A stretch of 29,980 bases of DNA, from positions 1 to 29,980 of the IMG/VR virus record IMGVR_UViG_3300034375_007693. One strand, written 5' to 3'. Made by a program: the position numbers and the translations under genes. This document shows positions 1 through 29,980 of this stretch, piece by piece. Under the pieces are notes generated by a model, which saw only the letters and a list, made by a program, of their open reading frames with translations, searched no databases and had not been told where the DNA came from. How positions within the stretch are numbered: the first letter of the stretch is position 1; the number at the start of each line of letters is the position of its first letter. Source of the stretch: a virus.

Positions 1-127
1 GGCTCGCCGGTGCGGCAGACGTAGGCATGCAGGCGGTAAGCATGCAGCACGCAGCGAAGATGCAAGAGGCATCTATCCCCAAGCTCGATGACCTCTCGCT
101 TTACCGAGGCTACCAGCCGCAGCCCGT
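1..127. repeat. Terminal direct repeat, left copy (circular contig overlap)
   Basis: These 127 bases are identical to the last 127 bases of the window (29854-29980). Both copies carry the same part of one reading frame, and joining them restores an intact 220-codon gene. A length of 127 is a common maximum k-mer size in short-read assemblers, so the simplest reading is the overlap of a circular or circularly permuted genome rather than a physical end repeat. The unique genome length is then 29,853 bp. Confidence 0.93.
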
Positions 128-170
128 CGGCTTCGAGTTCGGCGGTCTTGTCCCCCCAGTCCGCAGGTGA
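1..170 (+). CDS. C-terminal part of ejection-type virion protein (gene spans contig join)
   Basis: The frame that opens at 29361 continues here after the circular join, entering at base 3 in phase and ending at TGA 168-170. The last 55 codons, after one split codon, hold an alanine- and glutamine-rich helix with M, Q and H residues, then a tail with the motif LDDLSLYRGYQPQPV and the end FGGLVPPVRR. See the 29361 entry for the rest. The next gene starts five bases after this stop, with its ribosome site (AGGTGAG) overlapping the stop codon. I am confident that this is coding and not a separate gene, because no start codon with a ribosome site is present in this piece. Confidence 0.88.
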   Translation, partial: LAGAADVGMQAVSMQHAAKMQEASIPKLDDLSLYRGYQPQPVGFEFGGLVPPVRR

Positions 171-174
171 GTTG

Positions 175-2064
175 ATGGCTACCACGAGCTTCGCAGGCCG
201 CAGGCCGCAGTACATCGAGAGCTACGCGCGCACAGTGTCGAGCTACCAGCGATACTTAGACATCGCCCGAGACATTCAGGTAGAGCAAGACAGGGTCAAC
301 TACCTCGACAGCCTGATGGCTTCCGAGCGGCAGAACCTCACCAACCTCAACGAGGTCTTCCGGGTACGGCCGCAGGACTTGGGCAGCGCTCAAGCACTCC
401 TGCAGCAGCAGTACGCAGGCGAGGACGCAGCACGGCGCAGGGTAGCGTCAGGCGCAGCGGGCAGGGCAGCAGGCCTACGGCTACCCAAGGCAGTCAGCGA
501 CCAAGTCAAGCGCGAGCTCGCTGCGGGCAAGCCTATCGACGCTCGCAACACTGCCCTCGGTGCCATCACTGCCGACACCACACCCGAGCAAGGCCGCGAG
601 CTTCTCAACTTGCTTGTGCAGGGTGGCCTTGAGGCCGGCGGCATCGATCAGGTGCGAGGGCAGCTACAGCGAGTAGCCAAAGGCCGAGCCCCAAGCGGAG
701 CAGCACGAGCAGCCAGCCCCGAAGAGCAGGCCGTCGAGCGAGCGACGCAGCAGCAGCTTGAAGCGGCATTCTTCGCCGGCCCTGCAGGCATTCGCGGAGG
801 GTACGACGGGCAAGCCATCGTAGAGCGTCGACAGCAGACCGCAGCGCCCGAGGGTGTGAGCTTTTCGACCGAGGCCGAAGCCTTCGAGTCAGCCCTTGCA
901 GCGATGCAAGACGGAGCCCTCGCAGTCGAGGACTTCGCAAGCGAAGCGGACTTCAAGTATGCCAAGGCGCTCTACGACGAAGCCGCAGCAAAGCAGGCAT
1001 ACCGTAACGACCAGAGGGTCAACTTCGAAGGCGAAGTGCTTGCGAGTCGCGCACGAGTAGCCGAGCTTGAGCAGCTACGCACCGAAGCACCGGGTGCGCA
1101 GTACACCGACCCTACCCGCGAGCGGTTCAAGCGCGAGCTCATCGCCCGAGGGTATGACCCCGACCGCAACGGGGGCAGATACCTGCAGTACCAAAAGAGC
1201 CCATACTACGGCGCAATGGTAGCAGCCGATGACATTGTGCAGTCTGTCATCTCCGGCGATGTTGCGCTTGAGGCAGTGTCGCGAGAGCAGCGCATGGCAG
1301 CAGACCTCGTGCGACAGCTCGACGCAACGGGCAAGCCCTACGACATCACGAAGCTCGAGAAGCAACTGGGCAAGGTGCTCAAGGGTGAAGAGCTGCAGGG
1401 GGCGCTTGCCTTCGCTCTTGCTACGAAAGAGTACGACACCCAAGGACTCGAAAGCCCCAGCGAGCGAGAGCTACAACGGGCAGCAAAGCAGCGAGAAGCC
1501 AAGGCCGAAGAGCAGGCCGTTGCCGATGACGCAGCCATTACCGCAGACCTCGAGGGAGAGCTTGACCAGCAAGCGCTCTTCATGCAGCGCCTACAGCGAG
1601 ACACCACAACCGACCGCGACATCCTTGGGTCTCGCATCGCTGCGTCTCTCGCAGCAGAGCGCGAAGCCGTAGCGCCTTTATCTGCGCCCCCTCGCAGGTC
1701 AGTAGACCTCGATGTGGAAGTAGACCCCACCGACCCTCGCTTCGTCTACCGAGAGACGGCAGATGGATACCAGGTCATGCAGGAAGGACGCGAGCCCTAC
1801 AACGTGCCGAGAGGCTCACGAGCTGCTCGCAGTATCGAGCAAGTGCTTGCAGGCGGTGCCCCGCTCCGACCCGTACAGGCAGCCTCCCCCGATGCCCCAG
1901 CCGCACCCGCACCCGCACCCGCACCGGTCGACTCGGCTGCAGCGCTTGCCGCGTATACTCCCGACGACTCCGCAGCGCCTGCAGGCGAAGCCGAGCCCCC
2001 ATCGCCACCGGCTTTTGATTACCGCAGAATGTCTGACGAAGAGCTTGAGGCTTACCTGCGATGA
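175..2064 (+). CDS. Large helical internal virion / ejection protein (629 aa)
   Basis: The product is probably carried inside the capsid and ejected with DNA. I do not recognise a named family. The protein is rich in Ala, Glu, Gln and Arg and looks almost wholly helical or coiled-coil. A Pro-Ala stretch near residues 575-585 is followed by an acidic end (YRRMSDEELEAYLR). By position and size it matches T7 gp15 (747 aa), lying between a small membrane-active-looking protein and a giant one. The ATG at 175 is preferred to the upstream ATG at 88. It lies four bases after the previous stop and has AGGTGAG just upstream, whereas a start at 88 would overlap the previous gene by 83 bp. Its stop overlaps the next start (ATGA at 2061-2064), implying coupled translation. 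Confidence 0.7.
   Translation: MATTSFAGRRPQYIESYARTVSSYQRYLDIARDIQVEQDRVNYLDSLMASERQNLTNLNEVFRVRPQDLGSAQALLQQQYAGEDAARRRVASGAAGRAAGLRLPKAVSDQVKRELAAGKPIDARNTALGAITADTTPEQGRELLNLLVQGGLEAGGIDQVRGQLQRVAKGRAPSGAARAASPEEQAVERATQQQLEAAFFAGPAGIRGGYDGQAIVERRQQTAAPEGVSFSTEAEAFESALAAMQDGALAVEDFASEADFKYAKALYDEAAAKQAYRNDQRVNFEGEVLASRARVAELEQLRTEAPGAQYTDPTRERFKRELIARGYDPDRNGGRYLQYQKSPYYGAMVAADDIVQSVISGDVALEAVSREQRMAADLVRQLDATGKPYDITKLEKQLGKVLKGEELQGALAFALATKEYDTQGLESPSERELQRAAKQREAKAEEQAVADDAAITADLEGELDQQALFMQRLQRDTTTDRDILGSRIAASLAAEREAVAPLSAPPRRSVDLDVEVDPTDPRFVYRETADGYQVMQEGREPYNVPRGSRAARSIEQVLAGGAPLRPVQAASPDAPAAPAPAPAPVDSAAALAAYTPDDSAAPAGEAEPPSPPAFDYRRMSDEELEAYLR
1901..1924 (+). repeat. Tandem hexamer CCGCAC x4 encoding Pro-Ala linker
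   Basis: Four perfect copies of the 6-mer CCGCAC lie inside the 629-aa virion gene and encode alternating Pro and Ala. This is a flexible or extended linker between the helical body and the C-terminal acidic tail. Such runs are prone to slippage, and six-base units keep the frame. Confidence 0.85.
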
Positions 2065-5000
2065 CCCCAGCCGACGAAGCACGCAGGGAGCTTGCACGCA
2101 GGGAGCTTGCACGCAGGGAGCTTGCCCGACGCCAAGAAGCGCGGAGGCTTGCACCCGAGCCTATCGCCGAGCTCGAGCTTCCTGCCCCCGACATCCCGCG
2201 AGACCTCGCTGCAGCGCGAGAGGAAGCGGCACAGGCTGCGACAGCCGAGCGCATTAAGCCCCGCCAAGAGATGGTGCCGACCGGTGAGGTTTTCAACGAA
2301 GAGGCGCGCATCCTTGAGCAGGAGAGACGGGCAGCAGCAAGGCAGGCAACTCGAGTGCTGCAGCCGGGGAGGGAAGAACCGCAGGACGTAGCCCCCGAAG
2401 GCTTCGCGCCTTTCCGTCCTACCCGCATACAGACGCGCCAGATACCCGCCGTGCTGCCCTCGGGCGAGTACGTGACCGAGAGGGTGTATGTCTCTCCGAC
2501 AGGCGAGGAAAGCCGCCCTACGGCCTCGCAAGAGGCAGCGGAAGTCTTTGCGCTGCAACCGATCTTAGGTGCGGAGTCTGCGCGGCAGATGGGTGAGAGA
2601 ATCCGAGCGAGGCAGGCAGACATAGACCGGCGCATCGCAGCAGGTGAAGACGTCGGAGTCCTCGAGACTGCAGGGCCGCTACTCTCGGGCATCCTCACCG
2701 AGGCAGGCGAGAGCGCCGGAGTAGTAGAGACCGAGCTCGCTGCAGCGATGCGCTCTACGCTTGGATGGGTGTCTGCCCTCGCAGCAGAGGGATACTTTCG
2801 GGGCCTGGGCTACGAAGTCGATGCAGACGGTGTGCCCGTAGACCCCGATGACCTCGGGCTTGCCATTGCGCAGGGCCGCCGCACCCTCGGTATTCCCGAC
2901 GTCGTCTACCCCCTGCAGCTACCGAGCAAGGTCGGTCGAGAGCTTGCCGGCCTGGTGTCTCCTGAGGCCGAGCAGAGCCTCACCAACCTGCTGCAGTCTG
3001 TGCCGCAGCTCGCCTTTCCTACTCCGGGCGTCGCAACGCAGTCGCAGACGAGGAAGGTGACGACCTTTGACCCCGAGGGCAGGCGCACGGTCTCGGTGAT
3101 GGAAGTGCCCAACCCGCTTGAAGACTTCGCAGGATGGAAGGAAGCGGAGGGGGCGCGCATCGCGCAGAACGTCGCAGCCGGTCGCACTATGGGCGACGAG
3201 TTCCTTGACGCTCCTGCGGTGCGCGACTGGTATGCCTCGGTTTGGGGCGACCCCGACGCTGCGTACTGGGCAGGCAGTCTCAGCGAGCTCTTCATACCAG
3301 CCGGACCGGGCACTGCTGCCCGAGGTGCCACGAAGGCCGTCAAAGCAGCGACGCAGACAAAGGCTGCAAGCCAAGCCGCTCGCTTAGCTATCCGCTCAGC
3401 GGAAGCACTCGAGAAGGGCGGCATGACAGGATGGGGCAGGCCGGCGAAGGCCGCACAAGCCGCAGCGCTTGAGCTCGCCAACCCTATCGCAGACCTCGCC
3501 GCAGCCATCACACCGGGCAGGGCATCCGATGCGCGCGTAGTGCGGAAGGTAGCCGAGAACGTGCTCAAGTCTGGAGCGCTTGACGAAGCGACTGCAGCCC
3601 GAGCTATGCAGGCTGTCCGGTCCGGTGCCACCGTCGAGCAGGTCATTGCAGACGTCACCCCGATACTTGGCGAGAATGCCGAATACTTCGCGCGCCGTTT
3701 CCGGCTAAACGTGCCCGATGACGTCGTTATGGTGACTACGAACGTAGGCGTTCCCCGAGCACATGAGGCCGCCCTACGTCGTAGCCTCGGTGCATTCCGT
3801 CGAGAGACCTACCGGGGCTCGCCTCGGGACGTAGTAGACCGCCTGCCCGATGCCATCGGCGCAGAGCTGAGCAAGTTCGAGCGCTGGCAAGACGTCCCTG
3901 CCAGCTTGCGAAGCGAGGCGGCAACCCTCCTTGAAGACGCGCATGCCATCAACCGAGCACCGCAAGTCGCTCGACTCGCCCGAGACCTCACAGCAGCGCA
4001 GACCTACATCACCGGGCAGACCCGAGGCATAGACCTGCTGCTCAAGTCAAAAGCATTGCAGACACCCGCAGCAAGGCGAGCGAAGGCCGTGCTCGGTGGC
4101 AGTCGCTACCTCGAGGAAGAGACCGCTGCAGTCGCACGAGCTCGCGCAGACATCCGAGCAGCAGCGCAGACGGAGCATGCACGCATCGGGCAGCGCATGA
4201 CAGCCAAGTCGCGAGAGCTCGGCAGTGCCGACGATGCAGCCAGCGCCATCTTCCGCGAAGAGCTTGCCCGGTCCCCTTCGCCTATCGATGCCAAGCAAGC
4301 ATGGGTCAAGGTCATGGGTGCGATGTACGGCGACGAAGACAAAGCGCTGCAGCTCTTCACTACGGCCTCGAGGCGCGGACTTATCAACGAGATAGCGACC
4401 GAGATGCCGACGGTAGCCACGGTGCGGGCAGTCGACCAGGCTTTGATGAAGGCCAACGTGCCCGGCCTCGCAGGCGCGCGGGGCTCCTCGAGGCTTACCT
4501 CTTGGATGGCACCCGACTATCAGAAGGCGCTACTGAAGGTCGCAATCGACGAAGGCACAAAAAAGGGACTCGCAGCCCGAGGGCGGTACACCGAGCAGCT
4601 CGGTAGCGCAGTCGAGAAGGTGACAGCGCAGGCAGGCGAAGTGCCGACCGGCTTTGATCGATACGTCGCAGCATTGACCGAGGCGAAGAGTGTAGAGGTG
4701 CCCAGACTGCGCACAGGTAGCGGTACTCGGCCTCGAGTCTACGACGTAATGCAGTCCCATGCCGAGAAGGTTCTTGCGGAGAACGGCGAAGAGTTCGCCG
4801 AGCTAATCGAAGGCATTAGCCCGAGGGCGCGAGCTTCGGTGCAAGGTGTCATCAAGACAGCCGGTGAGTTCGTCTTTACGACAGGCCGCCGCAACATGGT
4901 CCAGAATGCCAAGTATGGCTACATTCTGCCCAATGTCGTAGGCTTTCCTTATGCCCTCTTTAGGCAGGCTTTGACTCCCCTATTGACTGTAGGGCTAAAA

Positions 5001-6377
5001 GAGTCGGGCGATGTGCTTGAGCGCATCATTCGCAGGAGAGTCTTCGGGGGCGGACTTACTACCGACGACGGTGTCTACTACACCGGCAAGCAGCTGCAAG
5101 ACCTCGCCGAGCAGACCGGCCTCGGGTACTCGACTGTGAGCAGTGAGCGGGTAGGAAGCCTTGCCGATGACCTGCTGAGGGATGCCAGGCGAGCAGCAGA
5201 GGGACCGCTCGAAGGGGCGGCAAAGCGCGCTCTCAACCCGTTGGACAAGTCGTTCTACACCCGCACGGCCGAAGCCTTCGAGATGAGCATGAGGCAAGCC
5301 GCTTTTGAGGCATCGCTCATCAAGGGGCAGGCACCGAGGCAGGCAGCGGAGACAGCGCGTCGCACCATGTTCGACTACAGCGAGGTGCCCGGTGTCATCC
5401 GTGACGGCATTGGGCAGTTCGTAGCGACCGCAGCCGGCAACACGAAGCTCTACACCGAGCTGCTCAAGGCTATAATGAGCAACCCAAGCAAGGCGCGCGT
5501 ACTGCTCAAGGCGAAGATGCAGCAGGCGCGAGCGCAGGACCCGCACAACTTGCACGGAGACAAGGCGCTCAAGTCTCTCGGGCTGGTGACTGCAGGCGAT
5601 GGGGTCTTCTTTGGTCCTGAGCTTCCCCTCTTTGCTGCGCCCGAGGTAGCGCTTGGCATGGCTCGGCAGGGTGACCTTCTGCTGCAAGACCTCAAACAAG
5701 CAGCCAGTGCGAGCGAGCAGGCTGGGGCGATGGTTGACCAGGTCGTGGAGGGCACAACTACACTGACCCGCACCCTCGCAGACGAACTGCTGCCCGGTGT
5801 CTTTGCTGCAGCCGAGAGCTTCGCGCAGGGTGACGGCTACCAGACGCAGGGAATCGAAGGCGCTGCACCGGTCAGTGATGAGCAGATGTTTTGGGCAGCA
5901 GCGCTCTACGCTCACCACCTCGACGCAGGCCGCGAGTCGGGCGCTTGGGACTGGTTTGAGCGAGTGCTCAAGCCGCAGACTGTCCCGCCCCCTGAGCAGC
6001 TCGCACACCCTGACCTTCCCGAGTATTGGACAAAGGCACCCAAGGGGATGCCTCACCTACTCTGGGGCAGGGATGAGCGAGGACTACCGCTCTACAAGGT
6101 CATCGAGCCGAGCGAAGAGGGTGCCGATGCGCTTGCCTTGATGCGCACCCTCACACCCGAGGTCATCAACAAAGCACTCGTTGCAGGCACTTCGGCAGTC
6201 GAGCTCGTGCCGAGAGAGGACGGCAAGCCCATCACCGTCTACGGAGGGTCCACACTACCGGCAACAGGCGGGCAGGCTGCAGCGGCCGCACTGCTCGAGC
6301 AGGCACCGGTAGCAGACCCCGAAGATGCCCGCAGACAGCAGGCGCTACAGATTCAACAGATACTCACCGGGCAGTGA
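2061..6377 (+). CDS. Giant ejection-type internal virion protein (1438 aa)
   Basis: This is the largest gene in the genome. Its place as the last of three consecutive virion proteins (220, 629, 1438 aa) parallels T7 gp14-gp15-gp16, whose products form the channel for DNA ejection. I see no lysozyme or transglycosylase motif. The N-terminus has three perfect ARREL repeats (about residues 7-23). A long Ala/Arg/Glu-rich helical body follows. A hydrophobic stretch at about residues 953-978 (YILPNVVGFPYALFRQ and onward) could insert into a membrane. Near residue 1104 the motif FDYSEVPGVIRDGIGQF resembles the FDYS(E/D)hTPFE..hR segment found in large polyvalent or internal virion proteins of marine phages, from memory of those families. 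The start overlaps the previous stop (ATGA), with GAGG about ten bases upstream. Confidence 0.72.
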   Translation: MTPADEARRELARRELARRELARRQEARRLAPEPIAELELPAPDIPRDLAAAREEAAQAATAERIKPRQEMVPTGEVFNEEARILEQERRAAARQATRVLQPGREEPQDVAPEGFAPFRPTRIQTRQIPAVLPSGEYVTERVYVSPTGEESRPTASQEAAEVFALQPILGAESARQMGERIRARQADIDRRIAAGEDVGVLETAGPLLSGILTEAGESAGVVETELAAAMRSTLGWVSALAAEGYFRGLGYEVDADGVPVDPDDLGLAIAQGRRTLGIPDVVYPLQLPSKVGRELAGLVSPEAEQSLTNLLQSVPQLAFPTPGVATQSQTRKVTTFDPEGRRTVSVMEVPNPLEDFAGWKEAEGARIAQNVAAGRTMGDEFLDAPAVRDWYASVWGDPDAAYWAGSLSELFIPAGPGTAARGATKAVKAATQTKAASQAARLAIRSAEALEKGGMTGWGRPAKAAQAAALELANPIADLAAAITPGRASDARVVRKVAENVLKSGALDEATAARAMQAVRSGATVEQVIADVTPILGENAEYFARRFRLNVPDDVVMVTTNVGVPRAHEAALRRSLGAFRRETYRGSPRDVVDRLPDAIGAELSKFERWQDVPASLRSEAATLLEDAHAINRAPQVARLARDLTAAQTYITGQTRGIDLLLKSKALQTPAARRAKAVLGGSRYLEEETAAVARARADIRAAAQTEHARIGQRMTAKSRELGSADDAASAIFREELARSPSPIDAKQAWVKVMGAMYGDEDKALQLFTTASRRGLINEIATEMPTVATVRAVDQALMKANVPGLAGARGSSRLTSWMAPDYQKALLKVAIDEGTKKGLAARGRYTEQLGSAVEKVTAQAGEVPTGFDRYVAALTEAKSVEVPRLRTGSGTRPRVYDVMQSHAEKVLAENGEEFAELIEGISPRARASVQGVIKTAGEFVFTTGRRNMVQNAKYGYILPNVVGFPYALFRQALTPLLTVGLKESGDVLERIIRRRVFGGGLTTDDGVYYTGKQLQDLAEQTGLGYSTVSSERVGSLADDLLRDARRAAEGPLEGAAKRALNPLDKSFYTRTAEAFEMSMRQAAFEASLIKGQAPRQAAETARRTMFDYSEVPGVIRDGIGQFVATAAGNTKLYTELLKAIMSNPSKARVLLKAKMQQARAQDPHNLHGDKALKSLGLVTAGDGVFFGPELPLFAAPEVALGMARQGDLLLQDLKQAASASEQAGAMVDQVVEGTTTLTRTLADELLPGVFAAAESFAQGDGYQTQGIEGAAPVSDEQMFWAAALYAHHLDAGRESGAWDWFERVLKPQTVPPPEQLAHPDLPEYWTKAPKGMPHLLWGRDERGLPLYKVIEPSEEGADALALMRTLTPEVINKALVAGTSAVELVPREDGKPITVYGGSTLPATGGQAAAAALLEQAPVADPEDARRQQALQIQQILTGQ
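2081..2125 (+). repeat. 15-bp tandem repeat x3 (ARREL heptad-like units)
   Basis: Three perfect head-to-tail copies of ACGCAGGGAGCTTGC lie at the 5' end of the giant virion gene. The unit encodes five residues (A-R-R-E-L), so copy changes keep the frame and lengthen or shorten a basic amphipathic helix. Perfect identity suggests recent expansion. A degenerate fourth unit (ARRQEARR) follows. Confidence 0.9.
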
Positions 6378-6386
6378 TACACTGCC
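6370..6386 (+). terminator. Hairpin at the end of the giant virion gene
   Basis: GGCAGTG and CACTGCC form a perfect 7-bp stem with a 3-base loop (ATA). The stop codon TGA at 6375-6377 lies within the hairpin, which is followed by TTCGTTGT, only partly T-rich. It separates the ejection genes from the fibre and lysis genes, so it may be a weak terminator or an attenuator that lowers downstream expression, or an mRNA 3'-end stabiliser. No promoter is evident in the remaining 33 bases before the next gene. Confidence 0.55.
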
Positions 6387-6419
6387 TTCGTTGTCGTCCA
6401 CGCATGCGGAGAGACCACT

Positions 6420-6866
6420 ATGCCCACTCGGATTACCCACTTCTTGCATGACAGCCTTGTCACTGGCAGTCAATCGCTCGGCACATCGTTCGCTACTGCT
6501 GCCGTGCATGCGCATGACCTGCAGGCCAACCTCCCCAGCTTTCAACGACAGAAGCGCAACTACCGGGGCCTTGTGGAAGGCTTGCATCTCAAGCTCACGA
6601 GCCCAGGCGCACCCAGCGCGACGAAGGTGACGGTGCGTATCTGCGCAGATGCAGCAGGTGACGAAGTGCTCGTGCCCGACACCGAGGCAACGCTTGTCGC
6701 CGGTGTGACGACAGCCACGGTGCAGGCTGCGGCCTTCGCAGTCCGCCTGCCTCTCTTCCAGCCGCTCGCCGGACCGGGCAACGGTACGCTCTACGTGTTT
6801 GCCAAGGTCGACAACGCAGGCACTGTGCCCGTTCTGACTCAGTCTACTGTCACTTGGACGGAGTAA
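6420..6866 (+). CDS. Small beta-rich virion protein, fibre-like (148 aa)
   Basis: I do not recognise the family. After a short helical start (MPTRITHFLHDSLVTGSQ), the sequence turns into alternating hydrophobic strands with Thr, Val and Ala (KVTVRICAD, GTLYVFAKV, STVTWTE), as expected of a beta-sandwich in a tail fibre or decoration protein. There is no signal peptide and no membrane segment. The ATG has GGAGAG eight bases upstream. It is followed three bases later by another beta-rich protein and then by the lysis genes, which suggests a host-contact or tail-tip role. That role is inferred from context only. Confidence 0.62.
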   Translation: MPTRITHFLHDSLVTGSQSLGTSFATAAVHAHDLQANLPSFQRQKRNYRGLVEGLHLKLTSPGAPSATKVTVRICADAAGDEVLVPDTEATLVAGVTTATVQAAAFAVRLPLFQPLAGPGNGTLYVFAKVDNAGTVPVLTQSTVTWTE

Positions 6867-6869
6867 CCT

Positions 6870-7715
6870 ATGTCTCTCGTCCCATGCTTTGACCCAAGTA
6901 CCGGCGCATCAGGCGGCCCAACTTCGGGCGGTCCTTGCCCTCCCTGCCCTCCTGACACCGGGCGCTCGTGGCAAGTCTACAAAGACTTTGACCTTGAGAA
7001 TGGTGTCAGTCAGGGGCCTTACACCGCTGGCAGCGGCACAAACTACGTCCTCACCGACGCTACGGCCTCGTGGAGCCTTACGGTCAACCTCAAGTCGGGC
7101 AGCAACAACGGCACAATGGAGTTGGTGAACGGTTCGGGGCTCCAAGTCGAGGGAGTGAACTCGACCGGTGGCGTAGTCGGTCTCGCGTTTCTTTTGTCTG
7201 AGGAAATCCCCGACCTCAGCTATGAGTGGCTTTGCGAAAACCCCCTATGCGTGCAGGTTGTCATTGACGACTACGACATTCAAGCCGATGACTTCTCCGG
7301 TTTCATCTGCGGTCTGAACAACACAACGTCGTACACGAGTGGCAAGTACAGGAGCCTGTTTTTCCAAGCAAGAACTGGCTCCGCTACCGAGCAAAGAAGT
7401 ATCCGCACCAACGGGTCAAACACCGCCATTGCGGCACTTCCGAGCCTGCCTCCCGCTCAAAGGCGCATGGACTTTGTCTTGACCGACGGTGACAGAATGT
7501 CGGCCAACGTCTACGACGGAGTTGGAACCGCTCTCCCTGCGAAGGATTTCTTCGACTTGTCGGGCAATTACCTACAGTGCGGCAGCTGGGGATTGTCGAG
7601 AGACACGTCTACCACGCAGTACACAAGCAATATGCGGCTCGTGTTTGCGGTAGTTCAAAAGCTGAAATGCACAATCAAAGCAATCCGCATCCTCCGGTTC
7701 GAGGCGACCCCATGA
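6870..7715 (+). CDS. Beta-rich tail fibre / receptor-binding candidate (281 aa)
   Basis: This is a candidate host-recognition protein. The N-terminus is a Gly/Ser/Pro/Cys-rich, likely disordered segment with CPPCPP at about residues 23-28. The rest is a jelly-roll-like run of strands with many Asn, Thr and Ser (for example SWSLTVNLKSGSNNGTMEL, YRSLFFQARTGS, MRLVFAVV), which recalls concanavalin/lectin-type sandwiches seen in phage fibres. No catalytic residues stand out. It begins three bases after the previous gene, and its stop overlaps the next start (ATGA at 7712-7715). The CxxC-type cluster could bind a metal or form disulfides in the virion. I cannot assign a receptor. Confidence 0.6.
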   Translation: MSLVPCFDPSTGASGGPTSGGPCPPCPPDTGRSWQVYKDFDLENGVSQGPYTAGSGTNYVLTDATASWSLTVNLKSGSNNGTMELVNGSGLQVEGVNSTGGVVGLAFLLSEEIPDLSYEWLCENPLCVQVVIDDYDIQADDFSGFICGLNNTTSYTSGKYRSLFFQARTGSATEQRSIRTNGSNTAIAALPSLPPAQRRMDFVLTDGDRMSANVYDGVGTALPAKDFFDLSGNYLQCGSWGLSRDTSTTQYTSNMRLVFAVVQKLKCTIKAIRILRFEATP

Positions 7716-7936
7716 TTGACATCGATGAAAAGCAAGTCGGCACTGACGACTCGGGCCGCCTCGTGATTGAGTGGGACCTGGACGCAGCGGAGCGAAGCGG
7801 CGAGACAGCTAAGCGCGTCCCGCTCGGCGACAATCGTGTAGTCCTCCTGCGGGTCGGAACTCAGCGGAATGTCGAGGTGCTCGACGGCTTGACCAATACC
7901 GAGCTCGCGCAGCGACTCAAGCAGGCGCTCGAATGA
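7712..7936 (+). CDS. Small acidic protein of unknown function (74 aa)
   Basis: The ATG at 7712 overlaps the previous stop by four bases (ATGA), and its own stop overlaps the endolysin start in the same way, so three genes are translated in step. The longer reading frame that opens at 7577 is rejected because it would lie deep inside the fibre gene. The protein starts MIDIDEKQVGTDDSGRLVIEW, and ends in a helix (TNTELAQRLKQALE). This is compatible with a small chaperone or assembly factor for the preceding fibre, or a lysis accessory. No motif is recognised. Confidence 0.65.
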   Translation: MIDIDEKQVGTDDSGRLVIEWDLDAAERSGETAKRVPLGDNRVVLLRVGTQRNVEVLDGLTNTELAQRLKQALE

Positions 7937-8343
7937 GCTACCACTACTCCAGCCGAAGCAAACAGCGCTTGTCGACCTGTCACCCTGACTTGGTGCTGCT
8001 TTTCACCGAGGCACTCGCCGACCCTGCCTGCCCTTCCGACATCAGCATCCTCGAAGGGTTCCGGGGGCGCGAACGGCAGAACCAGATGAAGGCCGAAGGC
8101 AAGAGCCAGCTCGGGTGGCCGCTAAGCCGCCATAACGAAGTGCCAAGCATGGCCGTCGATGCAGCGCCCTACGTGGGCGGCGTCTCTTGGGACTGGGACC
8201 ATTACCACCCGCTTGCGGCGCACCTCAAGGCAACGTGGAAACGGCTACAGACAGAGGGGAGAGTCAGCCCTTCGCACCGGCTACTATGGGGCGGAGACTG
8301 GAAGTCGTTCAAGGACGGCCCACACTGGCAACTCGACACATGA
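7933..8343 (+). CDS. M15-family peptidase endolysin (136 aa)
   Basis: This is a zinc D,D- or L,D-type peptidase predicted to cut peptidoglycan cross-bridges or stem peptides at lysis. The full small M15 fold is present: a helical start, then SRHNEVPSMAVDAAPY (about residues 65-80) giving the zinc ligands His67 and Asp76, and the C-terminal KDGPHWQL (about 127-134) with the third ligand His131 and the usual acid just before it. These match the S-x-H-x6-A-x-D and D-x-PHxxL signatures of phage M15 endopeptidases of about 130 aa. There is no signal peptide, so it needs a membrane partner for export. The 107-aa protein two genes downstream is the best candidate. The start is coupled to the previous stop by ATGA. 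Confidence 0.88.
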   Translation: MSYHYSSRSKQRLSTCHPDLVLLFTEALADPACPSDISILEGFRGRERQNQMKAEGKSQLGWPLSRHNEVPSMAVDAAPYVGGVSWDWDHYHPLAAHLKATWKRLQTEGRVSPSHRLLWGGDWKSFKDGPHWQLDT

Positions 8344-8356
8344 GACGGAGACACCG

Positions 8357-8578
8357 ATGCCCATCAAGACACGAGTCCTGCGAGAGTTGGGGCGAGCCCT
8401 GGTAATGGGGTCCGCTCGCGAGCTCACCGATGCGCTCGACGCAGCTATTGAGCCGAAGGGCGCAATGTGGGAGAGGGTGAGCGACCTTGCAATTGCGTGG
8501 ATGGTGCAGCCAATCATTGCAGGTCGCGCCGAAGTGCTCGCAGGCATTCGTGACGCGCTTGAGCAGGTAGACGTCTGA
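8357..8578 (+). CDS. Small protein in the lysis cassette, unknown (73 aa)
   Basis: The ATG at 8357 has GGAG six bases upstream. Its TGA overlaps the next ATG by one base (TGATG), so the two are translated in step. The product is amphipathic helical, with hydrophobic patches (ALVMGSA, LAIAWMVQPIIAG) too polar and too interrupted for a confident membrane span. Its place between an endolysin and a signal/membrane protein suggests a lysis helper, perhaps a holin-like or antiholin-like partner, but no family is recognised. Confidence 0.62.
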   Translation: MPIKTRVLRELGRALVMGSARELTDALDAAIEPKGAMWERVSDLAIAWMVQPIIAGRAEVLAGIRDALEQVDV

Positions 8579-8901
8579 TGTTGCTCATGTTGCTTGCCGC
8601 TGGCGCATGGGCGCAAGAGGCCGCAGCGCCCCACGTCCAGGTAGCTACGGACATGTGGGGCGTCGGTGGTGGCGGTATCGCGGGTCTTCTGAGCGCTATT
8701 CTTGCCTTGACGGTCAAAGATAAGCTACTCTCACCACGTGAGACTGCTGTGGCGGCAGACTCAGCGACCCTCCATGACATGCAGACGCGAGTCACTCGAC
8801 TCGAGCTGCAGCACGAGGCCTTGCGTGACACCCAGCGTGACCTCCGACAGCTCACCGAAACCCTCGGGCAGCTCATCCGAGACCTTGCGAGCAAGGCGTA
8901 G
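8578..8901 (+). CDS. Lysis membrane protein: signal peptide, TM segment, coiled coil (107 aa)
   Basis: This is predicted to act at the inner membrane at lysis. Residues 1-13 form a short signal-like core (MLLMLLAAGAWAQ) with an AWA-type cleavage site. Residues about 32-46 (GGGGIAGLLSAILAL) form a glycine-rich transmembrane segment. Residues about 60-105 form a heptad-like coiled coil (TRVTRLELQHEALRDTQRDLRQL). That layout matches a holin of the signal-plus-TM type or an inner-membrane spanin (Rz-like), both normally next to the endolysin as here. I cannot separate the two. It is the last gene of the rightward block and is followed by the convergent hairpins. Confidence 0.7.
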   Translation: MLLMLLAAGAWAQEAAAPHVQVATDMWGVGGGGIAGLLSAILALTVKDKLLSPRETAVAADSATLHDMQTRVTRLELQHEALRDTQRDLRQLTETLGQLIRDLASKA

Positions 8902-8904
8902 GCT

Positions 8905-8971
8905 GCAGGCAACGCAGCTTCTGGCACTGCACTGCCTGCTTCTGGTGTTGTCACTCAGGGCAAAGCTGCCC
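8905..8971. terminator. Convergent-end hairpins between the two gene blocks
   Basis: Only 75 bases lie between the rightward and leftward blocks. They hold two inverted repeats: GCAGGCA (8905-8911) with TGCCTGC (8933-8939), and a tight GGGCA-AAGC-TGCCC hairpin (8958-8971). Neither is followed by a long T run on either strand, so they are not textbook intrinsic terminators. Their position at the only convergent junction makes a bidirectional terminator the natural role. Confidence 0.5.
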
Positions 8972-8976
8972 GGCCA

Positions 8977-9372
8977 TCAGAACGGCAGGTCGGGCGAAGG
9001 TGCGTCTGCGTTGTAGCCGTTCCCGAAGCCTCCGCGATTAGAGCTCGGCTGCTGTGCCTCGGGCTTAGGACCGCAGAACCCCCAGTCGTTGACTTCCACT
9101 TCGAGACTGCTGCCTTCAGTGCCGTCCTTCTTGTGGTACTTGCGCAGGCTGGGCACACCGGTGACAGTCACCCAAGAGCCCTTCGTCAAGTACTTCGCAG
9201 CGGTCTCGCCCCGCTTGCCCCAGATGGTGCAGCCCCACCAGGTGGTTTGCTTGTTGTCTCCCCAGCCTGAGTCGTTGGGCAGCGAGAGCTTGCACAAGCT
9301 CTTCCCGTGTGGCGTCTCGCGCAGCTCAGGGTCTCGGGCAAGTCGGGCGGTGATTGTGATGTATGCGGGCAT
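8977..9372 (-). CDS. ssb: Single-stranded DNA-binding protein (131 aa)
   Basis: This protein coats single strands during replication and recombination. An OB-fold of SSB type fills residues 1-100: ITITARLARDPELRETPHGK at the start, then KLSLP, a TTWWGCTIWGKRGETAAKYLTKG segment in the place of the usual W..V..WGK..E....L.KG, and GVPSLRKYHKKDG. A Gly/Ser/Asn-rich linker leads to the acidic tip PSPDLPF, the classic C-terminal protein-interaction peptide (compare DDDIPF). The ATG has AAGGGGACACC upstream. It is the last gene of the leftward block, downstream of the exonuclease, RuvC-like and Erf genes, which fits shared recombination work. Confidence 0.95.
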   Translation of the reverse strand: MPAYITITARLARDPELRETPHGKSLCKLSLPNDSGWGDNKQTTWWGCTIWGKRGETAAKYLTKGSWVTVTGVPSLRKYHKKDGTEGSSLEVEVNDWGFCGPKPEAQQPSSNRGGFGNGYNADAPSPDLPF

Positions 9373-9381
9373 GGTGTCCCC

Positions 9382-10221
9382 TTACTTTTGTTGGGTGTAG
9401 TAGGCAGGAACCTCGACGAGTCGTTCGCGTTGGTAGCCGGGCCAGCTGTTCAGGCGTTGGCACTCGTGGAAGGTCTCGGCAAGGTCAAAGTACAGCGACT
9501 TGACTTGCTCAAGCGTTTCGGGTCCGAGCTCGCAGGCGACGGTATCGTGCGGGGCAGAGGTCTCGGCATAGAGTGCGATGAGGCGAGCGTCATAGGTCTC
9601 GTTGACCGGTAGGCCGAACAGGGCGCAAGCTGCTTGCCAGTAGTGGTAGAGCTGCAGGTGAACGAGATAGCGCCCCATTGAGTGCGTAAGGCTGTGCTCA
9701 TCGAGTGCGCTGCCTGTCGTCTTCAGGTCGGCCACAATCAGTCCGTGCTCTTCGGAGTAGTGCAACAGGTCGAGCTTTGCCTTGCAGACACCGAAGAGGC
9801 CATCCCAGACAATCACACGCTCGACGTGGGTGCCAGGGTGCCCGAGTAGCTCGAGCAGCAGCGGGTGACGTGTCGCGGCACGAGCGACCTCGAGGGCGTT
9901 CATGTGCTCGGACTCTGTCAGGATAGCCCGACCTTCGGCAGCAACGCCGGAAGCCCACTCTTTGTAGGCCTTCGTGCGCCGGCTTCCTCCTTCCCAGATG
10001 GCGTACCGAAGCTCGAACTCCGAAGCCTCGAACGTCAGGCAATGGATAGCCGAGCCGAGTACCATGTTGATGGTAGGGGGCTTCTTTACGCTCAGGCTGT
10101 GCTGGTAGAGCTTGGGGCTCTTGACCAGCTCTTTGAGTGCGCTTGCGTTGACTGCGTCGTAGGCGAAGTAGTCCTCGTCTGTCCAGGTCGCGCACTCTTC
10201 GGGTGTAGGTAGTGTCCTCAT
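9382..10221 (-). CDS. RecE/Exo VIII-like PD-(D/E)XK exonuclease (279 aa)
   Basis: This is predicted to resect double-stranded DNA ends, giving single strands for the Erf annealing protein. The family pattern is clear. NASALKELVKSPKLY (about residues 25-39) opens the domain, GSAIH (56-60) gives a metal-ligand His, KAKLDLL (148-153) gives an Asp, and VADLKTTG (163-170) gives the D-x-K of the PDDEXK core. VHLQLYHYW (187-195) matches the Q-x-x-x-Y motif. Length fits single-domain phage RecE-like nucleases. The ATG at 10221 is chosen over a longer frame because GAGAGGACAAC precedes it and it overlaps the upstream stop by four bases. Confidence 0.85.
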   Translation of the reverse strand: MRTLPTPEECATWTDEDYFAYDAVNASALKELVKSPKLYQHSLSVKKPPTINMVLGSAIHCLTFEASEFELRYAIWEGGSRRTKAYKEWASGVAAEGRAILTESEHMNALEVARAATRHPLLLELLGHPGTHVERVIVWDGLFGVCKAKLDLLHYSEEHGLIVADLKTTGSALDEHSLTHSMGRYLVHLQLYHYWQAACALFGLPVNETYDARLIALYAETSAPHDTVACELGPETLEQVKSLYFDLAETFHECQRLNSWPGYQRERLVEVPAYYTQQK

Positions 10222-10691
10222 GTTGTCCTCTCTTTGTGGTGGGTGAGCACGGCAGCGAGTGCTTGCCATGCGTGCGACGACACACCCCGTAGGGGGCCTG
10301 CCTGTCTGTAGTGGTGGGTGTCAGGGTCAATGCCGTGCAGCTCGATGAGGCTGCGACGTATGGCACTGTCTGAGCGTCCCCAGGTCGCCTTGACTGTCCT
10401 GCGGTGTACTGGGCACACCTGCAGCCCGAGGCCGTGCGCGTACTCCCAGTAGCGCCCGAGCATGACCGTAGTGTGGATGACTGACCAGCTCGGCGGGCCT
10501 GGGTGGGTGTGCTCGATGACTACGGTCGGGCAGTCAGCTGCGAGCTCGGCGATGACTTCTCGAACTCGGGCAGAGTCGGCCTTGCCTTCGGAGAGTACGA
10601 CCTCGCCCAAGGGTGCCCCCTCCGCAACGGCATAGACCACGAGGCCGCACGTAGTCGGACCCGGATCGATGCCGATGAAGAGCGACGGCAT
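10218..10691 (-). CDS. RuvC-like Holliday junction resolvase (157 aa)
   Basis: This is an RNase H-fold nuclease predicted to cut branched DNA made during recombination-based replication or before packaging. FIGIDPGPTTCG (residues 5-16) holds the first catalytic Asp9. VVIEHTHPG (57-65) holds Glu60. The C-terminal SSHAWQALAAVLTHH (138-152) aligns with the D-A-A-D-A-L-A motif of RuvC. Here His140 occupies the first Asp position, as in Thermus RuvC, but Gln143 stands where the last catalytic Asp is expected. The ATG at 10691 shares one base with the upstream stop (TGATG) and removes 12 weakly supported residues from the longest frame. Confidence 0.82.
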   Translation of the reverse strand: MPSLFIGIDPGPTTCGLVVYAVAEGAPLGEVVLSEGKADSARVREVIAELAADCPTVVIEHTHPGPPSWSVIHTTVMLGRYWEYAHGLGLQVCPVHRRTVKATWGRSDSAIRRSLIELHGIDPDTHHYRQAGPLRGVSSHAWQALAAVLTHHKERTT

Positions 10692-11152
10692 CAGACGCGA
10701 CCCACGAGAGCGCGAGGCATAGCCCATGTAGAATCAAAGACTCGGATGAGCTCAGAAGCGACCTTCAACCGGCCTACCTTCTCCGCGACTCGGCGTGCAG
10801 CCTCGTCGCGCGCTTTTATGTCCTCGTCGAGCATCAACAAGATTCCTGCGACCTCGCGCTTGAGGTCATCGACCTGAGAGGCCCAAGCCGTCACCACGCT
10901 ACCCGAGGCAGGGGCAGGCCTCTCGACCAAAGAGTAGTAGTAGTGCCCGCCCTCTTTGCGCTGCACTCGGGACAAGGTGCCAGTAACAACCATTACTGTG
11001 AGCTTGTCGCGCATCTTTTCGTAGGCCATACCCGAACATCCCTCAATGCCAAGATGCTTCGTGACCCTGCCCATTCGGTGTTCCCCTGGGGTCGTCTCGA
11101 AGAAGTCAATGATGCGGGCAGTAGTGTCGTCGTTGTTGTCGAATAGCTGCAT
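10691..11152 (-). CDS. Winged-helix-like and coiled-coil protein, unknown (153 aa)
   Basis: No family is recognised. Residues 1-75 look like a winged helix: helices around RIIDFFETTPGEH, RVTKHLGI and MRDKLTVMVV, then a hairpin (GTLSRVQRKEGGHYYYSL) typical of the wing. Residues about 88-135 are helical and heptad-like (QVDDLKREVAGILLMLDEDIKARDEAARRVAEKV), suggesting a dimer. It lies between Erf and the RuvC-like gene and has a strong GAGAGGACACC ribosome site, so a DNA-binding helper in recombination or a regulator are both possible. Confidence 0.68.
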   Translation of the reverse strand: MQLFDNNDDTTARIIDFFETTPGEHRMGRVTKHLGIEGCSGMAYEKMRDKLTVMVVTGTLSRVQRKEGGHYYYSLVERPAPASGSVVTAWASQVDDLKREVAGILLMLDEDIKARDEAARRVAEKVGRLKVASELIRVFDSTWAMPRALVGRV

Positions 11153-11179
11153 GGTGTCCTCTCATGTGCTCGGTGTGGT

Positions 11180-11824
11180 TTAGACTTGCTCGGTGATGGT
11201 GGCCTTGATGATTGCGAGGCCGTTGGCGCTATCCAGCCACGCATGGCAGTTCTTGAGCTGCGAGGGACTCATAGAGCCAAGCGTCCCGCGCTTGCTCGAC
11301 TTCGCCCACGTATTGAAATTTGCAACGGTCAGTCCTGCCCCCTCGAGCTCGGCAAGGATGAGCGACGCCCAGTCCTGAGTAGCGGGCACCGTGCGCCGAG
11401 CAGGCCTGCGTTGCACCGTTCGCGAGCTTGCTGCGTTGCCGTCATCGTCCTCGACAGGAAGGCCTACGATGGACTGCAGGGAGTAGCGCCGGAGGTAGGT
11501 GATAGCCGAGCCCACTGCCTGCGCGTCTGCCTTCTTGCCCATCGGAGTTGCGACCGTAGAGCTGAGCATCTGCCCGCTGCTGTGGATGAGCACGGTCGTA
11601 AGCTGCACGAGGGACTCATCGAGGTGAGGCAGCTGCAGAACGCCTACACCGTTCTCATTAAGTACGGGAATGACTGCGCCGATGACGGCAGACAAAGACG
11701 CGAAGCTGCTGCGAAAGTGCGGGTTCTTGCTGTCCTTGACGGCTGCGCCCATAGACGCTTGAGCCTTGATAAGGGCGGTGAATAGGTCTTTTCGGTCGTC
11801 GGTAAAGCTATACAGTTCAAACAT
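11180..11824 (-). CDS. erf: Erf-family single-strand annealing protein (214 aa)
   Basis: This is a recombinase that anneals complementary single strands, as P22 Erf does when it circularises or multimerises DNA. The ERF domain fills residues 10-130: NPHFRSSFASLSAVIGAV (34-51), VLNENGVGVLQL (54-65), then the diagnostic GSAITYLRRYSLQSIVGL (105-122) and the acidic EDDDGN. The C-terminal third is a basic linker (RRPARRT) and a small helical domain. It works naturally with the nuclease two genes downstream, and SSB completes the set. The ATG at 11824 follows GAGAGGACACACC, 11 bases after the primase stop. The alternative ATG five codons upstream sits inside that ribosome site and is rejected. Confidence 0.9.
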   Translation of the reverse strand: MFELYSFTDDRKDLFTALIKAQASMGAAVKDSKNPHFRSSFASLSAVIGAVIPVLNENGVGVLQLPHLDESLVQLTTVLIHSSGQMLSSTVATPMGKKADAQAVGSAITYLRRYSLQSIVGLPVEDDDGNAASSRTVQRRPARRTVPATQDWASLILAELEGAGLTVANFNTWAKSSKRGTLGSMSPSQLKNCHAWLDSANGLAIIKATITEQV

Positions 11825-11835
11825 GGTGTGTCCTC

Positions 11836-14100
11836 TCATGTGCTTGTGGTGAGTTCAAAGTCGCTACGGGTGAGCTTCTTGATTGCAATAATGCCAGTGT
11901 CGCTGCCCTCTGCCGGGCAGTCCTTGAAATAATACGTGACCCCAGCCGAGCGATACCGCAGGAACCCTGCGCCGTGCAGTGCCGAGCTCAGCGACAGCCC
12001 GAAGCGCTGCGTGCTGAGGTTGGGGTCTACGGCACCGGCAAACTCGGCAACGGTGAACCGGTTGCGCCTGCCTCCCTTGTTTGCGTCGTGCGCCTTCGCT
12101 GCGCACTGGGAGAACCAGTCGAGGTACTGGAAGACTCCGTTTGCGCGTCGGTTCTCTCGTGTCTCTTCTTTGTTGAGCCACCACTCTTCTCCCTGGTCGT
12201 ACGCAACATACGACTCGGCAAGAAGCTGGTCACGGTACTTGCGCAGCCAGTCGAGGCCGGCAGTCTCACCCCGGCAGGGGATGACCCAGTACCTACGGCT
12301 GCCCGTTCGATCTCTGAGCACATCTTGCTCATTTGAGGTCATCGTGATGACGGTGTGCCTGCGGTATGTCCGCAGCTTGCGCCCGAAGGGAGGCCGGAAT
12401 CGGTCGATGGCAGAGGTGATGAATGCCTTGCGTGTCTCTTGGTCTGCGTTGCTGCTGCCCGCCATCTCGGCGTCTTCGTAGATGAGAGCCGAGTAGAGCT
12501 GCATGTAGCTGTCTTTGTCCTTGATATTGAAGCGGGTGTCACTGTAGAGGCCGTCCTGCCCTGGCCAGTTCGCCCACTCTCGCCACACTGTGCTCTTTCC
12601 CCAGCCTTGGGGACCGGTCAGCAACATGCAGGTGTGAAGCTGACAGCCAGGCGAGAAGAGCCGAGCCATTAGACCGACGCACCACTTCCGCGAATATGTG
12701 CGGTGAATGGGCAGGTCCTCGACATTGCAGACCTCCAGCAGCCATCGGTCAATCCTCGGGCACCCGTCCCACTTGAGCGCCTTGACGTAGTCCTGCACAG
12801 GATTGCGGGTGAACTTGCGGCAGACGTACTCGACAGCAGAGAACAGCATCTCGCGACCAATACGCCAGTGCCAATCGTAAGCGGTCTCCATGTGCGTAAC
12901 GACGCGCATCCAGACACCGTCGTCAATGACATCGTGCCCGTCCATCTCCTGTTCTCTGAAGGAATCAAACCAGAGGTTGAAGGCTGCGTCATGGGTGAGC
13001 ATGGTGTGCAGGTTCGTCATCGAGTTCTTCACCCTGCCCGGTGTGCCGTCCTTCTTTGAGGCTTCGCGACGCAGCTCGGCTAAGCCCGGTGTGCTCGCAG
13101 GTTTGTAGGTGTTCCAGTAGCTTGTGGCGTTAGGGGCGCTGTAGTAGCGCATCCTTCCGTCATTCTCGCGATGGAAGAAGCCACTGCCGACACTAGTGCC
13201 ACCGTACGGGCAGATGACCTTCAGCCGCTCGCCTGGGGCAAGGGCATCGGCGCACTGTTGCCACGTTCTGCCGTCTGCGAGTCGCTGCGTCCGAAAGTCG
13301 CAGTCTACAGACTTCGCCTGTCTCGGTCGCTTGCGGGCAGGAACCGGACTTGGGCGGGCTGTCGCCTTGTTTTCCGTGAGCTGTCCTTGCTTGCCGTGCT
13401 GCGCTTGCAGTCGGCCTACGATGTCGGAGGTGAGCACAGTATCGGAGGCCGCGACAACCTCGACAGGCTGAAGACGCCAAGCACACTTCGTGTTCATGCT
13501 GCCCGGTGCCCTTGCGAGTCGGGCGCCTACATCGTGCGTCCGGTCGTATGCCTTGTGGTAGGTCGTCAAAGGGGGATGGAAGCCCTGCGCAAGCTCGGCA
13601 GCACGTGCGTTCACCTCGTCAACAATGGCAACGTGCAGAGCCTGCAGGGCAGCCTTCTCGCTGCGCATCACCTCGTCTACAGCGTAGTGGAAGTGATAGC
13701 CCCAGCCACTACATATAGTGAGCGTCGGAGGTGCGCCCATGGCAGTCTCGAGCAGTCCTCCAACGTCTTGCAGCAGGAGGTCTAAGAAGCCCTGACGCTG
13801 CTCGTCGGGCATCTGGTACATGTGCGCCTTGCGGTCTGCAGCCTTGTCGGGCAGTGCGTTGCCTCGAGCGAGGCGAGCAGCGTCCACGAGGCCGAGCATA
13901 TCGAGGTCAAAGAACAACGAGGTCACACCCCGGCAGTTCTTGACCGAGCGCCCCCTCGCCTGAGCGTCGACGGAGCCCCGGAAGAAGTACCCGGTAGAGA
14001 TGTAGTCCCCACCGGCAAGCGACTGCTCAACGTACATGCACCCGTCTGGGGGCTCAGGCCATACCGTGCGGACACGTGCGTCAGGGTGTCGTGCGTTCAT
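11836..14100 (-). CDS. AEP primase fused to VapE/VirE-type superfamily 3 helicase (754 aa)
   Basis: This is the replication initiator or primase-helicase of the phage. The N-terminal primase of archaeo-eukaryotic type has FFDLD (metal Asp65 and Asp67), SGWGYHFHY (about 131-139) and LARAPGSMNTK (about 195-205), a match to the R-x-PG(T/S)xNxK signature. A middle segment (about 265-345) has CPYGG and may be a zinc or DNA-binding part. The VapE/VirE ATPase follows: NPVQDYVKALKWDG (about 433-446), Walker A GPQGWGKST (496-504), Walker B LIYEDAEM (539-546), MTSNEQDVLRDRTGSRRYW (587-605) with the sensor Asn and arginine residues. The ATG has AAGGA upstream and overlaps the previous gene by 20 bp. No polymerase gene accompanies it. 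Confidence 0.9.
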   Translation of the reverse strand: MNARHPDARVRTVWPEPPDGCMYVEQSLAGGDYISTGYFFRGSVDAQARGRSVKNCRGVTSLFFDLDMLGLVDAARLARGNALPDKAADRKAHMYQMPDEQRQGFLDLLLQDVGGLLETAMGAPPTLTICSGWGYHFHYAVDEVMRSEKAALQALHVAIVDEVNARAAELAQGFHPPLTTYHKAYDRTHDVGARLARAPGSMNTKCAWRLQPVEVVAASDTVLTSDIVGRLQAQHGKQGQLTENKATARPSPVPARKRPRQAKSVDCDFRTQRLADGRTWQQCADALAPGERLKVICPYGGTSVGSGFFHRENDGRMRYYSAPNATSYWNTYKPASTPGLAELRREASKKDGTPGRVKNSMTNLHTMLTHDAAFNLWFDSFREQEMDGHDVIDDGVWMRVVTHMETAYDWHWRIGREMLFSAVEYVCRKFTRNPVQDYVKALKWDGCPRIDRWLLEVCNVEDLPIHRTYSRKWCVGLMARLFSPGCQLHTCMLLTGPQGWGKSTVWREWANWPGQDGLYSDTRFNIKDKDSYMQLYSALIYEDAEMAGSSNADQETRKAFITSAIDRFRPPFGRKLRTYRRHTVITMTSNEQDVLRDRTGSRRYWVIPCRGETAGLDWLRKYRDQLLAESYVAYDQGEEWWLNKEETRENRRANGVFQYLDWFSQCAAKAHDANKGGRRNRFTVAEFAGAVDPNLSTQRFGLSLSSALHGAGFLRYRSAGVTYYFKDCPAEGSDTGIIAIKKLTRSDFELTTST

Positions 14101-14320
14101 CGTGCAGTTCCTTTGCTTTGAGCATGAATGCAGTAGCGGCTTCGCAAGCCTCTCGGCGAGTCGGACGGAGCCCTACCTCTACGAGGTCGCCGCCCATCTT
14201 GTTGACGCGCCACGCCCAGTACTCGCCCGAGGGCTGCACGTCTGCGTCGAGATACGGTTCTCGAAGGGTGCGCTGCAGCCCGATGCCGAAGACGTACCAG
14301 GGGCTGAGTCGAGGTCTCAC
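14081..14320 (-). CDS. Small early protein, paralogue of the 50-aa gene upstream (79 aa)
   Basis: The function is unknown. The GTG start at 14320 overlaps the previous stop (GTGA) and gives an N-terminus (V-RPRLSPWYVFGIGLQ) that matches the 50-aa protein encoded at 14933-15085. That match fixes the start better than any ATG would. Residues about 8-28 are encoded by a 67-bp sequence that is repeated exactly in the paralogue. The rest (GEYWAWRVNKMGGDLVEVGL, then a helix rich in Ala, Glu and Lys) looks like a compact beta-beta-alpha fold. Its 3' end overlaps the primase start by 20 bp. Confidence 0.72.
   Translation of the reverse strand: MRPRLSPWYVFGIGLQRTLREPYLDADVQPSGEYWAWRVNKMGGDLVEVGLRPTRREACEAATAFMLKAKELHDERTTP
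14236..14302. repeat. 67-bp exact direct repeat, copy 1
   Basis: This sequence is identical base for base to 15001-15067. It lies within the 79-aa gene and encodes the same residues in the same frame as copy 2 (PWYVFGIGLQRTLREPYLDA and two more). Codons just upstream in both genes encode nearly the same residues but differ at several synonymous positions, so the exact identity ends abruptly. That is the pattern left by gene conversion or a very recent partial duplication. Confidence 0.95.
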
Positions 14321-14808
14321 GATGCCCTCCGTTGGCGTTGCAGATTGTGCCACACGTCTCGCACCGCCCACCGGCTGAGCCGAAACGGCATCTCATCGTC
14401 TGCGAGGATAGAGCGGTAGACTTCGCCGGGGCTCATGTCCGGCCAGTTCTCGACATAGATAGCAACCTCTTGCTCGATGACTGCGCGACGCTGACCGCAA
14501 CCGGGCAAGATGCCGAGCTTGCGACGAAACCACCGGACAGAATCGGCCTTTACGCCCTCCCGGCGCGCAATCTCACGATCGCTTTGGTACGGATTCCGGG
14601 CGATAAGCTCGCGAAATCTCGTGGTAAGGGTCGTCTCTTCGGGCAGCATCCCATTGTCAGACCAACGCTTGTAAACCGCCGCCGGACGAATCCCGAACTC
14701 ATCCCCTGCATCCTTGAGAATGCCTTTCCTCACCTCTTTGTCGGTCTCCGCATAGTAGCGGTCTCGCCACACTGCGGTCTGTGCAAGCTCTTCAGCTTTG
14801 AGGGTCAT
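14317..14808 (-). CDS. Multi-helix-turn-helix DNA-binding protein (163 aa)
   Basis: This is a probable phage transcription regulator or DNA-binding replication factor. Three HTH-like units can be seen: FGIRPAAVYKRWSDNG (about residues 37-52), SDREIARREGVKADSVRWFRRKLGI (about 75-99, the clearest, resembling a resolvase/sigma-type HTH), and SPGEVYRSILADDEMPFRLS to RDVWHNL (about 125-155). Basic residues cluster in the recognition helices and at the end (QRQRRAS). The ATG at 14808 overlaps the stop of the 43-aa gene (ATGA). The longer frame from 14943 is rejected because its extra N-terminus is low-complexity Arg-rich and covers two other coupled genes. It is a candidate binder of the repeated operators at 16083-16336, though this is not shown by the sequence. 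Confidence 0.72.
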   Translation of the reverse strand: MTLKAEELAQTAVWRDRYYAETDKEVRKGILKDAGDEFGIRPAAVYKRWSDNGMLPEETTLTTRFRELIARNPYQSDREIARREGVKADSVRWFRRKLGILPGCGQRRAVIEQEVAIYVENWPDMSPGEVYRSILADDEMPFRLSRWAVRDVWHNLQRQRRAS

Positions 14809-14936
14809 CCGACCACCCCAAGCTCTGCGGCGCAGTCCCAGTAGCCGGCCTCGACTCCTGCGCGGTGCCCGGAGTCGTAGCTGCACCGGGCGAGCGTCAG
14901 CGCCATGGCGACGAGTAGCCAGTGTGAGCGGGTCAC
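14805..14936 (-). CDS. Tiny coupled membrane or lipoprotein-like peptide (43 aa)
   Basis: A GTG start at 14936 overlaps the previous stop (GTGA), and the TGA overlaps the next ATG (ATGA), so it is coupled at both ends. The peptide begins MTRSHWLLVAMALTLARCSYD: a positive start, a hydrophobic core of about ten residues, then LARC-S, which has a Cys where a lipoprotein signal would place it (the preceding Arg is atypical). The remainder is short and polar with a second Cys. It could be an inner-membrane peptide that alters host physiology. Function is unknown, and the coupling is the main support for it being real. Confidence 0.58.
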   Translation of the reverse strand: MTRSHWLLVAMALTLARCSYDSGHRAGVEAGYWDCAAELGVVG

Positions 14937-15085
14937 GAGTCACCCCTACGCAGAGACCACGCGGGGCACGGCGGGGCGTCTCGCGGCGGCATGGACGGGG
15001 GCACGTCTGCGTCGAGATACGGTTCTCGAAGGGTGCGCTGCAGCCCGATGCCGAAGACGTACCAGGGAGTCAGGCGAGGCCTCAT
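14933..15085 (-). CDS. Short paralogue of the 79-aa protein (50 aa)
   Basis: The ATG at 15085 overlaps the previous stop (ATGA), and its own TGA overlaps the GTG of the 43-aa gene. The first 28 residues (MRPRLTPWYVFGIGLQ and on to DADV) match the 79-aa protein, and 22 of the codons are identical to it through the 67-bp exact repeat. After DVPPS the sequence diverges into a Pro-rich tail with one Cys (ending SLRRGDS), so it lacks the conserved-looking second half of its paralogue. It may be a truncated, decaying copy or a product with a private function. Confidence 0.65.
   Translation of the reverse strand: MRPRLTPWYVFGIGLQRTLREPYLDADVPPSMPPRDAPPCPAWSLRRGDS
15001..15067. repeat. 67-bp exact direct repeat, copy 2
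   Basis: This is identical to 14236-14302 with the same orientation and reading frame, and lies inside the 50-aa gene. The two copies are 765 bp apart start to start. Homologous recombination between them would delete three small genes (the 50-aa, 43-aa and HTH genes) and fuse the N-terminus of one paralogue to the body of the other. Confidence 0.95.
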
Positions 15086-15369
15086 CCGACTGCCCCCAGC
15101 CAGTCCACTTCCGTGAGACTGCCGATCTCGTTTCCCTCGTCCTGCTCCTGGTTGTACTCGTAGCAGAGGAACCCGTCGATCGCGTCGATCTTCTCAGCCA
15201 GGGCCCCAAGCATCTTGTCGAGGGACTTGATCGCCTTGTCGCGGTCATCGCCAGCCTCGCCGATGGTCCTGACCATATCCTCGAGCTTGCTCAGATCTGC
15301 GGACACGCCAGCAGTCGAGGGCGCTGCTTTGGCGGCAGGGGCCTTACGGCCGGGTCGACGACGGGTCAT
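15082..15369 (-). CDS. Basic-tailed coiled-coil early protein (95 aa)
   Basis: The N-terminal 20 residues are a basic, Ala/Pro-rich tail (MTRRRPGRKAPAAKAAPS), likely disordered and able to bind nucleic acid. Residues about 25-65 form an amphipathic helix (DLSKLEDMVRTIGEAGDDRDKAIKSL and on) suited to oligomerisation. The C-terminus is acidic (NQEQDEGNEIGS). Both ends overlap neighbours by ATGA. No family is recognised. The charge layout suggests a small nucleoid-like or adaptor protein. Confidence 0.65.
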   Translation of the reverse strand: MTRRRPGRKAPAAKAAPSTAGVSADLSKLEDMVRTIGEAGDDRDKAIKSLDKMLGALAEKIDAIDGFLCYEYNQEQDEGNEIGSLTEVDWLGAVG

Positions 15370-15554
15370 CCCTCACCTGCCATGCGCTGCAGGGCTTGGC
15401 GCTCGATGCGCGCTCTCATGTCCGAGAGGACGATCGGGGCAATGATCTGCTCGAAGTACTGGGGCACGGTGAGCTTCGCGAGGGCGGCGGCGGCTTTGAT
15501 ATTGTGCTCGAGCTCGAGCGAGAGACGGGGGCGGAAGAAGGTTGCGGTACTCAC
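15366..15554 (-). CDS. Ribbon-helix-helix-like small regulator (62 aa)
   Basis: This is a candidate Arc/MetJ-type repressor. A single strand (TFFRPRLSLEL, residues about 5-15) is followed by helix A (EHNIKAAAALAKL) and helix B after the turn TVPQ (YFEQIIAPIVLSDM). This strand-helix-helix order and spacing is that of an RHH dimer, where the strands enter the major groove. A second basic helix ends the protein. It starts with GTG overlapping the previous stop (GTGA) and ends overlapping the next ATG. As one of the first leftward genes it could control the region at 16064-16375, but no target is proved. Confidence 0.68.
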   Translation of the reverse strand: MSTATFFRPRLSLELEHNIKAAAALAKLTVPQYFEQIIAPIVLSDMRARIERQALQRMAGEG

Positions 15555-15790
15555 GATGCTGCCTTGTTGTTGAGCTGCTCGAGGGCGGTCATTCCGTCCG
15601 CCACTTCGGCAAGGGTGTAGCCGGCAAGCCGGTTGAGGCGCTCGAGGCGCAGGTAGAGGTCTGCAGGGCTTAGGTCGCGCATCTCGTGGACGACCTCGCC
15701 AATGTAAACGTCAAGCTTGCGGAGCTCGGCGCACATGCCTTGCGTCGCAGTAGTGCCAGGGGTGCAGTAGTGTCGGAGTGAGTCAGACAT
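15551..15790 (-). CDS. Helical early protein, unknown (79 aa)
   Basis: It has a good ribosome site (GAGG, spaced by TCCCC before the ATG) and sits seven bases after the 26-aa membrane gene. The body is amphipathic helical (ELRKLDVYIGEVVHEMRDL, then DLYLRLERLNRLAGYTLAEV), a two-helix hairpin suited to protein contacts, with two Cys in the first 20 residues. Its stop overlaps the next GTG. No homologue is recognised by eye. Small host-takeover proteins often occupy this place, but that is inference. Confidence 0.65.
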   Translation of the reverse strand: MSDSLRHYCTPGTTATQGMCAELRKLDVYIGEVVHEMRDLSPADLYLRLERLNRLAGYTLAEVADGMTALEQLNNKAAS

Positions 15791-15797
15791 GGGGACC

Positions 15798-15878
15798 TCA
15801 GAGGGACATGGCGAGGAAGAGAAGGGTCACAATAATGACGAGGCCGGCAACGTCCCCGAGGTACTCAGCGGGGCTCAT
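15798..15878 (-). CDS. 26-aa single-span membrane peptide
   Basis: MSPAEYLG is followed by an unbroken hydrophobic run (DVAGLVIIVTLLFLAMSL), a complete one-pass membrane segment that ends the protein. The ATG at 15878 overlaps the previous gene's stop (ATGA at 15875-15878), which is strong evidence of coupled translation for such a short frame. An acidic N-terminus and a C-terminal hydrophobic segment suggest an inner-membrane peptide. Roles such as superinfection exclusion or a toxin-like membrane peptide are only possibilities. Confidence 0.6.
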   Translation of the reverse strand: MSPAEYLGDVAGLVIIVTLLFLAMSL

Positions 15879-16063
15879 GCGATGTGCCGAGCGATGCGGG
15901 CAGCGTCGCTGTGACTGCACTCTGAGAGGTCGGAGTCGGAGGGTGTGCCCCGCTCCCACTGCTGACGGGTGCAACTCCACAACGTGACCGTGCTGTCTCG
16001 ATGAAGCACGAGGGTGTTGAGGCCGTCGCGGTCGGCTTTGCTGGGGCGGTCGGTGCGGGTCAT
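15875..16063 (-). CDS. First gene of the leftward block, unknown (62 aa)
   Basis: The ATG at 16063 has the best ribosome site on this strand, AAGGAG spaced by CCCAC. A longer frame to 16099 would run into the operator repeats and is rejected. The protein is polar and basic-acidic mixed (MTRTDRPSKADRDGLNTLVLHRDSTVTLWSC), with two Cys and a His-rich end (CSHSDAARIARHIA). No fold is assigned. Being first after the control region, it is probably the most strongly made early protein, and it may be a regulator of that region. Confidence 0.65.
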   Translation of the reverse strand: MTRTDRPSKADRDGLNTLVLHRDSTVTLWSCTRQQWERGTPSDSDLSECSHSDAARIARHIA

Positions 16064-16082
16064 GTGGGCTCCTTGGGTCAGG

Positions 16083-16124
16083 TGGGACACTTGTACCATT
16101 GGGACACTTGGCCCACAAGTCCCA
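16083..16124. promoter_or_regulatory. Operator cluster, three TGGGACACTTG half-sites
   Basis: TGGGACACTTG occurs at 16083-16093 and again at 16100-16110, 17 bp apart in direct orientation. A third, inverted and slightly altered copy (ACAAGTCCCA) ends at 16124, so the second and third form an imperfect palindrome around GGCC. The cluster lies 20-61 bases before the first leftward start, inside its leader, where a bound repressor would block transcription of the early block. Confidence 0.65.
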
Positions 16125-16177
16125 TCAATGTCATAGTTGTGTCACAGCCCTCAGCGCATCGGGCAAACCCTGCACTC

Positions 16178-16205
16178 TTGTAAATGCCCTAATACTCGGT
16201 ATAGT
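16178..16205 (+). promoter_or_regulatory. Rightward sigma70-like promoter for the late block
   Basis: TTGTAA (16178-16183), a 16-bp spacer and TATAGT (16200-16205) match the consensus at 4 of 6 and 5 of 6 positions. The -35 shares its TTG with element A and the -10 shares ATAGT with element B, so anything bound to these elements would compete with polymerase. Transcription would begin near 16212 and leave a leader of about 164 bases before the small terminase. Confidence 0.62.
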
Positions 16206-16297
16206 GCAGGGTGTGGTACTTCTGCCGGTTTGTGACCGACCATAAATACCCAAGAAAAAAACAAACCAGAGAAAACTCTAAACCCCCCACACCCTGC

Positions 16298-16325
16298 ACT
16301 ATGAGCTATCCATGGGGTTTCTCAA
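16298..16325 (-). promoter_or_regulatory. Leftward sigma70-like promoter for the early block
   Basis: On the minus strand TTGAGA (16325-16320), a 16-bp spacer and CATAGT (16303-16298) match the consensus at 5 of 6 and 4 of 6 positions. It is the mirror image of the rightward promoter and points at it. Transcription would begin near 16291, cross the rightward promoter and the TGGGACACTTG cluster, and reach the first leftward gene after about 228 bases. Confidence 0.58.
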
Positions 16326-16375
16326 GAGTGCAGGGTCTGCCCCGCCCACTATGACGTCATTCTCGGAGATTCTAC

Positions 16376-16618
16376 GTGAAAGCACCTATGACTACAGAGC
16401 AGATTCTTGAAGCGGTTGCGAAGCTCGCACCCGAAGCCATCACCTGCATCGAGGGCACCTTGCAGGGGCGGCAGGCACCAAACAAGGCGCAGCTCGATAG
16501 CGCCTGGCGGGTGTTGGAGTGGAGCAAAGAGGCAAGCGCAGTGCGGGCAGCGACAGCCACGGACACCCCAGACGTCGAAGAGCTCAAGAACGTGCTTAAG
16601 CTCGTGGGGGAGTGGTAG
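16376..16618 (+). CDS. terS: Putative small terminase subunit (80 aa)
   Basis: This is predicted to recognise phage DNA for packaging and to regulate the large terminase encoded next but one. The protein is short and helical. EQILEAVAKLAPEAITCIEGTLQGRQAPNKAQLDSAWRVLEW has the PEA(I)..L...L.....P...R..AA..hL pattern seen in the N-terminal helices of many small terminases, though it is shorter than most. The C-terminus is an acidic coiled helix (VEELKNVLKLVGEW) suited to ring assembly. The GTG at 16376 is preferred because GGAG lies seven bases upstream. An ATG four codons later is the alternative. It is the first gene of the late block, the usual place for terS. Confidence 0.6.
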   Translation: MKAPMTTEQILEAVAKLAPEAITCIEGTLQGRQAPNKAQLDSAWRVLEWSKEASAVRAATATDTPDVEELKNVLKLVGEW

Positions 16619-16638
16619 ACTGCAAGGGAGAGGACAAC

Positions 16639-16800
16639 ATGAAACGCACACAATGGGCGCAGCTTGCGCACATCCGAGCCGAGCAGGGTCGTGGGGAGTG
16701 TCTCGCCTGCGGCGCACCCAAAAAAGACACCTCGGGCTGTAGAGCACGCTACCGTCAACCGGTGCCAGGTGGACCGCGAGACGCAGGGGACAGGCCATGA
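16639..16800 (+). CDS. CxxC micro-protein before large terminase (53 aa)
   Basis: It starts at an ATG with the phage's extended ribosome site (GAGAGGACAAC), and its TGA overlaps the terminase ATG (ATGA at 16797-16800). The motif CLACGAPKKDTSGC (about residues 24-37) gives C-x2-C-x9-C, with basic residues after it, like half of a zinc ribbon or the start of an HNH nuclease. The rest (ARYRQPVPGGPRDAGDRP) is short and disordered. An HNH protein often partners terminase in packaging, so this could be a relic or minimal partner. That is inference. Confidence 0.6.
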   Translation: MKRTQWAQLAHIRAEQGRGECLACGAPKKDTSGCRARYRQPVPGGPRDAGDRP

Positions 16801-18344
16801 CCTTCATACCGAAGGGCGTACCCCCTGCGCTGCACGCTCAGGTGCGAGGCTTAGTGAGCGACCCTGCAACCTTCTGCCGCCTGCATCGAGTGCAGGACAA
16901 AGACACTAAGCGGGAGATTCCCTTTGACCCGTTGCCGATGCAGACCAAGATCTTTAACGCCGTAAAGAGAGGCTATAGGCGCATTCTCGTCATTAAGGCG
17001 AGACAGGTAGCAGCTACAACCGCGTGCAAGATGGTGCTGCACCAACAGTGGACCGAGACCCCTACCGCTGCACTCTTCGCGCTCATCTCACTACGGGCAG
17101 AGAGTGCGACCGCGCTTCTCGACGATAATCGCCGATGGATGCACCACCCTCCAAGCATCCTTCGCCGCGAGCTCGACACCCGAGCGAAGGGAGAGCTGCG
17201 CCTCGCAGACACCGGGGCAACCCTCAAAGCCTTCACCAGTCGCAGCTCGACAGGCCTGCGGAGCTTTTCGCCCGCTGCTGCGTTGTTGAGTGAGTTCGCC
17301 TTTGCACCTGACCAAGAGGAACTACTTGCTCAAGCGCTCAGCGCAGTAGGTGACGGGCTGCTGATTGCCGAGAGCACCGCCAACAACCCAGGTGACCGGT
17401 TCTCCCAGCTCATCGCAGGGGCGCCCGAGAACGGGTGGCACCTCATCACTCATTGGTGGCACGAAGAACCGAAGTATTGCGACGCAGTGCCCGAGGGCTT
17501 CGAGCTGACGGAGAGCGAGGCCGAGCTTGCCAAGGCCTACCAGCTCACAGACGGGCAGTTGGCTTGGCGACGTCGCTACCTCGCGACCTTGGGGCCGTAC
17601 AAGTTCCGTCGTGAGTACCCCGCCTGCCTCGATGATTGTTTCCTCGGGCGAGAGGGCGGGTACTACGGCGAAGAGGTTTTGCAAGACGTCCACGTCATCG
17701 AGCACGAGCTACACGGCAAGGCGCACGGAAGAGAGGTTGAGGCACCACACCCGCATGACCGCTACGTGATGGGCGTCGACATCGGGGGAGGCGTAGGTGG
17801 TGACTACTCGGCCTTGTGCGTCGTCTCGGTCTCGACAATGCAGCCGGTCTACACCGAGCGCAACAACCGAGTCACACCCGCAGCGTGGGCGCATCGCTGC
17901 ATACAGGTCGCGAGCCGCTACAACGATGCACTCATGTTGGCCGAGTCGAACAACCACGGACACGCCTTCCTTCTCGAGGTGACGCATTGCGGCTACCGCT
18001 ACCAGTGGCGCAACCCGAAGGGCAGGCCATGGGTGACTACCCTGCAAAGCAAGCTCGAAGCGTTCGACACCTTGCGCGAGTCGCTGCAGATAGTGAAGGT
18101 CATGGACCGGGTGACGTGGATGGAGCTACGCAGCCTCACCATCCCACCGGGCAAGGTCGCACCCGAGGCACCTAAAGGCGGGCATGATGACAGTGCTATG
18201 GCTATGGCGTTAGCATACCGGTGCCTGCGCGATATTCCCTCATCTTGGCGCACTCACGCGCTACAATCGGGGCGCACCCGTATTGATGACCTAATCAGCC
18301 GCAGCCGAGCTCGGCGCATCCGGTCGCACACCTTGCCCTTCTGA
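16797..18344 (+). CDS. terL: Terminase large subunit, ATPase and nuclease (515 aa)
   Basis: This is the packaging motor that pumps DNA through the portal and cuts it. The ATPase half has VIKARQVAATTA (about residues 65-76) in the Walker A place. The usual G-K-S/T is missing, and the Lys is at the start of the loop (Lys67), as in lambda gpA. LLSEFAFAP (163-171) is the Walker B with catalytic Glu166. ESTANNPGDRF (192-202) is the coupling motif. The RNase H-like nuclease half has MGVDIGGG (Asp328), LAESNNHGH (Glu383) and GHDDSAMA (Asp464/465). Length is typical. The start overlaps the CxxC gene, and the portal follows seven bases after the stop. No cos-like site is visible, and the circular assembly suggests headful packaging. 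Confidence 0.93.
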   Translation: MTFIPKGVPPALHAQVRGLVSDPATFCRLHRVQDKDTKREIPFDPLPMQTKIFNAVKRGYRRILVIKARQVAATTACKMVLHQQWTETPTAALFALISLRAESATALLDDNRRWMHHPPSILRRELDTRAKGELRLADTGATLKAFTSRSSTGLRSFSPAAALLSEFAFAPDQEELLAQALSAVGDGLLIAESTANNPGDRFSQLIAGAPENGWHLITHWWHEEPKYCDAVPEGFELTESEAELAKAYQLTDGQLAWRRRYLATLGPYKFRREYPACLDDCFLGREGGYYGEEVLQDVHVIEHELHGKAHGREVEAPHPHDRYVMGVDIGGGVGGDYSALCVVSVSTMQPVYTERNNRVTPAAWAHRCIQVASRYNDALMLAESNNHGHAFLLEVTHCGYRYQWRNPKGRPWVTTLQSKLEAFDTLRESLQIVKVMDRVTWMELRSLTIPPGKVAPEAPKGGHDDSAMAMALAYRCLRDIPSSWRTHALQSGRTRIDDLISRSRARRIRSHTLPF

Positions 18345-18351
18345 GGTCTAC

Positions 18352-20025
18352 ATGCTGACACCCGAGCAATGCGAGGCAATCTGCCAGCAGCACGACACGT
18401 ACTGGCAGGGCAGGCGAGACGAGCTGCGCGAGATGCGCGCGCTCTACATGACTCGCTTCTTTGAGACGTCCGCACCGACGCTTGACGGCATCCTTCGCAC
18501 CGAAGTCCCTAAGGCCTACGCGGTTGTTGAGAGCTACCTCGGGAGCCTCTACGCCAAGAACCCGAGCGTAGAGGTGCAGGCAGACATCCGGGGGCGCGGC
18601 AACGCAGAAGTCGCTGAGGCGACGGCGAACCAGTACCTGCTCACAATCCGCGAGCAGCTCGAAGACGCCACCCGCTTGGCGCTCATCTACCCGGCCGGCT
18701 TCGTTAAGCTCGCCCCGACCATGGGGGCAGACCCGCTCAAGCGAGTGAGCTGCGCAGCCCTCTCGCCCTGGGAGGTCATCGTAGACGCGACTGCGACCTC
18801 CTGGGAGTCTCAGCGCTACGTCGGACATGTCTACCTCATGCCACTGCTCGAGGCTGCGGAGCGCTACAGCAAGGCACCCGAAGAGCTGCGAGCTCGCGCG
18901 TACTCGAAGTGGATTGAGAGCACTGGCATCGCAGGCAAGGATCAGATTCTCGGGCTGGGAGACCCTACGCAGACCCCAGCGGAAGAGCAGTGGGTGCGCA
19001 TCGTGGAGGTCTACGACCTACTCGGTGACTCGCTCGTCGTGTGGTCGCCCGACTACGCAGACGGCAAGGCGCACCTCTTCGAGGGCGTGCAAGTGCAGGT
19101 CGGTGCCCTCGATGCCGATGCAGCAGCAGACGCAGACCGCCCCGATGCGGAGGTAGAGCACGAGACAACGGGCATCCCCTACAAGACCGCCAACGGTCGC
19201 CCCGTCGTTCCCATCATTCCGCTCTACTTCTCGCGTGACCCTGACACACCCCTGCGGGGCTACTCGCTCATCCGTCGCAGCATGGACCAGTTCCGCGAGC
19301 TCAACGTGATGCGCACCTACCAAGCCCAAGGCGTGCGGCGCATGGCTCGGCAGTGGATGGTGCGGGCAGGGTTCCTCTCCGAGGACGGTGCCGCGAAGAT
19401 AGCGCAGGGTCTCGACGGCGAGTTCATCGAAATCGACTTGCAGCCAGGCGCGCCCCTCGAAGGCAACATTATGCCGGTGCCCCAGGCGCCCATCCCTGCA
19501 GACATCAGCATCTACGCGCAGACGGTCAGCAACGACATCAACGAGGCAGGCCTGCTCGCACCCTTCACGAGGGGCGAGGTGACGAAGAGCACAGCCACCG
19601 AGCAGCAGCTTCTCTCGGCTTACACGAGCAGCGAGGTGGGCAGGTATGCGAGAACACGCGACCACGTCATCACGTCCATCGCCAAGACCTACAACATCAT
19701 GTTGTCGGTCGTGCTCGGGGACGATGCCGAGCCCCTTGCGCTGCCCAACCCGGTCGGCCCCACCATCCTGTCGGCCGACGACCTCACCGGCGACTTCAGC
19801 TACTGGGCAGTCGACGCAGGCACCACCCCGATGAGCGACTTGACGAAGCAACAGGCCCTCGAGCGCTTGGTGCCTCTCCTCGTGCAGCTCGGTGCCGACC
19901 CTGCCCAAGTGCTCGGCGAGCTCGTGCGCACCTACCAACTGCCCGAGTCGTTCGCTCAGGTCGTAGAGCCCGAGCCCGTAGCGCCTACCGAGGCACCCCT
20001 TCCCCTACCCCCTCAAGGATTGTAG
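18352..20025 (+). CDS. Portal protein (557 aa)
   Basis: This is the dodecameric ring at the capsid vertex through which DNA passes. The assignment rests on position directly after terL, length, and sequence. A helical N-terminus is followed by EVPKAYAVVESYLGSLYAKNPSVEV (about residues 50-74), the common portal opening that ends in a strand. Then come the wing segments (TSWESQRYVGHVYL) and the YQAQGVRRMARQWMV/GEFIEIDL region. The last 30 residues are Pro/Ala-rich (PEPVAPTEAPLPLPPQGL), a flexible tail. The stop TGA of terL forms part of the ribosome site in TGAGGTCTACATG. The product is cytoplasmic, then built into the procapsid with the scaffold encoded downstream. Confidence 0.87.
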   Translation: MLTPEQCEAICQQHDTYWQGRRDELREMRALYMTRFFETSAPTLDGILRTEVPKAYAVVESYLGSLYAKNPSVEVQADIRGRGNAEVAEATANQYLLTIREQLEDATRLALIYPAGFVKLAPTMGADPLKRVSCAALSPWEVIVDATATSWESQRYVGHVYLMPLLEAAERYSKAPEELRARAYSKWIESTGIAGKDQILGLGDPTQTPAEEQWVRIVEVYDLLGDSLVVWSPDYADGKAHLFEGVQVQVGALDADAAADADRPDAEVEHETTGIPYKTANGRPVVPIIPLYFSRDPDTPLRGYSLIRRSMDQFRELNVMRTYQAQGVRRMARQWMVRAGFLSEDGAAKIAQGLDGEFIEIDLQPGAPLEGNIMPVPQAPIPADISIYAQTVSNDINEAGLLAPFTRGEVTKSTATEQQLLSAYTSSEVGRYARTRDHVITSIAKTYNIMLSVVLGDDAEPLALPNPVGPTILSADDLTGDFSYWAVDAGTTPMSDLTKQQALERLVPLLVQLGADPAQVLGELVRTYQLPESFAQVVEPEPVAPTEAPLPLPPQGL

Positions 20026-20027
20026 CC

Positions 20028-20537
20028 ATGCCCCTCGTCATTGCATCCGGTGCCCCGCAGGGCATGCCCGCAGACCTCGCAGCCATTGCCGAAGAGCAAG
20101 ACAGCCTCATCGGCGAGGAGATGGCAGACATTGTGCCGAGACCCGACCGCCCGTACTCGGCAAGGGTCTACACTGCGCTCACCAAGGCCATTGCGAAGGC
20201 TGCGGAAGTCATGGGGCTCGACCTCACACCCGAGACCTACAGCGGACCGGTTGAGGCAATGGACGCAGACGTTGCACGCTTCCTCGCCATGATGAGCGCA
20301 GCCGCGAGCGACTACGGCAAGCCGCTCCCGGTTGACCTCGAGGACATCAAAGGCGACAGCGAGCTTACTGCCATCACCGCAGCGCTTACCCAACTCGCCA
20401 GCGACAAGGCCTTTGCCGAGTTCCTCGATGCTCCAGTAGAAGAGGAAGTCATGGAGGAAGAGACCGTCATCGAGCCCGACGGAGAAGAGGAAGAGGAAGA
20501 GGAAGAGTTTGACTTTGCGCAGCGCATGCGGCGATAG
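20028..20537 (+). CDS. Acidic head-assembly protein, unknown (169 aa)
   Basis: The ATG is two bases after the portal stop, with AAGGA eight bases upstream. Residues 1-135 are a helical, moderately acidic domain (QDSLIGEEMADIVPRPDRPYSARVY, then LTQLASDKAFAEFL). Residues about 138-165 form an extremely acidic tail, encoded in part by four GAAGAG hexamers, ending FDFAQRMRR. Such a tail could mimic DNA or bind the basic scaffold or portal. It lies among head genes, so an assembly or internal head role is likely. No family is recognised. Confidence 0.65.
   Translation: MPLVIASGAPQGMPADLAAIAEEQDSLIGEEMADIVPRPDRPYSARVYTALTKAIAKAAEVMGLDLTPETYSGPVEAMDADVARFLAMMSAAASDYGKPLPVDLEDIKGDSELTAITAALTQLASDKAFAEFLDAPVEEEVMEEETVIEPDGEEEEEEEEFDFAQRMRR
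20484..20507 (+). repeat. GAAGAG hexamer x4 encoding a poly-Glu run
   Basis: Four perfect GAAGAG copies encode eight consecutive Glu residues at the C-terminus of the 169-aa head protein. A six-base unit keeps frame on slippage, so the length of the acidic run may vary between isolates. Confidence 0.9.
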
Positions 20538-20539
20538 CC

Positions 20540-21016
20540 ATGGCCTTTAAGTCCATCCGGTTGCGTCTCGCGCAGCTCTTCGGCTTCGGCAAGCGGCCCA
20601 AGAGCGTCATCCCTACGACCCGCAAGCAAGCCTACTACCGCTCCTATGAGGGCGGAGTGATGGGCAACCTTGTGCAGGCCATAGAGCGAAAGCAGCCCGT
20701 CACCTTCTTTTACAAGGACAAGTGGCAACCGGAGGGGACACCAGGCGCACTGGGGCAGCGGGTAGGAAACCCCCATGCAATCTGGAAGGGCACGAACGGG
20801 CGCGTCTATCTGCACCTCTACGTTGACCCTCAGTCAGCGACAGCAACGGGCGGTCTGCCCGGTTGGCGCACCTTCCTCGTCAACAGAATCCAAGGAGTCA
20901 GTGTCCTCGAGCTTGGCGCTACCTTCTTGGGCCGTCCTGTCGCCTTCATCAAGGCGCCAGGCTGGAACCCCGGTTGGTATCGCCAAGTCGGGCAACCCGT
21001 AAAGCTCATCCAATAG
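20540..21016 (+). CDS. WYL-like barrel protein in the head cassette (158 aa)
   Basis: A basic start (FKSIRLRLAQLFGFGKRPK) leads into a region that reads like a WYL domain. A helix with AIERKQPVTFFYKD (about residues 48-61) corresponds to the A..gr.h.h.Y.. opening, the middle NGRVYLHLYVDP (about 86-97) to the WYL core strand, and GWRTFLVNRIQGVSVLE (about 107-123) to the closing strand with its R-x-x-R-I-like contact. WYL domains usually sense ligands or nucleic acids in bacterial regulators, so a copy between portal and scaffold is unexpected. It may serve as a structural SH3-like barrel. The start follows the previous stop by two bases. Confidence 0.6.
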   Translation: MAFKSIRLRLAQLFGFGKRPKSVIPTTRKQAYYRSYEGGVMGNLVQAIERKQPVTFFYKDKWQPEGTPGALGQRVGNPHAIWKGTNGRVYLHLYVDPQSATATGGLPGWRTFLVNRIQGVSVLELGATFLGRPVAFIKAPGWNPGWYRQVGQPVKLIQ

Positions 21017-21026
21017 AGAGGACAAC

Positions 21027-21836
21027 ATGTCACACGAGAGCGTAGCCGAGCAGGTGCTTGCCGAAGTGCAAGCGCAAACCGCCCCCGAGGCACCGACACC
21101 CGAAGCCGCACCCGATGCCGAGCTTGCAGCGATGCAGGCGGCAATGGAAGACGACGGCGCAGAAGTCGAGGTGGAAGAGGCCACACCAGGAGAGGCACCA
21201 CGAAAGCGCGGGCTGAGCTGGGAACAGGCTGTGAAGTCGGTGCCCCCAGACATCGCTAAGCTCATGCGCAGCATGCACGCAGACTACACCCGAAAGACCC
21301 AAGAGCTTAGCAGTCAGCGCAAGGACTTCGTGCGAGAGCGGGAAGCTCTCATGCGAGGCAAGAAGGCGCTGACGACTCGGGAAGAGCTGCCCGAGTACGA
21401 CCCCTTCAACGAAGACAGTATCAACGCGCGCATTGAGCAGGAGGTGACGAAGCGCCTGCAACAAGTGCTCGAACCGATGCAAGCCGAGTATGAGCAGATG
21501 GCTGCGCAGGACAACTACAAAGCCTTTATCACCGAACACCCCGACTTCGAGAGTGACACCGGCCTGCGTTCCGAGGTGCAGCACCTGCTTGAGGGCAACG
21601 AATCGCTCGACCTCGAAACGGCCTACTGGGCAGCACGAGGCAAGCGCGCAAAGCTCGATGCAGCCAAGGCGAGCGAGACACGAAGCGCCAAGCGTCGGGC
21701 AGCTAAAGAGGCAGCGCTCAAGGGCACCGGCACACCGAGGCGAGGGGGCAGCGGAGGCAAGCCGCAGCGGGGCGACCTACGCAAAGCGAGTGCTGCGGAT
21801 ATTCTCGCAATGGCTCAGGCTATGCACCGTAGGTAG
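21027..21836 (+). CDS. Capsid scaffolding protein (269 aa)
   Basis: This is an internal scaffold that directs capsid assembly and then leaves or is removed. It has the usual make-up: an acidic Glu/Ala/Pro-rich N-terminus (about residues 1-55), a conserved-looking helical stretch KLMRSMHADYTRKTQEL (about 78-94), and a long coiled-coil middle with QQVLEPMQAEYEQMAAQ (about 144-160). NYKAFITEHPDFE follows, and then a highly basic C-terminus (KRRAAKEAALKG, TPRRGGSGGKPQRGD) that would bind the capsid protein. It lies directly before the major capsid gene, as in most tailed phages. The ATG has GAGAGGACAAC upstream. Confidence 0.88.
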   Translation: MSHESVAEQVLAEVQAQTAPEAPTPEAAPDAELAAMQAAMEDDGAEVEVEEATPGEAPRKRGLSWEQAVKSVPPDIAKLMRSMHADYTRKTQELSSQRKDFVREREALMRGKKALTTREELPEYDPFNEDSINARIEQEVTKRLQQVLEPMQAEYEQMAAQDNYKAFITEHPDFESDTGLRSEVQHLLEGNESLDLETAYWAARGKRAKLDAAKASETRSAKRRAAKEAALKGTGTPRRGGSGGKPQRGDLRKASAADILAMAQAMHRR

Positions 21837-21847
21837 CACCGTGCTAC
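21833..21847. promoter_or_regulatory. Palindrome before the major capsid gene
   Basis: GTAGCAC and GTGCTAC form perfect 7-bp arms around a single base, overlapping the scaffold stop codon. A third partial copy (GTAGCGGCAC) follows at once. The 121-bp gap to the capsid start has no clear -35/-10 pair. It could be a protein-binding site, or an RNA stem that isolates the strongly expressed capsid message. Confidence 0.4.
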
Positions 21848-21957
21848 AGTAGCGGCACTGTAAGGCCACCCCATTGCGGAGCCTTGCGCCTTCGGCACTG
21901 CGACGACCGCAGCACGCCCCGAACTCGCAAGAATCCAAACCGCTATGGGAGGCCACC

Positions 21958-22971
21958 TTGGCCGCACCTCAGTCAGTCATCAGCACTACGCTGCAGCTCC
22001 TGCGCGACAAGCTGATTGACAACTCTTTCCTTTCGCACCCCCTCTTCCGCGCCATCGAGTCCGCTGGCAACCTCGTCAAGGTCTCGGGCGGTCTCCGCGT
22101 TGAGCAGCCTGTCATCTTCGGCGAGCACAGCAGCATCACCGAGCTCAGCAACGGCTTTGAGCCTGTCTCGATGGCCGTGACAGACCCCTTCCAGACTGCC
22201 AAGTTCGAGTACTCGAACTTCACGCAGCCCATCATCTTGTCCGCAGTCGAGAAGGCCGCGAACAAGGGTGACCTTGCAGTCGTCAACATCCTCGAATCGA
22301 AGATGAAGAACGTCATGCTCGGGCTGAAGAAGGAAGTTTCGAAGCAGGTCATTCGGGGCAACAGCACCAAGCTCACGACCCTGCAGACCCTCAACGGCAT
22401 GACTACCGCACCGGGTACGGGCTGGCTCGAAGGCATCGCTACGGGCACTCAGCAGAACGTTGTAGGCAACCTCTCGAAGGTGACCTACCGCTCTCAGAAC
22501 TGGTTCAACAACTTCTATGACTCGGGCGCGAACTTTGCGCTCAGCCATCTCGACCAGTTGATGATTGACTGCCAGATTCGCAACCCTGCAGGCGAGTTCC
22601 CTGACATCATCTTCATGTCTCCGAACTGCTTTGCTGCCTTCCAGAACAAGCAGCAGAGCCACGTTCAGTACGTGAGCGCGAGCGACCGGGACGGTCTTGA
22701 CCGCGATATGGTGGCCATGTGGCGCGGTGCCAAAATCTACGTCGAGCCCAATTTGGGCTTCACGGCGCAGAACCCCGCCAAGCCGGTCAGCGCCTACGTG
22801 CTGAGCAGCAGCAACTTCCAGCTCTACGCAGACACCGACGGCTTCTTTGAAGTCAGCGACATGATGCCCGTCCCTGGCACTGCGACCGAAGCCGCTATGG
22901 TATTTTGCCGTATGCAGTTGGTCACAGGCCATCTCGCCAGTCATGGCGTCCTTCTCGATGCGGAGTCCTGA
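21958..22971 (+). CDS. Major capsid protein (337 aa, TTG start)
   Basis: This forms the icosahedral shell. The sequence has the alternating strand/helix texture of an HK97-type capsid protein. It has an N-terminal helix (VISTTLQLLRDKLIDNSF), RVEQPVIFGEHSSITELSNGFEPV for the extended loop, SNFTQPIILSAVEKAAN with the long spine helix after it (NILESKMKNVMLGLKKEV), FPDIIFMSPNCFAAF in the P domain, and GAKIYVEP plus AYVLSSSNFQLY strands in the A domain. No ATG fits. The frame upstream to 21874 is low-complexity, while TTG at 21958 has GGGAGG five bases upstream and gives an N-terminus MAAPQSVIS. A TTG start for the most abundant protein is odd but well supported. Confidence 0.87.
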   Translation: MAAPQSVISTTLQLLRDKLIDNSFLSHPLFRAIESAGNLVKVSGGLRVEQPVIFGEHSSITELSNGFEPVSMAVTDPFQTAKFEYSNFTQPIILSAVEKAANKGDLAVVNILESKMKNVMLGLKKEVSKQVIRGNSTKLTTLQTLNGMTTAPGTGWLEGIATGTQQNVVGNLSKVTYRSQNWFNNFYDSGANFALSHLDQLMIDCQIRNPAGEFPDIIFMSPNCFAAFQNKQQSHVQYVSASDRDGLDRDMVAMWRGAKIYVEPNLGFTAQNPAKPVSAYVLSSSNFQLYADTDGFFEVSDMMPVPGTATEAAMVFCRMQLVTGHLASHGVLLDAES

Positions 22972-22974
22972 GCC

Positions 22975-23421
22975 ATGGCTACCTCTACTCTCGTTCAGCT
23001 TCTCGAAGCCGGTCAGGCCTCCGACACCTCCAACCGTCGACAGCTTGAGACCTTCCTTAGCTCTGGTGCTATCACCAAGGGTGACTGGGTTGAGCTCGAC
23101 GCATCCAAGACCGGTGCAGACCGTGCGCTTTACGTCAAGGAGTGCGCTACGGTCGCCACGAAGGGCAACGCAGGCGCGTTCGGTGTAGCCCTCGAAACCG
23201 TCGCAGCAGACGAGCAAGTGCGCGTCGTTGTCGCTGGCTACGTCGCTGAGGCGCTTGTCGCAGCAGCCACCGTCGCCGGTAGCGCCCTTGTGGGTCCCAT
23301 CGGCACCGCAGGGCGAGCCGAAATCGAGGTGCCCGGCACCACGACGGGCAGCGTCTGCGGCATTGCGCTCGACGTCGATACTGCAAACATTGCTCCGGTC
23401 TTTGTCATCAAGAAGTACTGA
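22975..23421 (+). CDS. Capsid decoration protein (148 aa)
   Basis: This is a small beta-rich protein that probably sits on or stabilises the capsid exterior. The sequence KGDWVELDASKTGADRALYVKECATVA, GAFGVALETVAADEQVRVVVAGYVAEALV and IALDVDTANIAPVFVIKKY is typical of the compact barrel decoration proteins (DUF2190 type) encoded next to capsid genes. Ala, Val and Gly dominate, and there is one Cys pair. It begins three bases after the capsid stop and ends at the first base pairs of the following hairpin, so the capsid and decoration genes form a unit that ends in strong RNA structure. Confidence 0.82.
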   Translation: MATSTLVQLLEAGQASDTSNRRQLETFLSSGAITKGDWVELDASKTGADRALYVKECATVATKGNAGAFGVALETVAADEQVRVVVAGYVAEALVAAATVAGSALVGPIGTAGRAEIEVPGTTTGSVCGIALDVDTANIAPVFVIKKY

Positions 23422-23507
23422 CTATCCGCACAGATAGTCGCGGCCTTGCGTCCTCTCGGCTGCGACTGTCTTGGCCCCTCCGACCTCTCCCCCCAAGGTT
23501 GGGGGGG
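23420..23507 (+). terminator. Three hairpins after the capsid genes, two mutually exclusive
   Basis: Hairpin 1 is GACTATC-CGCACA-GATAGTC (23420-23439). Hairpin 2 pairs AGTCGCGGCC (23436-23445) with GGCTGCGACT (23458-23467) with one G-T wobble. It shares AGTC with hairpin 1, so only one can form. Hairpin 3 is CCCCCC-AAGGTT-GGGGGG (23489-23506), followed by CCTTCTCTCT rather than a T run. This fills the 112-bp gap before the tail genes. It is likely a partial terminator that gives high capsid and lower tail expression. Confidence 0.65.
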
Positions 23508-23533
23508 CCTTCTCTCTGTCTTGAGGTGACCCT

Positions 23534-24898
23534 ATGAGACTCATCGAGCTGCTCGACTTCTGCGGCAACCTCTTAGACTACGACCCGGTTAACGACACCT
23601 ACCGCGACCAGCTCGTCACGCTGCTCAACGATGCGCAGACCAGGTGCCTGACCGATAGGCCTTGGGCGTTCGCGTCTCGAGACCGCAAGTTGCAGGTGTG
23701 GACAGATACGACGCTCGCCCTGACAGTCACCTCGGGCAGTGCTCAGGTGACCGGATCGTTCGGTGTCAGCCCCGACCCCATCAAGCCAGGCAGCAACCTC
23801 GCAGGCGCAGAAGTCGAGTTCGCCGACTCCGCAGGGCGCTCGCACCGCCACCGCATTGCATGGGTAGAGCTCGGCACTCGCCTATACCTCCGCACCGCTT
23901 ACACCGGCACAAGCGGCACATACACTGCGACGGTCAAGCGGCGCGAAGTGTACCTGCCCTCCGACTGCATGACCGTGCAGAACGTCAGCGACCCGCACGT
24001 AGGCGTACCCGCGAAGGCGCTCTTCCTCTCAAAGTGGGAACGGGAAGACGCGAACCTTGACCCCAACCTGCTCGGCACCATCGAGGCATTCCTGCCCAGT
24101 GAGGGCAGGCGAGTGCCTGCCCCGCAGATGCCTCGAGGTGTGGCAACGGTAGCAGGCGTCGGGCAGGGCGTTCGCACCATCAATGTCTACATGTGCAACG
24201 TAGAGGGACCGCATGCGCAGGCCTTCGAGACCTATCGCCGCGATGTGAGCTCGGGCTTCGAGTCGAGCTTCTCGAAGGTGGCCACCTTCGCGCTGACCGA
24301 TACGCAGACCTTGACGATGACACCCGAGGTATTGCCCAACCAGACCGGCCTCTACCGTCGGTACTACTTCACCTGCCCCGAGGCCAACATTCTCGCACCG
24401 GTGCGCATCCGGCATGCCGACACCGAGGACGCTCTTGCGGTCGGAGTCGACACAGTACCCCCCAAGGGCGGCATCACCCTCAAGCCAAACCTTGGGCTCG
24501 CTCACTTGAGCACGCAAGCCTTCCAGAGCGAAGCGGTGCGCTATCGCTGGAATCAGTCAGGCGTCTACCAGTCCGTGGAGCTCTACCCGCACCCAAGCGG
24601 AGACCAGCAGCTCAATACTCGAATGGTCATCGCTCCAACGCGCATGCAAGAGGACCAGGACGTGCCCCTTGTGCCTGCGGCCTATGCTCAGATTGTTGCC
24701 TACGCTGCCCTCGAGGCGCTGACGCTCAAGGTGTCGAACCCTGCGCTATCCTCGGTCTACCAGCGCAAGAAGGACGTGCTCTTCAAGGCTATGGAGCAAC
24801 GCTACCTGAAGGAAGTGCCGAGGCGTATCATCAAAGGCACACCCACTGCGGGCTATCGCTTTACTCGCAACCCCTACGGCCCCCTGACATTCTCGTGA
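23534..24898 (+). CDS. Tail tubular A-like / head-tail adaptor protein (454 aa)
   Basis: This probably forms the ring joining the portal to the short tail. The N-terminus (NDTYRDQLVTLLNDAQTRCLTDRPWAFASRD, about residues 20-50) has the two-helix Asn-Asp-A-Q opening common to gp11/adaptor proteins. The C-terminus (PAAYAQIVAYAALEALTLKVSNPALSSVYQRKKDVLFKAM) is the long helix pair typical of the same group. Between them lies an extra beta-rich part (about residues 55-130 and 190-320), so it is more than twice as long as T7 gp11 (196 aa). It may carry added surface domains. GAGG upstream of the ATG supports the start, and its stop overlaps the next gene (GTGA). Confidence 0.72.
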   Translation: MRLIELLDFCGNLLDYDPVNDTYRDQLVTLLNDAQTRCLTDRPWAFASRDRKLQVWTDTTLALTVTSGSAQVTGSFGVSPDPIKPGSNLAGAEVEFADSAGRSHRHRIAWVELGTRLYLRTAYTGTSGTYTATVKRREVYLPSDCMTVQNVSDPHVGVPAKALFLSKWEREDANLDPNLLGTIEAFLPSEGRRVPAPQMPRGVATVAGVGQGVRTINVYMCNVEGPHAQAFETYRRDVSSGFESSFSKVATFALTDTQTLTMTPEVLPNQTGLYRRYYFTCPEANILAPVRIRHADTEDALAVGVDTVPPKGGITLKPNLGLAHLSTQAFQSEAVRYRWNQSGVYQSVELYPHPSGDQQLNTRMVIAPTRMQEDQDVPLVPAAYAQIVAYAALEALTLKVSNPALSSVYQRKKDVLFKAMEQRYLKEVPRRIIKGTPTAGYRFTRNPYGPLTFS

Positions 24899-27090
24899 AC
24901 CAGTCGCAGTACCAAACCCCGCTTGCCGGTGGCGTAGCTACCCGACTGCCCCAGAACCCGCAAGACGCGGGGGTCTTGCAGAACTGGACTCTTGACAGGG
25001 TGTCGGGCGGTTGGTCTTCTCGTGTCGGCTATGAGCAGTACCGCACCGGGCAGAACGACTGGGCACCCTTCGAGACGACCGGTCCTATCTACTCGCTGCA
25101 CGTCACGCAGCAGCTCGCAGGCGGTGCCCGTCAGGCAGTGCTCTTCGAGGCAGACGGCAAGCTGCAGCTCTACTACGACGCAGCCGGTGTGCCTGCGCTG
25201 CGCACCCTGCAGTCAGGTCGACACCTACCGACGCCCACCGAGGCAGGCAGCTGGTACACCGATACCCCATACGGCACCATCGTTACGAATGGCGTAGACC
25301 GGCCTATTCTCGTCAATCCTTGGCCACTGGGCAACGTAGCCGAAGCCAGCACGGCTATCGGTCGCTGCGTCCGCCCCTTCGGCTTCGCTTCCTTGCCGAG
25401 CTCGCCCGAGCCGCTGCGCGTCAACCCGATGCCTGCGCCGATTCCCAAGGGAGCAGGCGAGACCTACAACCCAACAGTGATGAGCGGAGCCGTCACCCTC
25501 TGGTGCCCGTCCAACCCGCTTGCAATCGCAGACGGGGGCAGGTGGGGTCTCGGCTTCGGCAGCAACCTCGGGAGCTCAGCGGTAGCAGGTGGAAACGAAG
25601 CGCTCTACCGCTACGTGGTGTCCTTCGTCAGCAACACCGGAAGCGAGGGACCGAGCAGCGAGCCCGCGAGCATTGCCTGGGGTCTGCCAGTCGGTGCAAG
25701 CCGTATGCGCCACGCTGTAGCCGTACGGCTTCCCATCGGGCCTGAGGGCACTGTCGCCCGAGTCATCTACCGCAGCAAGAACTACAGCAACGACGCCAAC
25801 GCAGCCGGAGACACTACGCTCTACCGTCTCGACGTCGTACGCAACAATGCCGAAGACCTCTACTTTGACGCGGTGCGAGGGTCAGACCTCGCCAGCCCTA
25901 GGCCCGACTTGGCAACCGGTCCCCTCCCTGCGCCTCGGGCTCGGTTCTCCGGGCTCTACGGGGGCTGTCTGTGGCTCGACGGTGGCATTGATGACGGCCT
26001 GAGCCTCTACTTCTCCGCCCCTGGCCTCATCGAGCAGTTCGGGGCCGCGAACTTCGTGCAGCTCAGCAGCGAAGGCGGTGCTATCACCGGCCTCTTCGGC
26101 AGCTACACAAACCTGCTGGTCTTCCGCGAGAGAGGCATTGACGTCGTCACTGGAGACTACGCAAGCGGCTTCCAAGTCAGCACAATCAGCAACTCGGTCA
26201 CCTGCCTAAGCCCGCACACTATCGCAGCGGTGCCCGGTCTCGGTGTCGTCTTCCTGGGTGTCGATGGTGTCTACGGCCTGACGGGTGGCCTCGAGGGCGG
26301 TGCTATTGCAGACCTCGTCAACCTGACCCTCGGGCAGGATGAGCTACTGCAGCAGATGACACCGGACTGCATGCCCAAGGCAGTCGGAGTGTTTAGTGCC
26401 TCCGAGCGCCAGTACCAGCTCTACCTACCGACGCAGGGCAGCGACCGCCCGGACTTGGGTCTTGTGCTGCACCTTGACCGCCTGGCGCTTATCGACTCGC
26501 AGCGCCTGAGCCCTTGGAGCACTCGCAAGGGGTTTCCAGTCGGTGCGATTGCGACTCGCGCAGACGGCACTATCGTCTTCGGGCACCACACCGGGGCAGA
26601 GGCCGCAAGCACTGACTCTCAGCGCGGTCTCTTCGTCATGTCGGGCAAGCGAGCTCGGGGCAGTGTTGTGCTCGCTGACCAGATGACTTGGCGCACACCA
26701 CCCACGAGCATCTACCGGTCGGCCTGGTGGAGCGCAGGGGACGCGCAGCTACAAAAGCAGGTCAGCTACGTGACCATTCTCGTGATGACTACAGGCGACG
26801 CGCCCATCACTGTCAGGCACTACAAGGACTTTGACCTTGTGCCTGTCTCCGAGCGTACCTACCTGGCACAGCCACCGGACGCAGACGTACTGCCGACCCT
26901 CGACAAGGCCACCCTCGGGCAGACGACCTACAAGCCAGAGCGATACGTGCCTCTGCGCTACAGTGTCGCTCACCACTCGGCTGCGTGGTTCTGTTTCGAG
27001 GTCGAGACTACCGCCGACATCGTCATCGTCGGGCATGAGTACGAGTTCACCACGAAGGGCACGAAGGTCGTCATGGGGAGGCGAGCATGA
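24895..27090 (+). CDS. Tail nozzle-like protein, tubular B type (731 aa)
   Basis: This is predicted to form the nozzle or distal tube of the short tail. GTG at 24895 overlaps the previous stop (GTGA). Upstream sequence in the same frame belongs to the adaptor gene. The N-terminus NQSQYQTPLAGGVATRLPQNPQDAGVLQNW to GGWSSRVGYEQY (about residues 2-46) resembles the opening of T7 gp12-type nozzles, where a strand leads into xxQNhxxxxxGGhxxRxGh. The body is all-beta with repeated short strands and Gly turns, as in a propeller (LVFRERGIDVVTGDY, GVVFLGVDGVYGLTGGLEGG). Length is close to gp12 (794 aa). The C-terminus is basic. Confidence 0.78.
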   Translation: MNQSQYQTPLAGGVATRLPQNPQDAGVLQNWTLDRVSGGWSSRVGYEQYRTGQNDWAPFETTGPIYSLHVTQQLAGGARQAVLFEADGKLQLYYDAAGVPALRTLQSGRHLPTPTEAGSWYTDTPYGTIVTNGVDRPILVNPWPLGNVAEASTAIGRCVRPFGFASLPSSPEPLRVNPMPAPIPKGAGETYNPTVMSGAVTLWCPSNPLAIADGGRWGLGFGSNLGSSAVAGGNEALYRYVVSFVSNTGSEGPSSEPASIAWGLPVGASRMRHAVAVRLPIGPEGTVARVIYRSKNYSNDANAAGDTTLYRLDVVRNNAEDLYFDAVRGSDLASPRPDLATGPLPAPRARFSGLYGGCLWLDGGIDDGLSLYFSAPGLIEQFGAANFVQLSSEGGAITGLFGSYTNLLVFRERGIDVVTGDYASGFQVSTISNSVTCLSPHTIAAVPGLGVVFLGVDGVYGLTGGLEGGAIADLVNLTLGQDELLQQMTPDCMPKAVGVFSASERQYQLYLPTQGSDRPDLGLVLHLDRLALIDSQRLSPWSTRKGFPVGAIATRADGTIVFGHHTGAEAASTDSQRGLFVMSGKRARGSVVLADQMTWRTPPTSIYRSAWWSAGDAQLQKQVSYVTILVMTTGDAPITVRHYKDFDLVPVSERTYLAQPPDADVLPTLDKATLGQTTYKPERYVPLRYSVAHHSAAWFCFEVETTADIVIVGHEYEFTTKGTKVVMGRRA

Positions 27091-27749
27091 AGCGATGGGC
27101 ACAACGAGAGGCGACCGCAGGCGCAACGATTAGCCCCGATGCAATCAACGACGAGCTGCGCGCTCAGCAGTCAAGCGTGACCACGCTCGACCGAGACCAG
27201 CTGCCCGGCAACTACGTCAGCGAGACGCGTCTCAAGGACTACGCCATACTGCGGGGCTACGTCGCACCGGTGCATCCAGTGGGAGGGCAGCAAGACGTTG
27301 CCGTGCTCGATGTCCCAGACGGCAACATGTGGGACGCTTGCGCGTATCGAGTCTACCCGGGAGGCTGGCAGAATGCCTCGAACGGCACCGCAGTAGCGCT
27401 TACAGCCTTCAAGGGCGGTCAGCTGCACATTGAGTGGACCGGCAACGGCTACATCTTCGGGAGCATGGCCGAAGGGCAGAACGCTGTATCGCCACGTTCA
27501 CCTCGGTACCTAAATCTGCGAATCACTGTAAACGGCGTGGTCATCGCAGAAAAGAGGGGGCCGGGTTGCCACGAAGCGTTTCGTGTAGTCGGCAGCAGCC
27601 TCGTGCCTCAAGGTGACCTCTCGGTTCGTTTTCAGTGGCGCATCGAAGGACCATCTGAGGACGATGCAACAGTCACAACGGGCGCTATACCAGTGCCCCA
27701 AGCGCACCTATACAGCATGCGCTATCTCGCTATAGGAAGGTGGCGCTAA
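27087..27749 (+). CDS. Small beta-rich tail protein 1 of 3 (220 aa)
   Basis: It overlaps the nozzle gene by ATGA and has GGGGAGG upstream. A polar helical start (AQREATAGATISPDAINDELRAQQSSVTTLDRDQLP) carries an A-I-N-x-E-L-R pattern like an attachment segment, followed by a beta-sandwich (FKGGQLHIEWTGNGYIFGS, LRITVNGVVIAEKRGPG, LSVRFQWRIEG) ending YSMRYLAIGRWR. The same plan, helical adapter then one beta domain, recurs in the next two genes, so the three may be ancient duplicates forming tail appendages. I do not recognise a family. Confidence 0.65.
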   Translation: MKRWAQREATAGATISPDAINDELRAQQSSVTTLDRDQLPGNYVSETRLKDYAILRGYVAPVHPVGGQQDVAVLDVPDGNMWDACAYRVYPGGWQNASNGTAVALTAFKGGQLHIEWTGNGYIFGSMAEGQNAVSPRSPRYLNLRITVNGVVIAEKRGPGCHEAFRVVGSSLVPQGDLSVRFQWRIEGPSEDDATVTTGAIPVPQAHLYSMRYLAIGRWR

Positions 27750-28636
27750 TGTCTCGCATCACAGACGGTCCCATAGTCGCAGGTGACGAACTCGATGCCG
27801 CAAGCCTCAACACGCGCTTCGCCAGCTACACGCAGACCGACCTCAACACCTTCAATCACCGAGACGCAGCGCACGACCTGCCCCAGTTCGCCGAGTCGGG
27901 CTGGCTGCTGACGCATGCGCAGTCTCAAGACATCGGCAAGAACGATTGGAAGCACACGAGCTCAGTGACAGTGGCCGGCATGACTGCCATGCCTGCAGCC
28001 CCGCACCCGATCGAAGATGGTGCAGGCAATGTTAGTGAAATGAGCTTCGGCGCAGGCCTGAGTGTCGAGGCAGGCGAAGTGCTCCGCGCCTATTGGAACT
28101 TATCGGCGAAAGCAACGCAGGGTAGCAACTGGGACGCAGCCGGAAGCCTTGGGTACTACGAGTTCAACGCAGGAGGGGGCGCAGCGCAGAAAACAGACAC
28201 GTGGGGAGGGTGTTGGGTCTTTTACCTGCAGTGGGACATCACGAGCGCAAGCCGCACGAACTATGTCGGAGTGCCTCTACAGTCCGACTTCTTGACCGCA
28301 ACGGGCGGAAAGTACGGCGCACAGCTCGCGAGCACGATGGCTTCGAGCGTCATGCCCGCAGGCCTGCGCTACGCAAACCTGCCCGACGCAGGTATCCTGC
28401 CGAATGCGAGCAAAGAGAGCACCCAACGGTGGCGCGGTATCTCGGGCGCCTGGTACTACCCTCGGGCTGCAGGTACGCAGGTCATCTACGGGCTGCGGGT
28501 AGTCGTCAAGGGAGTGATGCACCCGTATCAAAGCGCTAACGTCAACTATCTCGTGCATGACACCGTCTACAGCGACGGTGCAAGCCTCGCGTACAATGGC
28601 GGAAACCTCGCAGTTTTAAAGCATCGGATGAAGTAG
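27749..28636 (+). CDS. Small beta-rich tail protein 2 of 3 (295 aa)
   Basis: The ATG at 27749 overlaps the previous stop by one base (TAATG) and has AGGAAGG eight bases upstream. A GTG three codons earlier lies inside that ribosome site and is rejected. The N-terminus (SRITDGPIVAGDELDAASLNTRFASYTQ) has the D-L-x-A-x-x-L-N-x-x-F pattern seen in attachment domains of several tail proteins. The body is beta-rich with a Trp-containing core (WVFYLQWDITSASRTNYVGVPL) and ends in strands (IYGLRVVVKGV). It probably decorates the tail or forms a spike or fibre. No enzyme motif is visible. Confidence 0.66.
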   Translation: MSRITDGPIVAGDELDAASLNTRFASYTQTDLNTFNHRDAAHDLPQFAESGWLLTHAQSQDIGKNDWKHTSSVTVAGMTAMPAAPHPIEDGAGNVSEMSFGAGLSVEAGEVLRAYWNLSAKATQGSNWDAAGSLGYYEFNAGGGAAQKTDTWGGCWVFYLQWDITSASRTNYVGVPLQSDFLTATGGKYGAQLASTMASSVMPAGLRYANLPDAGILPNASKESTQRWRGISGAWYYPRAAGTQVIYGLRVVVKGVMHPYQSANVNYLVHDTVYSDGASLAYNGGNLAVLKHRMK

Positions 28637-29353
28637 ATGTCATTCAGCCCGCCAAACACCTTTGCCGACGGCACTGTCTGCGCCTCCGCAGACCTCGAAG
28701 GCAACTACCAGGCGCTTCGCGTCTATCTACACAAGGGCATTGTGCCCGGTGACGTAGATGCCGGGCAGTGGATTGACACGAGGCACATACAGCCCCCCAG
28801 CGTCGAGCCTTACAGCGGAGTGCAGCACGGTGTCAGTGGGCACCAGGGCGGCAACGACTCGGGCATGGTGCGCCTGACGTTTGCGACAAAGTACCTGAGC
28901 GGAGGGGGGCGCAGTAGCAGCACTGCCTTTCACGCAATCCCAGGCACTGCCATCACCGTCGACGCTCGGCGCGCTTGCACTATGGTCTTGCACTATTGGT
29001 GGGAGGTAGAGGCAGGACCGGACGAAAGCACCGGAGGCGGGCAGGAGACCGACACAGACCGGCAGGTTTGGATAGCGCCCTACGTCAACAAGCCTGCAAC
29101 CGCATACTCTTCATACAGGGGACACTCGCAAGAGTGCGTCAATGTGCAGGATAGCACCAACCTGTGGGCGAACCCAGCCAACTATGGCGCGACAAAGCCC
29201 TATACCCTCGCAGGGGCATACCAGTCGCGCGACGGTGTGCTTGTGCATTCCGCTCCGAACGGTGTCGTCACCTTCGGGCTCGCCGCCCACTCACAGATAG
29301 ACCGCGTCGCAGTCGTCAACTGGGGCGTCGCTATCGAGTCCTTCTACCTCTGA
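28637..29353 (+). CDS. Small beta-rich tail protein 3 of 3 (238 aa)
   Basis: The start follows the previous stop directly (TAG ATG). SFSPPNTFADGTVCASADLEGNYQALRVYLHKGI at the N-terminus matches the previous gene's plan (D-G/A-x-x-V-x-A-x-D-L-x-x-N-x-x), and RHIQPPSVEPYSGVQHGVSG follows. The body is again a beta domain with a Trp strand (MVLHYWWEVEAGP) and the end NWGVAIESFYL. All three neighbours probably form a hetero-oligomeric tail structure. The role is inferred from order and texture alone. Confidence 0.66.
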   Translation: MSFSPPNTFADGTVCASADLEGNYQALRVYLHKGIVPGDVDAGQWIDTRHIQPPSVEPYSGVQHGVSGHQGGNDSGMVRLTFATKYLSGGGRSSSTAFHAIPGTAITVDARRACTMVLHYWWEVEAGPDESTGGGQETDTDRQVWIAPYVNKPATAYSSYRGHSQECVNVQDSTNLWANPANYGATKPYTLAGAYQSRDGVLVHSAPNGVVTFGLAAHSQIDRVAVVNWGVAIESFYL

Positions 29354-29360
29354 GGTCTTC

Positions 29361-29980
29361 ATGTCCGCAATCGCACTCGGCCTTCTCGGACTCGGCGCAG
29401 CCAAGGCCGCAGGGGGCATCGCTCAAGGTGTCGGCGCTGCTCGAGCAGCGAAGGCCATGCAGCTTACACCGCAGCAACAGGCCGAGCTTGCCCGCTTGCG
29501 CGCGCGCCAACGCAAGGGGAACCTTGGGCTCACAGCAGCAGAGGAAGCCCGGATGCGCAGGCAGGCCGAAGGCGCGCAGATGGGAGTCACGCGCGACCTT
29601 GAAGCAATGGCGCTGCAGCAGGCAGCAGCCCAACAGGCCGGCGGTCGGGCAGTCATGGGGCGAGACATCTTCCTGCAAGAGCAGGCCGAGCAGCAGACGC
29701 TTCGAGGCATGCAGCAGCAAGAAGAGCAGAGCATTCGAGAGGCCGACACTGCCGAGCGTCAGGCCGAGCGAGCGGAGATAGCAGCCCTGCAGATGCAGTC
29801 ACAGCAGGCAGAAGCGCAACGACGGGCAGGTATTGCGCAGGCAGTCAGCCTCGGGCTCGCCGGTGCGGCAGACGTAGGCATGCAGGCGGTAAGCATGCAG
29901 CACGCAGCGAAGATGCAAGAGGCATCTATCCCCAAGCTCGATGACCTCTCGCTTTACCGAGGCTACCAGCCGCAGCCCGT
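29361..29980 (+). CDS. Ejection-type virion protein, N-terminal part (gene crosses contig join)
   Basis: The gene runs to the window end and, once the 127-bp overlap is removed, finishes at base 170, giving 220 aa (T7 gp14 is 196 aa). The N-terminus is a Gly/Ala hydrophobic segment (IALGLLGLGAAKAAGGIAQGVG, about residues 4-25) able to insert into a membrane. The rest is a long Gln/Ala/Glu/Arg helix (AQQAGGRAVMG, EQAEQQTLRGMQQQEEQ). It is the first of three adjacent ejection-type genes. The start uses TGAGGTCTTCATG, where the previous stop is part of the ribosome site, as at the portal gene. Confidence 0.72.
   Translation, partial: MSAIALGLLGLGAAKAAGGIAQGVGAARAAKAMQLTPQQQAELARLRARQRKGNLGLTAAEEARMRRQAEGAQMGVTRDLEAMALQQAAAQQAGGRAVMGRDIFLQEQAEQQTLRGMQQQEEQSIREADTAERQAERAEIAALQMQSQQAEAQRRAGIAQAVSLGLAGAADVGMQAVSMQHAAKMQEASIPKLDDLSLYRGYQPQP
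29854..29980. repeat. Terminal direct repeat, right copy
   Basis: This is an exact copy of bases 1-127, lying inside the coding sequence of the 220-aa virion protein. Removing one copy gives a closed circle without disturbing any frame. Confidence 0.93.

Follow-up and report, generated by a model that had tools for sequence, protein, structure and literature searches.

The nearest published case to the one described here is that of the mycobacteriophage Island3, in which the neighbouring small genes 67 and 68 are nearly identical over about 60 bp at their 3' ends. One of these two genes is otherwise devoid of homologues, Brujita possesses a single recombinant copy, and the situation has been explained by recombination between sequences of about 50 bp (PMC3029335). 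Conserved boundary sequences at phage gene junctions are discussed in the same work. A second point of comparison is given by the relaxed homologous recombination of the Rad52-like phage recombinase systems (Red-beta, RecT, Erf): on DNA that is 78% identical, the efficiency of an Erf/exonuclease pair is about that of lambda Red (PMC3945230).

The window analyzed in this study, i.e. the whole stretch of 29,980 nucleotides of the viral record IMGVR_UViG_3300034375_007693, harbors a repeat of the same kind as that of Island3 genes 67/68, namely a short stretch that recurs identically at a second place, its flanks being unrelated or diverged. The features concerned are the following:

14236-14302, minus strand: first copy of the 67-bp repeat, codons 7-28 of the 79-aa ORF, encoding the predicted N-terminal helix and the start of the first strand.
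15001-15067, minus strand: second copy of the 67-bp repeat, codons 7-28 of the 50-aa ORF.
14084-14320, minus strand: 79-aa ORF with a GTG start, full-length representative of a family of small early genes, located between the HTH and VapE genes, a placement unseen in relatives.
14936-15085, minus strand: 50-aa ORF with an ATG start, truncated hybrid made of a start like that of the relative L025, the 67-bp repeat and an unrelated tail.

In Island3 the shared sequence occupies the 3' ends of adjacent genes, whereas here it is located near the 5' ends of genes that are 765 bp apart. Moreover, and unlike in Island3, the 5' flanks of the two window copies are homologous and diverged, which points to an exchange between older copies.

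The two copies constitute a maximal exact direct repeat of 67 bp with an offset of 765 bp, exactly where an earlier note on this DNA had reported a perfect duplication encoding the same 22 in-frame codons. Both are read in the same frame and cover codons 7-28 plus one base of the two minus-strand ORFs. Besides the 127-bp terminal repeat of the circular contig, this is the only exact direct repeat of at least 20 nt in the window when non-overlapping copies are counted. Its expectation by chance from base composition is about 1e-30, and the probability of finding the same codon choice in all 22 codons is ~3e-9, assuming that codons for the same residues are chosen independently. The identity does end as sharply as had been claimed, since 6 of 18 nt differ, mostly synonymously, between codons 1-6 of the two ORFs against 0 of 67 within the repeat (Fisher p = 4e-5). 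On the other hand, the description of the flanks as encoding nearly the same residues with synonymous differences is valid for codons 1-6 but not past codon 28, where the two proteins are unrelated; the flank similarity thus concerns the 5' side of the repeat only.

The surrounding genes comprise in particular an Erf-family gene and an exonuclease gene, as in the Rad52-like recombinase systems mentioned above:

15085-15369, minus strand: 95-aa acquired gene, similar to that of the phage contig L086, with an end grafted from a 43-aa-type gene.
14808-14936, minus strand: 43-aa gene with a short hydrophobic N-terminus, directly followed by the HTH gene here and by the 79-aa family gene in L025.
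14320-14808, minus strand: 163-aa gene, called HTH in the earlier note, with a weak Pfam HTH_24 match only (E 0.16).
11839-14100, minus strand: VapE-domain primase/helicase of 754 aa, used as synteny anchor.
11183-11839, minus strand: Erf-family single-strand annealing protein (ERF PF04404, E 5.6e-23), candidate agent of the exchange.
9385-10269, minus strand: exonuclease VIII-like / DUF3799 PDDEXK exonuclease (DUF3799 PF12684, E 2e-15; phrog_412), candidate partner of Erf.

As in temperate-phage mosaics (PMC3945230), the pieces exchanged are short, and diverged homology may border them. However, those mosaics were formed between phages or with prophages and the recombination activity was assayed, whereas the exchange proposed here would be between two copies that now lie in one genome. 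A likeness to boundary sequences also exists, since the early-region repeats of this phage clade often span gene starts or ends (contigs L009, L015 and L025), but the 67-bp repeat resides inside coding sequence, from codon 7 to codon 28, and not at a junction.

Relatives were gathered by searching with the VapE-type primase (18 loci) and the large terminase (55 loci). A single full-length gene represents the 79-aa family in at least six phages related to this one (L025, L010, L011, L013, L033 and L006/L038; 47-66% protein identity). L025 comes from 3300032277, with a terminase 96% identical to that of the window, and L006/L038 is a contig of 3300025759. In these relatives the gene is positioned right after the 43-aa gene or a few hundred bases on and precedes the HTH gene where the contig reaches it, with VapE after HTH where present. 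The 163-aa gene displays 26-35% identity to its positional homologues, and the 43-aa gene is also found in another phage context, L094. The order on the minus strand of the window is 62-aa, 95-aa, 50-aa, 43-aa, HTH, 79-aa and VapE. Given the single copy located between the 43-aa and HTH genes in relatives, the intact copy of the window has been displaced past HTH, and the 50-aa ORF represents a second, truncated copy. In L015, the family member is chimeric, with an N-terminus taken from another small family, and more distant relatives conserve only the protein. We found no parent sequence in which the 67-bp allele is present only once, and no DNA-level relative of the 8.9-16.9 kb region was detected among sequenced phages. 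In bacterial genomes, only two relatives of the terminase large subunit TerL were found (67% and 62%), both without the small genes. They are L090 (CP070680.1), assembled as a WOR-3 bacterium, and L091 (CP070815.1), from a Gemmatimonadota bacterium; L090 also carries a VapE relative (31%) near its TerL relative. Both could possibly be prophages and give a hint at hosts.

Comparison with L025 and L086, the latter being part of an unrelated 78-kb phage contig, allowed us to read the joints around the second copy. Following the minus strand, the two genes before the 95-aa gene are 91% identical to L025 at the DNA level up to 15364, and the 95-aa gene is then 85% identical to L086 from 15297 to 15100. 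The L086 homologue ends with DW, one more codon and a stop. At 15100 this end gives way to CTGGGGGCAGTCGG, the end of the L025 43-aa gene, so that the last five codons of the 95-aa gene (LGAVG) and its stop match the end of that gene. Neighbours of differing ancestry, an L086-like gene and a 43-aa-type graft, are therefore joined at a gene end. The other homologues of the 95-aa gene that we found are in much larger phage contigs (75-108 kb). The stretch that follows reads:

15068-15100, minus strand: 33 nt identical to L025 (33/33), comprising the end of a 43-aa-type gene and the first codons of a 79-aa-type gene.

These 33 nt correspond to the start of the 50-aa ORF and the 14 nt upstream. 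After 15068, the next 67 bp are those of the other window copy, yet they match L025 at 57 of 67 positions, the 10 differences including five codons changed synonymously. This perfect match followed by a switch at the repeat edge indicates that the start of the 50-aa ORF is an orthologous piece, followed by sequence common with the displaced copy. The tail of the ORF (15000-14945) gave no match, an exact 20-mer search for its source retrieving the same phage only, and from 14944 the 43-aa gene is L025-like again (89%). As for the single L025 copy, its upstream flank is that of the 50-aa ORF (33/33), and its downstream part shows homology to the 79-aa gene, though at a DNA identity of only 59%.

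Altogether, we consider it probable that the identity of the two 67-bp stretches was left by a recent recombination or gene conversion event in which two diverged copies of a single small early gene took part. This reading is strengthened by the single-copy gene of the relatives, the sharp mosaic joint on the 5' border of the repeat, the chimeric neighbours and the repeats clustered at gene junctions. The comparison with related phages that the earlier note had advised, with its single full-length copy and its 57 matches out of 67 in L025, goes in the same direction. The gene conversion then proposed between older paralogues is retained in so far as older copies did recombine; the two genes are however not equal paralogues, the 50-aa ORF being a truncated hybrid. 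Within this phage clade, the operon is remodeled through the exchange of small genes and of gene ends.

With regard to the mechanism, the 67 bp would have been moved by a homology-driven exchange between the diverged copies, either as a gene conversion or through a crossover that may also have placed the 43-aa/HTH segment between them. Single-strand annealing by the phage Erf protein with its exonuclease would be the probable route, and both proteins are plausible agents on the basis of the systems described above. Concerning the direction, the 79-aa gene has in common with L025 13 of 18 synonymous codons inside the 67 bp and 10 of 23 outside (p = 0.11), and the 50-aa ORF differs from L025 at 0 of 33 positions before the repeat and 10 of 67 within it (p = 0.03). 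Taken together, the bases 15100-15001 show 90% identity to L025, which corresponds to the orthologue background and would lean towards a transfer into the 79-aa gene, although the codon test (p = 0.11) does not decide the direction.

The 79-aa protein gave no significant match in Pfam or PHROG and no relative among 50,697 phage records. Its predicted structure consists of a helix, three strands and a helix (pLDDT 73), and a comparison of this model with the PDB gave no match at E <= 0.001. Of the 79-aa fold, the repeat covers the first helix and a portion of the first strand, and the 50-aa product is thus unlikely, judging from the model, to adopt it. The 50-aa ORF shares four bases with each neighbour, its ATG overlapping the stop of the 95-aa gene and its own stop the GTG of the 43-aa gene. 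We propose that this ORF is probably a by-product whose frame these overlaps keep open, and that it may be retained because it bridges the coupled translation of its neighbours. If the 765 bp between the two copies were deleted, its start would be fused to the rest of the 79-aa gene, giving one full-length gene with an ATG start. The prediction that such a recombination would delete the 50-aa, 43-aa and HTH genes is consequently right for the last two, but the 50-aa ORF would not simply be lost.

This case offers a clear and recent instance of intragenic exchange, here between copies of a small phage gene, and its joints can be read to the base against relatives. Such cases illustrate how short homology at or inside small genes remodels early operons and yields hybrid ORFs. 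It belongs to ordinary phage mosaicism and reveals no new system.

One could go further and assume that the early operon is a standing shuffling zone, in which the phage's own annealing recombinase would make and spread short repeats of gene starts and ends and thereby give rise, time and again, to new chimeric small proteins, the 50-aa hybrid being retained either for a function of its product or for bridging translation. We regard this broader proposal as doubtful. The clustering of repeats, for its part, speaks for the main reading given above: in about 36 contigs of the clade, we counted seven exact non-tandem direct repeats of at least 18 nt in 89.6 kb of early region versus none in 255 kb elsewhere, these related contigs not being independent. 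The early region was defined as extending from terminase to VapE; where one anchor was lacking, its limit was set at the end of the contig or at 3.2 kb upstream of VapE. Two of the seven repeats (L018 and L064) look intergenic. Others occupy gene starts or ends: a ribosome-binding site and ATG in L009, the end of the 62-aa gene recurring at the end of the next gene in L015, and in L025 both the start of two small genes and the end of two genes. In the latter contig, the two small genes open with the same 37 nt (1466-1502 and 1852-1888; MTALQTPAP), a second duplicated gene start. We also noticed in the window a 24-nt repeat (88%; 11154-11177 and 11828-11851) that contains GAGAGGACAC at the starts of the Erf gene and of the next gene, and a comparable GAGAGGACACC repeat ahead of two ATGs in L009.

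Another hypothesis, which we judge unlikely, is that of a simple recent partial duplication, where a piece would have been copied to a new site by template switch or slippage. This new site would have held no older homologue, and the similar six upstream codons would come from the insertion site itself. The unrelated 3' sides are what one would expect if only a piece had been copied, the 50-aa ORF ends in a tail foreign to the 79-aa gene family, and replication-based copying needs little homology. However, the 5' sides of both copies are homologous in protein and have diverged synonymously, and the identity of the 50-aa start to the intact L025 orthologue implies that a resident homologous copy existed at the edge of the repeat. 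We therefore favor recombination between two diverged copies.

One would also wonder whether selection could be keeping the 67 bp identical because they act as an RNA or DNA element, for instance an operator, an origin, a recombination site or a translational coupler, as the earlier note had envisaged. An inverted repeat, TCGAGA-N6-TCTCGA, is indeed found inside the stretch, which sits near gene starts, and the minus strand folds slightly better than shuffled sequences (z -1.47). Nevertheless, folding of the other strand shows no gain over shuffles, conservation in more distant relatives is limited to the protein, and the 67-bp identity is confined to one phage, in three assemblies. The synonymous changes in L025 and the unremarkable folds argue against such an element, to which we would attribute a very low probability, and the repeat looks devoid of any evident function of its own.

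An assembly artefact, about which the earlier note had expressed concern, is hardly conceivable: although repeats are open to mis-resolution, both copies are present in two IMG/VR contigs from other metagenomes, 3300032274_000558 (4,882 bp, 100% identical to the window) and 3300007345_006867 (22 kb, 99.97% identical in the stretches compared, with strain differences falling elsewhere, at 6819, 11794, 11826-11827 and 22146), and the 127-bp terminal repeat suggests an assembly word of 127 bases, longer than the repeat.

Two further features of the window deserve mention. A 15-bp tandem repeat in three copies is located at the start of the 1438-aa gene (2079-2128) and encodes repeated RRELA units. 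Finally, the segment 16161-16342, which is intergenic between divergent gene blocks, contains four ACCCTGCACT sites in alternating orientation (16167+, 16203-, 16291+ and 16327-, with a spacing of 36/88/36) that flank an A-rich stretch. The same arrangement and spacing are observed in L025 (2496+, 2532-, 2620+, 2656-) and, within one base, in L038 (1385+, 1421-, 1510+, 1546-). These sites look like paired operators or an origin.

Follow-up and report, generated by a model that had tools for sequence, protein, structure and literature searches.

Origins of replication that combine iterons with an initiator helicase of the SF3/VapE–D5 type are a known kind of origin, represented by those of SaPI Rep, phage P4 alpha and SCCmec Cch2. 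In the origin of SaPIbov1, iterons on either side of an AT-rich stretch are opposed to each other, and phage P4 uses two distant sites with other iterons. For both SaPI Rep, apparently acting as two hexamers, and SCCmec Cch2, the C-terminal domain was found to be the part that contacts the short iterons of the origin; Cch2 loads itself as a helicase, and its C-terminal domain, when isolated, binds direct repeats located between genes (PMC7581432). In the account of Yeo et al. 2002 given in PMC10516667, P4 alpha is a primase–helicase fusion in which a C-terminal winged helix binds the origin. A different arrangement is found in the early control region of coliphage 186, where the promoters pR and pL are convergent and placed face to face (PMC6593788, PMC7498355).

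The site analysed here lies at 16167–16336 of a viral DNA of 29,980 nucleotides (the whole stretch, hereafter the window). Judged from its sequence and from that of its relatives, it is very probably the replication origin of the phage, carrying iterons for the initiator, and as such it is an added member of the above type. The likeness to the SaPI Rep/PriRep origins of Staphylococcus aureus resides in a VapE-type initiator helicase, short iterons and a C-terminal domain as reader (here predicted). Differences concern the place of the origin (between divergent genes, ~2 kb upstream of the gene for the initiator, whereas the SaPI origin is directly downstream), the iterons (9–10 bp, GC-rich and few, namely four, with a wide 37-bp or ~46-bp spacing per flank) and the carrier, which is a whole phage and not a satellite. 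As with P4 alpha, the protein is a primase–helicase with a predicted C-terminal winged helix, but one site was found here against the two distant sites of P4. Intergenic repeats together with a helicase that has a C-terminal DNA-binding domain (again predicted here) also recall Cch2, although the putative Cch2 origin consists of three repeats of 5 bp downstream of the gene. Unlike in the pR–pL regions of 186 and P2, the facing hexamers seen here are not conserved, and no lysogeny repressor or integrase was recognised among the annotated genes.

Anatomy of the site and its genomic setting

Two 50-bp modules, read directly from the sequence, make up the site. Module 1 (16167–16216, plus strand) has the form ACCCTGCACTCTTG-N20-ATAGTGCAGGGTGTGG, and module 2 is the same pattern on the minus strand (16336–16287). 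Both contain ACCCTGCACT and AGTGCAGGGT as inverted decamers with centres 36 bp apart and mirror each other about position 16251.5, exactly as an earlier note on this DNA had described them; the AT-rich centre, a degenerate fifth iteron and the circularity of the genome had been overlooked. The 10-mer ACCCTGCACT has exactly four copies in the whole window, all within these 170 bp, and the 9-mer ACCCTGCAC has five (0.41 expected), four of them at the site and one elsewhere. The features of the site and of the gene for the presumed initiator are the following.

16167–16176, plus strand: left outer iteron ACCCTGCACT; almost every class A relative retains the 9-mer (classes are defined below)
16178–16205, plus strand: promoter-like TTGTAA-16-TATAGT, a hexamer match; not conserved, function doubtful
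16203–16212, minus strand: left inner iteron, reading AGTGCAGGGT on the plus strand; its GGGT side faces the AT-rich centre
16213–16286, no strand: AT-rich centre, presumed DNA-unwinding element, from base composition
16282–16290, plus strand: degenerate fifth iteron ACCCCCCAC (7/9), in tandem, 9 bp before the right inner iteron
16291–16300, plus strand: right inner iteron ACCCTGCACT, an exact match
16298–16325, minus strand: promoter-like TTGAGA-16-CATAGT, a hexamer match; not conserved, function doubtful
16327–16336, minus strand: right outer iteron, reading AGTGCAGGGT on the plus strand, an exact match
11836–14100, minus strand: VapE-type primase–helicase of 754 aa, presumed origin-binding initiator, from Pfam and PDB matches
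11911–12123, minus strand: C-terminal winged-helix part of the initiator (aa 660–730), from an AlphaFold model of residues 641–754

The 70 bp between the modules (16212–16283) are the AT-rich extreme of the window, with a GC content of 0.40 against 0.62 for the whole 29,980 bases; in relatives, the centre between the modules has a GC content of 0.35–0.48. At the place of the degenerate iteron, a full ACCCTGCAC is found in three relatives (L022, L027 and L029).

A stretch of 127 bases is repeated without change at the two ends of the window (1–127 and 29854–29980) and, because this end repeat is exact, the window is read as a circle of 29,853 bp. The majority of the other full-length records in the group likewise close as circles, with overlaps of 99 or 141 bases. 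Early genes (RHH, VapE, ERF, RuvC-like, exonuclease and SSB) are on the minus strand and extend leftward from 16.1 kb, and late genes (p80, TerL, etc.) extend rightward from 16376; the claim that the site is a hub between the early (minus-strand) and late (plus-strand) blocks is supported. The best TerL match among cultured phages reaches 26%, and a search for relatives among genome contigs, made with the question of the host in view, found none. In four of six records, the maximum of the cumulative GC skew falls no more than ~0.7 kb from the site; at the fourfold-degenerate sites of the window, GC skew tracks gene direction. Because the skew follows gene direction, including where it switches at the site, it is uninformative on the origin and was dropped as evidence.

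Other repeats occur in the early region. A direct repeat of 91 bp, 91% identical (14229–14319 and 14994–15084), flanks the HTH-like gene. Between a conserved box TGTCATAGTTGTGTCACAG (at about 16131–16149) and the first early gene, an adjoining array at 16077–16130 repeats a NNGGNACCA-like unit 5–6 times, one every 9 bp, and classes A, B and C share this period although the sequence differs. The lag-9 identity of the array is 0.47–0.62, and at most 20 of 500 shuffles were as high in any locus; possibly, it is an operator array of the RHH protein. The RNA structure of the early leader was no better than that of shuffles, and searches for an Rfam match or a tRNA found none.

Iteron classes in relatives and in unrelated phages

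Relatives were gathered by TerL and VapE searches of viral contigs, which gave some 90 loci, many of them overlapping. Class A has the ACCCTGCAC half-site of the window. Sixteen relatives of class A possess both modules, and the distance between half-sites is 37 bp in every case; in one of the 16, L017, the half-sites have diverged. Over 34 class A modules, the columns of the 9-mer carry 1.6–2 bits each and most of the spacer carries little information, which supports the proposal of selection on the end sites shared by both modules. Conservation of these end elements in related phages was the check named beforehand by the earlier note: the half-sites persist and the middles vary. Close relatives carry four half-site copies. 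Group E, with a VapE ~52% identical, has 5–8 exact ACCCTGCAC copies at the site and none elsewhere in the group E DNA searched; its inner iterons form tandem rows at 10-bp intervals, on one side or on both, and the arrangement, a fuller form of that in the window, is mirrored about the AT-rich centre. Oppositely oriented iterons around an AT-rich element are hence present in both the window and its relatives, and 5–8 tandem copies facing such a centre fit replication iterons better than a two-site operator. An CTATTCATGG-like element in the half-site spacer is common to class A and group E (L033:4396-4441, L108:4668-4722) and could be the site of a second protein.

In two sublineages, the half-sites have changed as a set, to ACCCGTCCC in class B (L019, L021 and L025) and to a run of C in class C (L036–L041 and L054). 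The VapE tree places classes B and C as nested among ACCCTGCAC phages, that is, as two separate switches. The span between outer edges is 170–175 bp in class A (ACCCTGCAC), 171 bp in class B (ACCCGTCCC) and 171 bp in class C, and the within-module spacing is 37 or 45–49 bp, the two being about one helical turn apart. The distant class D (L075 and kin) has ACCCCTCA iterons at the same intergenic place, and no clear iterons were recognised in the stretches read of some VapE relatives, L095 and L100 among them.

Two homology-free pattern scans were run over all viral contigs. The first, AGTGCAGGGT-N49-79-ACCCTGCACT, returned 18 stretches, 15 in this phage group and 3 outside. Three AGTGCAGGGT...ACCCTGCACT pairs (L145:4821-4906, L149:4438-4523 and L146:460-534) occur where the available contig DNA is without the TerL and VapE of the group, and the pair of L145 and L149 belongs to a long palindrome. 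The second scan, GGGACGGGT-N52-82-ACCCGTCCC, returned 14 stretches: three in this group, four arrays outside it, one GC-rich repeat and six two-copy matches, these last being about the number expected by chance. Among the large genes scanned near the two-copy matches (not an exhaustive set), none is of the D5/DUF5906 kind. All four multi-iteron GGGACGGGT arrays outside the family (L153:4880-5050, L162:1380-1540, L160:5160-5350 and L159:9720-9900) adjoin D5_N/DUF5906 helicase genes; they amount to about three independent cases because L153 and L162 are near-copies. In these unrelated phages, the array sits at the 3′ end of the helicase gene and is likely the origin of the phage concerned.

The candidate initiator and other possible binders

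The 754-aa protein matches the Pfam VapE-like_dom (1.4e-62) and the PHROGs DNA helicase (8.6e-66), and PDB entry 7pds, the SaPI initiator PriRep1, is matched in sequence (5.8e-34) and is also its best fold match. An AlphaFold model of the whole protein is poor (pLDDT 53); residues 641–754 are predicted to form a winged helix (helix-helix-strand-strand, pLDDT 83), and a fold search with this model gave several winged-helix regulators among the top matches, none below E 0.001. In the model, S705 is located in the recognition helix and T722 in the wing. Of 300 VapE columns that are invariant in 15 ACCCTGCAC phages, 7 change in class B and 10 in class C, and T722 is the only one altered in both switched sublineages (to K and N), the two switches being independent. 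In addition, S705 is changed to A in class B; class D keeps both S705 and T722 despite its different iteron. By our estimate, one shared changed column is expected by chance at ~0.2, and one within the winged helix at ~0.02. As a sign that residues of VapE may follow the iteron class, these changes are suggestive, being few and based on two switches.

The window and a full group E record share structural genes, p80, SSB, exonuclease, RuvC, ERF, VapE and a diverged RHH. Among the genes common to phages with ACCCTGCAC, VapE is the best candidate for the iteron binder, as far as sequences tell. The RHH and HTH proteins, which the earlier note had put forward as operator binders, are unlikely in this role and were rejected. 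Phages that share the half-site lack the HTH protein (14317–14886), and the presumed DNA-contact strand of the RHH protein does not track the half-site, being RPRLS-like in both classes A and B, which have different iterons, and KYRVELS in group E, which has the class A iteron.

Rival readings and the predicted origin

The site had been read as two facing promoters with a shared operator, which would start transcripts near 16212 and 16291, give the leaders an overlap of ~80 bases and let one protein set the early/late balance. Part of this stands: both hexamer pairs exist with a spacing of 16 bp, no other sigma-70-like site occurs in 600 bp (0.2 expected in shuffles) and the pairs lie between divergent early and late genes. 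The two matches are not independent, since they belong to one flanking sequence that is present in two mirror copies. The part that does not stand is conservation. An inward pair that scores 9/12 and passes for a sigma-70 promoter is confined to the window and the near-copy L007. The remaining regions that were scanned, from classes A and B, group E and L102, lack it, and their promoter-like sites, if there are any, fall at other positions; a wider scan for the same facing pair returned only the window and L007. The 5–8 tandem copies of relatives and the failure of the candidate binders also speak against it. Since the hexamers are lost and the half-sites kept, comparison with relatives led to rejection of this reading, which is now held to be improbable. 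The earlier note knew of no described phage switch with this exact geometry; face-to-face early promoters as such are known from coliphage 186. A second mirrored facing pair was seen at the outer module edges of L036 and L038 in class C (TTGACG-19-TACCAT and TTGACG-19-TACGAT), with a 19-bp spacing that is unusual and long for a promoter. A mixed situation, in which the origin is also a transcription switch in the clade of the window, has a small chance of being true; convergent transcription from the facing promoters would then prime or open the origin and initiator binding would shut it off, so that replication start would be coupled to the early/late change.

An operator of a phage repressor or regulator without a replication role, its half-sites cooperatively holding a protein that shuts both gene blocks, would agree with inverted half-sites at helix-phased spacing and with the joint change of all four half-sites between sublineages, as happens in immunity operators. 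This is very improbable, since the only regulator gene found in common among phages with the half-site is the RHH gene, itself unlikely, and one would expect of an operator neither the AT-rich extreme in the centre nor the comparable arrays that unrelated phages carry next to helicase genes. A packaging start (pac/cos) read by p80 (16376–16618) as small terminase is the least credible of the alternatives and hardly to be believed: the site is just upstream of p80 and TerL, and p80 is conserved in relatives, but p80 is without a Pfam or PHROGs match, none of its 20 invariant columns follows the half-site class, and the mirror symmetry is more in keeping with a start in both directions than with directional packaging. 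The lack of linked change in p80 also counted against it as the iteron binder.

The reading as a replication origin rests on what the analysis showed, namely the anatomy of the site and how it is conserved, the AT-rich centre, the joint change of half-sites, the VapE family and the predicted winged helix. Against it count the distance of the site from the initiator gene, ~2 kb upstream (16.2 kb versus 11.8–14.1 kb, the gene being read away), the small number of linked residue changes, the retention of S705 and T722 in class D, the weak result of the fold search with the winged-helix model and the VapE relatives in which no clear iterons were recognised. From these features we infer how the origin may work. 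The four ACCCTGCAC copies, with the degenerate fifth, would be iterons, two per side and mirrored, around a 70-bp AT-rich unwinding element, and they would be bound by the C-terminal winged helix of the VapE-type primase–helicase. By analogy with the described systems, one initiator complex may assemble on each flank, each facing the other across the AT-rich centre; the two VapE complexes would jointly melt this centre and load as helicase, giving bidirectional replication. Iteron binding may also repress or time nearby early and late transcription, a plausible effect on these promoters given the position of the iterons, with the early operon on one side and the late operon on the other.

The comparison illustrates that, when a single genome is considered, mirrored origin iterons can pass for a promoter switch. 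For an uncultured group of circular phages of ~30 kb, without a close relative among cultured phages, the site gives a predicted origin, its initiator and candidate specificity residues. With sister lineages that have different iterons in the same frame, the code linking initiator and origin becomes testable.
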